Below are positions 1 to 64,000 of a DNA stretch of 64,000 nt, piece by piece. How positions within the stretch are numbered: the first letter of the stretch is position 1; each line of letters opens with the position of its first letter. Where the stretch lies: assembly GCF_000379625.1 (NCBI RefSeq), contig NZ_KB903244.1, positions 20,497 to 84,496 on the forward strand, read 5' to 3'. A program made the position numbers and the translations under genes. This DNA is from Actinomycetospora chiangmaiensis DSM 45062 (lineage in GTDB: Bacteria; Actinomycetota; Actinomycetes; Mycobacteriales; Pseudonocardiaceae). The notes under the pieces were generated by a model. That model saw only the letters and a program-made list of their open reading frames with translations, was not told the origin of the DNA and searched no databases.

Positions 1-111
1 CAGCTCGGCGTCACCGGGCAGCTCGAACGACGGCTCGTCGGGTTCCTCGTCCCCCGGCGGGCACGGCAGTGGCGACCCCGTCTCGGGGTCGGACCCTGCC
101 TCGATCGCCAT
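1..111 (-). CDS. N-terminus of an SOS-regulated protein, cut by the window edge (possibly DUF222/HNH 13E12 family)
   Basis: Thirty-seven codons are open from an ATG at 111 to the window edge, encoding an acidic, Pro-rich N-terminus (begins MAIEAGSDPETGS) with no recognisable domain. A perfect LexA box lies 10 bases upstream of the ATG. Actinobacterial DUF222/HNH endonuclease-like (13E12) genes often carry such a box directly ahead of a short start region, which is the only reason for suggesting that family; no HNH residues are visible in the part present. No clear ribosome binding site was seen, which would fit a leaderless transcript. Product identity is a guess; that a gene starts here is fairly likely. 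Confidence 0.5.
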   Translation of the reverse strand, partial: MAIEAGSDPETGSPLPCPPGDEEPDEPSFELPGDAEL

Positions 112-121
112 GCACCCAGTA

Positions 122-137
122 TCGAACACATGTTCGA
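122..137. promoter_or_regulatory. LexA (SOS) box
   Basis: TCGAACACATGTTCGA is a perfect palindrome matching the actinobacterial LexA consensus TCGAAC-N4-GTTCGA. It sits just upstream of the minus-strand ORF that leaves the window on the left and about 175 bases upstream of the plus-strand glycosidase, so its target is most likely the minus-strand gene. Confidence 0.85.
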
Positions 138-311
138 CAAGATCAAGCGGCGAACGGAGCAACTTCCCGAACCGGGATGCACCAGACACGCCACTCGACG
201 ACCCAGCGACCGCCCCTACGGTTCCTCGCGATCCCGTTCCCCGCTTTGCACGGCCCGTTCATGCCCCCGGAGCGACACTGGACCGTCGACATCACGACAG
301 GGAAGGCACCG

Positions 312-1724
312 GTGCCCCTCCGACGCCGTCGGTTCCTCGCGTCCGTCCTGCCCGGGCTCGGCCTGGCCGCCACGACCGCCCTGACCACCGCGGACGCGGC
401 GCCGCGACCCGCCGTCGGGAACGGGCCCCTCGACGTCCGCGCGTTCGGCGCCCGGGGCGACGGGACCACCCGCGACACGGCGGCGATCCAGGCCGCCGTC
501 GACGCCGCGGCCGCCCGGGGCGGCGGCACCGTCCTGCTGCCCGCGGGGACGTTCCTGTCCGGGACGGTCGAGCTGCGGTCGGATGTGACGCTGCACCTCT
601 CCCCCGGCGCCACGCTCCTCGGCAGCCCCGACATCGCCGACTACCCGGCGCACGACCTCGGAGTGCGTGACCTCGACATCGGCGGCCGACGGGTCTGGGC
701 GCTGCTCTACGCGCGGGACGCCGAGCGGGTCACGATCGAGGGCGCCGGGACGATCGACGGGTCGGGCCGGGCGTTCCCGAAGGTCCTGACACCCGACCCC
801 GAGATCGCCACCGGCCCGCGCCCACGCATGGTGTTCCTCCGCGGCTGCCGGTCCGTCGCCCTGCGGGACGTGACCCTGCGCGAGGCCGGGATGTGGACGG
901 TCCACCTGGCCCAGTGCGAGGACGTGCAGGTCCGGGGCCTGACCGTCCTGTCGTCGCAGCACGTGCACCAGGACGGGATCGTCGTCGACAGCTGCGCCCG
1001 CGCTGTCGTGAGCGACTGCCGCGTGGACACCCTCGACGACGCGGTCGTGCTCAAGAGCTCCTACCCGCAGCCGTGCCGGGACGTCCTCGTCACCGGCTGC
1101 ACCCTCAGCTCCCGCTGCGCCGGCCTGAAGCTCGGCACCCAGTCCCTGGGCGGGTTCCGCCGGATCCGCCTCGAGCGTTGCGTACTCCACGAGTGCCGGC
1201 TCGGCGGGCTCAAGCTCCAGACCGTCGACGGCGGCGACCTCGAGGACGTCGTCGCCACCGACCTCGTCATGCACGACGTCGCGGCCCCGCTCGCCGTCCG
1301 GCGCGGGAACCGCGGGTTCGACTACGGGCTCGCGGACGTCGTCCGGCCCCGGCCGGTCGGGGCGCTCCGGGCCGTGCAGGTCCGTCGCCTCCGCGCGACC
1401 GTGAGCCGCGCCGTCGGCCCACCGTCCGGCGACGTCATGAGCATCGCGGGCCTGCCCGGGTTCCCGGTCGAGGACGTGATCCTGGAGGACCTCCAGGTCA
1501 CGACGCCCGGTGGGGGCACGCCCGCCGACGCGCGCCGCACCGGCATCCCCGAGGTCGCGGCGGCCTACCCGGAGCACACGATGTTCGGCGTCCTGCCGGC
1601 CCACGGCCTGTGGATGCGGCACGCGAGCGGCATCACCGTCCGCGACCTGCGCGTCGAGACCGTGGCCCCCGACGCACGGCCGGCGGTCGTGGCCGACGAC
1701 GTCGCGAACCTCGACCTGCGCTGA
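312..1724 (+). CDS. Secreted glycoside hydrolase family 28-type (polygalacturonase-like) protein
   Basis: About 470 residues. A twin-arginine-like export signal (RRRRF followed by a hydrophobic stretch ending near ADAA) opens the protein. The mature part starts with the DVRAFGARGDGTTRDTAAIQ block characteristic of right-handed beta-helix pectinases, followed by beta-helix repeats. The segment DCRVDTLDDAVVLKSS contains the paired aspartates expected of a GH28 active site, and a GLKLGT segment follows. The GTG at 312 is preceded by GGAAGG at a good spacing; an in-frame ATG at 261 is the alternative. It ends one base before the convergent flavoprotein gene. The substrate could be pectin or another uronic-acid polymer; the family is well supported, the exact specificity is not. 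Confidence 0.8.
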   Translation: MPLRRRRFLASVLPGLGLAATTALTTADAAPRPAVGNGPLDVRAFGARGDGTTRDTAAIQAAVDAAAARGGGTVLLPAGTFLSGTVELRSDVTLHLSPGATLLGSPDIADYPAHDLGVRDLDIGGRRVWALLYARDAERVTIEGAGTIDGSGRAFPKVLTPDPEIATGPRPRMVFLRGCRSVALRDVTLREAGMWTVHLAQCEDVQVRGLTVLSSQHVHQDGIVVDSCARAVVSDCRVDTLDDAVVLKSSYPQPCRDVLVTGCTLSSRCAGLKLGTQSLGGFRRIRLERCVLHECRLGGLKLQTVDGGDLEDVVATDLVMHDVAAPLAVRRGNRGFDYGLADVVRPRPVGALRAVQVRRLRATVSRAVGPPSGDVMSIAGLPGFPVEDVILEDLQVTTPGGGTPADARRTGIPEVAAAYPEHTMFGVLPAHGLWMRHASGITVRDLRVETVAPDARPAVVADDVANLDLR

Positions 1725-1725
1725 C

Positions 1726-2889
1726 CTACGACGCGACGGGCGGCAGGCCGATGCTCTCGGCCGGCCCGCGGAAGTTCTCCAACCACCACCGCCAGTCGTC
1801 GGGCAGCAGTGAGAACGGCCGCTCGTGCCCGAGCTCGCGGGCGGCCCAGACCGGCCAGTGCGGGTTGGCCAACGCCGGGTTGCCGAGGAGCACGAGGTCG
1901 ACCCACTCGTCGCGGATCGCCGCATCCGCGTCCTGCGGGCGGCCCAGGTTCCAGCTGGCCATCGTCGGGATCCCGACCTCCTTGCGCACCCGCGCGGCCC
2001 GCTCGGCCATGAAGCCCGCGCGGTCGAACGGCGGCCGGATCGGCGGCTTCGCGGTGTTGAAACCCATGCTCATGTCCGCCATGTCGAGCCCGTGCTCGGC
2101 CATCCACGCCACGGCCTGGACCGACTCGTCGAACTGCACGCCCTCGGGGTGGAAGTCGTCCGAGCCCAGCCGCATCGTCAACGGCAGGCGCTCGGGCCAC
2201 ACCTCCCGCACCGCGTCCAGCGCCTCGAGCAGGAACCGCGCGCGGTTCTCCAGCGAGCCGCCGTACTCGTCGTCGCGGCGGTTGGCGAGCGGGGAGAAGA
2301 ACTCGCCCGCGAGGTAGCCGTGGGCGAAGTGCATGTGCAGCCACTCGTACCCGGCGTCGGCGGCCCGGCGAGCCGCGTCGGCGTAGGAGCGGTGCAGACC
2401 GTGGATCTCCTCAACGGTGAGCGCGTGGACCGGGTTGTCGTGCGTCCCGTCGTCATAGGACACCGCGGACGGGCCGCTGACCTGCCAGCCGCGATCGTGG
2501 TCCGGCGGGAGCTGGGAACCTCCGCGCAGGCCGTCGATCTCGTCGTGCTTGGCCACCTCGCTGCCCTTGCGGCCGGTGTGTCCGAGCTGGATCCCCGCGA
2601 CCCCGCCCTGCCGCCGGATGATCCCCGTGACCCGGGCGTGCCCCTCGATCTGGCCGTCGTCCCAGATGCCCGCGCAGTCCACCGTCGTGCGGCCCTCGGG
2701 GACGATCGCGACCTGCTCCGGGAAGATCAGCCCGAAGCCGCCCGCGGCGCGGGCCCCGAGGTACATGACGTGGTAGTCGTTCATGCGCCCGCTGCGGTCC
2801 TCGCAGGCGTGCATCGTCATCGGCGACATCCCGATGCGGTTCCGCAGCGTCACGCCCTTGAGCGTGAACGGGGAGAAGAGATCAGCCAC
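1726..2889 (-). CDS. NADH:flavin oxidoreductase, old yellow enzyme family
   Basis: 387 residues forming a single FMN-binding TIM barrel of normal length for the OYE/YqjM branch. It begins with DLFSPFTLKGVTLRNRIGMSP, the usual first strand; QLGHTGRK carries the substrate-side His region; the segment GYEWLHMHFAHGYLAGEFFSPLANRRDDEYGGSLENRARF is the strongly conserved family block. It lacks the iron-sulphur and second flavin domains of 2,4-dienoyl-CoA reductases. Such enzymes reduce activated C=C bonds with NAD(P)H; the natural substrate cannot be read from sequence. It is convergent with the GH28 gene and 17 bases downstream of a methyltransferase gene, so the two may be cotranscribed. Confidence 0.9.
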   Translation of the reverse strand: MADLFSPFTLKGVTLRNRIGMSPMTMHACEDRSGRMNDYHVMYLGARAAGGFGLIFPEQVAIVPEGRTTVDCAGIWDDGQIEGHARVTGIIRRQGGVAGIQLGHTGRKGSEVAKHDEIDGLRGGSQLPPDHDRGWQVSGPSAVSYDDGTHDNPVHALTVEEIHGLHRSYADAARRAADAGYEWLHMHFAHGYLAGEFFSPLANRRDDEYGGSLENRARFLLEALDAVREVWPERLPLTMRLGSDDFHPEGVQFDESVQAVAWMAEHGLDMADMSMGFNTAKPPIRPPFDRAGFMAERAARVRKEVGIPTMASWNLGRPQDADAAIRDEWVDLVLLGNPALANPHWPVWAARELGHERPFSLLPDDWRWWLENFRGPAESIGLPPVAS

Positions 2890-2906
2890 GTCGGCCTGCT
2901 TACCCG

Positions 2907-3563
2907 TCAGACGAGGCGGTGCACCGTCGTGGGCGTGACCGACCGGCCCTCCAGGTCCGTCGTGTCCGGCACGTCGTAGGTGGCGAGCGCCTCCACCCGA
3001 CGCCGGGGCAGGTACTCCCGCCCCGGGTCGCCGACGTAGACCTCGATCCCCACACCCGTCGCCTCGTCGAGGAACTCCAGCATGAGCCGCGCCATCGGCT
3101 GCTCGTAGAACACGTCGCCGGCGAGGATCACGTCGACGTCGAGCTCGGGGCCCTCGCCCGCCATGAGATCCCCGACGACGTCCACGGTGACCCCGTTGAG
3201 CGCCGCGTTCCGCGCGGTCGCCACGCGAGCGCGGGCGTCGTGGTCCGAGGCGACCACCGACGTCGCCCCCGCCCGCAGCGCGGCGATCCCGACGATGCCC
3301 GACCCGCTCGCGAGATCCAGGACCTTCTTCCCGACGACGAGGTCGGGCCGGTCGAGCACGCAGCGTGCGAGCGCCTGCCCGCCGGCCCAGGCGAAGGCCC
3401 AGAACGGCGGGGCCGCCTCGTCGGTCTCGGACCAGGTGCGGTGGATGTCGTCGGCGAGCAGGAGGGTCACCTCCGGCACCAACGGGGCCGTTCCGGGGGT
3501 GGTCCAGCTCGTGACCTGGTCATCGAGTTCGCGCTCGGTCACGGCATCGTCACCCGCCGTCAT
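2907..3563 (-). CDS. Class I SAM-dependent methyltransferase (Nnt1/ETFB-KMT-like)
   Basis: 218 residues from the ATG at 3563. The SAM-binding motif I (VLDLASGSGIVGIAALRAGA) is intact around residues 82-100, and the preceding PPFWAFAWAGGQALAR block is typical of the COG3897/ETF-beta lysine methyltransferase group, which includes protein lysine methyltransferases. The acidic motif after strand 2 (ASDHD) and motif IV-like LAGDVFYE are visible. The target is probably a protein lysine, but a small-molecule substrate cannot be excluded. An in-frame upstream extension exists but reads as Cys/Arg-rich non-coding sequence, so the internal ATG was chosen. Confidence 0.8.
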   Translation of the reverse strand: MTAGDDAVTERELDDQVTSWTTPGTAPLVPEVTLLLADDIHRTWSETDEAAPPFWAFAWAGGQALARCVLDRPDLVVGKKVLDLASGSGIVGIAALRAGATSVVASDHDARARVATARNAALNGVTVDVVGDLMAGEGPELDVDVILAGDVFYEQPMARLMLEFLDEATGVGIEVYVGDPGREYLPRRRVEALATYDVPDTTDLEGRSVTPTTVHRLV

Positions 3564-3645
3564 AGGTTGCCCCGGACGGAGGCAGCGCCGGACTCCGCAC
3601 CCACCTACCCTGTGGCGGAACCGCGACCTCGCGAGGAGGCAGACC

Positions 3646-3885
3646 ATGTCCGACGACGACGACACGGATGCCGTCCTGCTCTACCTCGGTGGTCCGCTCG
3701 ACGGCCGGGTGGAGGTCCGCGAGGCACGCCACGGCGCCCCGCTGCCGACGGTGACCCACACCCACCTCCACGACGGTCCGAAGGTCGTGCACCACTACGA
3801 CCTCCATCCGCTCACCGACGGTGCCGGTGTCTACCACCTGCGCGTGGAGCCCGTGCCGCAGCCCGCCGACGCCGAGTCGGCGTAA
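3646..3885 (+). CDS. Conserved-looking small acidic protein, function unknown
   Basis: 79 residues from the ATG at 3646, with a strong GAGGAGGC ribosome binding site. It begins with an Asp run and contains LYLGGPLDGRVEVRE, a His-rich middle (THTHLHDGPKVVHHYDLH) and a predicted beta-strand end (GVYHLRVEPV). No membrane segment or signal peptide. The His cluster could bind metal, but no known motif is present. It is divergent from the methyltransferase gene, the two starts being about 80 bases apart. Confidence 0.6.
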   Translation: MSDDDDTDAVLLYLGGPLDGRVEVREARHGAPLPTVTHTHLHDGPKVVHHYDLHPLTDGAGVYHLRVEPVPQPADAESA

Positions 3886-3913
3886 CCCGCACCGCCCCCA
3901 CAGCGCGTCCGGC

Positions 3914-4309
3914 TCAGGCGAGCCACCACCCCAGCGCACACAGCGCGCCCCAGACGCCCGCGACCGCGATCGCCTTCGTGCGCGCCTCCCGGTCGGGCAG
4001 GCTCGCACCGAGCAGCACCAGGTCGACGACGTCCGAGCCCACCCGCACCGCCGTCGCCGTGCGGAGCGGCTGCCCCTCCGGCGCGAACGCCATCGCGAGT
4101 CCCGAGGCGAGGTCGCGGCCGCCCAGAGCACGGATGCCGATCGCCGTGCCGCGCGAGAGCGACCCGCCGTCGGGAGCCAGCTTGGTCGGGCGGGCGAACA
4201 GCTCGGGCTTCGCGATGATCGCGACGCTGTAGGCGGCGGTCGCGGCGCCGAGCACGCGCGGGAGCCACGGAGCCTTCGGGGTGGACTTCGAGGACGACGT
4301 CAAGGTCAT
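3914..4309 (-). CDS. Small membrane protein, DUF4267-like
   Basis: 131 residues from the ATG at 4309; an in-frame ATG at 4348 is possible but has GGAGG immediately against it. The protein has about four hydrophobic segments (ATAAYSVAIIA, ALGGRDLASGLAMAF, VVDLVLLGASL, AVAGVWGALCALGWWLA) with the GIRALGGRD-type motif between the first two, as in the DUF4267 group. These are uncharacterised integral membrane proteins. It is divergent from the helicase gene. Confidence 0.6.
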   Translation of the reverse strand: MTLTSSSKSTPKAPWLPRVLGAATAAYSVAIIAKPELFARPTKLAPDGGSLSRGTAIGIRALGGRDLASGLAMAFAPEGQPLRTATAVRVGSDVVDLVLLGASLPDREARTKAIAVAGVWGALCALGWWLA

Positions 4310-4420
4310 GGCCGCGTGTACCCACTCGGTCACGCGGTCGCCCGTCATCCTCCGGACAGTGCAGTGGTTGCCGGCACCACCCGGGCGGGGACCGGCCGGG
4401 AACGGGGACAATGGAGGGCG

Positions 4421-6946
4421 ATGAGCGCTCCGTCCCTGCTTCCCGCCCCCGGTGCCGACCCCGACGACCTGTTCGAGGGCTTCTCGGCCTGGGCGGCCGA
4501 ACGCGGTCTGGAGCTGTACCCGGCCCAGGCCGAGGCGCTCATCGAGCTCGTCACGGGCGCCAACGTCATCGTCTCGACGCCGACCGGTTCGGGGAAGTCG
4601 CTCATCGCCCTCGGCGCCCACGTGGCGGCGATGTCACGCGGCGAGCGCACCGTCTACACCGCGCCGATCAAGGCCCTGGTCAGCGAGAAGTTCTTCTCCC
4701 TGGGCGCCCAGCTCGGCTACGCCAACGTCGGGATGCTCACCGGCGACGCCGCCGTGAACCCGGAGGCGCCGGTCATCTGCTGCACCGCCGAGGTGCTGGC
4801 CAACTGGGCGCTGCGCGAGGGCGCCGCGGCCGACATCGGCCAGGTCGTCATGGACGAGTTCCACTTCTACGCCGACCCCGACCGCGGGTGGGCGTGGCAG
4901 GTCCCGCTCGTCGAGCTGCCGCAGTGCCAGTTCCTGCTGATGAGCGCGACCCTCGGCGACGTGTCCTTCTTCCAGGAGGACCTGACACGGCGGACGGGGC
5001 GGGAGACCGCCGTCGTCACGAACACCGAGCGCCCGGTGCCGCTCTCGTTCCGCTGGTCGACCACCCCGCTGCACGAGACGATCTCCGAGCTGATCACCGG
5101 GAAGCAGGCCCCGGTCTACATCGTGCACACCACGCAGGCCGCGGCGATCGAGCAGGCGCAGGCGCTCATGAGCCTGAACGTCTCGACGAAGGCCGAGAAG
5201 GAGCAGATCGCCGAGCTCATCGGCTCCTTCCGCTTCACCGCCGGGTTCGGGCGCACCCTGTCCCGGCTCGTCCGCCACGGTATCGGCGTGCACCACGCCG
5301 GGATGCTGCCGAAGTACCGCCGGCTCGTGGAGACGCTCGCCCAGGCCGGGCTGCTCAAGCTCATCTGCGGGACGGACACCCTCGGCGTCGGGATCAACAT
5401 CCCGATCCGCACCGTGCTGTTCACCGCGCTCACCAAGTTCGACGGCCAGCGGGTGCGCCACCTGCGCGCCCGCGAGTTCCACCAGGTCGCGGGCCGCGCC
5501 GGGCGGGCGGGCTACGACACGGCCGGCTTCGTCGTCGTGCAGGCCCCCGAGCACGAGGTGGAGAACGCCAAGCGGCTCGCGAAGGCCGGCGACGACGTGA
5601 AGAAGCAGCGGCGCGTCGTGCGGGTGAAGGCGCCCGACGGATTCGTGTCGTGGTCCGAGCGCACGATGGAGAAGCTGGTCGAGGCCCAGCCCGAGCAGCT
5701 CACGAGCCAGATGCGCGTGACGACGGCGATGCTGCTGCAGGTCGCCCAGCGCCCCGGGCCGTACTTCCCGGCGATGCGCCATCTGCTGGAGGACAACCAC
5801 GCCGACCGCCCCACCCAGCGCAAGCTGATCCTGCGAGCGATCCAGCTCTTCCGCGGGCTCATCGAGGCCGACGTCATCGAGGTGCTGAAGGTTCCCGACG
5901 AGGCCGGTCGCACGGTCCGCCTCGTCGACGACCTCCAGGTCGACTTCGCCCTCAACCAGCCGCTGTCCCCGTTCGCGCTGGCCGCGTTCGAGCTGCTCGA
6001 CGACGAGTCCCCCACCTACTCGCTCGACCTCGTGAGCGTCGTCGAGTCGACGCTCGACGACCCGAAGCAGATCCTGCGCGCCCAGGAGAACGCCGCCCGG
6101 GGCGAGGCCGTGGGCGCGATGAAGGCCGAGGGGCTCGAGTACGAGGAGCGCATGGAGCGCCTCGAGGAGATCACCTGGCCGAAGCCGCTCGCCGAGCTGC
6201 TGGAGCCCGCCTTCGAGACCTACCGCAAGGGCCACCCGTGGGTGGGCGACGCGGAGCTGTCCCCCAAGGCCGTCGTCCGCGATCTCTACGAGCGCGCGAT
6301 GACGTTCGTCGAGTTCGTCTCGCACTACAAGATCGCCCGCTCCGAGGGCCTCGTCCTGCGCTACCTCACCGACGCCTACCGGGCGCTGCGCCAGACGATC
6401 CCCGAGTCGGCCGGCACCGACGACCTCGACGACCTCATCGCGTGGCTGGGCGAGCTGGTCCGCCAGACCGACTCCTCGCTGCTCGACGAGTGGGAGACGC
6501 TGTCGAACCCGACCGAGCTCGACGCGGCCGGCACCGACGCCGCGCCGATCGACCAGGGTCCGCCGCCGGTCACCCGCAACGAGCGGGCGTTCCGGGTGCT
6601 CGTGCGTAACGAGATGTTCCGCCGCGTCGAGCTGTTCGCGCGCCGGGTGCCCGGCGATCTCGCCGAGCTGTCGGGCGACGAGGGCCCGTCGGTCGAGACG
6701 TGGTCCGAGGCGATGCTCGACTACTTCGACGAGTACCCCACGCTCGGCGCCGGCCCCGAGGCCCGCGGCCCCGCGCTGTTCCGCGTGGTCGACCGGGGCC
6801 GTACCTGGGAGGTCCGCCAAGTCTTCGACGACCCGGAGGGCGACCACGACTGGGGCATCACCGCCACGGTCGACCTCGACGCCTCCGACGAGGTCGGCTC
6901 GGCCGTCGTCCACGTGACGCACGTGGGGCCGTTCGAGGCGGTCTGA
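4421..6946 (+). CDS. Ski2-like DEAD/DEAH-box RNA helicase with DUF3516-type C-terminus
   Basis: 841 residues with all superfamily-2 helicase motifs: Q-like region, Walker A TPTGSGKS (about residue 55), motif II as MDEFH (about 148), motif III MSATLGD, and motif VI QVAGRAGRAGYD. The C-terminal ~450 residues match the actinobacterial DUF3516 extension, ending in a small domain around RTWEVRQVFDDPEGDHDWGI. Homologues are annotated as RNA helicases; a role in RNA turnover is inferred. ATG 4421 has GGAGGG upstream. It ends 7 bases before the convergent MarR gene. Confidence 0.9.
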   Translation: MSAPSLLPAPGADPDDLFEGFSAWAAERGLELYPAQAEALIELVTGANVIVSTPTGSGKSLIALGAHVAAMSRGERTVYTAPIKALVSEKFFSLGAQLGYANVGMLTGDAAVNPEAPVICCTAEVLANWALREGAAADIGQVVMDEFHFYADPDRGWAWQVPLVELPQCQFLLMSATLGDVSFFQEDLTRRTGRETAVVTNTERPVPLSFRWSTTPLHETISELITGKQAPVYIVHTTQAAAIEQAQALMSLNVSTKAEKEQIAELIGSFRFTAGFGRTLSRLVRHGIGVHHAGMLPKYRRLVETLAQAGLLKLICGTDTLGVGINIPIRTVLFTALTKFDGQRVRHLRAREFHQVAGRAGRAGYDTAGFVVVQAPEHEVENAKRLAKAGDDVKKQRRVVRVKAPDGFVSWSERTMEKLVEAQPEQLTSQMRVTTAMLLQVAQRPGPYFPAMRHLLEDNHADRPTQRKLILRAIQLFRGLIEADVIEVLKVPDEAGRTVRLVDDLQVDFALNQPLSPFALAAFELLDDESPTYSLDLVSVVESTLDDPKQILRAQENAARGEAVGAMKAEGLEYEERMERLEEITWPKPLAELLEPAFETYRKGHPWVGDAELSPKAVVRDLYERAMTFVEFVSHYKIARSEGLVLRYLTDAYRALRQTIPESAGTDDLDDLIAWLGELVRQTDSSLLDEWETLSNPTELDAAGTDAAPIDQGPPPVTRNERAFRVLVRNEMFRRVELFARRVPGDLAELSGDEGPSVETWSEAMLDYFDEYPTLGAGPEARGPALFRVVDRGRTWEVRQVFDDPEGDHDWGITATVDLDASDEVGSAVVHVTHVGPFEAV

Positions 6947-6953
6947 GGACCGC

Positions 6954-7526
6954 TCACGGGAGCCCCTTCGCTCGGCGGGCGCGCCGTCGACGCACGATTG
7001 CCGCCCGCCACCACGCCCGGTCCGCCTCGCTGCTCGCCACGAGGTGCAGCGCGTGAACGAGATGGAGGAGCTGACCGGCCGCGCGGGCACGCCGGTCGGG
7101 GCGGTACAGCCCGTAGGTGGTCACCGTCGCGCGCACGAGGTCGCGGACGGCGGTCCGGAACGACGCCACGATCCGGTCCCGCTCCTCGTGCGGCACGAGC
7201 CACACCTCGACGCCCTGGCGGTGCCCGGCACTGGCCTCCCGCCGGACGTGCCCACCGTCCTCCAGCCGACGGAGCATCTTCGACACCGTGCTCCGCGTGA
7301 GGCCGACGCGCTCGCCGATGGTGCCGCTCGGCAGCGGCCCGAGGTGGCGCAGCAGGTCGAGGCACAGCAGTTCGGGCAGGCCGAGCTCCAGCCGCCGCGC
7401 GGTCGCGATGCGGAAGCGGTGCACGACCGGAACGAGATGGTCGACGACGAGGGCCGTCAGCTCCTCCGTCGCGGCCTCGACCGCAGCCTTCCGCTCGGTG
7501 TGGTCGTCGGTCACGACGTCGAGCAT
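6954..7526 (-). CDS. MarR-family transcriptional regulator
   Basis: 190 residues. A winged helix is clear: LLRHLGPLPSGTIGERVGLTRSTVSKMLRRLEDGGHVRREASAGHRQGVEVWLVPHEERD contains the recognition helix (TRSTVSKMLRRLE) and wing. The C-terminal tail is unusually basic (VRRRRARRAKG). The start at 7526 was taken because upstream in-frame codons give Arg/Pro-rich shadow sequence. No adjacent target operon is obvious; the region upstream holds tandem hairpin repeats. Confidence 0.8.
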   Translation of the reverse strand: MLDVVTDDHTERKAAVEAATEELTALVVDHLVPVVHRFRIATARRLELGLPELLCLDLLRHLGPLPSGTIGERVGLTRSTVSKMLRRLEDGGHVRREASAGHRQGVEVWLVPHEERDRIVASFRTAVRDLVRATVTTYGLYRPDRRARAAGQLLHLVHALHLVASSEADRAWWRAAIVRRRRARRAKGLP

Positions 7527-7630
7527 CGCGCGCAGCTCGCCACGCGGGGGGCGGAACGGTGAACGTCGTGCGTCCGCACCCGCTGTCGCTGCACACCGAG
7601 CTCGAGCAGGCACCACCTCGCCGCCCGTCG

Positions 7631-7825
7631 GCTCGACCAATCGACCCCCGGCGCGAAGCGTTCCCGACCATCCGGGTCACCGCGACTCGGATGATCCACC
7701 ACGGTTCCGCCTCCGGCCCGACCAGCCGACCGCCGACGCGAAGCGCACCCGATCATCCGAGTCACCGCGACTCGGATGATCCACCACGGTTCCGCCTCCG
7801 GCCCGACCAGCGGACCGCCGGCGCG
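7631..7825. repeat. 85-bp tandem repeat with strong hairpins, behind exonuclease III
   Basis: The segment starting GTCACCGCGACTCGGATGAT occurs at 7676 and again at 7761, an 85-base period with near identity over the first ~65 bases; a more diverged partial unit precedes it (7631-7675). Each junction forms a hairpin: at 7751-7781 arms GATCATCCGAGTC and GACTCGGATGATC are perfectly complementary around ACCGC; at 7666-7696 the same stem has two wobble positions. The block fills the space between the divergent marR start and the exonuclease III stop, so duplicated terminators or REP-like elements are plausible. Confidence 0.85.
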
Positions 7826-7827
7826 AC

Positions 7828-8688
7828 TCAGGCCTTCTTCCGCCGCGGCGCACCCTTCTTCGCGCCGAGCGAGGGCGGCGGGACGACGGGGCCGATGTCG
7901 CCGTCGGGCGCGGTGTCGAGGTCGACGATCACCGGGGCGTGGTCGGACGGGCCGGTGCCCTTGCGGGCCTGCCGGTCGACCCAGGCGGCCTGCCGACGCT
8001 CCGCGATCGGGGCGCCCGCGAGGACGAGGTCGATCCGCATGCCGCGGTCCTGGTGGAAGGCGCCGCCGCGGTAGTCCCAGTAGGTGAAGGCGGGGACGTC
8101 GACCCAGCGGTCGCGGATCACGTCGTGCAGCCCGGCCTTCTCGATCGCGGCGAGCGCCTCGCGTTCGGGCGGGGTGACGTGGGTGGACTCGGCGAAGACC
8201 TCGACGGAGTAGACGTCGAGGTCGGCCGGCGCGATGTTGAAGTCGCCGGCGACGATCGTGCGGTCGGGCTCGCCGGCCTCCACCATGTCGCGCAGCACGC
8301 CGAGCCACTCGAGCTTGTAGGCGTAGTGCGGGTCGTCCACGGTGCGGCCGTTGGGCACGTACACGCTGGTCACGCGCATGTCCCCGCAGGTCGCGGTGAC
8401 CGCGCGGGCCTCCTGGTGCGGGTAGCCGGGCGCACCCGGGAGCCCGTTGACCACGTCGTCGAGACCGATGCGCGACAGCAGCGCCACCCCGTTCCAGCGG
8501 CCCTCGCCGTGGTGGGCGACCTCGTAGCCGCGTTCGGCCAGGGCGGCGCCGAAGGTCTCGTCGAACGCCTCGTCGGAGAGCTTGGTCTCCTGTAGGCACA
8601 CGACGTCGGGCGCGCGCTCGTCGAGCCAGCCCAGCAGGCGCGGCTCGCGGGCCTTCGCGGAGTTCACGTTCCAGGTCGCCACTCGCAC
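7828..8688 (-). CDS. xth: Exodeoxyribonuclease III / AP endonuclease
   Basis: 286 residues of the exonuclease-endonuclease-phosphatase fold. It starts MRVATWNVNS (metal-binding Asn), then CLQETKLSD with the catalytic Glu, VYVPNG, the catalytic VAGDFNIAP (Asp and Asn), DYR..FHQDRGMRIDLVL and the terminal GPSDHAPVIVDL with the catalytic Asp-His. All key residues are present. The enzyme acts in base-excision repair at abasic sites. A Lys/Arg-rich tail (KKGAPRRKKA) extends past the usual end. Standalone on the minus strand. Confidence 0.93.
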   Translation of the reverse strand: MRVATWNVNSAKAREPRLLGWLDERAPDVVCLQETKLSDEAFDETFGAALAERGYEVAHHGEGRWNGVALLSRIGLDDVVNGLPGAPGYPHQEARAVTATCGDMRVTSVYVPNGRTVDDPHYAYKLEWLGVLRDMVEAGEPDRTIVAGDFNIAPADLDVYSVEVFAESTHVTPPEREALAAIEKAGLHDVIRDRWVDVPAFTYWDYRGGAFHQDRGMRIDLVLAGAPIAERRQAAWVDRQARKGTGPSDHAPVIVDLDTAPDGDIGPVVPPPSLGAKKGAPRRKKA

Positions 8689-8822
8689 GGCTCCACGCTA
8701 ACGGGCGACCCCGACGACGTCCTTCGAGGACTCCCGGGCGCGCGGCGGCCGGGCCCGGCGCCACACGGTCTCGGCCTGGAACGCGACCGTGACCGTGAGG
8801 CGAGCCCGGACCTTCCCGACGA

Positions 8823-9284
8823 TCACCCCTCGACGCGCGCCTTCACCGTCGCGAGCGTGCGGGTCATGCCCTCGCGGTTGTGCGACGGGCTGTCCGAGGT
8901 GCGGCCCCGGCCGACGAGCGCGGCGATCGCGGTGCGCTTGTCGATCCAGCGCTGCGTGACCTTCGTGCCGGTGCCCTCGGGCTCCAGGGTGAAGCTCCAG
9001 CGCGCGACCGACTGGCCGGCGACGTCGACGTCCCAGCTGATGTGGCGGGCGGGGTCGTACTCGGCGACGGTGCTCGTCGTCGGCCAGCGCAGGAGGCCCT
9101 TGCGGTTCCAGCCGATGAAGCGCGCGCCCGGCCGAGGGCCGGTGGCGCCGCCGAGCCAGCGGGTCCGGTAGCACTCGGGCGAGATCTCCCCGATGCGGGC
9201 GGGGTCGCCGACGAGCTCCCACACCTTCTCCGGCGGGGCGTCCACGATCTCGCTGACCACCACGTCCGGCGCCTTCTCGGGCAC
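8823..9284 (-). CDS. SRPBCC (START/Bet v1-like) family protein
   Basis: 153 residues from a GTG at 9284 with GAGGAGG about 9 bases upstream. It shows the polyketide cyclase/dehydrase SRPBCC pattern: SEIVDAPPEKVWELVGDPARIGEISPEC at the N-terminus, GARFIGWNRKG, a central strand block WSFTLEPEGTGTKVTQRW, and a C-terminal helix (REGMTRTLATVKARVE). These proteins bind hydrophobic ligands in a deep cavity; the ligand here is unknown. A 12-bp perfect inverted repeat lies about 20 bases upstream and may regulate it. Confidence 0.8.
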   Translation of the reverse strand: MPEKAPDVVVSEIVDAPPEKVWELVGDPARIGEISPECYRTRWLGGATGPRPGARFIGWNRKGLLRWPTTSTVAEYDPARHISWDVDVAGQSVARWSFTLEPEGTGTKVTQRWIDKRTAIAALVGRGRTSDSPSHNREGMTRTLATVKARVEG

Positions 9285-9303
9285 GATCGACCTCCTCGGG
9301 GTA

Positions 9304-9331
9304 CGCGGCGGTACCAACCGGTACCGCCGCG
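9304..9331. promoter_or_regulatory. Perfect 12-bp inverted repeat upstream of the SRPBCC gene
   Basis: Arms CGCGGCGGTACC and GGTACCGCCGCG flank the 4-base loop AACC. The inner GGTACCAACCGGTACC looks like a dimer-binding operator (TetR-like). It lies about 20 bases ahead of the GTG, in the promoter or leader of that gene, so operator or 5'-UTR hairpin is more likely than terminator. Confidence 0.6.
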
Positions 9332-9388
9332 CCACCCTAGAGGTAACCCGGGGCTCCCGTGTCCGGGCGGCGACGCGTGACGCCGCGG

Positions 9389-10344
9389 TCACGCCACCGA
9401 GGGCCCGGCCCGCAGTTCGCGCACCGTCACGCCTCGGTGGCGGCGGACGACGCTGCGGAGTGTGCTCGCGTTGGCGTAACCGACCCGCTCGGCGACGGCC
9501 TCGGTGCTGAGGTCCGTCGTGCGGAGCAGGTGCGCGGCGTGCTCCACCCGGATCGCGGTGATGAAGTCCAGCGGCGAGACCCCCAGCGCCGACGCGGTGG
9601 CCCGCTGCAGGGTGCGCTCGGAGACCCCGAGCGCCCGGGCCGCGACGGGGACACCACCGTGGTCGTCGAGGTGGGACCGGACCCACTGCTCGAACCGGGC
9701 GACCACGGGGTCGGCCCGGGCCACGACCGACGGGATCGCGAACTCGGCCTGTTCCCGCCCTCGCCGATCAACAGGTAGCGCGACACCCGCTCGGCGAGGA
9801 CGGGACTCGCCGCGTGCACGAGGGACAGGACGAGGTTGACGTGCGCGATGGCCGCCCCGGCCGTCGTGACCGGGCCGGACCGGCACAGCATGCAGCTGTC
9901 GTCGAGGCGCACCCGCGGGTAGCGCCGGCGGAAGAGCGGACCGAGCCACCAGCTCGTGGTGGCCGTCCGGCCGTCGAGGACGCCGGCCTCGGCGAGGAAG
10001 AATGTGCCGGTGCAGGCGGCGGCGAGGGGGACGCCGCGCTCGCCGGTCGCCCGGATCAGCTCGAGGGCCGGGGCGTGGCTCGGCGAGGTCACCGTGGCGA
10101 TCAGTCCCTCGGCCTCCTTGACGTTCGTGGCGGGCACCACGAGCAGGTCGGGCCGGTAGGTGTCGGGGTCCGCGACGGCGGCGCTGACGACGTGGCCCGC
10201 TCCGGTCCGCACCGAGGGGGACGACCCGAGGATCGTGATCTTCCAGGGCGGCGGGGGCGAGGGGATGTCCGCCCGCAGCGCGTTCGCCGTCCCGAGGACC
10301 TCACCGACGGCCGCGAGTCCGAAGTCCGCGACCCCGTCGACGAC
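9389..10344 (-). pseudogene. Broken GlxA-type (DJ-1/PfpI + AraC) transcriptional regulator
   Basis: The reading frame encodes the DJ-1-like domain (DLLVVPATN..., the nucleophile-elbow-like AAACTGTFFLAEAGVLDGRTATTSWW, VTTAGAAIAHVNLVLSLV) and, in another frame, the AraC helix-turn-helix domains (ARALGVSERTLQRA, SPLDFITAIRVEHAAHLL, VAERVGYANASTLRSVVRR). The switch falls near 9757-9770, between RYLLIGEGG and QAEFAIPS, indicating a 1- or 2-base indel. At the 5' end homology runs up to about 10344 (VVDGVADFGLAAVGEVLGTANALRAD) with no ATG, GTG or TTG before an in-frame stop, so the first ~10-20 codons are missing. A sequencing error could explain the frameshift but not the missing start. Confidence 0.8.
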
Positions 10345-10346
10345 GC

Positions 10347-10949
10347 ATGTCGACGATCAACGCGAACCACCGCTACCCGGACTACCTCGCGCAGGGTCTG
10401 GCGGGCCGGAACATCTCGGTGATCAACCAGGGCGTGGCCGGCCAACGGCTCCTGTTCGACAACATCGGCCCGAGCTCGCTGAACTCGTTCGGCCTCAACG
10501 TCGTGAACCTCCCGCGCGTGCGGGCGATCATCCTGCAGGTGGGCATCAACGACCTCGCGAACCCGCCGTTCATCGGGGCCCCGGGACGTCACCCGGAGCG
10601 CATCTCCGCCCAGCAGGTCATCGACGGGATGAAGCAGTTCATCGACATGGCCCGCAGTCGGGGAATCGTCGTGTTCGCGACCACCATCACCCCGAGCGGG
10701 GACCTGACTTGGCCGGCACGCGGATTGTTCGAGACCTATTCGCTGCCCGACGTCGTGGCCAAGCGACTCGCGGTCAACGCGTGGATCCGCGAGAGCCGGT
10801 ACGCGCCGGTCATCGACTTCGACAAGGCGCTGCTCGACCCGGCCAACCCGAACTCGCTGCGCCCCGACCTCGCGAGTGCGGGCAACCTGCACCCGAACGA
10901 CAAGGGCTATCAGGTGATGGCCGAGACGGCCCTGGCCGCCCGCCCGTGA
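10347..10949 (+). pseudogene. 5'-truncated SGNH/GDSL hydrolase
   Basis: 200 codons from an ATG at 10347 encode the C-terminal two-thirds of an SGNH hydrolase: NANHRYPDYLA, NQGVAGQR (Gly of block II), ILQVGINDLA (Asn of block III), and the terminal DLASAGNLHPNDKGYQ with catalytic Asp/His. The N-terminal GDSIT block with the catalytic Ser, which normally ends just before ...ST-N-ANHR, and any signal peptide are absent. The ATG lacks a ribosome binding site. The truncation point coincides with the missing 5' end of the divergent GlxA gene, so this is probably a remnant without esterase activity. Confidence 0.8.
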
Positions 10950-10992
10950 CGACCCGATCCCGGCGCACCCCGCCGACCGACGGAGGCCGGCC

Positions 10993-11505
10993 ATGACCGC
11001 GACCACCACGCCCGGGAACACCGGGTACCGGGGCGAGCACGTCGACGTCACGTCCACGAAGCCGTTCGACGAGGTCGTCGCCGACCTCCGGGCGGAGCTC
11101 GGCACCGCGTCCACCGACCGTCTGATGGACCGACTGGCCGGCAGCGCGACGTGGGAGGAGTTCAGCGCCGAGTGCGCGGGATTCGCGGGGCGCAGCAACC
11201 TCATCGAGGTCGGGTTCCTCGACTGGGGGCGCGTGGCCACCCTCGCGGGGACGCCGATGCGCGCCAAGCTCTTCGTGCTCGGCAACCCGCTCACCGCGCG
11301 CAAGCTGCTCGCGGCGGGCGGTCCCGAGGTCGGGCTGCACCTCCCGACGCAGATGCTCGTCCACGAGGACGCCGAGGGCGTCACCCACGTGTCCTACGAC
11401 CGCTTCGGCCCGATCATGGCGGCGTACGGGAAGGACGACCTCGACACGGTCGCGGGGGTGATCGACGGCGTGCTGGCCGGGCTCGCCGCCGCGGCGACGG
11501 CCTGA
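10993..11505 (+). CDS. DUF302 domain protein
   Basis: 170 residues with GGAGG a few bases before the ATG. The N-terminal DVTSTKPFDEVVADLRAELG is the typical DUF302 opening; later FVLGNPLTARKLLAAGGPEVGLHLPTQMLVHED and SYDRFGPIMAAYG match the rest of the domain. No signal peptide or membrane segment. DUF302 proteins are widespread, structurally related to heme or sulfur-handling proteins in some cases, but without an agreed function. Confidence 0.8.
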   Translation: MTATTTPGNTGYRGEHVDVTSTKPFDEVVADLRAELGTASTDRLMDRLAGSATWEEFSAECAGFAGRSNLIEVGFLDWGRVATLAGTPMRAKLFVLGNPLTARKLLAAGGPEVGLHLPTQMLVHEDAEGVTHVSYDRFGPIMAAYGKDDLDTVAGVIDGVLAGLAAAATA

Positions 11506-11514
11506 CCGCCCGGC

Positions 11515-11546
11515 CCGGCCCGTTCCCGACGTCGGGAGCGGGCCGG
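11515..11546. terminator. Convergent hairpin terminator
   Basis: Arms CCGGCCCGTTCCCGAC and GTCGGGAGCGGGCCGG are complementary at all positions except one G-T wobble, with no separate loop. It lies between the stop of the DUF302 gene (11505) and the stop of the convergent FKBP gene (11558) and has no long T tract, as is common in GC-rich actinobacteria. Confidence 0.75.
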
Positions 11547-11557
11547 CCCGGGTCCGT

Positions 11558-11956
11558 CTAGTTGACCTTGACGAGGTCCACGACGAACACCAGGTGGGCG
11601 TTCGGCGGGATGACGCCGCCGGCGCCCTGCGGGCCGTAGCCCTGGTGCGGGGGCACGACGAGGATGCGGCGGCCGCCCTCGCGCATGCCCGAGATGCCCA
11701 GCTTGAACCCGTCGATGACCTGCCCGAGCGGGAACTCGACGGGCGCCCCGCCGCGGCTCCACGACGAGTCGAACTCCGAGGAGTTCGACACGAGGCGGCC
11801 CTCGTACTGCACCTGCACGGTGTCGCGGTGGCTCGCCTCGGCGCCGCCGCCGACGACGAGGTCGGTGATGTCCAGGTCGCTCGGGAGGGTGTCGGGGGTG
11901 ACCGACGCACCCGGGGCACGGGTGAGGTCGTCGGCGTTCTCCACGGTGACTGCCAT
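11558..11956 (-). CDS. FKBP-type peptidyl-prolyl cis-trans isomerase
   Basis: 132 residues. The FKBP fold is complete: VQVQYEGRLVSNSSEFDSSWSRG, FPLGQVIDGFKLGISGMREGGRRILVVPPHQGYG, and the final IPPNAHLVFVVDLVKVN. Most drug/substrate pocket residues are recognisable (Tyr, Phe, Asp, Phe, VIDGF, IPPNA). No export signal, so cytosolic. The enzyme accelerates proline isomerisation during protein folding. The start at 11956 is supported by the clean N-terminal linker MAVTVENADD. Confidence 0.92.
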   Translation of the reverse strand: MAVTVENADDLTRAPGASVTPDTLPSDLDITDLVVGGGAEASHRDTVQVQYEGRLVSNSSEFDSSWSRGGAPVEFPLGQVIDGFKLGISGMREGGRRILVVPPHQGYGPQGAGGVIPPNAHLVFVVDLVKVN

Positions 11957-11979
11957 GCCCCCACCGTAGGGGTCGCGGC

Positions 11980-13791
11980 TCAGTCCTTCGGCGCGAGGCC
12001 CAGCAGCGAGCGGGCCTTGGCGCCCACCGTCTCCCGCACGCCGTTGGCGATGATCGAGAGCATGTCGGGGTCCCCGGAGACCTGCGAGCGGGCCGTGTTG
12101 AACGCCTGCGAGAGGGTCACGTGCGGCGGCACCAGCGGGATGTCCTTGTCGACCTTGGCGTCGATGACGAACGGCCGGTCGGCGGCCAGCGCGGCGTCCC
12201 AGGCGGCCCCGATGTCGGCGCGCTCGGTGAGGGTGACCCCGCCCAGCCCGAGGAGCTTCGCCCACTCCGCGTACGGGATCGGGGGCAGGGACTGCGACTG
12301 CGGGTCCGGTGCCTCGCCGAGCATCCCGCGCGTCTCCCACGAGACGTAGGAGAGGTCGTCGTTGGAGAGGACGAGGAAAACCATCCGCGGGTCGGCCCAG
12401 GTCCGCCAGTAGCGGGCCACGGTGATGAGCTCGTTGACCCCGTTCATCTGCATGGCGCCGTCGCCCACCAGCCCGACGACGGGTCGGTCCGGGTGCGCGG
12501 TCTTCGCCGCGATCGCGTACGGCAGGGCGCCGCCCATGGACAGGAGCGTGCCGGACAGCGAGCCGCGCTGGCTCGGCTTCAGCGACAGGTCGCGGGCGTA
12601 CCAGGACGTGGCGGTGCCGCAGTCGACGGCGACGAGGGCGTCGTCGGGCAGGCGCTCGTCGAGGCCGCGGACCACGAGCTCGGGGTTGAGCGCCGAGGTG
12701 TGCTGGTGCGCGCGCTGCTCGGAGTACTCGCGCCAGGAGGCGGTCCACCGCTCGACGTGCGCCCGCCAGGTGGGGTCGGTCTTGTCCTGCAGGAGCGGGA
12801 GCAGGGCCTGCAGGGTCGTCGCGGCGTCGCCGGTGAGGTTGACGTCGGTGTGGTACCGGATGCCGCAGCGGGACCCGTCGACGTCGATCTGCACCGCCCG
12901 GGCCTGGCCGGGGGCCGGGTAGTACTCGGTGTAGGGCATCGTCGAGCCGACGATGAGCAGGGTGTCGCACTCGCGCATGAGGTGCCACGAGGCCGTGGTG
13001 CCGAGCAGGCCGATCGCGCCGCAGTTCCAGGGCGAGCGCTCGTCGATGACGCCCTTGCCGAGCAGGGCGGTGGTCAGGCCCGCGCCCAGCCGGTTCGCGA
13101 CCTCCGTCAGTTCGGTCGACGCCCCGAGCGCACCCGCCCCCGCGAGGACCGCCACCTTCTCCCCCGCGTTCAGCACCGCGGCCGCGGCCTCGAGAGCCGC
13201 CGGTGCCGGGGCGCCCGGGTCGGACGACGGGACGGCGGAGGTCTGGTAGTAGCCGTGCGCGTCCGGCGGCTCCGGCACGGCCTTCTCCTCCAGCACGTCG
13301 CTGGGCAGGATCACGACGGAGACGGTGCGGTCGGCGAGCGCGGAGCGGCAGGCCCGGTCGACGATGTGCCGCACCTGCGAGGGGTCCTTCACCTCGGCGA
13401 CGTAGCCCCCGACGTCGGCGAACAGCGTGCCGAGGTCGACCTCCTGGTAGTAGCCGCCGGCCTGCGCGGTCTGTGCGGTGTGCCCGAGGAGGGCGACGAC
13501 GGGCTGGTGGTCGAGCTTGGCGTCGTACAGGCCGTTGAGGGCGTGGATGGCGCCCGGGCCGCTGGTCACGACGCAGCAGCCGATGGGCGAGCCGCCGTAC
13601 TTGACGTCCGCACAGGCGGCGAAGGCGGCCGTCTCCTCGTGCCGGACCTGCACGAACTCCGCGTCCTCCCGGCCCGGCAGGGCGGTGAAGATCCCGCCGA
13701 TGCCGTCCCCCGGGTAGCCGTAGAAGCGGTGCACGCCCCAGGCCGCCAGGCGGTCGAGGACGTGCTCGGCCACGTTCTTCGGTGCGCTCAC
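11980..13791 (-). CDS. Thiamine pyrophosphate-dependent enzyme, PoxB/acetolactate-synthase-like
   Basis: 603 residues in three ThDP-family domains. N-terminal Pyr domain: YGYPGDGIGGIF and VRHEETAAFAA with the activating Glu. Middle domain: AVLAGAGALGASTEL. C-terminal PP domain: SMGGALPYAIAAKTAHPDRPVVGLVGDGAMQMNGVNELITVARY with the GDG...N cofactor motif (N present as MNG/NEL). The CGTATSWYARD segment precedes it. The closest recognisable group is pyruvate oxidase/dehydrogenase (quinone)-like proteins; the E. coli PoxB C-terminal lipid-binding tail is not evident. Oxidative decarboxylation of pyruvate or another 2-oxo acid is inferred. Next gene upstream is a GST-like reductase, 30 bases away. 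Confidence 0.85.
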   Translation of the reverse strand: MSAPKNVAEHVLDRLAAWGVHRFYGYPGDGIGGIFTALPGREDAEFVQVRHEETAAFAACADVKYGGSPIGCCVVTSGPGAIHALNGLYDAKLDHQPVVALLGHTAQTAQAGGYYQEVDLGTLFADVGGYVAEVKDPSQVRHIVDRACRSALADRTVSVVILPSDVLEEKAVPEPPDAHGYYQTSAVPSSDPGAPAPAALEAAAAVLNAGEKVAVLAGAGALGASTELTEVANRLGAGLTTALLGKGVIDERSPWNCGAIGLLGTTASWHLMRECDTLLIVGSTMPYTEYYPAPGQARAVQIDVDGSRCGIRYHTDVNLTGDAATTLQALLPLLQDKTDPTWRAHVERWTASWREYSEQRAHQHTSALNPELVVRGLDERLPDDALVAVDCGTATSWYARDLSLKPSQRGSLSGTLLSMGGALPYAIAAKTAHPDRPVVGLVGDGAMQMNGVNELITVARYWRTWADPRMVFLVLSNDDLSYVSWETRGMLGEAPDPQSQSLPPIPYAEWAKLLGLGGVTLTERADIGAAWDAALAADRPFVIDAKVDKDIPLVPPHVTLSQAFNTARSQVSGDPDMLSIIANGVRETVGAKARSLLGLAPKD

Positions 13792-13821
13792 GACCTCGGG
13801 CTACCCCGGGCGACGGCGGCC

Positions 13822-14862
13822 TCACATGTCGATCGGCGCCAGCGGCCGCAGCGGGTGCTCCAGCGGCTCCGGGGCGGTGCCCTCCGGGCCGAACGGTGAG
13901 CCGCCGAGCTCCTCGCGGTGGTGGGGCGTCAACCAGGCCGACGGCTCCGGGCCGAGCGGGACGATCTGCGTCGGGTTGATCGTCGTCTGGACCATGTAGT
14001 AGTGGCGCTTGATGTGGTCGAAGTCGACCGTGTCGCCGAACCCGGGGGTCTGGTAGAGGTCGCGGGCGTAGGCCCACAGCGCGCCGAACTCGGCGAGCTT
14101 CTGCCGGTTGCACTTGAAGTGCGACTGGTACACCGCGTCGAAGCGGGCGAGCGTGGTGAAGAGCCGGATGTCGGCCTCGGTGATGTGGTCGCCCACGAGG
14201 TAGCGCTGGTTCTCCAGCCGCTCGTCGAGCTCGTCGAGCCGGGCGAAGAGGGCGTTGTAGGCCTCCTCGTAGCGGGTCTGCCGCGTCGCGAACCCGGCCT
14301 TGTAGACGCCGTTGTTGACGTCGTGGAAGACGCCCTCGTTGACCTCGTCGATCTCGGCGCGCAGGTCCTCGGGGTAGAGGTCCGGGGCCCCGGCGCGCTG
14401 GTGGGCGCGCCACTGCTGCCCGAGGTCGATCGTGATCTGGGGGTAGTCGTTCGTGACGAGATGCCCCGACGGGACGTCGACGATCGCCGGGACGGAGACG
14501 CCGTTCTCGGTGCCGTCCTCCGGGTCGCGGGCGAGGTAGGCCTGCTCGAGGTGGGTGTAGCCGAGGACGGGGTCGACGCCGCCCTCGTCGAGCGAGAACC
14601 GCCAGGACCGGTCGTCCTGCAGCGGGTCGGTGACGGCGAGCGAGATCGCGTCCTCGAGGCCCATGAGGCGGCGCACGATGACCGAGCGGTGCGCCCACGG
14701 GCAGGCGAGGGAGACGACGAGGCGGTAGCGCCCCGGTTCCGCGGGCCACTCCCCCTCGCCCGACGGGTCCGCGACGATCCGGTCGGTGAACCGGGGCCCG
14801 CGGCGCTTGAACGAGCCGCTGGAGTCGGCGTAGGCCTTCGTGTTGCCGGCAGTGGTGCTCAC
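13822..14862 (-). CDS. Glutathionyl-hydroquinone reductase-like (ECM4/YqjG family) thiol reductase
   Basis: 346 residues. The N-terminal thioredoxin-like domain has the SLACPWAHRSVIVRRLMGLE motif in which the Cys is the catalytic residue of the omega-class ECM4/YqjG family; SGHLVTNDYPQITIDLG marks the cis-Pro/substrate region; the helical C-terminal domain (NQRYLVGDHITEADIRLFTTLARFDAVYQSHFKCNRQ) is typical. Actinobacteria use mycothiol rather than glutathione, so the cosubstrate here is probably mycothiol (inference). The family reduces thiol conjugates of quinones. Probably in one transcript with the ThDP enzyme; divergent from ppc. Confidence 0.88.
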   Translation of the reverse strand: MSTTAGNTKAYADSSGSFKRRGPRFTDRIVADPSGEGEWPAEPGRYRLVVSLACPWAHRSVIVRRLMGLEDAISLAVTDPLQDDRSWRFSLDEGGVDPVLGYTHLEQAYLARDPEDGTENGVSVPAIVDVPSGHLVTNDYPQITIDLGQQWRAHQRAGAPDLYPEDLRAEIDEVNEGVFHDVNNGVYKAGFATRQTRYEEAYNALFARLDELDERLENQRYLVGDHITEADIRLFTTLARFDAVYQSHFKCNRQKLAEFGALWAYARDLYQTPGFGDTVDFDHIKRHYYMVQTTINPTQIVPLGPEPSAWLTPHHREELGGSPFGPEGTAPEPLEHPLRPLAPIDM

Positions 14863-14978
14863 GTGACCCGAGATTCCCCCGCGCAGGTGTACGGGAACCG
14901 TCTTCCGGGGAACGATGGCCGACGTCCCCCGCTGGCGTGGGCGTCCGCTGACCCCACGCGCGAGGAGACACGTCGCAG

Positions 14979-17753
14979 ATGAGCACCGGCCGCCGTTCCG
15001 ACACCGTCTCGAACGAGTCCAGCGTCTCCTCCGAGTCCGAGCACTCCGCGCTGCGCACCGACATCCGCCGGCTGTCCACCCTGCTGGGGAAGACCCTGGC
15101 GCGGCAGAACGGCGAGGACATGCTCGACCTCGTCGAGAAGGTGCGCCACCTCGTCCGCGAGGTGCCCGAGCGGGGCGACACCGAGATCCGCGACCTGCTC
15201 GCCTCGCTCGACCCCGGGACGGCGGCCGTGCTCGCCCGCGCGTTCGCCACGTACTTCCACCTGGCCAACGTCGCCGAGCAGACCCACCGGGCCTCGGAGC
15301 GGCGCGCGGTGCACGAGGGCGGGGAGGGCCCGATCCACCTGCTCGCGGAGCGGCTGGTCACCGAGGCCGACCCGGACGAGGTCGCGACCGCGCTGTCCCG
15401 CCTGCAGCTCAAGCCCACCTTCACCGCGCACCCCACCGAGGCGCAGCGCCAGTCGGTGCTGGGCAAGCTGCGGGCGATCGCGGGCATCCTCGGCGACGGG
15501 CTGCCCGAGGACGTCGCGGAGACCAAGCTCGCGCGCCTCGTCGACCTCATGTGGCAGACCGACGAGATCCGCCCGGAGCGCCCCACGGTGCTCGACGAGG
15601 CCCGCTCGGTCGCCTACTACCTCGAGCAGCTCGGCCGTCACGCCGTCCCCGAGGTGCTCACCGTGCTCGACGAGGAGCTCGACCGCGTCGGGCTGCACCT
15701 GCCGGAGGGCGCCCGGCCGCTCGTGCTCGGCTGCTGGGTGGGCGGTGACCGCGACGGCAACCCCAACGTGACCGCGGAGCTCACCACCGACGTCATGACC
15801 GTCTACGCCGACCGCGGCGTGCGCATCCAGCTCGGCCTGATCGAGGAGCTGGTGCAGGAGCTCTCGATGTCGACCCGGCTGGTGGGTGTCAGCGAGGACC
15901 TGCGCCGCAGCCTCGCCAAGGACCGGCGCCACCTGCCGGAGATCTACGACCGGTTCGTGCGGCTCAACGCCGAGGAGCCCTACCGGCTCAAGTGCTCCTA
16001 CGTGTACGCCCGGCTCGAGAACACCCGCGCCCGCTACGCCGCCGGCACCCCGCACGTCCCCGGCCGCGACTACCTGGGCTCGACGGAGTACCTGCACGAC
16101 CTCGAGGTGATGGACCGCTCGCTGCGCTCCCACCAGGGCGACCGGATTGCCGACGGGACGCTGCGCGACGTCATGCGCACCGCGAACGCGGTCGGCCTGC
16201 ACCTCGCGTCGATGGACGTCCGCGAGCACACCAAGTTCCACCACACCGCGCTCGCGGCGCTGTTCGACCGGCTCGGGGAGCTGGAGACGCCCTACGGCGA
16301 GCTCGACCACGCCCACCGGATCGAGGTGCTGTCCGCCGAGCTGGCCGGGCGGCGGGCGCTGACCCCGCGGCGCAACTGGCAGGCCATCGGCGACGACAGC
16401 TTCCGCGAAACCCTGGAGGTCTTCGACACCATCCGCGAGGTGCAGGAGACCTACGGCGAGGAGGCCCTGCACACCTACATCATGTCCATGGCCCAAAACG
16501 TGGACGACGTCCTCGCCGTGGCGGTCCTCGCGCGCGAGGCCGGCCTGATCGAGTTGACCGTCGACGGGGCGCGCTCGTCGATCGACATCGTGCCGCTGTT
16601 CGAGACGGCGACCGAGCTGAAGATCTCCGGCGATCTCCTCGACGGGATGCTATCCGACCCGTCGTACCGCGCGATCGTCGCGGCCCGCGGCGACGTCCAG
16701 GAGATGATGCTGGGCTACTCGGACTCCAACAAGGGCGCCGGGATCACGACGAGCCAGTGGTCCATCCACACCGCGCAGCGCCAGCTGCGCGACGTCGCGG
16801 CGAAGCACGGCGTGCGGCTGCGGCTCTTCCACGGCCGGGGCGGGTCGGTCGGACGCGGCGGCGGCCCGGCGGCCGAGGGGATCGCGGCGCAGCCCCACGG
16901 CGTCGTCGACGCGGTGATGAAGGTGACCGAGCAGGGCGAGGTCATCTCGGACAAGTACTCGCTGCCGAGCCTCGCCGAGGACAACCTGGAGATCATGCTC
17001 TCGGCGGTGCTCGAGGCGACGCTGCTGCACCAGACGAGCCGGGTGCCCGCCGACCAGCTCAAGCGCTGGGACGAGGCGATGGACGTCATCAGCGACGCCG
17101 CGCAGGAGGCCTACTCCGGGCTCGTCGGCCACGAGGGGCTGCCCAACTTCTTCACCCAGGCGACCCCGGTGGACGAGCTCTCGATGCTCAACGTCGGGTC
17201 GCGTCCCGGCAAGCGGCCCGGCGCCGGCGGCGACGCCTCGCTCGACGACCTCCGGGCCATCCCGTGGGTGTTCGGCTGGACGCAGACCCGCATGATCGTG
17301 CCGGGTTGGTTCGGGCTGGGCTCGGGGCTGAAGGCGGCCCGCGAGGCGGGTTACGACGACGTCATCGAGGAGATGAAGGACTGGGCGTTCTTCGCGAACC
17401 TGCTCTCCAACGTCGAGATGACCCTGGCGAAGACCGACATGCGCATCGCCGGGTTCTACGTCGCCGAGCTGGTCGACCCGGAGCTCCAGAACGTCTTCGA
17501 GATCATCAAGGCCGAGCACGCGCTGACGCTGCGCGAGGTCCTCGCCCTGTCCCCCGGCGACGCCCTGCTCGCGAACAACCCGCTGCTGCGCCAGACGCTC
17601 GAGGTCCGCGAGAGCTACCTGGAGCCCCTGCACCACCTGCAGGTGCACGCCCTGGCCGAGCGCCGGACCGTCAGCGAGCCCGACCCCGACCTCCAGCGGG
17701 CCCTGCTGCTCACGGTCAACGGCATCTCGGCGGGAATGCGCAATACCGGATAG
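14979..17753 (+). CDS. ppc: Phosphoenolpyruvate carboxylase
   Basis: 924 residues, normal family length. Catalytic signatures are intact: FTAHPTEAQRQSVL (catalytic His), the VGGDRDGNPNV phosphate/Mg site, LGYSDSNKGAG, LFHGRGGSVGRGGGP (PEP and bicarbonate loop), and the invariant C-terminal NTG. GAGGAGA precedes the ATG. The enzyme carboxylates PEP to oxaloacetate, replenishing the citric acid cycle; cytosolic tetramer in the family. Divergent from the GST-like gene with about 115 bases between starts. Confidence 0.97.
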   Translation: MSTGRRSDTVSNESSVSSESEHSALRTDIRRLSTLLGKTLARQNGEDMLDLVEKVRHLVREVPERGDTEIRDLLASLDPGTAAVLARAFATYFHLANVAEQTHRASERRAVHEGGEGPIHLLAERLVTEADPDEVATALSRLQLKPTFTAHPTEAQRQSVLGKLRAIAGILGDGLPEDVAETKLARLVDLMWQTDEIRPERPTVLDEARSVAYYLEQLGRHAVPEVLTVLDEELDRVGLHLPEGARPLVLGCWVGGDRDGNPNVTAELTTDVMTVYADRGVRIQLGLIEELVQELSMSTRLVGVSEDLRRSLAKDRRHLPEIYDRFVRLNAEEPYRLKCSYVYARLENTRARYAAGTPHVPGRDYLGSTEYLHDLEVMDRSLRSHQGDRIADGTLRDVMRTANAVGLHLASMDVREHTKFHHTALAALFDRLGELETPYGELDHAHRIEVLSAELAGRRALTPRRNWQAIGDDSFRETLEVFDTIREVQETYGEEALHTYIMSMAQNVDDVLAVAVLAREAGLIELTVDGARSSIDIVPLFETATELKISGDLLDGMLSDPSYRAIVAARGDVQEMMLGYSDSNKGAGITTSQWSIHTAQRQLRDVAAKHGVRLRLFHGRGGSVGRGGGPAAEGIAAQPHGVVDAVMKVTEQGEVISDKYSLPSLAEDNLEIMLSAVLEATLLHQTSRVPADQLKRWDEAMDVISDAAQEAYSGLVGHEGLPNFFTQATPVDELSMLNVGSRPGKRPGAGGDASLDDLRAIPWVFGWTQTRMIVPGWFGLGSGLKAAREAGYDDVIEEMKDWAFFANLLSNVEMTLAKTDMRIAGFYVAELVDPELQNVFEIIKAEHALTLREVLALSPGDALLANNPLLRQTLEVRESYLEPLHHLQVHALAERRTVSEPDPDLQRALLLTVNGISAGMRNTG

Positions 17754-17892
17754 CGCACGACCACCATTCCCTCCGTCCCCGGATCCCCGCCGTTCGACCC
17801 GTTGTCTCGCCGCGTGATGCCGATCACCATCGAACGCGATCACATCGTGGCATGCACATCGTGGCGATCGAGCTCGGCGGGGAGCACCGTAC

Positions 17893-18969
17893 ATGGAATC
17901 GATCTTGTTGTTCGTGATCGGCATCGCGGTGCTGGTGTTCAGTGCGGAGAAGTTGATCGGCTATCTCGTCGGCGTGGCGAGTCGGTGGACGATCTCGCTG
18001 TTCCTGATCGCCGTGATCTTCACCGGGATCGAGTTCGACGATCTCGCCTTCGGTATCGCACTCAATGTCGAGGACCTCAGCAATGTCGCCCTCGGAACGG
18101 TGATCGGGACGACGGTGGCGCTGACGGGCCTCGTGCTCGCCATCTCCGCCGTCGTCGCACCGTGCGAGGTCGACGTCCCGCGCAGCTATCTCGCGCTGTT
18201 CGTGCTCGCACCCGTCGTCATGCTCGCGTTCGCCCTCACCGGGTTCTTCACGGTGACGTCCGGGATCGTGCTCGTGGCGCTGTTCGTGGCCTTCGTGGGG
18301 TTCGTCGCCTGGCGCGAGTACGCGGCGCGCAAACCCGTGTTCCGCAACGCCGAGGTCTACGAGCAGCTGGAGAAGGTCGGGGTCGGCGCGCGCGGCGGGC
18401 CGGTCACCGTCGAGGACGTGCCGCCGCCGTCGGGCGGACACTTCACGCTGCCGCCGGACCTGCGGATCGACCAGGGCTTCCTGCGGGCGCGCAGCCACTC
18501 GCCCGGCCTCGGGCTCGGGCTGGCCGTGCTGGCGCTCGTCGGCCTCGTCATCGGCGCGGTGGCCGCGGGACAGGCCACCGAGGGCGTGATCCGCACGCTC
18601 GGCATCGACGGGACCGTCTTCGGCGTCACCGTGGCCACCGTGGCGCTCTCGCTGGAGGACATCTTCCTCACCGCCGAGCCGCAGCGTCGCGGTGCGCCCG
18701 AGATCGCGGTCGCCAACGTCATCGGCAGCGTCGTCTTCTCCGTGACCGGCAAGCTCGGCGTCATCCTGCTCGCCGGCGGGGCCATCGCCGTCGACACCGA
18801 CGTGGTCACCTGGCACCTGCCGGTCCTCGTCGTCATGACGGCGATCGCGGCGGGCTTCATGGCCACCGGCCGCCTCCGCCGCTGGCACGGCGTCGTGCTG
18901 CTCGGCCTCTACGTCGCCTACTTCGTCATCAGCCTCGTGGCCTTCGGCGGACTGCCGGTGGACAAGTAG
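17893..18969 (+). CDS. Sodium/calcium exchanger-family membrane antiporter
   Basis: 358 residues with two sets of about five transmembrane helices separated by a cytosolic loop (residues ~145-205). The two alpha-repeats are recognisable: FTGIEFDDLAFGIALNVEDLSNVALGTVIGTTVALTG and TVATVALSLEDIFLTAEPQRRGAPEIAVANVIGSVVFS, each with acidic residues where the family binds cations. They deviate from the usual GTS-PE-like motif, so the transported ion is uncertain. GGGGAG precedes the ATG; a short direct repeat CACATCGTGGC occurs twice in the 40 bases upstream. Confidence 0.8.
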   Translation: MESILLFVIGIAVLVFSAEKLIGYLVGVASRWTISLFLIAVIFTGIEFDDLAFGIALNVEDLSNVALGTVIGTTVALTGLVLAISAVVAPCEVDVPRSYLALFVLAPVVMLAFALTGFFTVTSGIVLVALFVAFVGFVAWREYAARKPVFRNAEVYEQLEKVGVGARGGPVTVEDVPPPSGGHFTLPPDLRIDQGFLRARSHSPGLGLGLAVLALVGLVIGAVAAGQATEGVIRTLGIDGTVFGVTVATVALSLEDIFLTAEPQRRGAPEIAVANVIGSVVFSVTGKLGVILLAGGAIAVDTDVVTWHLPVLVVMTAIAAGFMATGRLRRWHGVVLLGLYVAYFVISLVAFGGLPVDK

Positions 18970-18976
18970 GTGCTGC

Positions 18977-19024
18977 GCAGGTGAGCACTAATGGGGCCTA
19001 TAGCCCCACTTAGTGCTCACCTGC
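18977..19024. terminator. Convergent hairpin terminator overlapping the pqqE stop codon
   Basis: Arms GCAGGTGAGCACTAA-TGGGGC and GCCCCACTTAGTGCTCACCTGC pair over about 21 bp with a single bulge around a CTATA loop. It closes both the antiporter gene and the convergent pqq operon. The TGA of pqqE (19017-19019 on the complement) lies inside the right arm. Confidence 0.85.
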
Positions 19025-20105
19025 GGAAGCTCCTTGCCACCAACGGCAGCTCGACCGGCCGGGACGCCGCGTTCGCCTCGGCCACGGCCGCCTCGACGAC
19101 GTCGTGGTCGGGCGCGAGGTGGCACACCGGGTCGGTGCGGGTGGCGTCGCCGGTGAGGGCGAACGCCTGGCAGCGGCAGCCCCCGAGGTCGACCTCGCGC
19201 CGGGCGCACGAGCGGCACGGGTCCTGCATCCAGTCGGTGCCGCGGTACGCCGAGAATATCGGCGAGTCCCGCCAGATCCACGACAGCGGGTGCTCGCGCA
19301 CGTTCGCCGCCGGCAGGGGCAGGTCGTGCGCCGCGAGGCAGGGCAGGGCGTCCCCGGTCGGGACGACGACGAGCTGCCGTGCGCCCCAGCCGCCCATGCA
19401 GGGCTTCGGGTAGGTCGCGTAGTAGTCCGGGATCACGTAGATGATCTCCATGCGCCCGCGCAGCCGCTCCTTCGCCGCGCGGACCACCACCTCCGCGGCC
19501 GCCAGCTGGTCCCGCGAGGGCAGCAGCGCCGCCCGGTTCACCGCGGCCCAGCCGTAGTACTGGGTGTTGGCCAGCTCGATGCGGTCCGCCTCGAGCTCCT
19601 CCGCGGCGGCCAGGACCTCGGCCACCCGGTCGATGTTCTGCCGGTGCAGCACGACGTTGAGCGTCAGCGGCCAGCCCAGCTCCCGCACCCGGCGCGCCGC
19701 CTCGATCTTGCGGGCGAACGACGGCGAGCCCGCGATCCGGTCCGAGAGCTGCGGCTCGTCGGCCTGCAGGGACACCTGCACGTGGTCGAGCCCGGCGTCG
19801 TGCAGCTCCGCCGCCCGGGCCGCGGTGAACCCGAGCGCGCTGGTGACGAGGTTCGTGTAGAGGCCCTGCTCGGCGGCGGTGCGCACCAGGTCGGCGAGGT
19901 CGCGGCGCAGCAGCGGCTCCCCGCCGGAGAGGTGGCACTGCAGGGCGCCCAGCTCGGCCGCCTCGGTGATCACCCGCTGCCACTCGGCGGTGGTGAGCTC
20001 CTCGCGGTACGCGGCGAGCTCGACCGGGTTCGAGCAGTACGCGCACGCCAGCGGGCACCGGTAGGTCAGCTCCGCCAGCAGCCCCAGGGGACCGTCAATC
20101 TCCAT
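19017..20105 (-). CDS. pqqE: PQQ biosynthesis radical SAM enzyme PqqE
   Basis: 362 residues. The radical SAM cluster motif C17-x3-C21-x2-C24 lies in LTYRCPLACAYCSNP, the hallmark PqqE start; LSGGEPLLRRDL is the GGEP SAM-binding motif. The C-terminal SPASM region retains its cysteines (PKPCMGGWG, PCLAAHDLPL, CRSCARREVDLGGCRCQAF). With PqqD it forms the Glu-Tyr carbon-carbon crosslink in PqqA. Its ATG at 20105 overlaps the pqqD stop by 11 bases, implying translational coupling; it is the last gene of the operon. Confidence 0.97.
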   Translation of the reverse strand: MEIDGPLGLLAELTYRCPLACAYCSNPVELAAYREELTTAEWQRVITEAAELGALQCHLSGGEPLLRRDLADLVRTAAEQGLYTNLVTSALGFTAARAAELHDAGLDHVQVSLQADEPQLSDRIAGSPSFARKIEAARRVRELGWPLTLNVVLHRQNIDRVAEVLAAAEELEADRIELANTQYYGWAAVNRAALLPSRDQLAAAEVVVRAAKERLRGRMEIIYVIPDYYATYPKPCMGGWGARQLVVVPTGDALPCLAAHDLPLPAANVREHPLSWIWRDSPIFSAYRGTDWMQDPCRSCARREVDLGGCRCQAFALTGDATRTDPVCHLAPDHDVVEAAVAEANAASRPVELPLVARSFRR

Positions 20106-20415
20106 CGGTGATCTCCAGGTGTCGACGCTCCGCGAGCTTCGCCAGGTACGCGACGACCTGCCCCTCGGGCACGTCCGCGTACGTCTCGCGCAGCGCGTCG
20201 ACGATGTCGGCCACCGTCCGCTGCCCGTCGCACAGCTCGAGGATCGCGGTGCCGGTGGTGTTGAGGACGACGACGGTCTCGGGCAGCAGCAGCACGTGCC
20301 GCTCGCGGGCGCGGTCGTAGCGCAGCTTCACGCCCCGCCCCAGCCGGGGCACACCCGTCGTCGGGAACGACTGCGTCAACGGACCGGCTCCGCTTCGCTG
20401 CGCGTCCCGAGTCAT
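20095..20415 (-). CDS. pqqD: PQQ biosynthesis peptide chaperone PqqD
   Basis: 106 residues. After an extra N-terminal segment, the RiPP-recognition fold is clear: VPRLGRGVKLRYDRARERHVLLLPETVVVLNTTGTAILELCDGQRTVADIVDAL, then the C-terminal helix YLAKLAERRHLEI. PqqD binds PqqA and delivers it to PqqE. The first ~13 residues (TRDAQRSGAGPL) come from a 27-base repeat also present at the start of pqqC. Start ATG overlaps the pqqC stop as ATGA. Confidence 0.94.
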   Translation of the reverse strand: MTRDAQRSGAGPLTQSFPTTGVPRLGRGVKLRYDRARERHVLLLPETVVVLNTTGTAILELCDGQRTVADIVDALRETYADVPEGQVVAYLAKLAERRHLEITDGD

Positions 20416-21134
20416 GCCGGGTACGCCGCGTCGATGGCGTCCATCATCGACCACAGCACGTCGTTCTTGAACGCCAGCGCGTCGTAGGCGGCCTGCTCGA
20501 GCTCGGGGGTCCGGCAGTGCTCCAGGACCACCTCGAGGGCGTGCTCGGAGTCGCGTGGGGCCTGGTACAGCCGGTTGCGGAAGTACTGCAGCCCCGCCGG
20601 GTCGATCCACGTGTAGTACTTCTCGAACGCCGCCAGCCGGGTCGCCATGAGGTCGGGCGCGAACAGCTCGGTCAGCGACGACGCCACCGCGATCGGCCAC
20701 GGCCTGGTCCGCGCGAAGGTGATGTAGGCGTCGACCGCGAACCGCACCCCCGGTCGCAGGTGCACGTGCGAGGTCATCTCCTCCCGCGGCACCCCGCAGG
20801 CCTCGCCGAGGCGCAGCCAGGCCTCGGTCCCGCCCGGGTCGTCGCCGGCGCCGTCGTGGTCGGTGATCCGCCGGATCCAGCGCCGCCGCACCGTGACGTC
20901 GGGGCAGTTCGACAGGATCGCCGCGTCCTTGATCGGGATGGCCTCCTGGTAGGCGAACCGGTTCGCCACCCACCCGCGGATCTGGGCCGGGGAGAGCTCG
21001 CCGTCGTTCATGCGCACGTGGAAGGGGTGCGCGGCGTGGTACCGCGACGCCTGCGAGCGCAGGCGGTCGGTCAGCGTCGCGTCGGCCTCCCACGGTCCGG
21101 CTCCGCTGCGCTGCGTGTCCCTCACGGCCGTCAT
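20412..21134 (-). CDS. pqqC: Pyrroloquinoline-quinone synthase PqqC
   Basis: 240 residues with the heme-oxygenase-like fold. HPFHVRMNDGELSPAQIRGWVANRFAYQEAIPIKDAAILSNC and the FEKYYTWIDPAGLQYFRNRL block carry the His, Tyr and Arg residues that bind AHQQ and O2. The enzyme catalyses the last, cofactorless oxidation and ring closure to PQQ. The N-terminus carries the short repeat-derived stretch RDTQRSGAGPW. ATGA overlap with pqqB upstream and with pqqD downstream. Confidence 0.96.
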   Translation of the reverse strand: MTAVRDTQRSGAGPWEADATLTDRLRSQASRYHAAHPFHVRMNDGELSPAQIRGWVANRFAYQEAIPIKDAAILSNCPDVTVRRRWIRRITDHDGAGDDPGGTEAWLRLGEACGVPREEMTSHVHLRPGVRFAVDAYITFARTRPWPIAVASSLTELFAPDLMATRLAAFEKYYTWIDPAGLQYFRNRLYQAPRDSEHALEVVLEHCRTPELEQAAYDALAFKNDVLWSMMDAIDAAYPA

Positions 21135-22048
21135 GCCGAGAACTCCGTCCCGTCGGTCCCGATCTCCACCCCGGCCTTCCCGACGACGAGGCCTTCCGCG
21201 GCCCCGGGCAGCAGGATCGGGTTCGAGTTGTTGACGTGCACCAGCACGACCCGGGGCACCCCCAGGTCGGCCAGCGCGTCCAGCGACCGCTCGAGCGCGA
21301 CGTGGCCCATGTCGGCCGCGGTCTTGCGGCCGAGCCCCAGCCGGACGAGCTCGTCGTCGTGGAAGCAGGTCCCGTCGACCAGCAGCAGGTCCGCGCCGTC
21401 GCAGGCCGCGCGCAGCGGGGCGAGGTCGGCCACGCCCGGGGCGTACACGACGACGCCGCCGGTGCGGCGGTCGTGGAACCGGTAGCCGACGACGCGACCC
21501 TCCTCGGGGCCGCCGGCAGACCCCCCGTCGCTCCGCTCGCCCCGGACCGGGAACCGCGGCGTCTTGCCCGTGGGCAGGTCGAACGCGGTGTAGGTCAGGT
21601 CGTCGGTGAGCGCCGCCTCGACCCCGAGGCCCACCGGGACCACCGTGACCGGGCAGTAGGCCTCCAGCGTCGTCAGGAAGCCCGTGCCCTCGCGCAGCAC
21701 CGCCTCGGACGCGGCCGTCGCGTGCACCGTCACCCCCGCGCCCTCGCGCAGAATGAGCAGGCCGAGCGTGTGGTCGATCTCGGCGTCGGTGAGCAGGACC
21801 GCCTCGATGGGGCTGCGCCGGGTGCTGCCCGGGTGCAGGGCGGGCGAGGCGGTGAGCTGCTGGCGGACGTCGGGTGAGGCGTTGACGAGGAAGGCACGGG
21901 GACCGGCGGCCGACTCGTCGACGACCGCGATCGAGGACTGCGTGCGCGGCTCGACCTCTCCCGCCCGCGCGGCCGTGCAGCCGGCGCAGGAGCAGTTCCA
22001 CTGCGGGAGCCCGCCGCCGGCGGACGACCCGAGGACGCGGACCTTCAC
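21131..22048 (-). CDS. pqqB: PQQ biosynthesis protein PqqB
   Basis: 305 residues of the metallo-beta-lactamase fold. It starts MKVRVLGSSAGGGLPQWNCSCAGC, the signature PqqB start with paired Cys. The altered metal motif is LTDAEIDHTLGLL, where standard lactamases have HxHxDH; VDGTCFHDDE and VHVNNSNP complete the site. The family is an iron-dependent hydroxylase acting on the crosslinked Glu-Tyr. A Gly/Ser-rich stretch (RSDGGSAGGPEEG) near residue 170 comes from a small GC-rich repeat. Seven bases separate it from the diiron gene. Confidence 0.96.
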   Translation of the reverse strand: MKVRVLGSSAGGGLPQWNCSCAGCTAARAGEVEPRTQSSIAVVDESAAGPRAFLVNASPDVRQQLTASPALHPGSTRRSPIEAVLLTDAEIDHTLGLLILREGAGVTVHATAASEAVLREGTGFLTTLEAYCPVTVVPVGLGVEAALTDDLTYTAFDLPTGKTPRFPVRGERSDGGSAGGPEEGRVVGYRFHDRRTGGVVVYAPGVADLAPLRAACDGADLLLVDGTCFHDDELVRLGLGRKTAADMGHVALERSLDALADLGVPRVVLVHVNNSNPILLPGAAEGLVVGKAGVEIGTDGTEFSA

Positions 22049-22055
22049 GACTCCC

Positions 22056-22820
22056 TCACCAGAACTTGATCCCGACCGACTTGAGGCGGCGCTTGTGCAG
22101 CTGCTCGACCTTCTCGATGTCCTGGCGGTCGATCAGCTCGCCCCAGGCGTTCGCGGCCTTGATGCCCTGCTGGAGGAGCTCCTCCATCTCGTCGGAGACG
22201 ACGTCGGCGCTCTGGATCACGCGGGACCCGAACCCGATGTGCCAGCGCTCGTCGCGCAGCACCAGCTCCATCCCCTTGTGGACGCCGGGCATGCTGACCG
22301 AGCAGCGGTCGAGGGCGGCGAGCAGGGCGTGCTGGCCCGCCGTGAGGACCACGCCCTCGAGGATCATGTGGTAGAGGCTGACGGCCGCAGTCAGGTCCTT
22401 CTCCCCGGCGGCGAGGTCCGCGGCGAGGGTGGGCAGCCGCTCCTCGAACAGCTCGAGCAGCTCGGGGCTGACGTGCTCGCGGAGGGTCTCGAGCCGGTCG
22501 GCCAGGCTCTCGCCGGGGATCCCGAGGACCTCGCCGGCGACCCGGTCGAAGAAGCGGGCGTGCCGTGCCTCGTCACGGGCTTGGGCGCGGAAGCAGCCGG
22601 CCATCTGGTCGTCGGTGGTGGCCTTCTCCTCGAACGAGCCGAGGTGGGTGGCGACCGACATCTCGCCGACGCAGAACCCGGCGATCAGGCCGAGGACCCG
22701 CTCACTCTCGGCGGCCTCGAGTCGGCGCCACGCCTCGACGTCGCCGCTCAGGTCGATGGCCTGCTCGTCCCACTGCAGCGACTCCGCGAGTTGGACGAAG
22801 TGGCCGTACCCGGTGATCAT
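22056..22820 (-). CDS. R2-like diiron carboxylate (ferritin-like) protein inside the pqq operon
   Basis: 254 residues, all-helical, resembling ribonucleotide-reductase R2-type diiron proteins. Candidate iron ligands: Glu53 ([11 protein letters not shown]), Glu84 and His87 (ARDEARH), Glu155 (MILEGVV), Glu191 and His194 (RDERWH): a complete set of two E-x2-H motifs and two single carboxylates. Length is shorter than class I R2 (~320+), and no cognate R1 is nearby. It overlaps the rubredoxin gene as ATGA, which supplies a plausible electron donor, and is followed by pqqB. An oxidative step on the PQQ precursor, or maturation of the dehydrogenase, is inferred from position only. Confidence 0.85.
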
Positions 22821-23017
22821 AGGTCGAGATCCTCTCCCGGTTGCACCTCGCGGAAATCCGCCTTCTCGGCGCCGCAGATCGGGCACATCCAGTCGTCGGG
22901 GAGGTCCTCGAAGGGCGTCCCGGGTGGGACGCCGCTGTCGGGGTCTCCTTCCTCCGGATCATAGATGAGTCCGCACATCGTGCAGATCCACTTGCTCGCC
23001 ACGGGCGGCGCACTCAT
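22817..23017 (-). CDS. Rubredoxin
   Basis: 66 residues from the ATG at 23017, preceded by GGGGA. Two iron-binding Cys pairs are intact: [13 protein letters not shown] and [13 protein letters not shown], with the conserved [19 protein letters not shown] between them, the normal rubredoxin arrangement plus about ten extra residues at each end. It shuttles single electrons. Stop and start overlap with the diiron protein gene indicates the pair works together, rubredoxin feeding electrons to the diiron site, as alkane hydroxylase rubredoxins do. Confidence 0.95.
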
Positions 23018-23049
23018 CGGTTTCCCCAATTCCGGGATTCCACGCCGAT

Positions 23050-23079
23050 CAGGGGCGCCGGATGTCTCCGACGCCCCTG
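23050..23079 (-). terminator. Hairpin between pqqA and rubredoxin, likely attenuator
   Basis: CAGGGGCG at 23050-23057 pairs with CGCCCCTG at 23072-23079, and CGGA/TCCG inside the loop extends the stem past one mismatch. It begins 15 bases after the pqqA stop. A partial terminator or RNA-stability element here would give more pqqA transcript than downstream mRNA, as is known for other pqq operons where PqqA peptide is a consumed substrate. No T run follows. Confidence 0.65.
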
Positions 23080-23094
23080 GCGGCATTTCTCACA

Positions 23095-23175
23095 TCAGTC
23101 GTCCAACTGGGCGACGTACATCGTCACCTCAGGGGCGACACCGATTTCGGTGAACTCCGGGGTCTCCCACTCCAT
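23095..23175 (-). CDS. pqqA: PQQ precursor peptide PqqA
   Basis: A 26-residue peptide too short for ordinary gene calling, starting at 23175 after GGGAGGT with ideal spacing. It ends PEVTMYVAQLDD: Glu16 and Tyr20 in the Glu-x3-Tyr arrangement whose side chains become PQQ. The preceding EFTEIGVAPEVTMY matches the PqqA core. It starts 48 bases after the dehydrogenase stop. No pqqF/pqqG-type protease gene was found in the window, so peptide release must rely on a protease elsewhere. Confidence 0.95.
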   Translation of the reverse strand: MEWETPEFTEIGVAPEVTMYVAQLDD

Positions 23176-23223
23176 GTCCAGACCTCCCTTCCTCGAATTC
23201 GGTTCGTCCATTCTCCCGCGGAC

Positions 23224-24912
23224 TCAGTCCTCGGGCAGTGCGAAACAGAACAGCGCGTCACCCGCGGCGGCGCCGAGCAGGCCGGGCAGGAAGCCCTCGA
23301 CCCAGCCGCCCCACCCGGTGGGAACCGCGACGTACTGCCGCCCGTCCACCTCGAAGGTGACCGGGCTCGAGTGGTGGCCGCTGCCGCACTGGAACTGCCA
23401 CAGCTTCTCGCCGGTCTGCGCGTCGAGGGCCACGAACTCGCCGCTGGGCGTCCCCTGGAAGACGAGTCCACCGGCCGTCGTGACGTTCGACGCGCACATG
23501 GGGTACTCGTGGTTCCAGCGCCACTTCTCCTCGCCGGTCAGCGGGTCGACCGCGCTGACGAAGCCGTAGTGGTCGTCGAGGTCGACGGCCACGCCGGCAC
23601 CCCAGTAGGGGATCGACTCCTTGAACTCCCGGCGCCGGCGGGTGGCGGTCGCGCCCACCTCCTGGACGGGGATGTAGATCAACCCCGTCTCAGGGTTGTA
23701 GGACATGTGCGTCCACTCCTTGCCCCCGGCCGGGCCGGGCCAGAAGTGGACGGGGACGCCCTCCTCGTCGGGGTAGATCTTCGGCGTCACCTTGCCGTCG
23801 GCGCTGATCTCGCCCCAGGTGATGCGGTCGACGAAGGGGAAGACCCGCACGAGCTCGCCGTTGGTGCGGTCGATGACGAAGAAGTACCCGTTCTTGTCCG
23901 CGTGGGCGAGCAGCTTGCGCCCGTCCGGGGCGTCGAAGAGCAGGTTCTCCATCGTGGAGTCGTAGTCCCACAGGTCGTGCGGGGTGAACTGGTAGTGCCA
24001 CCGGATCTCGCCGGTGTTCACGTCGATGGCCACGACCGAGTCGGTGTAGAGGTTGTCGCCCTCGCGCACCCCGCCGTCGAAGTCGGGCGCCGGGTTGCCC
24101 GTGCCCTGGAACAGCAGCTCGAGCTCCGGGTCGTAGGTCGGGGTGATCCAGCAGTTCGCGCCGCCGCGCTGCCAGGCCTCGCCGTCGTCCGGCCACGTCT
24201 CCGAGCCCGGCTCCCCCGGCTTCGGGACGGTGTAGCACCGCCAGCGGCGCTCGCCGGTCTCCGCGTCGAACGCGTCGAGGTGGCCGCGGACGCCGAACTC
24301 GCCGCCGGCGCTGCCCACCACCACCATGTCCTTGACGATCAGCGGGGCGGCCGAGCCGCTCTCACCGGCCCGGACGTCGCCGTTGGTGGTGTCCCAGACC
24401 TTCTCGCCGGAGGTCGCGTCGAGCGCGATCAGGTGGGCGTTCAGGGTGTACATGTACACCTTGCCGTGGCCCACGGCGACGCCGCGGTTGACGTTCCCGC
24501 AGCACAGCGAGGTGTCGAACGGCGACGCGTGCTTGTAGCGCCAGAGCTCCTCGCCGGTCTTCGGGTCGATCGCCCACACCTTGCCGTCGGGGCCGGAGAC
24601 GTACATGACGCCGTCGACGACGAGCGGGGTGGCCTCGAAGGAGTAGGTCGAGGCGCCGGAGTGCATCCCGGTCGACCCCGCCTGGAACACCCACGCCGGC
24701 ACCAGCCGACGGACGTTGTCCTTGGTGATCTGGTTCAGCGTCGAGTAGCGCTGGCCGTCGTAGGTCCCGTAGTACGTGAGCCAGTTCTCCGGCTCCGACC
24801 GGGCACCCTGGATGCGCTCGTAGTCGACGTTGCGGGTCGCGGGCGCCTCGCCCTTGACGTTGGAGAGCGTGCGGTGGGCGACGGCCTCGCCGGCGTCAAC
24901 GTAGTCGGTCAT
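23224..24912 (-). CDS. PQQ-dependent alcohol dehydrogenase, lanthanide-type active site
   Basis: 562 residues of the eight-bladed quinoprotein propeller with repeated tryptophan-docking motifs (GKVWAIDPKTGEELWRYKH). Vicinal disulfide Cys137-Cys138 (SLCCGNVNRG), metal ligands Glu205 (GGEFGVRG) and Asn273 (TGNPAPDFDG), catalytic Asp316 and an additional Asp318 in DLWDYDST; Ca-dependent enzymes have Ala/Ser/Thr at the latter position, lanthanide enzymes have Asp. Lys340 replaces the usual Arg/Lys near O5. No cytochrome c domain and no signal peptide: the N-terminus MTDYVDAGEAVAHRT is hydrophilic, unlike periplasmic homologues. GAGAGGAG precedes the ATG. It leads directly into pqqA. Confidence 0.92.
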   Translation of the reverse strand: MTDYVDAGEAVAHRTLSNVKGEAPATRNVDYERIQGARSEPENWLTYYGTYDGQRYSTLNQITKDNVRRLVPAWVFQAGSTGMHSGASTYSFEATPLVVDGVMYVSGPDGKVWAIDPKTGEELWRYKHASPFDTSLCCGNVNRGVAVGHGKVYMYTLNAHLIALDATSGEKVWDTTNGDVRAGESGSAAPLIVKDMVVVGSAGGEFGVRGHLDAFDAETGERRWRCYTVPKPGEPGSETWPDDGEAWQRGGANCWITPTYDPELELLFQGTGNPAPDFDGGVREGDNLYTDSVVAIDVNTGEIRWHYQFTPHDLWDYDSTMENLLFDAPDGRKLLAHADKNGYFFVIDRTNGELVRVFPFVDRITWGEISADGKVTPKIYPDEEGVPVHFWPGPAGGKEWTHMSYNPETGLIYIPVQEVGATATRRRREFKESIPYWGAGVAVDLDDHYGFVSAVDPLTGEEKWRWNHEYPMCASNVTTAGGLVFQGTPSGEFVALDAQTGEKLWQFQCGSGHHSSPVTFEVDGRQYVAVPTGWGGWVEGFLPGLLGAAAGDALFCFALPED

Positions 24913-24937
24913 CGTGTGCTCCTCTCGGGTCGGCGGT

Positions 24938-25402
24938 TCAGGGACGGGGCTGCGGCGGGCGGTCGAGCTTGGCCGAGTCGGGCACCTCGCCGCCCATGAC
25001 CAGGGCGGCGGTCAGCCCGCGGCCCTCGTCGTTGCCGGTCGTGGAGCCGTACCAGTACGCGCCGGGACCGTCGAGGTTCAGCCGCGCCGTGCCCTTGGAG
25101 TGGTTGACCAGCCAGATGATCTTGGGGTCGCCGTTGTGCGGGAGCAGGGCGCAGTGGGTGTTCTTGTCGTCGTTGATGATCGTGAGCTCGATGTCCCCGC
25201 CGTGCGGGAAGACGATGATGCTCGGATCGAAGATCAGCTGGTCCTCGGGGATGCGCACCGTGGCGCGCATGACGCCGTCGTCGCCCTCCTCGGCGTAGCC
25301 GACGTCGCCGGTGCCGAGCATCCGCCCCAGCGTGGTGCGGTTCTGGCCGTCGAGTCCCGCCTTGTGGAGTACGTCCGCTCGCTCGTCTGCCGTGGCCGTC
25401 AT
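24938..25402 (-). CDS. MSMEG_3727-family PQQ-associated, cupredoxin-like protein
   Basis: 154 residues from the ATG at 25402, with AGGAGGG upstream. Residues ~45-138 have the cupredoxin beta-sandwich pattern (TVRIPEDQLIFDPSIIVFPHGGDIELTIINDDKNTHCALLPHN and PGAYWYGSTTGNDEGRGLTAALVM). The first copper-type His is present (His83), but the usual Cys-x(n)-His-x(n)-Met loop is absent (the Cys position reads Gly in WYGSTTGN), so copper binding is doubtful. No signal peptide. It is 25 bases upstream of the quinoprotein and is probably its partner, electron carrier or assembly factor. First gene of the operon. Confidence 0.8.
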   Translation of the reverse strand: MTATADERADVLHKAGLDGQNRTTLGRMLGTGDVGYAEEGDDGVMRATVRIPEDQLIFDPSIIVFPHGGDIELTIINDDKNTHCALLPHNGDPKIIWLVNHSKGTARLNLDGPGAYWYGSTTGNDEGRGLTAALVMGGEVPDSAKLDRPPQPRP

Positions 25403-25843
25403 CTCCCCGTCCCTCCTCGTCGCGAGTGCACTGGTCCTCGCCGCGCCCGGCGGGGGCACGGCGGAGTGGGGCGGCGTCGAGCGCGAGCGGGCCGGGACCC
25501 GGCCCCTCGCCGTGTGCCGGCGCGGCGTTCCCGCACCGGAGGGTCCGGCGGATGCGCACACGATGCCGCCACGGTCGGATCGACCGTTCGGCCGACGACG
25601 TCGGCCGCTGGGCGGCAGGACACGCCGCGAAGGACGACGACTGCACGAGAACAGTCGCCCGGCGGTGTGTGCTGAGCCACTTCCGACCATAGATACCGCG
25701 CCGGACGACGGCAAGCCGATCGTGGACGACCACCCGGATGTCGATCTCGGTGACCCCCTCGTCGCGCTCGGTGATGAGCCGTAGGGTCACCCTCCGGCGG
25801 GACGACGGGGACCGCCGGCGACTCCTCCCGGGAGGTCGATCAC
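25403..25843. other. Intergenic region, divergent promoters of the PQQ operon and CYTH gene
   Basis: No convincing gene. It should hold the minus-strand PQQ operon promoter and the plus-strand CYTH promoter. On the minus strand, 25790-25690 translates to a stretch (IRVVVHDRLAVVRRGI) reminiscent of a response-regulator N-terminus but then degenerates. A slightly AT-richer spot (GGTATCTATGGTC, minus strand, near 25690) could be part of a promoter. No strong hairpin or known operator was recognised. Confidence 0.5.
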
Positions 25844-26608
25844 GTGGCCAGGTTCGGGACGCCCGAGGCCCTGTCGCGGCTCAGCGTGACCGACGGCCTC
25901 GCCGACTCGGTCGAGCTCAAGGCGCTGCTCGCCGGACCCGCGGGCCCCGCCGCCGAGGCCCTCACCGGCCGGGCCGCCCCGACGTGGAGCACCCGGCGCA
26001 GCTACCTCGTCGACACCCCGGGCCTCGACCTGCTCCGGGTGGGCGTCGAGGTCCGGCTGCGCCGGCGCGCCCGCGGGCGCTACGACCTCGCGGTCTCGGC
26101 CCGCCGCGTCGGCTCGTGCGCCCGCCGGGGCACGCCGCGGGGCGGGCGGGTGGAGCTCGACGTCGTCCCCGGGGGGCTCTGGCTCGACGTCGAGGTCCGC
26201 CACGACGTCGACCCGGGTGCGGCCGGCCGGGCGATCGAGGGCACGGGGGCGGGCGCCGACCTGCTCTCCCCGGCGCAGCGGGCGTGGGCCTGCCACGGGG
26301 GCGAGGACACCGTCGACAACCGGCGGCTGCGCGAGCTGCGGGTGCACGGCCCGCTGGTGGTCAGCCGCGTCAAGGTCGCGGCCGCGCGGTGGGGGCTGCG
26401 GCGGGCCGACCTCGAGCACTTCCGCTTCCCCAGCGGCCGCGAGCGGGTGGAGCTGTCCACACACTGCTGCCCGGCCGAGGTCGCCGAGACCGTCCCCGCC
26501 TTCGAGCGGATGCTCGACGAGCAGCAGGTGGTGTGCGCGGCGGCCTACCGGCCACGCACGGCGGTGTGGCACGACGAGCTCGCCGACCCGGTGGTCCGGA
26601 CGAACTGA
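25844..26608 (+). CDS. CYTH-domain protein (adenylate cyclase/thiamine triphosphatase-like)
   Basis: 254 residues from a GTG with GGGAGG upstream. CYTH features: SVELKALL near the N-terminus (compare ExExK), then STRRSYLVDTPGLDLLRVGVEVRLRRRARGRYDLAVSARR, the strand pair common to the triphosphate tunnel metalloenzyme superfamily, and WLDVEVRHDVDP. The signature Glu/Lys set is partly changed, so catalysis is uncertain. Similar actinobacterial proteins are often labelled adenylate cyclase without proof. It ends 4 bases before the convergent kinase gene. Confidence 0.65.
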   Translation: MARFGTPEALSRLSVTDGLADSVELKALLAGPAGPAAEALTGRAAPTWSTRRSYLVDTPGLDLLRVGVEVRLRRRARGRYDLAVSARRVGSCARRGTPRGGRVELDVVPGGLWLDVEVRHDVDPGAAGRAIEGTGAGADLLSPAQRAWACHGGEDTVDNRRLRELRVHGPLVVSRVKVAAARWGLRRADLEHFRFPSGRERVELSTHCCPAEVAETVPAFERMLDEQQVVCAAAYRPRTAVWHDELADPVVRTN

Positions 26609-26612
26609 CCGG

Positions 26613-29600
26613 TCACGACGACGGGTCGGGCCCGGTCCCGTCCGCCGTCACCGCCCCGAGCAGCGCCTCGCACGCCGCGACCAGCACCGCGGCCGCCTCA
26701 CGGACCGCCCGACCGCTCGCGGGGTGGCCCCCCAGCCGCGCCCACGCCGCGCGCTGCTCGCGGGCGAGGCGGGCGAGCTCGGACCGCTCCGCACCGACGT
26801 CGGCGCCCAGCCGGGTCCGCGGGTCCCCGCCGGCCAGCAGCCGGGCCGCCGCCGCGCGCCGGGCGTCCGGCAGGGCGACCCGCCCGGCCTCGAGTTCCTC
26901 GGCCAGCCGGGCCTCGGCGAGCTCCCGGGCCCCGGCCGCGCGGACCCGGTCGAGTTCGACGGCGAGCCACCGGGTCCACGCCCGGCCGGGTGCAGCGGCG
27001 ACGAGGCGCTCCGCGGCGTCCAGCGCGGCGCCCGCCCGGCGACGCGCGGCCGCAGGGCGGCACCGGGCCACCAGCGTCGTCGCGAGCCGTCCGACGTTGC
27101 GGCCGCCGAGGGCGTCCGGCCCCGGCAGCGCGACCCGCACCGTCCCGGTCAGCGGGTCCTCGACCGACACCGAGACCGCCGGCACGACGCGGGCGCCGAC
27201 CGTGGGGACCACCTCCAGCCACGGCGGCACCCGCGTCCCCCGGTCGTCCTCCGCGAGCAGCACGAGCCCGTCGACGACCTCGTCCGGGGCGAGCGGGCCG
27301 AGCGCGGCGCGCGCGGCCAGGTCGACGACCGCCGCGGGCCGCTCGACGACCCCGGCGAGCACCGCCGCGACGGCCGCGCAGTCGCGCGGGCTCGGTCCGG
27401 TGACGCCGTAGCGCCACGGGGCCGCGAGCGCGACGGCGAGCGAGGTGAGCGTCCCCGCGGCGGGGTCCCCGACCGGCACCCGCTCCAGCGCCCGGCGCAC
27501 CAGGGCCTGGGTCGAGGTGAACACCCCGGACCCCGGATCGGGCAGGGGTGCCCCGACCGCCCCGACCGGCGCCCGGGGGCCGGTCCCGAGGCTCGGGACG
27601 ACGGCGGGCAGGCGGGTGTCCACGACGGCCGTCGCACCGTCGGGTGGTCGCCGCCGCGGCGCCCCGACGGGCGGCGACGCACCGGCCCGCTCCGGGGCCC
27701 GCGCGGTGGGGCCGGTCTCCGCCACGAGCGCGGCGACGAAGCCCGTCGCCGCACCGTCGCCCGGTCCCGGACCGTCGGCGACGGCGGGGGCGAGCGGGAT
27801 CTCCGCCCGGACCACCGTCCCCTCCCCCGGCCTCGGGTCGACCGTCACGTGCCCACCGACCCGCGCCAGGCGGCTCGCGAGGTTGCGCAGCCCGCGCCCG
27901 GGGCCGTCCCGACCGGCGGTGAAACCCGGACCGTCGTCGGCGATCTCCAGCGTCAGGGTCCCCGGCCGCTCCGCGAGCCGGACCTGGACCGCCGCCCCGC
28001 CCGCGTGCTTGCGGGCGTTGTTGACCGCCTCCAGGCACACGAAGTAGGCGGCGCTCTCCACCGCCTCGTCGAGGCGACCGACCCCGTCGGCGGCGACGGT
28101 GACCGTCGGGTCGCCCGCGAGGTCGGCCGTCAGGGCCCCGACCAGGCCGAGCCGGGTCAGGGTCGCCGTCGAGACACCGCTCGCGGTCTGCGCCAGGACC
28201 GCCTCGGCGGCGTCGAGCTGTTCGACGAGCACGGCCAGGCGCTCGCGGGCCTCGGCGACACGGCCGGCGCCGACCAGGTGCTCCACGAGACCGAGGGTGA
28301 GGCGCAGTGAGACGAGGTGGTGCTGGGCACCGTCGTGCAGGTCACGCTCGAGGCCCCGTCGTTCGGCGTCGGTCTCGGCCACCAGTCGGCGGCGGGCGGC
28401 CGCGATCTGCTCGGCGTGGGCGACCCCGGCGCGCAGCTGGCGTTCGAGCTCGATCTCGAGCCGGTGTGCGGCGACGACCCCGCCGAGACCGTCGGCGACC
28501 TCCGCGACCAGCCGGGTGCGGTCGCCGCCCCCGGCGAGGGCCTCGGCGTCCACGGCGAGCGCACCGATCTCGCGCCCGCCGTGGTGCACCCCGAACCGGA
28601 CCTCCTCCTCGCCCGCTCCGGGTCCCCGCCACGCGAGGACCCGGTCCCGCAGGCCGTCCCGGTGCACGACGAGGCGGACCGACCGGGCCCCGAGGGCCCG
28701 CCCGACGGCCTCGGGCACACCCTCGAGCGCGGTGTCGCCGCGGGTCGCCGCGGCGAGCCCGGCGAGGACCCCGGCCGGGGTGGCGCGGTCGCCGTGCAGG
28801 AGACGCTCGGCGAGGCGGTCGGCGGCCCGGGACACCGACCCCCAGAGGACCGCGACCCCGAGCGTGGCGACGACCCACCCGGTGACCGTCCCGCCCGAGA
28901 CGCGCCCGAGCAGGGCGGACACGAGCGCCGCGACGAGCACCGCGAGGCCGCCGAGGGTCACGACGACGAGCAGGACCGCGAGGCCCCGGTGCAGCAGCCG
29001 TTCGGCGGAGCGGGCCCGCCGCGCGGCGAGGACGGCCAGCGCGACCACGGCCGCCGTCAGCCGCGCGAACCAGAACAGCAGTGCGAGCGGCAGGCCGACG
29101 CCGGCCCCGCCGTGCCGGACGGTGGGGTCGTCCAGGGTCAGGCCCGGGCGGCCGAGCAGGGCCAGCACGAGGGTCAGCAGCGCGAGCACCAGCACCGCGC
29201 CGAGGGCGGCGACGAGCACGCTGGTCAGCAGCCGCGCCCGGGCCCGGGCCTCCCGGTCGGGTCCGCGCTGCACCGCCGGGCCGACCGCCGCCGTCCCGAG
29301 CAGCGGCACCCCGAACCCGAAGAACACCACGCAGCTCACGGTGTGCGGCAGCAGCGCCGTGCCGAGGCCCGCGAGGAACAGGACCGCCGCCACCACCGGC
29401 ACCAGGACCCGCGCGCGGCGGCCGCTCGGCCCCCCGACGAAGGTCAGCAACGCCCCGGCGTACGCCGCGCCGGCGACGCCGTGCAGCAGCACCTGGTGCA
29501 GCTCGCCGATCTCCAGGCCCGTCGCGGTCCGGACCGCGAGGGTGGCCGCGTGCGCCTGCAGGTTGAAGGCGCCCGCCGAGCCGACCATGGCGAGGGCCAG

Positions 29601-29945
29601 CAGCCGGGTCGGCCACGCGGTGCCGCCGGCGCGCAGCAGGACCACGGCGACGACGAGGTTGACCCCGCTCGCCGCGTAGTCGACGACGGCCTGGCCGGGC
29701 GGTTCGTCGAGCGCCGTCGGCCCGGCGGGGCCGGTCACGGCCACGACCGCCCCCACCACCAGCCACACCAGCGTCATCGCGGTGACGACGCCGAACACCA
29801 GCCAGAAGGCCGCCCGGGCCGGGGCGGCCCGGCGCGACGCGACGGCGGTGGTGGCAGCGGTGGTGGTGGCAGCGGTGGTGGCAGCGGTGGTCGTGGCAGC
29901 AGTCGTCGTGGCGGCCGGGAACCTGGCCGCGGCGCGGGTCGTCAT
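26613..29945 (-). CDS. NarL-type membrane sensor histidine kinase with long C-terminal extension
   Basis: 1110 residues. N-terminus: low-complexity Ala/Thr repeats (residues ~10-37, from a GCC/ACC-type trinucleotide run), then about eight transmembrane helices to ~residue 360, a GAF-like segment, and HisKA_3: ERRGLERDLHDGAQHHLVSLRLTL with the phosphoacceptor His. The ATPase is complete: N-box CLEAVNNARKHAGG, G1 IADDGPGF, G2 GRGLRNLASRLARVGG. After the kinase (about residue 735) comes ~370 residues with no domain I recognise. Translationally coupled (ATGA) to the gene upstream; likely phosphorylates the cluster's response regulator. Confidence 0.85.
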   Translation of the reverse strand: MTTRAAARFPAATTTAATTTAATTAATTTAATTAVASRRAAPARAAFWLVFGVVTAMTLVWLVVGAVVAVTGPAGPTALDEPPGQAVVDYAASGVNLVVAVVLLRAGGTAWPTRLLALAMVGSAGAFNLQAHAATLAVRTATGLEIGELHQVLLHGVAGAAYAGALLTFVGGPSGRRARVLVPVVAAVLFLAGLGTALLPHTVSCVVFFGFGVPLLGTAAVGPAVQRGPDREARARARLLTSVLVAALGAVLVLALLTLVLALLGRPGLTLDDPTVRHGGAGVGLPLALLFWFARLTAAVVALAVLAARRARSAERLLHRGLAVLLVVVTLGGLAVLVAALVSALLGRVSGGTVTGWVVATLGVAVLWGSVSRAADRLAERLLHGDRATPAGVLAGLAAATRGDTALEGVPEAVGRALGARSVRLVVHRDGLRDRVLAWRGPGAGEEEVRFGVHHGGREIGALAVDAEALAGGGDRTRLVAEVADGLGGVVAAHRLEIELERQLRAGVAHAEQIAAARRRLVAETDAERRGLERDLHDGAQHHLVSLRLTLGLVEHLVGAGRVAEARERLAVLVEQLDAAEAVLAQTASGVSTATLTRLGLVGALTADLAGDPTVTVAADGVGRLDEAVESAAYFVCLEAVNNARKHAGGAAVQVRLAERPGTLTLEIADDGPGFTAGRDGPGRGLRNLASRLARVGGHVTVDPRPGEGTVVRAEIPLAPAVADGPGPGDGAATGFVAALVAETGPTARAPERAGASPPVGAPRRRPPDGATAVVDTRLPAVVPSLGTGPRAPVGAVGAPLPDPGSGVFTSTQALVRRALERVPVGDPAAGTLTSLAVALAAPWRYGVTGPSPRDCAAVAAVLAGVVERPAAVVDLAARAALGPLAPDEVVDGLVLLAEDDRGTRVPPWLEVVPTVGARVVPAVSVSVEDPLTGTVRVALPGPDALGGRNVGRLATTLVARCRPAAARRRAGAALDAAERLVAAAPGRAWTRWLAVELDRVRAAGARELAEARLAEELEAGRVALPDARRAAAARLLAGGDPRTRLGADVGAERSELARLAREQRAAWARLGGHPASGRAVREAAAVLVAACEALLGAVTADGTGPDPSS

Positions 29946-31207
29946 TGGGCCTCCGGCGAGAGCTCGACGGGCAGCCAGAGCCGCAGCCCGCCGGTGTCGA
30001 CGTCGACCGCCCCGCCGAGCGCGGCGAGCCGGTCGGCCTCGTCGGCCGGTACGGCCGGGTCCGTTCCTCCGCCGGACCGGGGCGGCAGGGTGACCTCGAC
30101 GGTGGCGCGGCCGCCCGCCAGCCCGAGGGTCACCTCGAGCGGCGCGTCGCCCGGGACGGCGGCGAGTGTCGCGACGGCGGCGTGGTACAGCCCGGACTCC
30201 ACCTCCCGGGGCAGTCGGCCGGGCAGGCGCCCGACGAGGCGCACCGGACGGGGCAGGTCGGCGACGACCTCCTCGAGCGCGGCCCGCAGGCCCTGGTCGC
30301 GCAGCACCGCCGGGTGCACGCCGCGGGCGATCACCCGGAACCGGTCGAGCAGGTCCTCGAGCCGGACGCGGGCGACGTCGAGGTGGTGGCGGGCCAGGTC
30401 CGCGGCCTCGGCCCGGTCGTCGTCGTCCGCGTCCGGGGCGAGGCCGTCGTCGATGACCTCGGCCGCGTCGTCGACGGCGCGGCGCAACGCGGCGAACCGG
30501 TCCGTCGTGACATCGGCGAGCTCGGCGGCCAGCCGTCGCCGTTCGGCCTCGCGGGCGCGCCCGAGCCGGCGCCGCGACTCCTCGGTCTCCCGTGCGAGCT
30601 CGGCGACCCGGGCGACCCGGGCGCGCAGCTCCTCGCCGCGGGCCAGTCCGCGCACGAGCAGGCCGGTCGCCTCGCTGACATCGGCGACCAGCGCGCGATC
30701 GGCGGCCGTGACCGGGCGGCCGGGCTTGCCGATCGTGAGGACCGCCCGCAGCTCCGGGGCGCCACCCGCGTGGTCGAGGACGGCGTGGTCGAGGACGGGG
30801 TGGGCGTGGTCGACGTCGGGGCGCGCCAGCAGCGTCGCCAGGTCCCCGACCCGCTCGCCCGCCTGCCCCACGAGGCCGTCGCCGTCGGCGAGCCAGACGT
30901 CCGCGTGCGCGGCCCGGGTGCCCTCGCGCAGCACCCCGGCGAGCGCGGGCAGCGAGCCGACGTCCCCGCTCGCGGCCAGCACCACGGACCGGCCGACGTC
31001 GGACGACCGCAGCGTGGCCCGGTCCGGCCCGGCGAGCCCGACGGCCGCGAGCACCGCCGCGGCGAGCCCGACGCCGGCGAAGGGGGCGAGCACCGGCCCG
31101 GCGGCCCCGAGCGCGAGCTCGCCGGACACCACCGCGAGGAGCACGCAGACGGCGACCACCCCGGCGACGGCGAGCGCGCGCAGCCCACCCGTCGTCATGG
31201 TCTCCAC
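29942..31207 (-). CDS. Degenerate histidine-kinase-like membrane protein
   Basis: 421 residues: two N-terminal transmembrane helices, a GAF-like domain (~residues 65-190), a coiled coil (RARVARVAELARETEESRRRLGRAREAERRR), and a HisKA_3-like helix in which the usual LHD is replaced (RRRLAAELADVTTDRFAALRR), so the phosphoacceptor His is missing. The later VIARGVHPAVLRDQGLRAALEEV is typical of the NarL-kinase dimerisation domain, but the following ATPase lacks N, G1 and G2 boxes. It is therefore likely a sensory, non-catalytic partner for the full kinase with which it is coupled by an ATGA overlap. Confidence 0.75.
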   Translation of the reverse strand: METMTTGGLRALAVAGVVAVCVLLAVVSGELALGAAGPVLAPFAGVGLAAAVLAAVGLAGPDRATLRSSDVGRSVVLAASGDVGSLPALAGVLREGTRAAHADVWLADGDGLVGQAGERVGDLATLLARPDVDHAHPVLDHAVLDHAGGAPELRAVLTIGKPGRPVTAADRALVADVSEATGLLVRGLARGEELRARVARVAELARETEESRRRLGRAREAERRRLAAELADVTTDRFAALRRAVDDAAEVIDDGLAPDADDDDRAEAADLARHHLDVARVRLEDLLDRFRVIARGVHPAVLRDQGLRAALEEVVADLPRPVRLVGRLPGRLPREVESGLYHAAVATLAAVPGDAPLEVTLGLAGGRATVEVTLPPRSGGGTDPAVPADEADRLAALGGAVDVDTGGLRLWLPVELSPEAQ

Positions 31208-31258
31208 TCCTCCGCCAGGCTCCTGGGCACGGAGCGTAGGCAGCGGCTCGGGTGTCGT

Positions 31259-31924
31259 CTACGCCTCGCCGCGCTGGGAGCGCAGATAGGTGAGCACGGC
31301 CAGGACCCTCCGGTTGCTCTCCGTCGCGTCCGCGTGCAGGCCGAACTTGTCGAAGATGCTGGCGATGTGCTTCTCCACGGCCTTGCCGCTGACGAAGAGC
31401 TGCGCGGCGATCGCCCCGTTCGCCCGGCCCTCGGCCATCAGCTCCAGCACGCTGCGCTCCCGGTCGGACAGCGCCGCGACGACGTCGGCCCGGTCGGTGC
31501 GCGGCTTCTCCACGAGGCGCCGTGCCAGCACCGGTTCGATGACGATCTCGCCCTCGGCGATGCGCGTCAGGGTGTCGGACAGGACGTCGACGCTGCCCAC
31601 CTTCTCCTTGAGCCGGTAGCCGATCCGCTCGGTGCCGATCTCGAGGATGCGGACCAGGTAGTGCGACTCGGCGTAGTGGGAGAGGAACAGCAGCCCCGTG
31701 TCCGGGTGGCTCGCCCGGAGCCGCTCGGCGGTGACCAGGCCGCCGTCGGGCTCGGGCGGCATCCGGATGTCGAGCACCGCCACGTCCACCGGCCGCCCCG
31801 CGAGGGCGCGCAGGAGCTCGTCCCCGCCCGGCTCGACGGCGACCACCTCGTGCCCGGCCGCCTCGAGCAGCATCACCAGGCCCTGCCGGAACAGGGCCCC
31901 GTCCTCGGCCAGCGCTACCCGCAC
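31259..31924 (-). CDS. NarL/FixJ-family response regulator
   Basis: 221 residues from a GTG at 31924 with GGGAGG upstream. Receiver domain: VRVALAEDGALFRQGLVMLLEAAG (acidic pair), phosphoacceptor Asp in DVAVLDIRMPPEPDGG, Lys switch in YRLKEKVGSVDVL. DNA-binding LuxR helix-turn-helix: LSDRERSVLELMAEGRANGAIAAQLFVSGKAVEKHIASIFDKFGL. It overlaps the short kinase-like gene upstream by 10 bases and precedes the two kinase-like genes, forming one operon. Confidence 0.93.
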   Translation of the reverse strand: MRVALAEDGALFRQGLVMLLEAAGHEVVAVEPGGDELLRALAGRPVDVAVLDIRMPPEPDGGLVTAERLRASHPDTGLLFLSHYAESHYLVRILEIGTERIGYRLKEKVGSVDVLSDTLTRIAEGEIVIEPVLARRLVEKPRTDRADVVAALSDRERSVLELMAEGRANGAIAAQLFVSGKAVEKHIASIFDKFGLHADATESNRRVLAVLTYLRSQRGEA

Positions 31925-32463
31925 GGGAACCTCCCGACGATCGTCCCCGCCGCCGCGTGGGCGTCCCCGCCCAGCGGCGTCGCCTCGTCCGCGACGGCGG
32001 CCGCGAGCGCGGGGTCGGCCCCGGCGATCGTGACGACGAGGTCGGTGCCGTCGCGTCGGGCGGTGACCGCGAGCGGGCCGTCGCTCGTCGCGAGGACCTC
32101 GACCAGCGCGAAGTAGGCCGCGCCCTCGGCGGCGGGCCCGCAGCGGGAGTCGGTGACGTCGAGCGCCACGTCGGCCCCGGTGGCCCGGACCCGTTCGAGC
32201 AGGGCCGGCCCGAGTCCGGCCTCGTGCAGCAGCGGCGGGTAGATCCCGGCGGCCACCGCGCGCAGCTCGTCCAGCGCGGAGGCCACCTCGCCCTGCAGCG
32301 CGTCGATCTGCTCCCGGGGCGCGTCGAGCACCCCGAGCCGCAGCGCGAGGGAGGAGATGCGCAGGGCGGCGCCGTCGTGGAGCCGGCGCTCGAGCCGACG
32401 GCGCCGCTGCCACTGGTCGCGCCGGCGGTCCCGACGACCGGTGGGGTCGTCCGCCGTCGTCAT
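31915..32463 (-). CDS. Short histidine-kinase-like protein (HisKA_3 with degenerate ATPase)
   Basis: 182 residues from an ATG at 32463. HisKA_3 helix with the phosphoacceptor His is present (RRRRLERRLHDGAALRISSLALRLG), followed by the dimerisation partner helix (LDELRAVAAGIYPPLLHEAGLGPAL). The ATPase half is short and lacks the N-box Asn (LVEVLATSDGP instead of EALxNAxKH) and Gly boxes, so ATP binding is unlikely. No membrane segment. It may act as a phosphotransfer partner or inhibitor. First gene of the two-component operon; divergent from the Hsp70-like gene. Confidence 0.7.
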   Translation of the reverse strand: MTTADDPTGRRDRRRDQWQRRRRLERRLHDGAALRISSLALRLGVLDAPREQIDALQGEVASALDELRAVAAGIYPPLLHEAGLGPALLERVRATGADVALDVTDSRCGPAAEGAAYFALVEVLATSDGPLAVTARRDGTDLVVTIAGADPALAAAVADEATPLGGDAHAAAGTIVGRFPCG

Positions 32464-32656
32464 GCCCGGGAGTCTGCGGCGGCCGCGCGCGGCACGGCCA
32501 GGGGGCGCGCCCTCCCGACGGGTAGGGCTGACCCCCTTGACGGGGACGCGGTGTGACGATCCGTGGCGCATGTCGGGATCGTGCCCGAAACCCTCGCCCG
32601 TTCGCACTATCGCTGGTTACGATCCGTCGAGATCGTCGCTGCTGCCGGGAGGGACC

Positions 32657-34183
32657 GTGTCCTACGTCCTCGGCGTGGACCTCGGGACCACCACGGTCGC
32701 AGCCGCCGCCGGGGACGCCGACCACGTGGCGACCGTGGCCCTCGGCGACCGCGGGGATCTCGCGCCCGCCGTCGTCGCGCGGCGGGTCGACGGGACGGTC
32801 GTCACCGGCGACCGGGCGCTGCGTCGCGCGTCGCGCGAGCCGGACCGGGTCGTGCGGGCCGTCCGGCGCCGCCTCGGTGACCCGACCCCGGTCGTGCTCG
32901 GGGAGCACACGGCCACCCCCGTCGGCCTCCTCGGCGCGCTGCTGCGCGCCGCGGTCGACCGGGCCACGGCCGTCCGCGGGGACCGGCCGGGCCGGGTGGT
33001 GCTCACCCATCCGGCCTCGTGGGGGCCGTACCGGCGCGGACTGTTCGAGGACGTCGCGACCGCGGCCGGGATCGACGACGTCCGCACGGTGACCGACCCC
33101 GAGGCCGCCGTCCGGCAGGTCGCGGCCGCGCGGGGTCTCCCCGCCGGGGCGCCGTTCGCGGTGCTGGACCTGGGCGGGACGTCCTGCGAGGCGGCCGTGG
33201 TGCGGGACGGGATCGTCGTCGGCGTCCCGGTCGGGGTGGAGCGGCTCGGGGGCGACGACCTCGACGAGGCCGTCGCGGGCGTCGTCGACGACCTCGCGGG
33301 CGGGCTGCTGGGCGACCTGGACCCGGAGGACCCGTCGTCGGGATCGGCGCTGGCCCGCTTCCACGCCGACTGCCTCGCGGCGAAGGAGGCCCTCTCGGCC
33401 GACGACGAGGTGGTGGTCCCGCTGCTGCTGCCGGGCCGCCACGTCGACGTGACGGTGCGGCGGGCGGCGTTCGAGGAGCGGATCGTCCCCGTGGTGCGCC
33501 GGGTCGTCGCGACACTCCGGGAGGCCCTCGACACCGCCGGCGTCGAACCGCAGGCGGTGCTGCTGGTGGGCGGGTCCGCCCGGGTGCCGCTGGTCGTGCG
33601 GTCGGTGCGGGCCGCGGTGGCGGCGCCGGTGGTGGTGGAGGCGCGTCCCGACCACGTGGTGGCGCTGGGCGCCGTGCGCGTCGGGGCGGCACAGGGCACC
33701 GCCACGGCGGCGGACGAGCCGGACGGACGGACCCGGCTGACGCCGTTGCGTCCGCCCGTCGAGGACGGCCGGACGACGACGGTGCGCATCGCTCCCGGCA
33801 CGGGCGGCGTGCGCGGGGCCGGGGCGCGCCCGAGGGGCGTGCAGCCGGTACCGGCCGGGCCGGTCCCAGGCCCCGGCCGACCCGCGACGCCCCCGCCACC
33901 CGGCACGGGACGGCCCGGCACGGGACCGCCCGGTACCGGGCTCCGGCCCGCCCCGCCACCGCCCGGCCCGGGCCGGGCCGGTCCGCCGACCTCGGGCCCG
34001 TTCCCCGCCGTCCCGCCCGGAGCACCCACCCCTCCACCGGCCGTCCCGGGGGCCCGGCCGGCGGGGCCACCGGCGCCGACCGCCCCGCGGTCGGGACGCG
34101 GCCGGATCGCGCTGCTGGTCCTCGTGGTCCTGCTCGTGGCGGCGGCCCTCGTCGTCGTCGTCGTCCTGCTGGCGGGTGGTTGA
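32657..34183 (+). CDS. Hsp70/actin-like ATPase with Pro-rich linker and C-terminal membrane anchor
   Basis: 508 residues from a GTG at 32657 with GGGAGGG upstream. Residues ~1-345 form a DnaK-like nucleotide-binding domain: GVDLGTTTVAAAAG (phosphate 1), TDPEAAVRQVAA (connect 1), AVLDLGGTSCEAAVVRDG (phosphate 2), VLLVGGSARVPLV (adenosine). No substrate-binding domain; instead a ~110-residue Pro/Gly-rich linker runs to a single C-terminal transmembrane helix (IALLVLVVLLVAAALVVVVVLLAGG). Such membrane-tethered Hsp70-like proteins are common in actinobacteria; the partner is unknown. Confidence 0.85.
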   Translation: MSYVLGVDLGTTTVAAAAGDADHVATVALGDRGDLAPAVVARRVDGTVVTGDRALRRASREPDRVVRAVRRRLGDPTPVVLGEHTATPVGLLGALLRAAVDRATAVRGDRPGRVVLTHPASWGPYRRGLFEDVATAAGIDDVRTVTDPEAAVRQVAAARGLPAGAPFAVLDLGGTSCEAAVVRDGIVVGVPVGVERLGGDDLDEAVAGVVDDLAGGLLGDLDPEDPSSGSALARFHADCLAAKEALSADDEVVVPLLLPGRHVDVTVRRAAFEERIVPVVRRVVATLREALDTAGVEPQAVLLVGGSARVPLVVRSVRAAVAAPVVVEARPDHVVALGAVRVGAAQGTATAADEPDGRTRLTPLRPPVEDGRTTTVRIAPGTGGVRGAGARPRGVQPVPAGPVPGPGRPATPPPPGTGRPGTGPPGTGLRPAPPPPGPGRAGPPTSGPFPAVPPGAPTPPPAVPGARPAGPPAPTAPRSGRGRIALLVLVVLLVAAALVVVVVLLAGG

Positions 34184-34274
34184 TCCCACCCGGACGTGGG
34201 GCGCGATCCCGGGGGGGCGCAACCTCGGCGCGCGCCACGCTTCTCCTCATCACCGACGACCCGAGGAGCCCGCC

Positions 34275-34481
34275 GTGCCCGTCACCGCCGTCACGCCCGT
34301 CACCGCCGCCACCGATGCCCTCCCCGCCCGTGAGCGTGCCGTCCTCGCCGCCCTCGCCGCGGGCCGCGCCACCCTCGTCGGGGGCCGCATCCTCGTCGAC
34401 GGCCTGCCGCTGGCCGACCAGTTCGTCGTCGACCGCCTGCGCGCCGCGGGCCTCCTGGACCTCGCCCGCCGCGTCGCCTGA
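34275..34481 (+). CDS. Small protein of unknown function
   Basis: 68 residues from a GTG with GAGGAG upstream. Mostly helical: ALPARERAVLAALAAGRATLVGGRILVDGLPLADQFVVDRLRAAGLLDLARRVA; the VGGRILVDG hairpin between helices resembles a small winged-helix fold. High GC3 and a good ribosome binding site suggest it is real; no function assigned. Confidence 0.55.
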   Translation: MPVTAVTPVTAATDALPARERAVLAALAAGRATLVGGRILVDGLPLADQFVVDRLRAAGLLDLARRVA

Positions 34482-34521
34482 TCGTCGGGCCGGGTGCGCG
34501 GCCGGCACCCGCCCGGGAGGG

Positions 34522-35580
34522 ATGCCGGACGGGCGGGCGGGGCACCCCCGCGCGGTGATCAGCTGCCCCAAGCGGATGCAGTACGGCCCGTGCGGTGGGG
34601 TCCGGCCCTCCGGGGCCTGCGAGCTCGACGAGGCGCTCCCCTGCCCGTGGACCTCCGAGACCCCCGTGAAGCCCTGGGACGGGCCCGAGCCGGACGCCCC
34701 CGCCGTCGTGGACCCGCCGTTGGTCCTCTCCGACCTCTCGGTCCCCGCCCGGGACCCCGCGACGCTGCGCGCCGTCGCCACGCGCCTGGCCGAGGGCGCC
34801 GACGCCCTGCTCGTCGCCGACCTGCACGACCGCGCCGACTTCCCGCCCACGATGCTCGCCGCCCAGCTGCTGGAGCTCGGCACGCGGCCGTGGGTGACGC
34901 TGACCTGCCGGGACCGCAACCGCGTGGTGCTCGAGCAGGAGGTCGTCGGGCTGGCCGCGCTCGGCGTGGGCGGGGTGCTGTGCGTGACCGGGGACAGCCG
35001 CCCGGGCAGCGGCGCGGGCACGACGGTCGGCGCGGGCGCCACCCAGGTCTTCGACCTCGACGCCACCCGGCTCGCCCACCTCGCGGCCTCCGCCGGGCTC
35101 GTCGCCACGGCGACCGCCGCGCCCGCCGCCCCGCCGCTCGCGGGCCGCGCCGCGGCCCTCGCCGCCAAGCAGGCCGCCGGGGCCCGGCTCGTCGTCACCA
35201 ACCACGTCGCCTCCCCTGCGGTGCTCGACGACTTCCTGACGGCGGGTCGCGCGGCGGGGGTGACCATCCCGGTGATCGCCGGGGTCGCCGTGTTCACCGA
35301 CGCCCGCACCGCCCGCGCGCTCGCCGACCTCCCCGGTCTGGACCTCGACCCGGCGGCCGTCGCGACGGTGCTCGACGCCGACGACCCGGTCGAGGCCGGC
35401 ATCGAGGTGGCCGTCGCCGAGGCGCGGGCGCTGCTCGCCCTCGAGGGCGTCGTCGGGGTCAATCTGTCCGGTGTGGGTTCGAGTGCCGGGTGGGTACCAG
35501 CGGCCGATCTGAAGGCCGAGGTGGGTCGTCGCGTGCGCGCGGCCCACCGGGCGGGGAGCGAGTCCCTCCGCCCCGGGTGA
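34522..35580 (+). CDS. MetV-like zinc domain fused to methylenetetrahydrofolate reductase-like barrel
   Basis: 352 residues from ATG 34522 with GGGAGG upstream. The N-terminus has the MTHFR C-terminal (MetV, PF12225-type) Cys pattern: ISCPKRMQYGPCGGVRPSGACELDEALPCPW. Residues ~65-340 form a TIM-barrel like MetF: LLVADLHDRADFPPTM, WVTLTCRDRNRVVLEQEVVGLAALGVGGVLCVTGD, ARLVVTNHVAS, IPVIAGVAVFTD. In acetogens MetV and MetF are separate subunits; here they are one chain with the MetV part first. Flavin binding and activity are unproven; a folate or other one-carbon role is plausible. Confidence 0.75.
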   Translation: MPDGRAGHPRAVISCPKRMQYGPCGGVRPSGACELDEALPCPWTSETPVKPWDGPEPDAPAVVDPPLVLSDLSVPARDPATLRAVATRLAEGADALLVADLHDRADFPPTMLAAQLLELGTRPWVTLTCRDRNRVVLEQEVVGLAALGVGGVLCVTGDSRPGSGAGTTVGAGATQVFDLDATRLAHLAASAGLVATATAAPAAPPLAGRAAALAAKQAAGARLVVTNHVASPAVLDDFLTAGRAAGVTIPVIAGVAVFTDARTARALADLPGLDLDPAAVATVLDADDPVEAGIEVAVAEARALLALEGVVGVNLSGVGSSAGWVPAADLKAEVGRRVRAAHRAGSESLRPG

Positions 35581-35591
35581 GGGGGCGTGGG

Positions 35592-36356
35592 GTGCAGGAG
35601 GCGCTCGAGGTCGAGTTCGACACCGTGGCGGCGTGGACCGAGGAGGCGGTGGCCGAGCTCGGCACGGACTTCGCGATCCCGGCCGCCTGCCGCGGCTCCG
35701 GGCGGCCGGCGGACCTGGCGTGGCTGGCGGACGGCCTCGAGCTGACCGACGGCGACCGGTTCCTCGACGCCGGGTCCGGCCTCGGCGGCCCGACGGCGTG
35801 GCTGGTCACCGAGTACTCCTGGCGCTGGCGCGGACCCGTCGTCCTCGCCGAGCCGATGGTCCACGCGGCCACCGCGTCGGTCCGGCTCTTCGGGCACCCC
35901 GCGGTGGCGGCGTGGACCGAGGAGCTGCCGTTGGCGGACGGGACCGTGGACGCCGCCTGGGCCCTGGGCGTGCTCGACACGGTGCCGGACAAGCGCGCCG
36001 TGCTCACCGAGCTGCACCGGGTCCTGCGCCCCGGCGGCCGACTGGGGCTGCTCGTCCTCGTCGCCCGCGGCGAGCGGGCCGGCGACCTGGAGTCCAACTC
36101 CTTCCCCACCGACGTCGACCTGCACCGCGACCTCGCCGCCACCGGGTTCCGGGTGCACGACCGGGTGGAGGCCTCGACGCTGCCCGACGCGCCCCCGGCG
36201 TGGACCCGCCGCGCCGACGCCGTGGAGTCCTTCCTGGCCGACCGGCACGCCGACGACCCGGCCTGGCACCAGGCGCAGGAGCAGACCGCCGTGCTCGGGG
36301 GGCTGCTCGACTCCCGCGACGTGGTCATCGTGCTGCTGCGCTGCGAGCGGGTCTGA
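35592..36356 (+). CDS. SAM-dependent methyltransferase
   Basis: 254 residues from a GTG at 35592, 11 bases after the MetV-MetF-like gene, so likely cotranscribed. Class I fold: motif I RFLDAGSGLGGPTAWL, VVLAEPMVHAA, WALGVLDTVPDKRAVLTELHRVLRPGGRLGLLVLV. The N-terminal EFDTVAAWTEEAVAELGTDFAIPAACRGSGRP is a lid typical of small-molecule methyltransferases. Substrate unknown. Confidence 0.8.
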   Translation: MQEALEVEFDTVAAWTEEAVAELGTDFAIPAACRGSGRPADLAWLADGLELTDGDRFLDAGSGLGGPTAWLVTEYSWRWRGPVVLAEPMVHAATASVRLFGHPAVAAWTEELPLADGTVDAAWALGVLDTVPDKRAVLTELHRVLRPGGRLGLLVLVARGERAGDLESNSFPTDVDLHRDLAATGFRVHDRVEASTLPDAPPAWTRRADAVESFLADRHADDPAWHQAQEQTAVLGGLLDSRDVVIVLLRCERV

Positions 36357-36537
36357 CCCCGCCCGGGGCCGGATCGCCTGGCGGTACGGCCGGTCGAGTG
36401 ACCTCCGCTGGAGTGGACCACCCGACGCGGGATCGGTTCAGTCCGGCGCGGGTACCTGCGTGTCGGCTGGCTCGCGGGGGCGCTCGGCCGTTGTGCTGGA
36501 CAGGCCGCTCCCACCTCGGGGGCAGGAGGAGGAATCC

Positions 36538-36873
36538 GTGACGTACGACGCGGTCAGCGCCTACACCGTCCTGCTCGGGGACGGGGTCGGCCCGACGACG
36601 GTGAGCGTGCACGGCAGCGCCGTGGACGCGTGGGCGGCCCTGGCGTCCGCCCTCGGGGTCGTCCCCGCCGCGGCGCACCGGCGGCGGTTCGGGTTCCGGG
36701 CGAACGCCGGGGTCGTGCCGCGGGACGGGCTCGCGCACGAGGAGGTGCACGAGGCCGCCGAGACGTGGCGCACGCTGGACCCGGAGCGCCGGTTCTGGCA
36801 GGTCACCTCGCACCGGCTGCAGGTGACCGTGCCGGCCATCAACACGAGCCCGCTCGTGAGCAGGAGCGCCTGA
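36538..36873 (+). CDS. Hypothetical protein
   Basis: 111 residues from a GTG with AGGAGG upstream. Pattern: VSAYTVLLGDGVGPTTVSVHGSAVDAWAALASALGVVPAAAHRRRFGFRANAGVVPRDGLAHEEVHEAAETWRTLDPERRFWQVTSHRLQVTVP. A ferredoxin-like alpha-beta fold is possible. No motif recognised. It ends just before a strong terminator hairpin. Confidence 0.6.
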   Translation: MTYDAVSAYTVLLGDGVGPTTVSVHGSAVDAWAALASALGVVPAAAHRRRFGFRANAGVVPRDGLAHEEVHEAAETWRTLDPERRFWQVTSHRLQVTVPAINTSPLVSRSA

Positions 36874-36888
36874 ATCCGACCGCCCCCG

Positions 36889-36945
36889 ACCTGACGAACG
36901 GGTCGTTCGTGCGCTGTATCGGCACGAACGACCCGTTCGTCAGGT
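36889..36945. terminator. Perfect 23-24-bp hairpin terminator between convergent genes
   Basis: Arms at 36889-36912 and 36922-36945 (core CTGACGAACGGGTCGTTCGT and its complement) are perfectly complementary around a nine-base loop. Each arm is itself palindromic (CGAACGGGTCGTTCG), so cruciform or alternative folds are possible. It separates the hypothetical gene from the convergent gltD. Confidence 0.85.
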
Positions 36946-36961
36946 TCAGGGGTGGCGGCAC

Positions 36962-38425
36962 CTACGCGAACGCCCGGTCCCCCGGGTTGATCGGACGCGG
37001 CAGGACGGTGCGGCCGGTCAGCTTCTCGTCGACGCCGCGGGCGGCCGAGCGGCCCTCCGCGATCGCCCACACGATCAGCGACTGCCCGCGGCCGGCGTCG
37101 CCGGCGACGAACACGTTCGGCACCGACGTCTCGTAGGAGGCGTCGCGGCGGACGTTGCCCCGGTCGTCGAGCTCGACCCCGAGCGCCTCGACCAGGCCCT
37201 CGCGCTGCGGGCCGAGGAAGCCCATCGCGAGGAACACGAGGTCGGCCGGGATCTCGCGCTCGCTGCCCTCGACCGGCTGGAACTTCCCCTCGACGCGCTG
37301 TACGTCGACGAGCTTGAGCGCCCGCAGGTGGCCGTGCTCGTCGCCGAGGAACTCCTCGGTGTTCACCGAGAACAGCCGCTCGCCGCCCTCCTCGTGGGCC
37401 GAGGAGACCCGGAAGACGGCCGGGTAGGTCGGCCACGGGTTCGAGGCGGGCCGGTCGGCCGGCGGGATCGGCATGATCTCCAGCTGGGTCACCGAGGCGG
37501 CGCCCTGCCGGTGGGCGGTGCCGACGCAGTCGGCCCCGGTGTCCCCGCCGCCGATCACGACGACGTGCTTGCCCTCGGCGTCGATGTCGGAGCGCGCGTA
37601 GTCGCCCTGCTGCACCCGGTTCGACGGGGGCAGGTACTCCATCGCCTGGTGCACGCCGTGGTTCTCCCGGCCCGGGATGGGCAGGTCCCGCCACGCCGTG
37701 GCGCCGACGGCGAGCACGATCGCGTCGAAGCGCTCCTGCAGCTCGGCCACGGAGATGTCGTGCGGGCCGGACCCGCCGACCTCGACGCCCGCGACGAAGT
37801 GCGTGCCCTCGGCGGCCATCTGCCCGAGCCGCCGGTCGAGCCGACGCTTCTCCATCTTGAACTCGGGGATGCCGTAGCGCAGCAGGCCGCCGATGCGGTC
37901 GGCCTTCTCGTACACGGTGACGTCGTGCCCGGCGCGGGTGAGCTGCTGGGCGGTGGCGAGGCCGGACGGACCGGAGCCGATGACGGCGACCGAGAACCCG
38001 GTCTTCGTCTCGGGCAACTCCGGGCGGACCCAGCCCTCCTCCCAGGCACGGTCGATGATCTCGATCTCGACCTGCTTGATGGTGACCGGGTCCGAGTTGA
38101 TCCCGAGCACGCACGCCGCCTCGCACGGGGCGGGGCACAGCGTCCCGGTGAACTCCGGGAAGTTGTTCGTGGCGTGCAGGCGCTCGATGGCCTCCGACCA
38201 GTCGTCGCGCCACACCAGGTCGTTCCACTCCGGGATCATGTTCCCGAGCGGGCAGCCCTGGTGGCAGAACGGGATGCCGCAGTCCATGCAACGCCCGGCC
38301 TGCTTCTTGAGCGTCGTCTCGTTGAGCTCCTCGTAGACCTCGTGCCAGTCCTTCAGGCGCAGGTCGACGGGCCGGCGGCGCGGCAGCTCGCGGCCGGTGG
38401 TGAGGAATCCGCGGGGGTCAGCCAC
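36962..38425 (-). CDS. gltD: Glutamate synthase small subunit
   Basis: 487 residues. N-terminal iron-sulphur region [29 protein letters not shown], then FAD domain [48 protein letters not shown] and NADPH domain [40 protein letters not shown] is the second FAD contact. It passes NADPH electrons to GltB for glutamate formation from glutamine and 2-oxoglutarate. Start overlaps the gltB stop by 8 bases. Confidence 0.97.
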
Positions 38426-41400
38426 GAGCGGCCTCCATGATCGCGTCGTTCACGTCGCGGCCGTCGCGCTCGGCGTCGGCGGTCGCTTCCAGGACCCGCT
38501 TGAAGTCCACGGGCATGACCTTGGTGAACCGCATCGCCGCGGTCTCCCAGTCGGTGAGCAGCCCGTGCGCGACGGCGGAGTCGGTCGCCGCGTAGTGCTT
38601 CTCCACGAGGGCCCGCAGCTCCTCGAGGTCGGAGGCGTCCGGCACCTCCAGCTCCACCATCTGGTGGTTCACCCGCTGCTCGGGCAGGTCGAGCACGTAG
38701 GCCACGCCGCCGGACATGCCGGCCGCGAAGTTGCGCCCGATCGGCCCGAGGATCACCGCGCGGCCCCCGGTCATGTACTCGCAGCCGTGGTCACCCACGC
38801 CCTCGACCACCGCGTGCGCCCCGGAGTTGCGCACGCAGAAGCGCTCGCCGACCTTCCCGCGCAGGAAGATCTCGCCCTCGGTGGCGCCGTAGGCGATGAC
38901 GTTGCCGGCGACGATGTTGTCCTCGGCCACGAGCGGGGCGTCGGGGTGCGGCCGCACGCTGATGCGCCCGCCGGAGAGGCCCTTGCCGCAGAAGTCGTTC
39001 GTGTCGCCGATCAGCCGCAGGGTCACCCCGCGCGGCAGGAACGCCCCGAACGACTGCCCGCCGGACCCGGTGAAGGTCACGTCGATCGTGTCGTCGGGCA
39101 GCCCCGCCCCGCCCCAGCGCTTCGTCACCTCGCTGCCGAGCATCGTGCCGACGGTGCGGTTGACGTTGCGGACGGGCAGCTCGAGGTGCACCGGCGACCC
39201 GTTCGCCAGCGCACCCTCGGCGAGCTGGATCAGGGTGTGGTCGAGCGCCTTGTCGAGGCCGTGGTCCTGGCTCTTCGAGCAGAACAGGGTCTGCTCGGCG
39301 AAGGAGCCGCGGAGCTCCGGCCGGTGCAGGATCGGCGCGAGGTCGAGACCCTCGGCCTTCCAGTGCGACTCGGCCGCCCGGGTGTCGAGCACCTCGGTGT
39401 GGCCGATCGCCTCCTCCAGCGACCGGAAGCCCAGTGCCGCGAGGTGCTCGCGCACCTCCTGCGCGATGAACTCCATGAAGGCCACGACGTAGTCGGCCTT
39501 GCCGTCGAACTTGGCGCGCAGCTTCGGGTTCTGCGTCGCGACGCCCACGGGGCAGGTGTCGAGGTGGCAGACGCGCATCATGATGCAGCCCGAGACCACC
39601 AGCGGCGCCGTCGCGAAGCCGTACTCCTCGGCGCCGAGCAGCGCCGCGATCATCACGTCGCGGCCGGTCTTCAGCTGCCCGTCGGTCTGCACCACGATGC
39701 GGTCGCGCAGACCGTTGAGCAGCAGCGTCTGCTGGGTCTCGGCGAGGCCGAGCTCCCACGGACCGCCCGCGTGCTTGATCGACGAGAGCGGAGAGGCCCC
39801 CGTCCCGCCGTCGTGCCCGGAGATGAGCACGACGTCGGCCTTGGCCTTGGACACGCCGGCCGCGACGGTGCCGACCCCGACCTGGCTCACCAGCTTGACG
39901 TGGACCCGCGCCGCCGGGTTGGCGTTCTTCAGGTCGTGGATCAGCTGGGCGATGTCCTCGATCGAGTAGATGTCGTGGTGCGGCGGCGGGCTGATCAGGC
40001 CCACCCCCGGCGTCGAGAAGCGGGTCTTCGCGATCCAGGGGTAGACCTTGTGGCCGGGCAGCTGCCCGCCCTCGCCGGGCTTCGCGCCCTGCGCGATCTT
40101 GATCTGGATGTCGTCGGCGTTGACCAGGTACTCGCTCGTCACGCCGAAGCGACCGGAGGCCACCTGCTTGACGGCGGAGCGGCGCGAGTCGCCGTTCGCG
40201 TCGCGGGTGAAGCGCGACGGGTCCTCGCCGCCCTCACCGGTGTTCGAGCGCCCGCCGAGCCGGTTCATCGCGATCGCGAGGACCTCGTGCATCTCCTGCG
40301 AGATCGACCCGTAGGAGATGGCACCGGTGTTGAACCGCCTGACGATCGCCGAGACCGGCTCGACCTCCTCGATCGGCACCGGCGTGCGGTCGCCGTCCTT
40401 GAACCCGAACAGCCCGCGGAGCGTCAGCAGCGCGCTCGACTGCTCGTCGACGGCGCGCGTGTACTCCTTGAACGTGTCGTAGTTCTGGGTGCGCGTGGAG
40501 TGCTGCAGCTTGAACACCGTGTGCGGGTTGAAGACGTGCAGCTCGCCCTCGCGGCGCCACTGGTACTCCCCGCCGACCACGAGCTCGCGGTGCGCGGCGT
40601 GCACGCCGTCGGCCGGCCACGCCACGCGGTGGCGGATCGCGACCTCCTCGGCGAGGACGTCGTAGGAGATGCCGCCGAGGCGCGACGTGGTACCGGTGAA
40701 GCAGTCCTCGACGACCTCCTCCCCGAGGCCGATGGCCTCGAAGATCTGCGCGCCGATGTAGGACGCGACCGTGGAGACCCCCATCTTGCTCATGACCTTG
40801 CGGACGCCCTTGGCCAGCGCCTCGACAACGTTGCGGGTGGCGGTGGGCACGCCGACGCCGGTGATGACGCCACGGTCGATGAGGTCCGCGACCGAGTCGA
40901 GGGCCAGGTACGGGTTGACCGCGGAGGCGCCGTAGCCGAGCAGCAGCGAGACGTGGTGGGTCTCGCGGACGTCACCGGCCTCGACGACGAGGTCGATCCG
41001 GGTGCGGGTCTTCTCCCTCACGAGGTGCTGGTGCACCGCGCCGGTGAGCAGGAGCGACGGGATCGGCGCGAACCGGGCGTCGGAGTTGCGGTCGGACAGG
41101 ATGATCACGCGGGCGCCCTCGGCGATCGCGGCCGAGACCTCCGCGCGGATCTCGGCGAGGCGACCGCGCAGGGCCTCACCTCCGCCGCCGACCTCGTAGA
41201 GCCCGGAGACGACGTGCGGGGCGAAGCCCGGCAGGTTCCCGTCGTCGTTGATGCCGACCAGCTGCGCGAGCTCGTCGTCGTCGATGACGGGCAGCGGCAG
41301 GACGACGCGGCGGCAGGACGCCGGCGAGACCTCGAGCAGGTTGGTCTCCGAGCCCAGCTGGACCTGCAGCGAGGTGACGAGCTCCTCGCGGTAGGCGTCC

Positions 41401-43097
41401 AGCGGCGGGTTGGTCACCTGCGCGAACAGCTGGGTGAAGTAGTCGTAGAGCGAGCGGCTGCGGCTGGAGAACGCCGCGAGGGGCGCGTCGTTCCCCATCG
41501 AGCCGGTGGCCTCGGCGCCGCCCGTCGCCATCGGGCGCAGGAGCAGCGTGAGCTCCTCGCCGGTGTAGCCGAAGGTCTGCTGCCGGCGGACCAGCACGTC
41601 GTGGTCGAACGGCACGCGGTGGCGGGCCGGCAGGTCGGCCAGCTCGATCATCCCGGCGTGCAGCCACTCGGCGTACGGGTGCTCGGCGGCCAGCTCGCCC
41701 TTGATCTCGTCGTCGTCGACGATGCGGCGCCCGACGGTGTCGACGAGGAACATGCGGCCGGGCTCGAGCCGGCCCTTGCGTACGACGGCCGAGGGCTCGA
41801 TGTCGAGCACGCCGACCTCGGAGCCGAGGACGACCAGGCCGTCCTCGGTGACCCAGTACCGGGCGGGACGCAGCCCGTTGCGGTCGAGCACGGCGCCGAT
41901 GACGGAGCCGTCGGTGAAGGCCGCGAGCGCGGGACCGTCCCAGGCCTCCATGAGCGTGGAGTGGTACCGGTAGAAGGCCCGGCGCGCCGGGTCCATCTCG
42001 GTGTGGTTCTCCCACGCCTCCGGGATCATCATCAGCACGGCGTGCGGCAGCGACCGGCCACCGAGGTGCAGCAGCTCCAGCACCTCGTCGAAGCTCGCCG
42101 AGTCGCTGGCCCCGGGCGTGACGATCGGGAACAGCCGGTCCATGTCGTACGTGGAGAACGCGCCGGTCGAGAGCATCGACTCGCGGGCCCGCATCCAGTT
42201 GCGGTTGCCGCGCAGCGTGTTGATCTCGCCGTTGTGCGCGAGGTAGCGGTACGGGTGCGCGAGGCCCCAGGCAGGGAAGGTGTTCGTCGAGAACCGGCTG
42301 TGCACCAGGGCGATCGAGCTGGTGGTGCGCTCGTCGGTGAGGTCGGCGTAGAACGGGCCGAGCTGCTCCTCGGCGAGCATGCCCTTGTAGACCACGGTGC
42401 GGCTCGACAGCGAGGGGAAGTACGTCTCGCAGCCCGCGGCCCGGGTCTCGTGCTCGGTGCGCTTGCGCAGCGCGAAGGCACGGCGCTCCATCGTGAGCTC
42501 GATGCCGGCCGCGTCGTCGCCCGCGTTCGGGGTGTCGACGACGGCGTCCACGCCGCCCGGGAGGCCGACGAACAGCTGCCGGAAGGTCGGCATGACCTCG
42601 CGGGCGGTCGGGCCGATGCCCGCGCCGTCGGGGTCGACGGGCAGCTCGCGCCAGGCGAGGACGTCGACGCCCTCCTCGGCGGCGAGCCGCTCGACGATCG
42701 CGACCGCCTCGGCGGCCCGCTCCGGGTCCGCGGGCAGGAAGGCCACGCCGGCGGCGTAGCGGCCTGCCCCGGGCAGCGTCACGCCCTGCTCGGCGAGCAC
42801 CGGGCGGTAGAGGCCGTCCGGGAGCTGGATGAGGATGCCCGCGCCGTCCCCGGTCGCGTGCTCGGCACCACGGGCACCGCGGTGCTCGAGGTTGATCAGC
42901 GCCGTCAGCCCCTTGGCGACGATGCCGTGGTCACGGCGACCGGCGATGTCGGCGACGAAGGAGACCCCGCACGCGTCGTGCTCGTGGGCCGGGTCGTAGA
43001 GCCCCTGCGGCGCGGGGGCCGTCGTGGTGGGGCTGGTGGCAGGGGTCGTGGTGGTGGCGGCGGTGCCGTCGGCGGCTGCCCCGGAGGTGATGGTCAC
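38418..43097 (-). CDS. gltB: Glutamate synthase large subunit
   Basis: 1559 residues from a GTG at 43097. N-terminal glutaminase: the nucleophile Cys43 (DACGVSF) follows a ~42-residue Thr/Ala-rich propeptide that is removed in the family. Central and FMN synthase domains: [69 protein letters not shown], the 3Fe-4S cysteines ([21 protein letters not shown]), and the C-terminal GXGXG beta-helix ([44 protein letters not shown]). Central nitrogen assimilation enzyme, cotranscribed with gltD. Confidence 0.97.
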
Positions 43098-43700
43098 GGC
43101 CTCGTGCCCTCCCGTCGTCGTCGTGTGGTGGCCCGGAACTGGTCCGGATGCGGAGCGTTCGCACCGGGACGTCCCCGGGCTGGATCGGCGGGCGGCACGC
43201 GAGTGCCGCCCGGGAGGCGGGCGGTGTGCTGGGGATCGGGCCGGCTCCGTCGGCCGGGTCGCGTCCGTGCGTCCCGCGCCGGACGTCGAGCCGGGTGGTG
43301 GCCCAAGCAACCTGACGTTAACGGTGGCGATCGCCGAGCGCACGCATCGCCGACCGATCCGAACCGTGCTGATCGCCACGTTGCGGCAACGAGCCGGCCG
43401 CCCGGGTGTCACCGCGCGGGGACGACGCTGTCCGCGGCGGTGGCACGTGTGGTGGTGGTACGGCGTCCGGCTCGCCGCGCGGGGTCACCGCGGCGGGCGG
43501 CCGGTCCCGGTCGTCCGACGGTCCCTGCCGCAGCCCGATCTGCGGGGACCGTCGGGTATCGGGGCCCCGGTGTCGGGGTATGCCGTTACCGTGTCGAACG
43601 GGTGTTCGATCGAGCGGCGGGTCTGTGCCGACCCGCGGTCCGATCGTCGCCCGTCACCAGCCGACCACGCCGCACGACGGCCGAGACCTCGGGAGCCATC
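43098..43700. other. Divergent promoter region of gltB and the DUF3072 gene
   Basis: No gene supported. An interrupted inverted repeat lies at 43320-43332 and 43371-43382 (AACGGTGGCGATC and GATCGCCACGTT, one bulge, 38-base spacer), a candidate regulator-binding pair for gltB. A LexA box is at 43594-43609. The remainder is GC-rich with no strong promoter hexamers recognised. Confidence 0.5.
43594..43609. promoter_or_regulatory. LexA (SOS) box upstream of the DUF3072 gene
   Basis: TCGAACGGGTGTTCGA matches TCGAAC-N4-GTTCGA exactly. It lies 91 bases upstream of the DUF3072 ATG on the plus strand and about 500 bases from gltB, so the DUF3072 gene is the likely target. Confidence 0.8.
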
Positions 43701-44171
43701 ATGAGCGAGACCGACACGCGGGACAGTCTGCCGGGCGACACGCCGTCCGGCCAAGACCCTGCCCGTCACACGGGCGTCACACCTCCGGATCCGCACGAGG
43801 TGAAGCAGCAGGGCGAGGGGTCCGTCGCGGAGAAGGACCCGGCGAACTGGGTCACCGGCGACGAGCCGATGACCGGTCCGCAGGCCAGCTACCTCGAGAC
43901 GCTGGCGCAGCAGGCGGGCGAGGAGCCGCCCACCGACCTGACGAAGGCGCAGGCATCCGACGAGATCGAGCGGCTGCAGGGCTCGGCCGACTCGGACCGC
44001 CAGGAACGGCCCACCGACCAGTGGGTCACCGGGGACGAGCCGATGACGGGCCCGCAGGCCAGCTACCTGGAGACGCTCGCCCAGCGGGCCGGGGAGGAGC
44101 CGCCGGCGGACCTGACGAAGTCGCAGGCGTCCCGCGCGATCGACGACCTGCAGCAGCGCACGCAGCAGTGA
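43701..44171 (+). CDS. Tandem DUF3072 protein, probably SOS-regulated
   Basis: 156 residues from ATG 43701 with GGGAG upstream. Two near-identical copies of the DUF3072 unit (WVTGDEPMTGPQASYLETLA followed by Q-AGEEPP-DLTK-QAS--I--LQ), at about residues 50-92 and 109-151, after a hydrophilic N-terminus. Very acidic, no export signal or membrane segment. The unit resembles a small helical DNA-associated or SAP-like fold (TKAQASDEIERLQ), which would fit SOS control, but this is inference. The two copies probably arose by internal duplication. Confidence 0.85.
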   Translation: MSETDTRDSLPGDTPSGQDPARHTGVTPPDPHEVKQQGEGSVAEKDPANWVTGDEPMTGPQASYLETLAQQAGEEPPTDLTKAQASDEIERLQGSADSDRQERPTDQWVTGDEPMTGPQASYLETLAQRAGEEPPADLTKSQASRAIDDLQQRTQQ

Positions 44172-44178
44172 GGCGGCC

Positions 44179-44928
44179 GTGAGGCACGTGTGGCCGCCGG
44201 GCGGTCCGGCCGGGGAACTCGACCGGACCGCCCTCGCGGACCTCTACACCCACCCCGCGCCTGCCGACCGGCCGTTCGTCCGGGTCAACTTCGTCGCCAG
44301 CGCCGACGGCGCGGTGAGTGTCGACGGGCGCTCCACCGGTCTGGCCGCACCGGGTGACCGGACGGTCTTCGGGGTGCTCCGGGAGCTGGCCGACGTGATC
44401 GTGGCCGGGTCGGGCACGGTCCGCGCCGAGAACTACCGGGGGGCGCGGACGTCGGCGCCCGCACGGGCCCGGCGGCGGGCGCGCGGCCAGGCCGCGGTGC
44501 CCCCGGTCGCCGTGGTGACGGCCGCGCCGCGCCTCGATCCGGGGGCCGCGTTGTTCACCGACACCGCCGTCCCCCCGCTCGTCGTCACCACCACCGGGGC
44601 GGCGCCCGAGGCGCGCCGGCGCTACGGCGCGGTCGCCGAGGTCCTCGACGCGGGCGACCTCTCCCCCGCCGCCGTCCTCGACGCCCTCGCCGCCCGAGGG
44701 TGCCGCCGGGTGCTCTGCGAGGGCGGACCGGCCCTCGTCGGGTCCTTCGCGGGCGCCGGGCTGGTCGACGAGCTGTGTCTGTCGCTCGCCCCCCAACTGG
44801 TGGGCTCCGGACCCGGCCGCATCCTGGCCGGTCCGGAGCTCCCGGTGCCGCTGCCGCTGCACCTCGTCTCCGCCCTGGCGCACGACGACGGACTGTTGCT
44901 GCGGTACGCCGTTCGTCCGTTCGAGTGA
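44179..44928 (+). CDS. Pyrimidine reductase family protein (RibD C-terminal-like)
   Basis: 249 residues, GTG start 7 bases after the DUF3072 stop. It has the RibD reductase/dihydrofolate-reductase-like fold: FVRVNFVASADGAVSVDGRSTGLAAPGDRTVFGVLRELADVIVAGSGTVRAENYRG, and the late CRRVLCEGGPALVGSFAGAGLVDELCLSLAPQLVG block that binds NADPH and substrate. No deaminase domain. In actinobacteria such standalone proteins may serve riboflavin synthesis or other reductions; no rib genes are adjacent. Confidence 0.85.
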   Translation: MRHVWPPGGPAGELDRTALADLYTHPAPADRPFVRVNFVASADGAVSVDGRSTGLAAPGDRTVFGVLRELADVIVAGSGTVRAENYRGARTSAPARARRRARGQAAVPPVAVVTAAPRLDPGAALFTDTAVPPLVVTTTGAAPEARRRYGAVAEVLDAGDLSPAAVLDALAARGCRRVLCEGGPALVGSFAGAGLVDELCLSLAPQLVGSGPGRILAGPELPVPLPLHLVSALAHDDGLLLRYAVRPFE

Positions 44929-45046
44929 CAATCCGTGACGGTCTTCCGTCGCAGGGTGTCGGACGGGTAGTCGGCCCCGCACAGCGGTCGCAGCCGACGG
45001 CGGTGCACGACCGCCCCCCGAACCCCTGCGCAGAGGAGCGCCCCTC

Positions 45047-45532
45047 ATGACGACCCCTTCCGACTCGGCCACGACCACGCCGGCCGCGCCGCGGACCGGT
45101 GGCGCCAACCCCGCCCGTCTCGCCGACGACTCGGGCCAGGGCAAGACCACGATCGCCTCCGGCGTGGTGCAGAAGATCGCCGGCATCGCGGCCCGCGAGG
45201 TCTCCGGCGTCTACTCGATGGGCGGCGGCGTCTCCCGCGCCTTCGGGGCGATCCGCGAGCGCATCCCCGGCGGCACCGGCACCTCGCAGGCGGCGGGCGT
45301 ACAGGTCGAGGTCGGCGAGAAGCAGGCCGCGATCGATCTCGACATCGTCGTCGAGTACGGCGCCGGGATCGTCGAGCTCGCCCGCGCGGTGCGACGCAAC
45401 GTCATCGGCGCCGTCGAACAGATGACCGGCCTCGAGGTCATCGAGGTCAACATCGCCGTCAACGACATCCACATGCCCGGCGACGACAACGACGCCGAGC
45501 CCGCGCCGGCCCCGACCTCGCGGGTCGAGTGA
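45047..45532 (+). CDS. Asp23/Gls24 family envelope stress protein
   Basis: 161 residues. Typical Asp23 domain: GKTTIASGVVQKIAGIAAREVSGVYSMGG, VQVEVGEKQAAIDLDIVVEYGAGIVELARAVRRNVIGAVEQMTGLEVIEVNIAVNDIHMPGD. Soluble, expected to be bound at the membrane by AmaP-like partners encoded downstream. First gene of a seven-gene cluster in which most neighbours overlap by 4 bases. Confidence 0.93.
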   Translation: MTTPSDSATTTPAAPRTGGANPARLADDSGQGKTTIASGVVQKIAGIAAREVSGVYSMGGGVSRAFGAIRERIPGGTGTSQAAGVQVEVGEKQAAIDLDIVVEYGAGIVELARAVRRNVIGAVEQMTGLEVIEVNIAVNDIHMPGDDNDAEPAPAPTSRVE

Positions 45533-45981
45533 GCGGCCCCGCCGGGCGGGGCCCGGCCGTCGGAGCGGGCGCGGTGCCACCATCGGGCCCGCAGCTCGGC
45601 ACGGCCGCGGCGGCGGGCGTGCGGGCCGTGTCCCCGGGCTCGCCCGACGCCCCGGGCCTCGGCTCGCTCTCCGAGCGTGTCGCGGGGGCGCTCCTCGCCC
45701 ACCCGGACGTCGTCCGCCTGTCCGGTGGGACGTTCGGCTCCGTGGCCACCTACCTGCCCGGCCGTCGGCTGGTCGGCGTCGCCCTCGGCGACGCGGACGA
45801 GCCGACCCGGATCAGCGTGGTGCTGCGCCTCGGTGCCCGGGTCCGGCCGACCGTCGAGGCGCTGCGCGCCCTCGTCGCGGCCGAGACCGGCGCCCGTCGG
45901 GTCGACGTCGTCGTCACCGACCTCGCCGACCCGACCGACCCGGCGGAGGCCGCCGCGGCCACCGGGCGCGCGCGGTCGTGA
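45529..45981 (+). CDS. Asp23-cluster accessory protein
   Basis: 150 residues; GTG start overlaps the previous stop (GTGA). Ala/Gly-rich N-terminus, then SERVAGALLAHPDVVRLSGGTFGSVATYLPGRRLVGVALGDADEPTRISVVLRLGARVRPTVEALRALVAAETGARRVDVVVTDL, which resembles a circularly shifted or divergent Asp23-type alpha-beta domain. Often present in actinobacterial Asp23 operons; function unknown. Confidence 0.75.
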   Translation: MSGPAGRGPAVGAGAVPPSGPQLGTAAAAGVRAVSPGSPDAPGLGSLSERVAGALLAHPDVVRLSGGTFGSVATYLPGRRLVGVALGDADEPTRISVVLRLGARVRPTVEALRALVAAETGARRVDVVVTDLADPTDPAEAAAATGRARS

Positions 45982-45988
45982 GCACCCC

Positions 45989-46321
45989 GTGAGCGCCGCC
46001 CCGACCCCGGCCGGCGAGTTCCGGGCCTTCGCCCGTCGGCACCACCCCGACGTCGGCGGCGACCCGGAGACCTTCCGCCGGGGTCTGGCGGCGTTCCGCG
46101 CCGGTCGCTCCCCGTTCGAGGCCGTCCCGGACGGGGACGGCGGGCACGACCCGGCCGGCACCGACGCCGCGCCGCGGTGGCGGATCGCCGACGACGACCC
46201 GCGGCTCGACGCCCCGATCGTCGCGGTCTCCGGCCACGTCGTCCCCCGCACCCTGCGGGCCGGCCGTCGCTGGCTGGGCCGCGCCCCGCTCAACCCGGTC
46301 CGTATCCGCCGGGTCGTCTGA
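45989..46321 (+). CDS. Small protein with J-domain-like HPD motif
   Basis: 110 residues from the GTG at 45989, 8 bases after the previous stop. The N-terminal FRAFARRHHPDVGGDPETFRRGLAAFRAG carries the HPD tripeptide and following Gly-Asp typical of J-domain helix II-III, but the rest of a J domain is missing. C-terminus basic (RAGRRWLGRAPLNPVRIRRVV). It may be a minimal J-like partner for an Hsp70, or an unrelated stress protein. Confidence 0.6.
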   Translation: MSAAPTPAGEFRAFARRHHPDVGGDPETFRRGLAAFRAGRSPFEAVPDGDGGHDPAGTDAAPRWRIADDDPRLDAPIVAVSGHVVPRTLRAGRRWLGRAPLNPVRIRRVV

Positions 46322-46347
46322 ACCCCCACGCAACCGGAAGGTCCCCC

Positions 46348-46527
46348 ATGAGCGCCACCACGGCCGGCCTGTTCGTCGGCCTCCTGCTCGGCGTCGCGGC
46401 CGCCGCCGGCGGTCTCGTCGGTTTCTTCATCGCCCTCGTCCTCGGCATCCTGGGTCTCGTCGTCGGCCGCGTGCTCGACGGCGAGCTCGACATCACGCAG
46501 TTCACCGGCCGCGGTCGCGACCGATGA
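46348..46527 (+). CDS. Small two-helix membrane protein (DUF2273-like) of the Asp23 cluster
   Basis: 59 residues with GGAAGG upstream of the ATG. Two hydrophobic helices (GLFVGLLLGVAAAAGGLVGFFIALVLGILGLVVGRVLDG) and a short polar tail. DUF2273-type small membrane proteins accompany Asp23/AmaP operons. Stop overlaps the next ATG. Confidence 0.75.
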   Translation: MSATTAGLFVGLLLGVAAAAGGLVGFFIALVLGILGLVVGRVLDGELDITQFTGRGRDR

Positions 46528-46952
46528 GCACCCCGTCCTCGGACGCCACCACCCCGGTGCCGGTCGTCGCGTCGCCGCCCGTCGACGCCGCCGACGAGGT
46601 CGGCGAGCGCGGGCGGCTCGACATCGCGTTCGGCGTGGTGCGTCGCATCGCGGAGCACGCGGCGGACTCCACCGAGGGCACGGTGCGCACCGAGCGCCGG
46701 GTCGCCGGGCTGGGGTTCGGCGAGGCCGGGTCCTCGGCCAAGGTGTCCGGGTACGGCGGCCAGGTCGACCTGCGGCTCGAGGTGCCACTGGCCTACCCCG
46801 CGCCGATCGCGCTCACCGTCGAGGCCGTCCGCGGCAACGTCCGGGACCGCATCCAGACCCTCACCGGGTACGCGGTGCGCTCGCTCGACGTCACCGTCTC
46901 CGCCCTCTCGATCCCCTCCGGCCCACCGGCCCCGACCTCCCGGGTGCAGTGA
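46524..46952 (+). CDS. Second Asp23/Gls24 family protein
   Basis: 142 residues, ATGA overlap with the previous gene. Asp23-like core: RGRLDIAFGVVRRIAEHAADSTEGTVRTERR, GQVDLRLEVPLAYPAPIALTVEAVRGNVRDRIQTLTGYAVRSLDVTVSALSI. More divergent than the first copy. Probably heteromeric with it. Confidence 0.85.
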   Translation: MSTPSSDATTPVPVVASPPVDAADEVGERGRLDIAFGVVRRIAEHAADSTEGTVRTERRVAGLGFGEAGSSAKVSGYGGQVDLRLEVPLAYPAPIALTVEAVRGNVRDRIQTLTGYAVRSLDVTVSALSIPSGPPAPTSRVQ

Positions 46953-47485
46953 TGCGTGTCGTCCTGCGGCTGCTCTCGCCGCTGCTCGGTCTGCTCGTCG
47001 CCGCGATCGGGGTGGTGACCGCCCTCGAGGTGATCGTCGCCTGGGTCGCGCCCGCGTCGTCGCCGCTCGTCGTCCCGTGGCCGACCTGGCAGGCCACGGT
47101 CGCCGGCCTGACCTGGTCGTCGGGCACCGTGCGCGGCGTCGCGATCGGCGTCGGCGTGGTCGGCCTGCTCGTGCTCCTGGTCGGCCTGGTGGCCCGCCGG
47201 CACGACGTCGCGCTCACCGAGCCGGTCCCCGAGGTCACCGTCACCACCTCCCCGCGCTCGCTCGCCCGGGCCGTCGGGCACGAGGTCCGGTCCCACGCCG
47301 ACGTCGTGTCGGCGTCCGTGGTGGCCTCGCAGAAGAAGGTGGTCGTGAAGGCGGGCACGCTCGACCCGCCCGACGAGGTCCGCACGGCGCTGCGCGAGCG
47401 TGTCGACGAGGTCCTCGGCCGCCTCCCGCTCGCCCGCCGCCCGCGGGTCTCCGTCTCCGTCGCCGCCACCAAGGGGGTCAAGTGA
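46949..47485 (+). CDS. DUF6286-like membrane protein of the Asp23 cluster
   Basis: 178 residues. Two transmembrane helices (LLSPLLGLLVAAIGVVTALEVIVAW and AIGVGVVGLLVLLVGLVAR) and a C-terminal soluble domain of the AmaP/Asp23-like alpha-beta type (RSLARAVGHEVRSHADVVSASVVASQKKVVVKAGTL). Start is GTG 46949 or ATG 46952, both overlapping the previous stop. Likely anchors Asp23 proteins. Confidence 0.8.
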   Translation: MMRVVLRLLSPLLGLLVAAIGVVTALEVIVAWVAPASSPLVVPWPTWQATVAGLTWSSGTVRGVAIGVGVVGLLVLLVGLVARRHDVALTEPVPEVTVTTSPRSLARAVGHEVRSHADVVSASVVASQKKVVVKAGTLDPPDEVRTALRERVDEVLGRLPLARRPRVSVSVAATKGVK

Positions 47486-48084
47486 GCCGTCGCTCCCGGG
47501 CCGCCGTCGCCCGCTCCGCCGCGGGCGACCGCACGCTCGTCGTCCTCTCGGGCCTCGTCCTGCTCGCACTCGGGGTGCTGGTCGTCCTGCTCGGCGCCGG
47601 CGTGTTCGGGTCCAACCGCGCCCAGCGCCCGCTGTTCGACCCCGTCCTCACGGGTTGGGTGGCCCGGAACGTCGACCTGACCCGCTGGATCGCGATCGCC
47701 GCGGGGGTCGTGCTGCTCGTCGTCGGGCTGGTCTGGGCGGTCCGGTCGCTGCGCCCCGAGCCGCGCCCGGACGTGGTGCTCTCCGAGACCCCCGGCGAGC
47801 GCCTCACCGTCGACCACTCCGCCGTCGCCGACGCCGTCCGGCACGACGCCGAGGCCATCGACGGCGTCAGCCGCGCGCGCGTCCGCATGGTCGGCACCGA
47901 GCGCCGGCCGGCGCTGCGGATGTCGCTGTGGCTCGTCGAGGGCACCGACGTGCGCGACGTCTGGGCCGACATCGACGGCCGGGTCCTCGCCCGGGCGCGC
48001 CAGGCCTTCTCGGTGGACGCCCTGCCCACGGCGGTCCGCCTCGAGCTCGACGCGACGGCCTCGCACAGCCCGCGCGTGCAGTAG
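47482..48084 (+). CDS. AmaP-like alkaline-shock membrane anchor
   Basis: 200 residues, GTGA overlap. Two transmembrane helices (LVVLSGLVLLALGVLVVLLGAGVF and WIAIAAGVVLLVVGLVWAV) flanking a short loop, then a soluble domain (VDHSAVADAVRHDAEAIDGVSRARVRMVGTERRPALRMSLWLVEGTDV). Matches the topology of AmaP. Last gene of the cluster. Confidence 0.85.
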   Translation: MSRRSRAAVARSAAGDRTLVVLSGLVLLALGVLVVLLGAGVFGSNRAQRPLFDPVLTGWVARNVDLTRWIAIAAGVVLLVVGLVWAVRSLRPEPRPDVVLSETPGERLTVDHSAVADAVRHDAEAIDGVSRARVRMVGTERRPALRMSLWLVEGTDVRDVWADIDGRVLARARQAFSVDALPTAVRLELDATASHSPRVQ

Positions 48085-48112
48085 GACGGGACGGGAGGGG
48101 GAGACTGTCGCG

Positions 48113-49180
48113 GTGGACCTGCCCGTGATGCCCCCGGTGCTGCCGATGCTGGCCAAGCCCGTGACGTCGATCCCGGACGGCCAGTGCTTCGAGCCGAAGT
48201 GGGACGGCTTCCGGGCCGTGGTGTTCCGCGACGGCGACGAGGTGGAGATCGGCAGCCGCAACACCAAGCCGATGACGCGGTACTTCCCGGAGGTGGTCGA
48301 GGCCCTCCGGGAGCACCTGCCCCCGCGCTGCGTGGTCGACGGCGAGATCATCGTCGCCACCCCCGACGGGCACGGTCTGGACTTCGAGGCACTCCAGCAG
48401 CGCATCCACCCCGCCGTCTCCCGGGTCACCCTGCTCGCCGAGCAGACCCCCGCGTCGTTCGTGGCGTTCGACCTGCTCGCGCTCGACGACGAGGACCTGA
48501 CCCGGCGCCCGTTCGCCGAGCGCCGCGCCCGCCTCGTCGAGGCGGTGGACGACCGGGCCTCGGTGCACGTCACGCCGATGACCACCGACCACGACGAGGC
48601 GCAGGACTGGTTCGTCCGCTTCGAGGGGGCGGGGCTGGACGGGCTCATCGCGAAGAAGCCGGACCTGACCTACCAGCCCGACAAACGCGTCATGAGCAAG
48701 ATCAAGCACGTGCGGACCGCCGACTGCGTGGTCGCGGGCTACCGGGTGCACAAGTCCGGGCCGGACGCGCTCGGGTCGCTGCTGCTCGGGCTCCACACCG
48801 CCGACGGCACCCTCGCGAGCGTGGGCGTGGTCGGTGCCTTCACCATGGCCCGCCGTCGGGAGCTCATGGCGGAGCTGGCGCCGCTGGTGACGACCTTCGA
48901 CGACCACCCGTGGAACTGGGCCGCGCACGAGCAGGGCGAGCGCACCCCGCGCAAGAACGAGACCAGCCGGTGGAACGCGGGCAAGGACCTGTCGTTCGTG
49001 CCGCTGCGGCCCGAGCGGGTCGTCGAGGTGCGCTACGACTACCTCGAGGGCGACCGCTTCCGGCACACCACGCAGTTCGTGCGCTGGCGCCCGGACCGCG
49101 ACCCGTCGTCGTGCACCTACGACCAGCTGGACCGCCCGACCAGCTTCGACCTCGCCGACATCCTGCCGCCGACCCGGTAG
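48113..49180 (+). CDS. ligC: ATP-dependent DNA ligase, LigC-like
   Basis: 355 residues: adenylation domain plus OB fold, no extra modules. Nucleophile Lys in motif I (FEPKWDGFRA), motif III CVVDGEIIVA, IV LDGLIAKKPD, V YRVHKSG preceded by MSKIKHVRTADCVVAG, with RFRHTTQFVRWRPDR near the end. The short LigC-type enzymes of mycobacteria act in backup base-excision repair. Start GTG with GGGGAG upstream. Confidence 0.92.
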   Translation: MDLPVMPPVLPMLAKPVTSIPDGQCFEPKWDGFRAVVFRDGDEVEIGSRNTKPMTRYFPEVVEALREHLPPRCVVDGEIIVATPDGHGLDFEALQQRIHPAVSRVTLLAEQTPASFVAFDLLALDDEDLTRRPFAERRARLVEAVDDRASVHVTPMTTDHDEAQDWFVRFEGAGLDGLIAKKPDLTYQPDKRVMSKIKHVRTADCVVAGYRVHKSGPDALGSLLLGLHTADGTLASVGVVGAFTMARRRELMAELAPLVTTFDDHPWNWAAHEQGERTPRKNETSRWNAGKDLSFVPLRPERVVEVRYDYLEGDRFRHTTQFVRWRPDRDPSSCTYDQLDRPTSFDLADILPPTR

Positions 49181-49278
49181 GGCGCTCCCGGGGCCTGCTC
49201 CCGGGCCCTCACCGCGGGGCGACCGGACGCCGGGCATCATGGGCGCGCGCCCGTCCCCGCCCGTCGAGAGGTCCCGCC

Positions 49279-50871
49279 ATCCGTCGTCCCAGGTGGTTGC
49301 TCCTCGTGCTGCTCGCGGTGGTCCTCGCCGGGTGTGCCGTCGGCCCGAGCCGTCGCCCGCCGGTCGCCACCGTGAACAGCGACGAGCCCGCCGCCCCGCC
49401 CTCGGGGACCTCCGCCCCGCCGTCCCCGCCGCCGTCCCTGCTGCCCCCGCTGATCGCGTCCAGCCCGCAGCTCGACTTCACCGAGTGCACCGCCGGGCAG
49501 CTCACCCGGCTGGGGGGCGCCGCGGCGTTCGGGGGGCGCGACCTGCGGCTGGGGTGCGCGTCGGTGCCGGTGGGGGGTGCCTTCGCGAGCGGCTCGGGGA
49601 CCAGCGCCGCCGAGGTCGACGTCGTCCGCGTGACCCTCGGCCCGGCGCCCGGCGTCCCCACGGTCCCGATCGCCGTGCTCGGGGACCCGGGGCGGCGGAC
49701 CGGGGTCGAGCAGGCCGTGCGACTGGCCGCGCGGGCCCCCGTCGACCTGCTCGACGGGCGCACGCTCTACGGCGTGGACGTCCGGGGCGCGTCCGCCGGC
49801 GGCGTCGACTGCATCACCCCCGGCACCCGGGCCGCCCTCGCCGACACCGACCCGGCCGCCGCCGACCCCACCGCGCTCGCCCCCCTGGCGGCGGCCGCGG
49901 CGACGGCGGCCCGGACGTGCTCGCAGCTGCTGGAGGACTCCCTCACCGAGTACGACACCGCGACCGACGCCGACGACCTCGACCAGGTCCGCCGCGCCCT
50001 GGGCGCGGTGCGGCTGCACGCCGTCGGCCTCGGCGGTGGCGCCGCCACCCTCGCCCGGTGGGCCCAGAACCACCCCGAGCAGCAGGGGCGGCTCGTCCTC
50101 GACGCGCTGCCCGACCCGACCGCCCCGGTCGGCCTCACCGCCGATCAGCGGGCCGCCGCCGCCCGTCAGGCCCTCGACGCGTTCGCCCAGAACTGCGCGG
50201 CGACCGGCTGCCCCCTCGGCGCCGACGCGCGGGGGGCCGTCGCCGACCTCGTCGCCCGGCTGCGGACGGCCCCGCTCCCGGCCTCGCCGACCGCGACCGG
50301 GGCGGTCCCCGGACGGCGGGTGACCGCGGGGACCGTGGTCAGCGTGCTCGTGCCCGCCCTGGCCGACCCCGACCGGTGGCCCGCGCTCGCCACCGCCCTC
50401 GCCGCGGCGCGGTCCGGGGACCCCGCGGGGGTCCTCGCCCTCGCCGCGCGGACCGAGGACGACGGCGGGTTCGACCTCGGGCTGGTCTCCACCTGCAACG
50501 AGGAGGCGGAGCGGCCGACGGTGGACCAGGTGGCCCAGGCCGCGGGCCGGGAACGCGCCGTCGACCCGGTGTTCGGCGGCTGGTTCGCGCAGCGGGCGCT
50601 GGTGTGCTCGTCGTGGCCGGTGCCCACGGACGTCCCGGCCCCGCTCGCCGGGACCGCGGTGCCCACCCTCCTGCTCGGCACCTCGGCCGACCCTGTCGTC
50701 CCGCTCACGGAGAGCCAGCGCGTGGCGGCCGGGATGCAGGGCTCCGCGCTCGTGTCGTGGCTCGGCGCCGGGCACGGGGCGTACCCGGCCACGCCGTGCA
50801 TCAGCGGGATCGTGGACGACTACCTGCTCCGCCAGGACGTGCCGCGCGAGGAGACCGTCTGTCCACCGTGA
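49279..50871 (+). CDS. Secreted TAP-like alpha/beta-hydrolase homologue, lipoprotein, catalytic Ser missing
   Basis: About 530 residues. RRPRWLLLVLLAVVLAGC is a lipoprotein signal with lipobox LAGC; a Pro-rich linker follows. The body matches tripeptidyl-aminopeptidase-like hydrolases (RLGCASVPV, DLLDGRTLYGVDVRGASAGGVDC, and the TAP C-terminal region PTLLLGTSADPVVP with Asp, GHGAYPATPCISGIVDDYLL with His). The nucleophile elbow reads GLGGG (HAVGLGGGAATLARWA) instead of GxSxG, so the Ser is lost. No ATG/GTG/TTG lies at the expected start; GAGAGG precedes an ATC at 49279. A TTG at 49297 would give a signal without basic residues. Confidence 0.75.
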   Translation: MRRPRWLLLVLLAVVLAGCAVGPSRRPPVATVNSDEPAAPPSGTSAPPSPPPSLLPPLIASSPQLDFTECTAGQLTRLGGAAAFGGRDLRLGCASVPVGGAFASGSGTSAAEVDVVRVTLGPAPGVPTVPIAVLGDPGRRTGVEQAVRLAARAPVDLLDGRTLYGVDVRGASAGGVDCITPGTRAALADTDPAAADPTALAPLAAAAATAARTCSQLLEDSLTEYDTATDADDLDQVRRALGAVRLHAVGLGGGAATLARWAQNHPEQQGRLVLDALPDPTAPVGLTADQRAAAARQALDAFAQNCAATGCPLGADARGAVADLVARLRTAPLPASPTATGAVPGRRVTAGTVVSVLVPALADPDRWPALATALAAARSGDPAGVLALAARTEDDGGFDLGLVSTCNEEAERPTVDQVAQAAGRERAVDPVFGGWFAQRALVCSSWPVPTDVPAPLAGTAVPTLLLGTSADPVVPLTESQRVAAGMQGSALVSWLGAGHGAYPATPCISGIVDDYLLRQDVPREETVCPP

Positions 50872-50948
50872 GACGGAGCGCAGCGGAGCTCGAACCAGGA
50901 GCACCGTGAGACGGAGCGCGGCGGAGCTCGGACGACGGGCACCGTGAG
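50864..50948 (+). repeat. 38-bp tandem repeat containing the hydrolase stop codon
   Basis: Units at 50864-50901 and 50902-50939, with a partial third to 50948, share CACCGTGAGACGGAGCGC-GCGGAGCTCG. Each contains TGA in the same register as the hydrolase stop (50869-50871). The core AGCGCAGCGGAGCT resembles the small GC repeat at the pqqC and pqqD starts. Confidence 0.8.
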
Positions 50949-51001
50949 CCGATGATCACGGTCCTGCGTGCGTGCTCCCCGCGCCCGTAGGATCCTGTCC
51001 C

Positions 51002-51994
51002 GTGCCGCTCCCGCGACTCCCGCGCCTGGTCGACGCCGCGCTCGACCGCCTCGTCGTCCCCGGCTACTCGAGGCTGGGCTACCTCGCCCGCTCCGCGAGC
51101 TGGCCCGCGCTCGCCCCGGACGCCCTCCAGGGCCGCACCGTCGCGGTGACCGGCGCGAGCTCGGGGCTCGGGACCGCCACCGCGGCGGGCCTCGCCGGGC
51201 TGGGCGCCGCGGTGGAGCTCGTCGTGCGCGACCGCGCCCGCGGGGAGGCCACCCGCGACGCCATCCTCGCGACGCACCCGCAGGCGCGGATCACGGTCGC
51301 CCGCTGCGACCTGTCCGACCTGGCGGACGTCCGCCGCTACGCCCTCGACGCCCGCGACCGCCTGCTCGCCCTGCACGGCCTGGTCCACAACGCCGGGGTG
51401 CTGCCCGCCGAGCGCACCGAGACCCGGCAGGGCCACGAGCTCTGCCTCGCCACCCACGTGCTCGCTCCGTTCCTCCTCACGCGCGAGCTGCTGCCGCTGC
51501 TGCGGGCCGGATCGCCGCCGGACCGGCCGGGCCTCCCGGCCCGCGTCGTGCTCGTCTCCTCGGGCGGGATGTACACCGCCTCGCTGCGCACCGACGACCC
51601 GGAGTACACCGAGGGCCGCTACTCCGGCGGCGCCGCGTACGCGCGCACCAAGCGCATGCAGGTGGTCCTCGCCGAGCTCCTCGCCGACGACCTGGCCCCG
51701 GCGGGCGTGGTGGTCCACAGCATGCATCCCGGCTGGGCCGACACCCCGGGGGTCGCGGACTCGCTGCCCGGCTTCCACCGGCTCACCGGTCCCCTGTTGC
51801 GCTCGCCCGAGCAGGGCGCCGACACCGCGGTGTGGCTCCAGGCGGCCACCGAGCCGGGCCACTGCAGCGGACTGTTCTGGCACGACCGCGCGCCCCGCCC
51901 GACGCACTACCTCTTCGGGGAGGAGAGCGCCGCGCAGCGGGCCGCGCTGTGGACGTTGTGCGTGGACGCGACCCACGACGCCGAGGCCCACTGA
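51002..51994 (+). CDS. Short-chain dehydrogenase/reductase
   Basis: 330 residues from GTG 51002. Rossmann motif VAVTGASSGLGTATAAGLAGLG, VRDRARG, LVHNAGVL, catalytic Ser in VSSGGMYTAS and YxxxK in AAYARTKRMQ, then MHPGWADTPGVADSLPGF. Closest to retinol-dehydrogenase/DHRS-type SDRs that favour NADP and lipid-like substrates. No adjacent pathway partner identifies the substrate. Confidence 0.88.
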   Translation: MPLPRLPRLVDAALDRLVVPGYSRLGYLARSASWPALAPDALQGRTVAVTGASSGLGTATAAGLAGLGAAVELVVRDRARGEATRDAILATHPQARITVARCDLSDLADVRRYALDARDRLLALHGLVHNAGVLPAERTETRQGHELCLATHVLAPFLLTRELLPLLRAGSPPDRPGLPARVVLVSSGGMYTASLRTDDPEYTEGRYSGGAAYARTKRMQVVLAELLADDLAPAGVVVHSMHPGWADTPGVADSLPGFHRLTGPLLRSPEQGADTAVWLQAATEPGHCSGLFWHDRAPRPTHYLFGEESAAQRAALWTLCVDATHDAEAH

Positions 51995-52129
51995 GCGCGG
52001 CCCGAGGGCTCGCTGAGGGTCCGTTCACCCGATCCGGCGTCGGGCGTTAACGCGGGCCCTCCGCCCGACGATGCGCCGGTCGAGGGCACCGCGACCGCGC
52101 GGTGCCGCCGACGCCATCGGGGGCGGGGC

Positions 52130-52642
52130 ATGAGTCAGGGCACGGGACACCAGACCGGACCGGGGTCGGAGGAGCGCGACGGTGCCATGCGGCCCGACCG
52201 TCGCCCGCCGCAAGCCGGGCCCCCCCACGCGCCCCACCCGACGATGCCCCCGATGACGCCGCCGCCGATGACGCCGCCGACGATGCCGCCCGGGATGCCC
52301 CGGCAGGCTCCCCCGGGACACGGCTACGGCGCCTACCCGCCGGCCACCGGTGGCTGGGCCCCCATCGTCGAGGACGCGGACGACCCGAGCACCCCCGGCA
52401 ACCCGGCCGCGGCGACGTCCGTGGCGCTCGGGGTGCTGGCCCTGCTCGTCTCCCTGCGCCCGCTGGCGTTCGGCAGCATGGCCCTGGGCTGGGACGGCTT
52501 CGTCGGGATCGCGCTGGCCCTCGGCGGCCTCGTCGCCGGCGCGGTCGGCCTGCGCACCGCGCTCCGGCGTCCCGTGGCGGGGCTGGGCATGGCGCTCGCC
52601 GTCGTCGCGCTCCTCGTGATCGCGGTGCTCCCGACCGTCTGA
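52130..52642 (+). CDS. Pro-rich membrane protein (DUF4190-like)
   Basis: 170 residues. N-terminal ~85 residues are Pro/Met/Gly-rich (MPPMTPPPMTPPTMPPGMP and related), then about three hydrophobic segments (TSVALGVLALLVSLRPLAF, FVGIALALGGLVAGAVGL, GLGMALAVVALLVIAVLPTV). A common actinobacterial small membrane protein type without known role. Confidence 0.7.
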   Translation: MSQGTGHQTGPGSEERDGAMRPDRRPPQAGPPHAPHPTMPPMTPPPMTPPTMPPGMPRQAPPGHGYGAYPPATGGWAPIVEDADDPSTPGNPAAATSVALGVLALLVSLRPLAFGSMALGWDGFVGIALALGGLVAGAVGLRTALRRPVAGLGMALAVVALLVIAVLPTV

Positions 52643-52651
52643 CGCCCCGGA

Positions 52652-52707
52652 CCGTCGGTGAGAGGCCGTCGGTCAGGAGCCGTCGGTCAGGAGCCGTCGG
52701 TCAGAAG
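52652..52707. repeat. Four-copy 14-bp tandem repeat
   Basis: CCGTCGGTCAGGAG repeats at 52652, 52666, 52680 and 52694 with one to three changes in the first and last units. The fourth unit overlaps the stop of the convergent quinone reductase (52701). A likely strand-slippage minisatellite between convergent genes. Confidence 0.85.
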
Positions 52708-53651
52708 GTGATGACCAGGCGCCCGCGGACCCCACCCGCCTCGAGCCGCCGGTGGGTCTCCGCCGCGCGCTCGGCCGGCACCGTCCCGGCCACCCGCAGC
52801 GTCACCGCGCCGGATTCCACCTGCTCGCGCAGCCGGTCGAGGGCGGCGCGGTTCCGGGCGTAGTCGCGGACCCGCACCGGGTGCCACGTGATGCCCCGGC
52901 CGCTGCCGCCCTCGGGTCCGGCGTAGCCGCGCACGGTGGCGATCCGGCCGCCGTCGACCAGGGCCGGCACCAGCTCATCGGTCTGCACGGACCCGTCGGC
53001 GACGCCGTCCACCCCGCCCCCGACGGCCTCCCGGATCCGGTCCGCGACGCCGTCTCCACGCGGGACCACCACGTCCGCGCCGAGGCGGCGGACCAGGTCC
53101 TCGTCCGCCGCGGCCGCGTCGGCCACCACGCGCAGCCCGTCGGCCTTCGCGAGCTGCACGACGTAGCCGCCGAAGGCACCCGCCGCGCCCGTCACGGCGA
53201 GCGTGGCGCCCGCGGGCAGGGCGAGCAGGTCCAGGGCGAGCCGGGCGGTGAGCCCGTTCATGGGCAGCGTCGCGGCCTCGGCGTCGGTGACCCCCGCCGG
53301 CGCGAGCGCCACCGAATCGACCGGGAGCGCGATCCGGGAGGAGTAGCCGCCGTGGGACCCCGACGGCACGACGATGCCCATGACCCGGTCGCCGACCGCG
53401 AGCCCGGCGTCGTCGGTGTCCGGGCCCAGCGCGACGACGGTCCCGGCCACGTCCATGCCCGGCACGTAGGGCGGCGGGTCGTGCCGCAGCGCCTCGGCCC
53501 GGGCGCCGTTGCGGGTGAACGTGTCGGTGGGGCTGACGGCGGCGGCCACGACCTCGACGACCACCTCGCCGGGTCCCGGCTCCGGGTCCGGCAGCTCGAC
53601 GACGTGCAGGGCCTCGGGCCCGCCGAACTCCGTCACTCCCACGGCTCGCAT
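52701..53651 (-). CDS. NADPH-dependent quinone reductase-like (zinc-free MDR family)
   Basis: 316 residues from the ATG at 53651. GroES-like start MRAVGVTEFGGPEALHVVELPDPEPGPGEVVVEV, no structural or catalytic zinc cysteines, nucleotide site VTGAAGAFGGYVVQLAK, and terminal RLEAGGVRGRLVITF. Reduces quinones or enones with NADPH in characterised members. An upstream in-frame extension exists but lacks protein character. Confidence 0.88.
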   Translation of the reverse strand: MRAVGVTEFGGPEALHVVELPDPEPGPGEVVVEVVAAAVSPTDTFTRNGARAEALRHDPPPYVPGMDVAGTVVALGPDTDDAGLAVGDRVMGIVVPSGSHGGYSSRIALPVDSVALAPAGVTDAEAATLPMNGLTARLALDLLALPAGATLAVTGAAGAFGGYVVQLAKADGLRVVADAAAADEDLVRRLGADVVVPRGDGVADRIREAVGGGVDGVADGSVQTDELVPALVDGGRIATVRGYAGPEGGSGRGITWHPVRVRDYARNRAALDRLREQVESGAVTLRVAGTVPAERAAETHRRLEAGGVRGRLVITF

Positions 53652-53742
53652 GCGCCCGGTGTTCCCCGGACGGGCGGACGGCCACGCCCGTTGTGATGAC
53701 GGCGCTGGGCCGGGCCGCCGGCCGGTGGCACCGTCGTCCGAC

Positions 53743-53970
53743 ATGTCATCCGGCATGTCGTCCGCCCGGTCCTCCGACGTCGACCCGTTCCGGCCCACGC
53801 CCATCTTCGACGAGGTCGGCCGGTGGGCCCGGGACGCGACGGCGGGGACCTCGATGCTGACCTTCAGCCCGGCGGGCCCCGGGACGCCGGGCACCGCACG
53901 GACCGTCCTCGCGCTGCTCGCGGCCGCCCGGGAGGAGCGCGCGTCGCGCCACGCCCTCCGGCGACCATGA
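53743..53970 (+). CDS. Small hypothetical protein
   Basis: 75 residues from ATG 53743 (or ATG 53755). No good ribosome binding site; evidence is a high-GC3 frame (FDEVGRWARDATAGTSMLTFSPAGP, TVLALLAAAREERASRHALRRP) in a gap between the divergent quinone reductase and TetR genes. No function suggested. Confidence 0.4.
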   Translation: MSSGMSSARSSDVDPFRPTPIFDEVGRWARDATAGTSMLTFSPAGPGTPGTARTVLALLAAAREERASRHALRRP

Positions 53971-53995
53971 TCGTCCGGGACCGTACGATATCGAC

Positions 53996-54721
53996 GTGAC
54001 GCCGTCCGAGCCCGCGACGTCGGTCCCCGAACTCCCCGTCCCGGTGTCGGCCTGGGCCGACCTCGACGTCGGGGAGCGGACCCGTCGCACCCGCCGCCGG
54101 CTCCTGCTGGCCGCCGCCACGGTCTTCGACGCGCAGGGCTACCGCGGTGCCGCCCTCAGCGACATCCTCGCCGTCGCCGGGTTGACCAAGGGCGCGCTGT
54201 ACTTCCACTTCCGGTCCAAGCACGCGCTCGCCGAGGCGCTGCTGGCCGAGGTGTGCGACTCGTGGCTGCTCATGACCGAGGAGATCGCCCGGCGGGGGAC
54301 CGACCCGATGTGGCGGCTGCTGCTCGAGACCGACGCCTACGTCGCCCGCTGGATGCACGACCCGCTCGTGCGCGGCATCAGCCGCGCGATCTCCGAACCA
54401 GACCTGCGGGAGCACCGCACGACGTGGATGGCGACCTGGGAGTCCTCCACGGCCGAGCTGCTGGCGCAGGCCGAGACGGCCGGGCTCCTGGCCCCCGGCG
54501 TCGACCCCGTGCGCGCCGCGCGGGCGATCGTCGCGGTCGCCGTCGGGAACTACGGCCTCGCCGACGGCCCGGACGACCTGTGGACGCGGATGACCGAGTC
54601 GTGGGAGGGCCTGGTCCCGATCATGACCACGCCGGAGTGGGCGCGCAGCTGGGCCGCGTCGGACTGGCGACGACGGCCGCGTCCCGACGCCGAGCGCTAC
54701 CGGTCGGCCCGCGAGCCCTGA
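53996..54721 (+). CDS. TetR-family regulator, ScbR/gamma-butyrolactone-receptor-like
   Basis: 241 residues from GTG 53996. HTH: TRRRLLLAAATVFDAQGYRGAALSDILAVAGLTKGALYFHFRSKHALAEALL, matching the ScbR/ArpA-type DNA-binding domain especially closely (KGALYFHF-SK--LAEA). The ligand domain includes DPMWRLLLETDAYVARWMHDPLVRGISRAI. No butyrolactone synthase gene is nearby. An AT-richer GTACGATATCGAC just upstream could be an autoregulatory site. Confidence 0.88.
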   Translation: MTPSEPATSVPELPVPVSAWADLDVGERTRRTRRRLLLAAATVFDAQGYRGAALSDILAVAGLTKGALYFHFRSKHALAEALLAEVCDSWLLMTEEIARRGTDPMWRLLLETDAYVARWMHDPLVRGISRAISEPDLREHRTTWMATWESSTAELLAQAETAGLLAPGVDPVRAARAIVAVAVGNYGLADGPDDLWTRMTESWEGLVPIMTTPEWARSWAASDWRRRPRPDAERYRSAREP

Positions 54722-54752
54722 CCGCGGGGCGACGCGGGCCGGCCGCGGGTGG

Positions 54753-55607
54753 TCAGCGCGGGGCGGTGCGCGCGAGGGCGTCCCAGCCCTGGTCCTCGGC
54801 GCGGGCCGCCTCCTCGGCGGCCGCCCCGCCGCGCAGTCCGAAGAGCCGCTTCGCGAAGAGCAGGTATACGACCACCGCGATGTTGATGACGAGTGCGATG
54901 ACCTTCGTCGGGGTCACCCGCCCGGTCAGTTCGTAGATCTCGGGGACGAGCAGCACCGACGTCGCGACGAGCGTGAGGTACTCCGCCCACCGCTTGCCCC
55001 ACCACAGCCCGAGGGCCTCGACGCCCTCGAGCAGCGCGTAGGCCGCGAGGACGAGGCCCACGAGCACGATGGTCCGGTCCTGCGCCGTGAACGCGTTGCG
55101 CAGCTCGCCGACGAACCCGTCCTGCAGGCCCTCGCCGAACCCGATGGTGTTCAGGGTCCCCAGCACCGCGAAGAACGGGGTGCGCAGCGCCGCGCGGTCG
55201 GCGAGGAACACGAACACCCCCACCGCCGCGAGGCCGAGCCCCAGGAAGTGCAGGAGGCGGTCGATCGCGATGAGCCGCAGGACGAAGCGGTCGCGCAGCG
55301 CGCGGCCGCGCAGCGGGAGGTCGACCTCGTCGCGGGTGGGGAGCCGGTCGCGGCTCGGTGCGGCGGGAGGCGGCAGCGGCACCCACGAGTCGCAGCGCAG
55401 GCAGCGGTGCCAGCGGCAGTCCTCGCCCTCCCGGACCACCTGCTCGACCTCGAATCCGGGGTCGGGCGAGTCGAGGACGGCGGCGTCCGTCCCGAGCAGC
55501 TCGTGGCCCCGCAGGCCGCAGGTGATGAGTTCGTAGTGGAACCGCGGCCGGAAGCGGGCGGGTGGGACCGTGCCCGGTGGCCGGGGTACCGCGACCTTCG
55601 TCGTCAC
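54753..55607 (-). CDS. DUF2127 integral membrane protein
   Basis: 284 residues. N-terminal cytosolic segment with CxxC-type Cys (ITCGLRGHELLG; CRWHRCLRCDSWVPLP), then a DUF2127 membrane domain of about four helices: VLRLIAIDRLLHFLGLGLAAVGVFVFLAD, VLVGLVLAAYALLEGVEALGLWWGKRWAEYLTLVATSVLLVPEIYEL, VIALVINIAVVVYLLFAKRLF. The Cys/His N-terminus may bind zinc. Function unknown. Confidence 0.85.
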   Translation of the reverse strand: MTTKVAVPRPPGTVPPARFRPRFHYELITCGLRGHELLGTDAAVLDSPDPGFEVEQVVREGEDCRWHRCLRCDSWVPLPPPAAPSRDRLPTRDEVDLPLRGRALRDRFVLRLIAIDRLLHFLGLGLAAVGVFVFLADRAALRTPFFAVLGTLNTIGFGEGLQDGFVGELRNAFTAQDRTIVLVGLVLAAYALLEGVEALGLWWGKRWAEYLTLVATSVLLVPEIYELTGRVTPTKVIALVINIAVVVYLLFAKRLFGLRGGAAAEEAARAEDQGWDALARTAPR

Positions 55608-55635
55608 CCTGCGATCGTAGGGCCGCGGGGCCGGT

Positions 55636-55980
55636 TCAGACGGCCGGCGCCATCTCCATGACCCCGGCGGTGGGCACGGCCACGGTCTCGACGACCCAGA
55701 CCTGCCCGTCGGTCACGCTCACCGCGTGCGTGCGCACCGGCTTCTTCGCCGGCGGCCCGTCGGGGCGCCCGGTGCGCAGGTCGAAGCAGGCGGCGTGCAA
55801 CGGGCACTCCACCGCGCACCCCTCGAGGAACCCGTCGGAGAGCGACGCGTCCTGATGGGTGCAGGTGTCGTCGATGGCGAACAGCTCGCCCTCGACGTGG
55901 AAGACCGCGATCGCGACCGTCCCCTCCACCCGGACCGACTCGCCGTCGGGGATGTCCGCGAGCTCACCCACGTAGATCAT
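55636..55980 (-). CDS. Rieske [2Fe-2S] ferredoxin of an oxygenase system
   Basis: 114 residues. Rieske ligands in CTHQDASLSDG and CPLHAACFDLRTG (Cys-x-His and Cys-x2-His), with the small-ferredoxin layout of ring-hydroxylating dioxygenases, ending in a short Ala/Pro tail. It carries electrons from the FAD reductase encoded nearby to the oxygenase alpha subunit. Its promoter has the same TTGAC-box and GTTGCG/CGCAAC repeat as those two genes, so the three form one regulated system though on different strands. Confidence 0.93.
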   Translation of the reverse strand: MIYVGELADIPDGESVRVEGTVAIAVFHVEGELFAIDDTCTHQDASLSDGFLEGCAVECPLHAACFDLRTGRPDGPPAKKPVRTHAVSVTDGQVWVVETVAVPTAGVMEMAPAV

Positions 55981-55990
55981 GTCTGCTCCT

Positions 55991-56026
55991 GTTGCGTATT
56001 ACGCGCTCAGTCCTGCGATCCGCAAC
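55991..56026 (-). promoter_or_regulatory. Shared operator, Rieske ferredoxin promoter
   Basis: GTTGCG (55991) and CGCAAC (56021) form an inverted repeat with a 24-base spacer, 10 bases upstream of the ferredoxin ATG. Reading on the minus strand, TTGACG (56053-56058) lies 26 bases before it. The same layout recurs at the reductase and oxygenase promoters. Confidence 0.75.
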
Positions 56027-56213
56027 ACAAGCGTGACGATCCCGGGAAGCGCCGTCAAGGGCGACGGGGGACGATTTCGCGTCCTTCTGTTGCCATTGGA
56101 TGACACGGCTGGTACTCGACTGATATGTCAATACGTCGCCCATGGCAGCGTCATCCGGATGACACACTGCGGGCACGCCCGCGTCCGTCCCGTACTCGTC
56201 GGGGGAAAACCGC

Positions 56214-57647
56214 ATGGTCGACCAGCCGCACCTCTGGCGGCGCGCCGGGGCACCGCCGGCCGTCGAGGGCGAGTACGTGCTGCGCCGGGCCGCGGCCGCC
56301 GCGGCCGTCGGCAACGTCGCGGAGTGGTACGACTTCGGGCTCTACTCCTACCTGGCCGGCACGGTGCTCTCGCGCGTCTTCTTCCCCGACGCCGGCCCGT
56401 GGGCCACCGTCTACACCCTCGGGGCCTTCGCCGCGGCGTTCGTGATGCGCCCCCTCGGCGGCCTCGTCTTCGGGCCGCTCGGCGACCGCGTGGGGCGCAC
56501 GAGGGTCCTCTCCGCCACCGTCGTGCTCATGGCGGCCGCCACGCTCCTGCTCGGCCTCGTGCCGGGGCACGGCACGATCGGCGTCGCCGCGCCCGTGCTG
56601 GTCCTGGTCGTCCGCATGCTGCAGGGCTTCTCGGCGGGCGGGGAGTACACCGGCGCGCTGACGCTCATCGCCGAGTACTCGCCCGACCGGCGACGGGGCT
56701 TCTTCGGCAGCTGGCTGGAGTTCGGGACGTTGACGGGATACACCCTCGGCGCCGGGGCCAGCGCGCTGGTCATCGCCCTGCTGCCCGACGACGCGCTGCT
56801 CGCGTGGGGATGGCGGCTCCCGTTCATGCTGGCGCTCCCGCTCGGCGTGACGGGCATCTACCTGCGGCTGCGCCTGGAGGACACCCCCGCGTTCCGCCAG
56901 CTCATGGACCGCTCCCCCGCGGTCTCGCGGATGCCGCTGCGTCGCGCGCTGCGGATCGTGCTCGTGCGCTACCGCCGGAGCGTGCTCGTCGCCGGCGGCC
57001 TGGTCGTCGCCTGGAACGTCGCGAACTACGTGATGACGAGCTACGTGCCCACCTACCTCACCAGCACGCTCGTGGAGTACGGCGAGGCCGGCAGCGGGAC
57101 GGCCGCGGCCACGGGCCTGCAGGTCGCGGTGATGCTGGGCATGCTGGCGGTGATCACCTCCGTCGGGCGCCTGAGCGACCGCGTGGGCCGCCGGCCGGTC
57201 CTGCTCACCGGCGGCATCGCGCTCGTCGTCACCGGACTGCCCTCGGTGTGGCTGCTCCGCCAGGGGCCGGTCGGCCAGGTCGGCGGGCTCGCGCTGATGG
57301 GCGCATGCCTCGTGTGCTTCGCCGCGGTGGCGCCCTCGACGCTGCCCGCGGTGTTCCCCACGCTGGTGCGCTACGGCGGCCTCGCCCTCACCTTCAACGT
57401 CGCCGTGTCGGTCTTCGCCGGCACCTCGCCCACCGCGATCGCCGCCCTCACCACGGCGACCGGGTACCTCGACTGGGCCGGGTGGTTCCTGGTGGCGGCC
57501 GGGGTCGTCGGGATCGTCAGCGTGGCGTTCCTCCCCGAGAGCGCCGGCCGGCCGCTCGCGGGGGCCCGGCCGCTCGCCTCGAGCGCGGACCTCCCGCCGC
57601 CGGAGCGCTCCCCCGACGGCGTCTTCCTCGAGCACCCCCGGGACTGA
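56214..57647 (+). CDS. MHS-family (ProP-like) metabolite:H+ symporter
   Basis: 477 residues, 12 predicted transmembrane helices. MHS signatures: NVAEWYDFGLYSYLAG, MRPLGGLVFGPLGDRVGRTRVLSATV, LQGFSAGGEYTGALTLIAEYSPDRRRGFFGSWLEFGT, GRLSDRVGRRPVLLTGG. The ProP/betaine-proline branch belongs to this family, fitting uptake of a quaternary amine or amino-acid-like compound. Divergent from the ferredoxin gene; 13 bases from the convergent reductase gene. Confidence 0.9.
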   Translation: MVDQPHLWRRAGAPPAVEGEYVLRRAAAAAAVGNVAEWYDFGLYSYLAGTVLSRVFFPDAGPWATVYTLGAFAAAFVMRPLGGLVFGPLGDRVGRTRVLSATVVLMAAATLLLGLVPGHGTIGVAAPVLVLVVRMLQGFSAGGEYTGALTLIAEYSPDRRRGFFGSWLEFGTLTGYTLGAGASALVIALLPDDALLAWGWRLPFMLALPLGVTGIYLRLRLEDTPAFRQLMDRSPAVSRMPLRRALRIVLVRYRRSVLVAGGLVVAWNVANYVMTSYVPTYLTSTLVEYGEAGSGTAAATGLQVAVMLGMLAVITSVGRLSDRVGRRPVLLTGGIALVVTGLPSVWLLRQGPVGQVGGLALMGACLVCFAAVAPSTLPAVFPTLVRYGGLALTFNVAVSVFAGTSPTAIAALTTATGYLDWAGWFLVAAGVVGIVSVAFLPESAGRPLAGARPLASSADLPPPERSPDGVFLEHPRD

Positions 57648-57660
57648 CCGGGGACCCGCC

Positions 57661-58845
57661 TCAGCGGACGGCGGCGCGGGGCAGCTCGGTGCGGCGGAGC
57701 CGGCCGAAGCCGCGGGGGTCACCCATCGCGAACAGCCCCGTCGTCGTGCCGTCGCCCCCGCGGTACCGGGCGACGAAGCGCCGGTCGTCGACGTCGCCGG
57801 AGAGGACCTCGACCGTGTCCGCGGGGTCAGGGTGCCCGGCGAGCTGGAGCATCCGGCCGTACTGGTCCGACCAGACGTAGCCCGTCGGCGCGACGGTGCG
57901 CACCGTGGTGCCCGCGAGCAGGTTCGTCGCGGCGACCGCGGCCTGCTCCCCCGCGCTGGTCCAGTGCTCGTGCCGGTACGACGACGGGCCGCGCGACCAG
58001 CGGGCGACGTCCCCGACGGCGACGACGGTGGGGACGTCGGTGACCATGCCGTCGTCGGTGCACGCGCCGTTCTCGACCTTCACCCCCGAGCCCTGCAGCC
58101 AGGCCGTGGTGGGCGCGATGCCGACGCCGACGACCACCACGTCCGCGGCGACCTCCCGGCCGTCGCGCAGCCGCACCCCGGTGACCCGCTCCCCCGCCGC
58201 CGTCGTCGCGGTGGCGAACCCGGCGACGACCGCCCCGGTGTGCAGGATGGTGCCGTGCTCGGCGTGGAGGGCCACGCAGGGGCGCGCCACCGTCTCCCCG
58301 AGGACCGGGGAGAGCGGCGTGGTCAGCCCGTCGAGCACGGTGACGTCGAGCCCCAGGCCCCGGCACGTCGAGGCGACCTCCGCCCCGATGAACCCGCCGC
58401 CCACGACGACGACCCGGACGCCCGGGACGAGCTCCGCGCGCAGGCCGCGGGCGTCGTCCAGCGTCCGCAGGACGTGCACGCCCGCGACGCCCTCGGTGCC
58501 GGGCAGCCGCCGGGCGGACCCGCCGGTGGCGACGACGACGCCGTCGGCGTCCACCTCCGCGCCGTCCGCCAGCCGGATCCGCCCGGCGGCGCTGTCCAGG
58601 GCGACGGCCCGGGCGCCGGGGCGCAGGTCGAGCGACAGGTCGGCGAGGTCGTCGTCGTCCAGGAGGGCGAGCTCGGCCTCGTCGGCCCGGCCAGCCAGGT
58701 AGGCCTTGGACAGCGGCGGCCGGTCGTAGGGGGCGTGGGGCTCGTCGCCGAGCAGGACGAGCCTGCCGTCGAACCCGGCCCGCCGCAGGGCCTCCGCCGA
58801 GCGGACCCCCGCGACGGAGGCCCCCACGATCGCGATCGTCTTCAT
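57661..58845 (-). CDS. FAD-dependent ferredoxin reductase of the oxygenase system
   Basis: 394 residues from ATG 58845, TAGGAG upstream. FAD site IAIVGASVAGVRSAEALRRAGFDGRLVLLGDEPHAPYDRPPLSKAYL, NADH site VRVVVVGGGFIGAEVASTCRGLGLDVTVLD, and VVAVGDVARW as the second FAD motif. The C-terminal reductase domain (YVWSDQYGRMLQLAGHPD) places it with oxygenase-coupled ferredoxin reductases. Divergent from the oxygenase alpha gene. Confidence 0.93.
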   Translation of the reverse strand: MKTIAIVGASVAGVRSAEALRRAGFDGRLVLLGDEPHAPYDRPPLSKAYLAGRADEAELALLDDDDLADLSLDLRPGARAVALDSAAGRIRLADGAEVDADGVVVATGGSARRLPGTEGVAGVHVLRTLDDARGLRAELVPGVRVVVVGGGFIGAEVASTCRGLGLDVTVLDGLTTPLSPVLGETVARPCVALHAEHGTILHTGAVVAGFATATTAAGERVTGVRLRDGREVAADVVVVGVGIAPTTAWLQGSGVKVENGACTDDGMVTDVPTVVAVGDVARWSRGPSSYRHEHWTSAGEQAAVAATNLLAGTTVRTVAPTGYVWSDQYGRMLQLAGHPDPADTVEVLSGDVDDRRFVARYRGGDGTTTGLFAMGDPRGFGRLRRTELPRAAVR

Positions 58846-58917
58846 GCGCGCTCCTACGTACGCGGGAGAGACGCCACGGCGCGAACGCGCGGCCGCGGCA
58901 CCGGGGAGAGGACCGAC

Positions 58918-58954
58918 GTTGCGTCCTACGCGCACGTGATCCTTCATGCGCAAC
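58918..58954 (-). promoter_or_regulatory. Shared operator, ferredoxin reductase promoter
   Basis: GTTGCG (58918) and CGCAAC (58949) with a 25-base spacer, 72 bases upstream of the reductase ATG. On the minus strand a TTGACA (58982-58987) lies exactly 27 bases before it, as a mirror image of the neighbouring oxygenase promoter. Confidence 0.8.
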
Positions 58955-59066
58955 ACAGACGGTGGAAGACGCGGACGGCGTTGTCAAGGACCGACCGCCG
59001 GGCGGACATCACGCCCGGAGGGCGAGCAGGCCCTTGACAGGGCTCCCCGGCACCCGGGACGGTGTC

Positions 59067-59103
59067 GTTGCGCGATGAGCAGAGTCGTTCCGGATCGCGC
59101 AAC
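59067..59103 (+). promoter_or_regulatory. Shared operator, oxygenase alpha promoter
   Basis: GTTGCG (59067) and CGCAAC (59098) with a 25-base spacer, 72 bases upstream of the oxygenase ATG, 27 bases after a TTGACA at 59034-59039. The position over the expected transcription start suggests repression. Confidence 0.8.
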
Positions 59104-59175
59104 TCAGCCGCCGAGGTTCCGACATCCCGGAATCCTCCCGCTCGCCCGGCCGACCCCCGTCGAGGAGCACGCACG

Positions 59176-60321
59176 ATGACCACTGGTGAGTTCGTCGGCT
59201 CGATGGCCGACACCCAGCTCCCCGCGAGCCTCCGGGCGACGCTGCCCGGGCGGTACTACACCGACCCGACGATCTTCGCCGCCGAACAGGCGCTCGTCCT
59301 CGAGAGCGGCTGGTTCTGCGCCGTCCTCGCCGCGGACATCCCGGCCGCGGGCGACTTCGAGACGGTGCAGGTGGGGCGCGAGAGCGTGATCGTGGCGCGG
59401 GGCCGCACCGGCGCCGTGCACGCGTACCTCAACGTGTGCCGCCACCGCGGCGCCCGGCTGTGCACCGAGGAGAAGGGGTCGGTGCGGCGGTCCTTCCAGT
59501 GCCCGTACCACGCGTGGACCTACGGTCTCGACGGCACGCTGATCGCGGCCCCGAACATCGCCTCGATGCCCGACATCGACCGCCGTGAGTACGGGCTGAA
59601 CCGCGTCGCGGTGCAGGAGTGGCTCGGCTACGTCTGGGTCTGCCTCGCCGACGAGCCGCCGTCGTTCGACGAGACCGTGGTCGCGGACGTGACGACCCGG
59701 CTGGGCTCCCCCGACGCGATCGTCGGGTACGACGTCGCCGGCCTGAAGCTCGGGCGGCGCATCACCTACGACGTCGCGGCGAACTGGAAGCAGATCGTCG
59801 AGAACTTCATGGAGTGCTACCACTGCGGCACGATCCACCCCGAGCTCACCGAGGTGCTCCCGGAGTTCGCCGACGGCCTCGCCGCGCAGTACTTCGTCGG
59901 GCACGGTGCGGCGTTCGGCGAGGACGTCGCGGGCTTCACCGTCGACGGGTCGGCCGGCCACGAACGGATCCCGGGCGTGGCCGCGGAGCAGGACCGGCGC
60001 TACTACGCGATCACGGTGCGCCCGCAGGTGTTCGTCAACCTGGTGCCCGACCACGTGGTCTTCCACCGCATGTTCCCGCTGACCGCCGCGCGGACGCTCG
60101 TGGTGTGCGACTGGCTCTACCTCCCCGAGGTCGTCGACTCCGGCGCCGACCTCGACCGCTCCGTGGAGCTCTTCCACCGGGTCAACCAGCAGGACTTCGA
60201 CGCCTGCGAGCGGTGCCAGGTCTCGATGGACTCGCGCTCCTACGCCCGCGGCGGGGTGCTGGTGCCCAGCGAGCACCACATCGGGGAGTTCCACGACTGG
60301 GTCCGCGAGCGCGTCGGCTGA
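59176..60321 (+). CDS. Rieske oxygenase alpha subunit, quaternary-amine (GbcA/Stc2/CMO-like) type
   Basis: 381 residues, GAGGAG before the ATG. Rieske centre CRHRGARLC and CPYHAWTYGLDG (Cys-x-His, Cys-x2-His). Mononuclear iron: ENFMECYHCGTIHPEL supplies two His, and NQQDFDACERCQVS the Asp. This spacing and the ECYHC-x3-HPEL block are those of choline monooxygenase, glycine-betaine demethylase and stachydrine demethylase oxygenases rather than aromatic dioxygenases; a beta subunit gene is absent, consistent with this alpha-only group. Substrate inferred from motifs and neighbours. Confidence 0.88.
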   Translation: MTTGEFVGSMADTQLPASLRATLPGRYYTDPTIFAAEQALVLESGWFCAVLAADIPAAGDFETVQVGRESVIVARGRTGAVHAYLNVCRHRGARLCTEEKGSVRRSFQCPYHAWTYGLDGTLIAAPNIASMPDIDRREYGLNRVAVQEWLGYVWVCLADEPPSFDETVVADVTTRLGSPDAIVGYDVAGLKLGRRITYDVAANWKQIVENFMECYHCGTIHPELTEVLPEFADGLAAQYFVGHGAAFGEDVAGFTVDGSAGHERIPGVAAEQDRRYYAITVRPQVFVNLVPDHVVFHRMFPLTAARTLVVCDWLYLPEVVDSGADLDRSVELFHRVNQQDFDACERCQVSMDSRSYARGGVLVPSEHHIGEFHDWVRERVG

Positions 60322-60385
60322 CGCCGCGCTGCCACCCACCCGGCCCGACCCACCCCGCCGCCCCCGCCACCGGACGAGACGAGCC

Positions 60386-60574
60386 ATGACTGCCGACCCG
60401 GACCCCGCCTCCCGCCCGCTCGACACCGAGCCCCTCGCCGACGCCTTCGCGGTGGCCGACCAGCTCGCCGTCCACGGCCACGACTGCGTGTGCCCCCGGT
60501 GCGCGGGGCGCCTGCCGTTCCTGCTGCGCGACCTCGCGCGCGCGCTCGACACGGCCGACGACGGCGACCGGTAG
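60386..60574 (+). CDS. Small Cys-motif protein of the oxygenase cluster
   Basis: 62 residues between the oxygenase and iclR genes. Contains CVCPRCAGRLPFLLRDLARALD, a CxCxxC that could bind zinc, in an otherwise helical acidic protein. The ATG has a weak purine-rich upstream (GACGAGACGAG). Ten bases from the IclR start. Function unknown. Confidence 0.6.
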   Translation: MTADPDPASRPLDTEPLADAFAVADQLAVHGHDCVCPRCAGRLPFLLRDLARALDTADDGDR

Positions 60575-60584
60575 CCTCCGGCCG

Positions 60585-61382
60585 ATGTCGGAGTCGCGCG
60601 ACGTCGCGCCGGACCGGGGCGGCAAGGTCGGCGCGGTCCAGTCGGTCGACCGGGCGATGGCCATCCTCGAGATCATCGCGGAGCGGGGCGAGGCCGGGAT
60701 CTCCGACATCGCCGCGGCGCTCGACGTCCACAAGTCGACGGCCTCGCGCCTGGTCGCGGCGCTGGAGCACCGGTCCCTGGTCGAGCAGCACGGCGAGCGC
60801 GGGAAGTACGCGCTGAGCTTCGGCCTCATCCGGCTCGCGGCCGCCACGACGGCGCGGCTCGACGTCGCCCGCCTCGGGCAGCCCGTCTGCCGGCGCCTCG
60901 CCGACTCGCTCGGGGAGACGGTGAACATCGCCGTCAGCGACGGGGAGGCCGGGATCACCGTCGCCCAGGAGAGCGGGACCGCGTCCGTCGTCAGCGAGAA
61001 CTGGGTCGGCCGGCGGACCCCGCTGCACGCGAGCTCGGCCGGCAAGGTCCTGCTCGCCTGGATGGAGACCGAGGACCGGCGCCGCGTCCTGCGCCGCCCC
61101 CTGCAGCGCTTCACCGAGGAGACGATCGTGACGCCGGGGGCGCTGCGCCTCGAGCTCGCCCGCGTGTTCGACGAGGGCTTCGCGCGCTCCTTCGAGGAGC
61201 TCGAGGTGGGCATGCACGCCGTCGCGGTGCCGGTGTTCTCGGCCGACGGCACCGTCGGGTCGTCCCTGTCCGTCACGGGCCCGGCCTACCGGTTGCCGCG
61301 ACGGCGGGCCCGGGCCGTCGTCGGCGAGCTCAGGGAGGGCGCGGCGGAGATCGCCGCGAAGCTCGGCCACCACACGTCCTGA
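60585..61382 (+). CDS. IclR-family transcriptional regulator
   Basis: 265 residues. Winged helix at the N-terminus: VQSVDRAMAILEIIAERGEAGISDIAAALDVHKSTASRLVAALEHRSLVEQHGERGKYALSFGLIRL. The effector domain contains GETVNIAVSDGEAGITVAQESG, HASSAGKVLLAWM, and GFARSFEELEVGMHAVAVPVFSADGTVGSSLSVTGPAYRL. IclR proteins bind paired inverted repeats as dimers or tetramers, fitting the three GTTGCG/CGCAAC sites nearby. Confidence 0.93.
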   Translation: MSESRDVAPDRGGKVGAVQSVDRAMAILEIIAERGEAGISDIAAALDVHKSTASRLVAALEHRSLVEQHGERGKYALSFGLIRLAAATTARLDVARLGQPVCRRLADSLGETVNIAVSDGEAGITVAQESGTASVVSENWVGRRTPLHASSAGKVLLAWMETEDRRRVLRRPLQRFTEETIVTPGALRLELARVFDEGFARSFEELEVGMHAVAVPVFSADGTVGSSLSVTGPAYRLPRRRARAVVGELREGAAEIAAKLGHHTS

Positions 61383-61420
61383 CGACGGCTCCCGCGCCGA
61401 CCCGCCGTCGGGAACTCCGG

Positions 61421-62269
61421 TCAGCGCAGGACGACCGTGCTGTGGCCGTCGAGCAGCACCCGGTGCTGGCAGTGCCAGCGCACCGCGCGCGAGAGCGCGA
61501 GCGCCTCGGCGTCTCGGCCGACCATCTGGAGGGCGTGCGGGTCGTAGGAGTGGTCGATCCGGATGACCTCCTGCTCGATGATGGGGCCCTCGTCGAGGTC
61601 GGCGGTGACGTAGTGGGCGGTGGCCCCGACGAGCTTGACGCCGCGGTCGTAGGCCTGGTGGTAGGGCTTGGCGCCCTTGAAGCCCGGCAGGAACGAGTGG
61701 TGGATGTTGATCACCCGGCCGCGCAGCGCCGTGCACGTCGCGTCGGAGAGGATCTGCATGTAGCGGGCGAGCACCACCAGGTCCGCGTCCAGCGTCTCGA
61801 CCAGGGCGAGGAGCTCCGCCTCGGCGTCGGCCTTGCCCGCGGGCGTCACCGGCAGGTGGACGAAGGGCAGCCCGGCGGCCTCGGCCATCGACCGCAGGTC
61901 CTCGTGGTTGGACACGACCCCCACGAGCTCGGCGTCCAGCCCGCCGGTGCGCCACCGGTAGATGAGGTCGTTCAGGCAGTGGCCGAGCTTCGAGACCATC
62001 ACGAGGACCCGCACCGCGCGGGCCGGGTGGAACGTGTGCTCCATGTCGAAGGTGGCGGCGACCGCGTCGAAGCCCGCCGCCACCTCGTCGACCGTCATGC
62101 CGTCCGGCACGGCGATCGCGGTCCGCATGAAGAGCCGTCGGCGCACCGGGTCGTCGAACTGCTGGTGCTCCACGATGTCGCACCCGCGCGCGGCGAGGTG
62201 GGCAGCGACCGCGTGGACGATGCCGCTGCGGTTCGGGCAGGTCAGGGTGAGGGTCAGCGTGTCGGTCAT
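61421..62269 (-). CDS. purU: Formyltetrahydrofolate deformylase
   Basis: 282 residues: N-terminal ACT domain (LTLTCPNRSGIVHAVAAHLAARGCDIVEHQQFDD) and the formyl-hydrolase domain with VVSNHEDL, HLPVTPAGK, VLARYMQILS, and INIHHSFLPGFKGAKPYHQAYDRGVKLVGATAHYVTADLDEGPII including the catalytic Asn/His/Asp set. Releases formate from formyl-THF, recycling THF. In glycine betaine catabolism a purU copy is often found next to demethylation genes. Starts 10 bases from the sdaA stop. Confidence 0.96.
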   Translation of the reverse strand: MTDTLTLTLTCPNRSGIVHAVAAHLAARGCDIVEHQQFDDPVRRRLFMRTAIAVPDGMTVDEVAAGFDAVAATFDMEHTFHPARAVRVLVMVSKLGHCLNDLIYRWRTGGLDAELVGVVSNHEDLRSMAEAAGLPFVHLPVTPAGKADAEAELLALVETLDADLVVLARYMQILSDATCTALRGRVINIHHSFLPGFKGAKPYHQAYDRGVKLVGATAHYVTADLDEGPIIEQEVIRIDHSYDPHALQMVGRDAEALALSRAVRWHCQHRVLLDGHSTVVLR

Positions 62270-62279
62270 GATCGTCTCC

Positions 62280-63653
62280 TCAGCACTCCACGACGGTGAG
62301 AGCCAGACCCCCGCGGGCCGTCTCCTTGTACTTGACCGACATGTCGGCCCCGGTCCGGCGCATCGTCGCGATGGCCTGGTCGAGCGAGATGTGGTGCGCG
62401 CCGTCGCCGCGCACGGCCATCCGCGCCGCGGTGATGGCCTTCGCCGAGGCGACCGCGTTGCGCTCGATGCAGGGGACCTGCACGAGTCCGCCCACCGGAT
62501 CGCAGGTGAGCCCGAGGTTGTGCTCGATCCCGATCTCGGCGGCGTTCTCCACCTGCTCGGGTGTGCCCCCGAGGAGCTCGGCGAGCCCGGCGGCCGCCAT
62601 CGAGCAGGCGGACCCGACCTCCCCCTGGCACCCGACCTCCGCCCCGGAGATCGAGGCGTTGCGCTTGAACAGCATCCCGACGGCCCCGGCCGTGAGCAGG
62701 AACCGGACGACGTGGTCGTCGGAGAAGGCGGGCAGCACCTGCGCGGCGTGGTGCAGCACCGCGGGGACGATCCCGGCGGCCCCGTTGGTCGGGGCGGTGA
62801 CGACGCGGCCCCCGGCGGCGTTCTCCTCGTTGACCGCGAGCGCCCACAGCGCGACGTGGTCGCCGGGCTGGGTGTCGAGCCCGGCCGCGGCGTCCGCCTC
62901 GAGGCGACGGCGCATGGCCGCGGCGCGACGCCGGACCCGCAGGCCCCCGGGCAGCACCCCCTCCGCGGACGTCCCCCGCTCGACGCACTCGCGCATCACC
63001 GCCCAGCGGTGGAGCAGGCCGGCGCGGGTCTCGGTCTCGCTCCGCCACGCCGCCTCGTTCGTGAGGACCACGTCGCTGACGCGCAGGCCGGTCGCCCGTG
63101 CGCGGGCGACGAGTTCGTCGCCGGAGGCGAACGGGTGGGCGACGGGGACGTCCGCCCCGGGCAGCACGGGTCGGCCGGTCTCGTCCTCGTCGAGGACGAA
63201 CCCGCCGCCGACCGAGTAGTACTCGCGGCGCTCGACGACGGCCTCGTGCGCGTCGCAGGCGGTGAACACCATCCCGTTGCTGTGGAACGGCAGGGTCGCC
63301 GTGCGGTGGAGCACGACGTCGGTGTCGACGTCGAAGGCGACGGGGTGCTTGCCGGCCAGCAGGAGCGACCGCTCGGCCCGCACCGCCGCGACGGCCGGAC
63401 CGGTGGTCGCCGGGTCCACCAGGTGGGGCTGCTCCCCCAGCAGGCCGAGCACGACGGCGGGCACGCTGCCGTGCCCGTGCCCGGTGGCGCCCAGCGAGCC
63501 GAACAGCTCGCAGCGCAGTCCGTCGACCCGCTCCAGCAGCCCGGACTCCCGCAGCCGCGTGGCGAACCGGAACGCGGCCCGCATGGGACCCACCGTGTGC
63601 GAGGAGGACGGACCGATCCCGACCTTGAAGAGGTCGAACACCGAGAGGCTCAT
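62280..63653 (-). CDS. sdaA: L-serine ammonia-lyase, iron-sulphur type, single chain
   Basis: 457 residues containing both beta (N-terminal, [27 protein letters not shown]) and alpha (C-terminal) domains. Cluster cysteines: [22 protein letters not shown], and [22 protein letters not shown]. Converts serine to pyruvate and ammonia. Placed upstream of purU on the minus strand; together they would drain glycine/serine and C1 units from demethylation. AGGAGA precedes the ATG. Confidence 0.96.
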
Positions 63654-63689
63654 CGGGGATCTCCTGACCGGCCGGGCGCTTCGTACGTC

Positions 63690-63703
63690 ACTAATATATG
63701 AGT
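63690..63703. promoter_or_regulatory. Candidate GntR operator
   Basis: ACTAATATATGAGT is a near-perfect palindrome (one mismatched pair), resembling FadR/VanR-type GntR sites (TNATATATNA). It sits between the divergent sdaA and GntR genes in the only AT-rich stretch of this region. Confidence 0.6.
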
Positions 63704-63751
63704 CGTCGGCGTGATTGTGAAGACTGCGCGCAACCCCGGTACGATCAGCGG

Positions 63752-64000
63752 GTGACCGTTCTCCCGGAGGCGCCGAGCGCCCGTGGCCCGCTGTCGCTGT
63801 CCGAGCGGGCCTACGCGGCCGTCCAGGACAAACTGATCATGTTGGACATCCCGCCGATGTCTCCGATCGACGAGGTCGGCCTGGTCGCCGAGCTCGGCGT
63901 CGGGCGCACCCCGGTGCGGGAGGCGCTGAAGCGCCTCGAGGTCGACCGCCTCGTCGTCTCCTACGCCCGGCGCGGCACCTTCGCCACCGCCGTCGACATC
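63752..64000 (+). CDS. GntR-family regulator, N-terminal part (runs off the window)
   Basis: 83 codons from GTG 63752 to the window end. FadR-type winged helix: [69 protein letters not shown]. The effector domain lies outside. It is divergent from sdaA and may control sdaA-purU and genes further right, for example for dimethylglycine/sarcosine breakdown. Confidence 0.88.

Follow-up and report, generated by a model that had tools for sequence, protein, structure and literature searches.

In the 64-kb stretch of the Actinomycetospora chiangmaiensis genome analysed here (hereafter, the window), the promoters of the genes for a Rieske oxygenase, a Rieske ferredoxin and a ferredoxin reductase are each followed by an element of 36-37 bp, which consists of two adjoining 17-bp palindromes of the IclR type with centres 19-20 bp apart (Table 1). 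Very probably, judging by sequence comparison, these elements are tandem operators, which the IclR-family protein encoded at 60585, or its paralogue, would bind as a repressor sensing a substrate or an intermediate of the pathway. The mechanism that we propose is as follows. A centre spacing of 19-20 bp corresponds to about two turns of the helix and thus allows two IclR dimers to share one face of the DNA, as they would do on each of the elements. All three operators would be bound by the IclR protein, which in the bound state would silence the genes for the three components of a glycine-betaine-type demethylase (oxygenase, ferredoxin and reductase) and, on sensing the substrate or an intermediate, would release the operators. 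As to the window IclR gene itself, there is no operator directly ahead of it; since it shares the strand of the oxygenase gene and lies 3' of it, the regulator, presumably co-transcribed with the oxygenase, probably limits its own expression too.

Table 1. Genes, operators and promoters of the oxygenase locus (positions in the window; the -10-like hexamers are assigned by analogy with relatives)
Feature	Position	Strand	Details
Rieske [2Fe-2S] ferredoxin gene	55636..55980	-	family/domain matches
Ferredoxin operator, 36 bp	55991..56026	-	17-mers 55991-56007 and 56010-56026, centres 19 bp apart; score 36.9
Ferredoxin promoter	56030..56058	-	-35 TTGACG 56053-56058, N17, -10-like CACGCT 56030-56035
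MHS/ProP-like metabolite-proton symporter gene	56214..57647	+	ProP 419.9 bits, under cut-off 544
FAD ferredoxin reductase gene	57661..58845	-	family/domain matches
Reductase operator, 37 bp	58918..58954	-	17-mers 58918-58934 and 58938-58954, centres 20 bp apart; score 31.5
Reductase promoter	58959..58987	-	-35 TTGACA 58982-58987, N17, -10-like CACCGT 58959-58964
Oxygenase promoter	59034..59063	+	-35 TTGACA 59034-59039, N18, -10-like GACGGT 59058-59063
Oxygenase operator, 37 bp	59067..59103	+	17-mers 59067-59083 and 59087-59103, centres 20 bp apart; score 27.8
Rieske oxygenase gene, GbcA/demethylase type	59176..60321	+	family, domain and structure matches
Small conserved gene, 62 aa, CxCPxC	60386..60574	+	between oxygenase and IclR genes
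IclR-family regulator gene (predicted to bind all three operators)	60585..61382	+	domain matches
Formyltetrahydrofolate deformylase gene (PurU)	61421..62269	-	310.3 bits, cut-off 285.95
L-serine ammonia-lyase gene	62280..63653	-	646.2 bits, cut-off 345.1

The double palindrome and its promoters

The spacings described in the first-pass annotation were reproduced by script: the oxygenase gene is preceded by TTGACA, 27 bases, GTTGCG, 25 bases, CGCAAC and a further 72 bases before the ATG, the reductase gene shows the identical values (27/25/72) on the minus strand, and the ferredoxin gene has TTGACG with 26, 24 and 10 bases. As each 17-mer is palindromic by itself, the GTTGCG and CGCAAC of that description are the outer edge of two palindromes. 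The pattern GTTGCG-N20-30-CGCAAC occurs at three places in the window against 0.02 expected, and none of 100 shuffles contained three or more. The whole genome (5.86 Mb, 31 contigs) has ten such places including these three, and among the seven others the only one like those of the window is C3:40678-40714, which scores 24-25 and has TTGACG upstream.

Thirty-five distinct sites taken from other genera give the consensus GTTGCGTATnaCGgAaC-nn-GtTcCGtnATACGCAAC, and 70 17-mers from other genera give GTTGCGTATnACGGAAC, which fits the group 1 pattern GTT-N11-AAC with CG..CG inside. The window half-sites fit the 17-mer consensus unevenly, the halves of each pair differing in score. The outer arms GTTGCG are firmer than the inner ones, in part because the training sites were selected on exact outer arms. 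With the paired 17-mer matrix, trained without Actinomycetospora on sites of other genera and run over centre spacings of 18-21, the three sites alone stand out in the window; at spacings 19-20 the next-best place scores 1.7, and the top value over six shuffles was 8.6.

The operators of the window begin 3-4 bp past the -10-like hexamer of a sigma-70-type promoter and therefore should cover the transcription start, a position suited to blocking RNA polymerase. Some members of the IclR family are activators, and the regulator might accordingly be imagined to activate from these sites; we consider this improbable, however, given the blocking position of the operators, and keep to repression as the preferred reading. 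The same register recurs in the related loci described below, where TTGACA or TTGACG stands 22-29 bp ahead of 127 of 225 sites (counted on either strand) vs 7 of 4800 random positions (counted on one strand). At these 127 sites a hexamer tending to CA...T follows about 17 bp after the -35 element, and the operator comes immediately after it. The remaining 98 sites have no TTGACA/G at this distance, and of the 55 sites on the side of IclR genes none has such a -35 element. A plain scan of the locus for TTGACA/TATAAT promoters and for terminators found nothing, which may be expected at its very high G+C content.

The mirror-image appearance of the oxygenase and reductase promoters, which had been taken for a whole promoter block duplicated in inverted orientation, deserves separate consideration. 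The equality of the spacings, 27/25/72 on both strands, is exact here and is the argument for one promoter having been copied recently in inverted orientation. Apart from TTGACA and the arms, however, only 33 of 124 positions are identical, against a mean of 36.8 after shuffling, and in each of the seven sister loci that allowed both promoters to be read (L011, L012, L100, L101, L103, L104 and L105, of which L012 and L100 may be one genome) the two triplets are unequal, for example 28/25/71 with 27/25/70, or 27/24/72 with 28/25/91. A duplication is thus hardly credible. Since the reductase and oxygenase genes are divergently transcribed, two promoters sharing one type of operator must appear mirrored, and the exact equality of the spacings is a matter of chance, inside the narrow range fixed by promoter and operator.

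Occurrence in related genomes

The pattern is conserved in relatives. The 80 loci with oxygenase relatives that were scanned, the best 80 of at least 585, contain 225 sites at a score of 15 or higher, and in 203 of these the centres are spaced by 19 bp. Every locus (80/80) holds at least one such site, a figure that is partly built in, as the training set of the matrix consisted of exact-arm sites from 76 of the later-scanned loci; 39 of these 76 have an exact-arm site at spacers 24-25. With exact arms only, at spacers 24-25, a site is present in 43 of the 80 loci. The shuffled loci (200-bp blocks, 1.28 Mb) gave one match at a score of 12 and none at 15.

Both the test in the window and the contrasts between genes are free of this circularity. 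Counting sites up to 400 bp upstream, leaving out genes too close to the locus end and bearing in mind that the counts overlap in part where one intergenic site is common to some of these genes, we found a site at 60 of 61 ferredoxin genes, 7 of 8 symporter genes, 33 of 45 IclR genes (35 of 45 in a slightly wider frame) and 37 of 60 reductase genes. Oxygenase genes have one in only 31 of 80 cases, PurU genes in 9 of 37, and serine ammonia-lyase genes in none of 20.

As for the rest of the A. chiangmaiensis genome beyond the exact-arm matches, it was scanned with profile R1, which is less sensitive than the paired matrix: it recovered two of the three window sites, one of them at E 0.82, and missed the oxygenase site. 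Across the class, under stricter filters and cut-off, R1 matched in 3 of 98 genomes, all three bearing the oxygenase, and not in A. chiangmaiensis itself; owing to the lower sensitivity of the profile, this number is a lower bound. Within the genus, all 18 genomes examined gave an R1 match with an E value of 1 or lower. Weak R1 matches are also seen on other contigs of the genus genomes. The flanking regions L091, which carries the soxB gene, and L092 have no operator at a score of 5 or higher. A motif scattered over many unrelated genes, which would have counted against a common regulator, was not seen among the exact-arm places or in the R1 scan of the genome.

The candidate regulator

The first-pass annotation had ascribed the repeat to a common regulator, most likely the IclR protein at 60585. 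The comparison of loci supports this well, with the IclR protein or its paralogue as the predicted binder: the site found upstream of most IclR genes (see above) ties the two together. The window protein has both domains of the family, HTH_IclR (56 bits, cut-off 22) and IclR_C (129 bits, cut-off 24). Among 48 aligned IclR sequences, selected by similarity to that of the window, the recognition helix reads VHKS(T/S)..RL in 46 of the 47 that have letters there and VHRST in one.

Of 98 genomes drawn from the class, 10 (A. chiangmaiensis included) have the oxygenase (E 1e-110) and 13 the IclR orthologue (E 1e-55), these being all 10 oxygenase bearers and three genomes without oxygenase; in gene-rich genomes the protein searches scored only some of the first-look candidates, and Fisher values for the co-occurrence overstate it, related genomes not being independent. 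In each of the 10 the two genes are no more than 6.5 kb apart. As to the 37 loci without an IclR gene in the examined DNA, we took 18 of them, from 17 genomes, and all 17 genomes carry an IclR orthologue farther off, 49-55% identical. In 11 of these genomes a site with a score of at least 18 lies within 250 bp 5' of the best orthologue, and in six it is absent; none of eight less similar IclR genes (four from A. chiangmaiensis, four from relatives) has such a site.

Two other sources of the binding protein were considered. A second IclR gene of A. chiangmaiensis, at C27:268543-269295, encodes a protein 71% identical to that of the window with nearly the same letters in the recognition helix, so that the tandem operators could be bound by another IclR-family protein, chiefly this one, alone or together with the local regulator. 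We regard this as unlikely, because the 18 kb around the paralogue have no operator at a score of 10, the 3.75 kb around it contain no homologue of the nine window query proteins except IclR, and the oxygenase and the IclR orthologue keep close together in all 10 oxygenase-bearing genomes. Considerably less probable still is a TetR or GntR protein as the binder. Both stand near the oxygenase in Amycolatopsis, and relatives of these genes, with families named by the look of their sequences, occur in 9 (TetR-like) and 34 (GntR-like) of the 80 loci; but an upstream site is present at none of the 9 TetR-like and none of the 36 GntR-like genes, vs 35 of 45 IclR genes, and the 17-mer agrees with a published IclR class (PMC8222616). 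The candidacy of TetR and GntR is therefore unsupported, and the local IclR protein stays the best candidate.

The controlled pathway and comparison with known systems

The neighbouring genes fit a route from glycine betaine through dimethylglycine, sarcosine, glycine and serine to pyruvate, and it is from this genomic context that we infer a GbcA-like role and the substrate of the oxygenase; the enzyme system is probably a glycine-betaine-degrading one. In A. chiangmaiensis the single gene of the genome above the cut-off for soxB lies on the same contig (91768-92925), about 7 kb past the right end of the window. In Amycolatopsis palatopharyngis the neighbourhood (L020) includes soxB, soxD and genes for serine hydroxymethyltransferase and S-(hydroxymethyl)mycothiol dehydrogenase, all above the cut-off, and a betaine-aldehyde-dehydrogenase-like gene slightly under it. 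Among solved structures the oxygenase best matches 3vca, a ring-hydroxylating dioxygenase by its entry, and 4qup, whose entry names a monooxygenase/demethylase; its closest relative among the matches listed is from Actinomycetospora sp. NBRC 106378 (94% identical). Homology between the small CxCPxC proteins of the window and of another locus (L108:7753-7965) is unsupported, with six aligned residues at E 0.11. An Rfam scan of 55500-61600 gave no family at the gathering score.

The gene set under this proposed control is widespread in actinobacteria and seems little studied, and in titles and abstract openings of the papers searched we found no regulon, of IclR or of another regulator, for betaine demethylation in these bacteria. 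For a widespread actinobacterial demethylation pathway, the analysis yields a likely regulator and a promoter register, together with a 36-bp operator whose consensus is clear; the operator can be used for spotting the pathway in new genomes, and it makes the inducer directly testable. More tentatively, and with considerable doubt, we suggest that an undescribed actinobacterial regulon exists, in which one IclR repressor acts through double operators, nearly fixed relative to -35 and -10, on the conversion of glycine betaine or a related methylated amine to pyruvate, and that in Actinomycetospora it is linked to carbon storage through the paralogue together with a sister operator next to the gene of a polyhydroxyalkanoate synthase. 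If true, betaine catabolism in this genus would be tied to carbon storage.

The element itself, as read here from sequence, is a tandem IclR operator of a kind already known. Suvorova and Gelfand (2021; PMC8222616) described, in 94 orthologous groups, the group 1 GTT-11-AAC class with a 17-bp palindrome of the consensus GTTYCRYW3RYGRAAC, and interpreted tandem pairs, in which the centres lie 18-22 bp apart, as places where a tetramer binds to one face of the DNA. The window elements agree with this class in their 17-bp palindromes and in centre distances of 19, 20 and 20 bp. They differ in the outer arms GTTGCG, whose fourth position is G instead of the Y of the class, and in weaker inner arms, in part an effect of selecting sites on exact outer arms. 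The main text of that paper mentions neither betaine nor Rieske nor sarcosine; its supplement may list the orthologous group of the window IclR.

Three known systems come close to parts of the present one. The operator of TphR from Comamonas sp. E6 (Table 1 of PMC8222616) has a core, TTGCGCATAGCGCAA, closely like one present 17-mer, but it serves terephthalate genes and is listed there as one palindrome. GbcA, the glycine betaine monooxygenase, is the top family of the window oxygenase, yet the match of 230.2 bits stays below the NCBIfam equivalog cut-off of 670. Finally, in NCBIfam the window IclR comes closest to BhcR of Paracoccus denitrificans, with 168.8 bits under an equivalog cut-off of 350, and therefore the window protein is not BhcR. 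Glyoxylate weakens the binding of BhcR, whose site has been proposed upstream of the -35 element (PMC11323563), unlike the operators of the window, which are located downstream of the -10-like hexamer.

A fourth operator-type element and a second IclR gene

Elsewhere in the genome, a fourth element follows the plan of the three in the window, with TTGACG-N17-CACGGT and, directly after it, GTTGCG-N25-CGCAAC. It lies upstream of a 70-aa gene and is adjoined by a polyhydroxyalkanoate synthase-like gene; elements of this type (score of at least 10) are present in 9 of the 12 genus loci examined, our own included. Its inner letters, GTTGCGTAGAGCGCG, differ from those of the window elements, and therefore a different IclR-type protein may bind there. 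The recognition helix of the second IclR protein is nearly the same as that of the window's IclR, and no operator was found in the 18 kb surrounding its gene.

Features discussed (G000, own genome; C3 and C27, its contigs; L107 and L108, loci in it)
Feature	Location	Remarks
Fourth operator-type element	L108:7679-7715 (G000:C3:40678-40714)	matrix score 24.4-25.0
Second IclR gene	L107:8517-9392 (G000:C27:268543-269295)	71% identical to window's IclR
Small gene, 62 aa, CxCPxC	window 60386-60574	between oxygenase and IclR genes

Other features of the window

The small CxCPxC gene, to which no Pfam family was assigned, recurs in several Actinomycetospora loci. A perfect palindrome, GTCATCCGGATGAC (window 56150-56163), has the operator of the ferredoxin gene on one side and the symporter gene on the other; the pattern GTCAT-N2-6-ATGAC did not turn up in the six other loci inspected, two of them short.

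Streptomyces clusters

In three Streptomyces clusters (L042, L046 and L051) tandem sites also precede PurU genes and, in L042, a mycothiol-dependent formaldehyde dehydrogenase-like gene, so that the regulon looks wider there.
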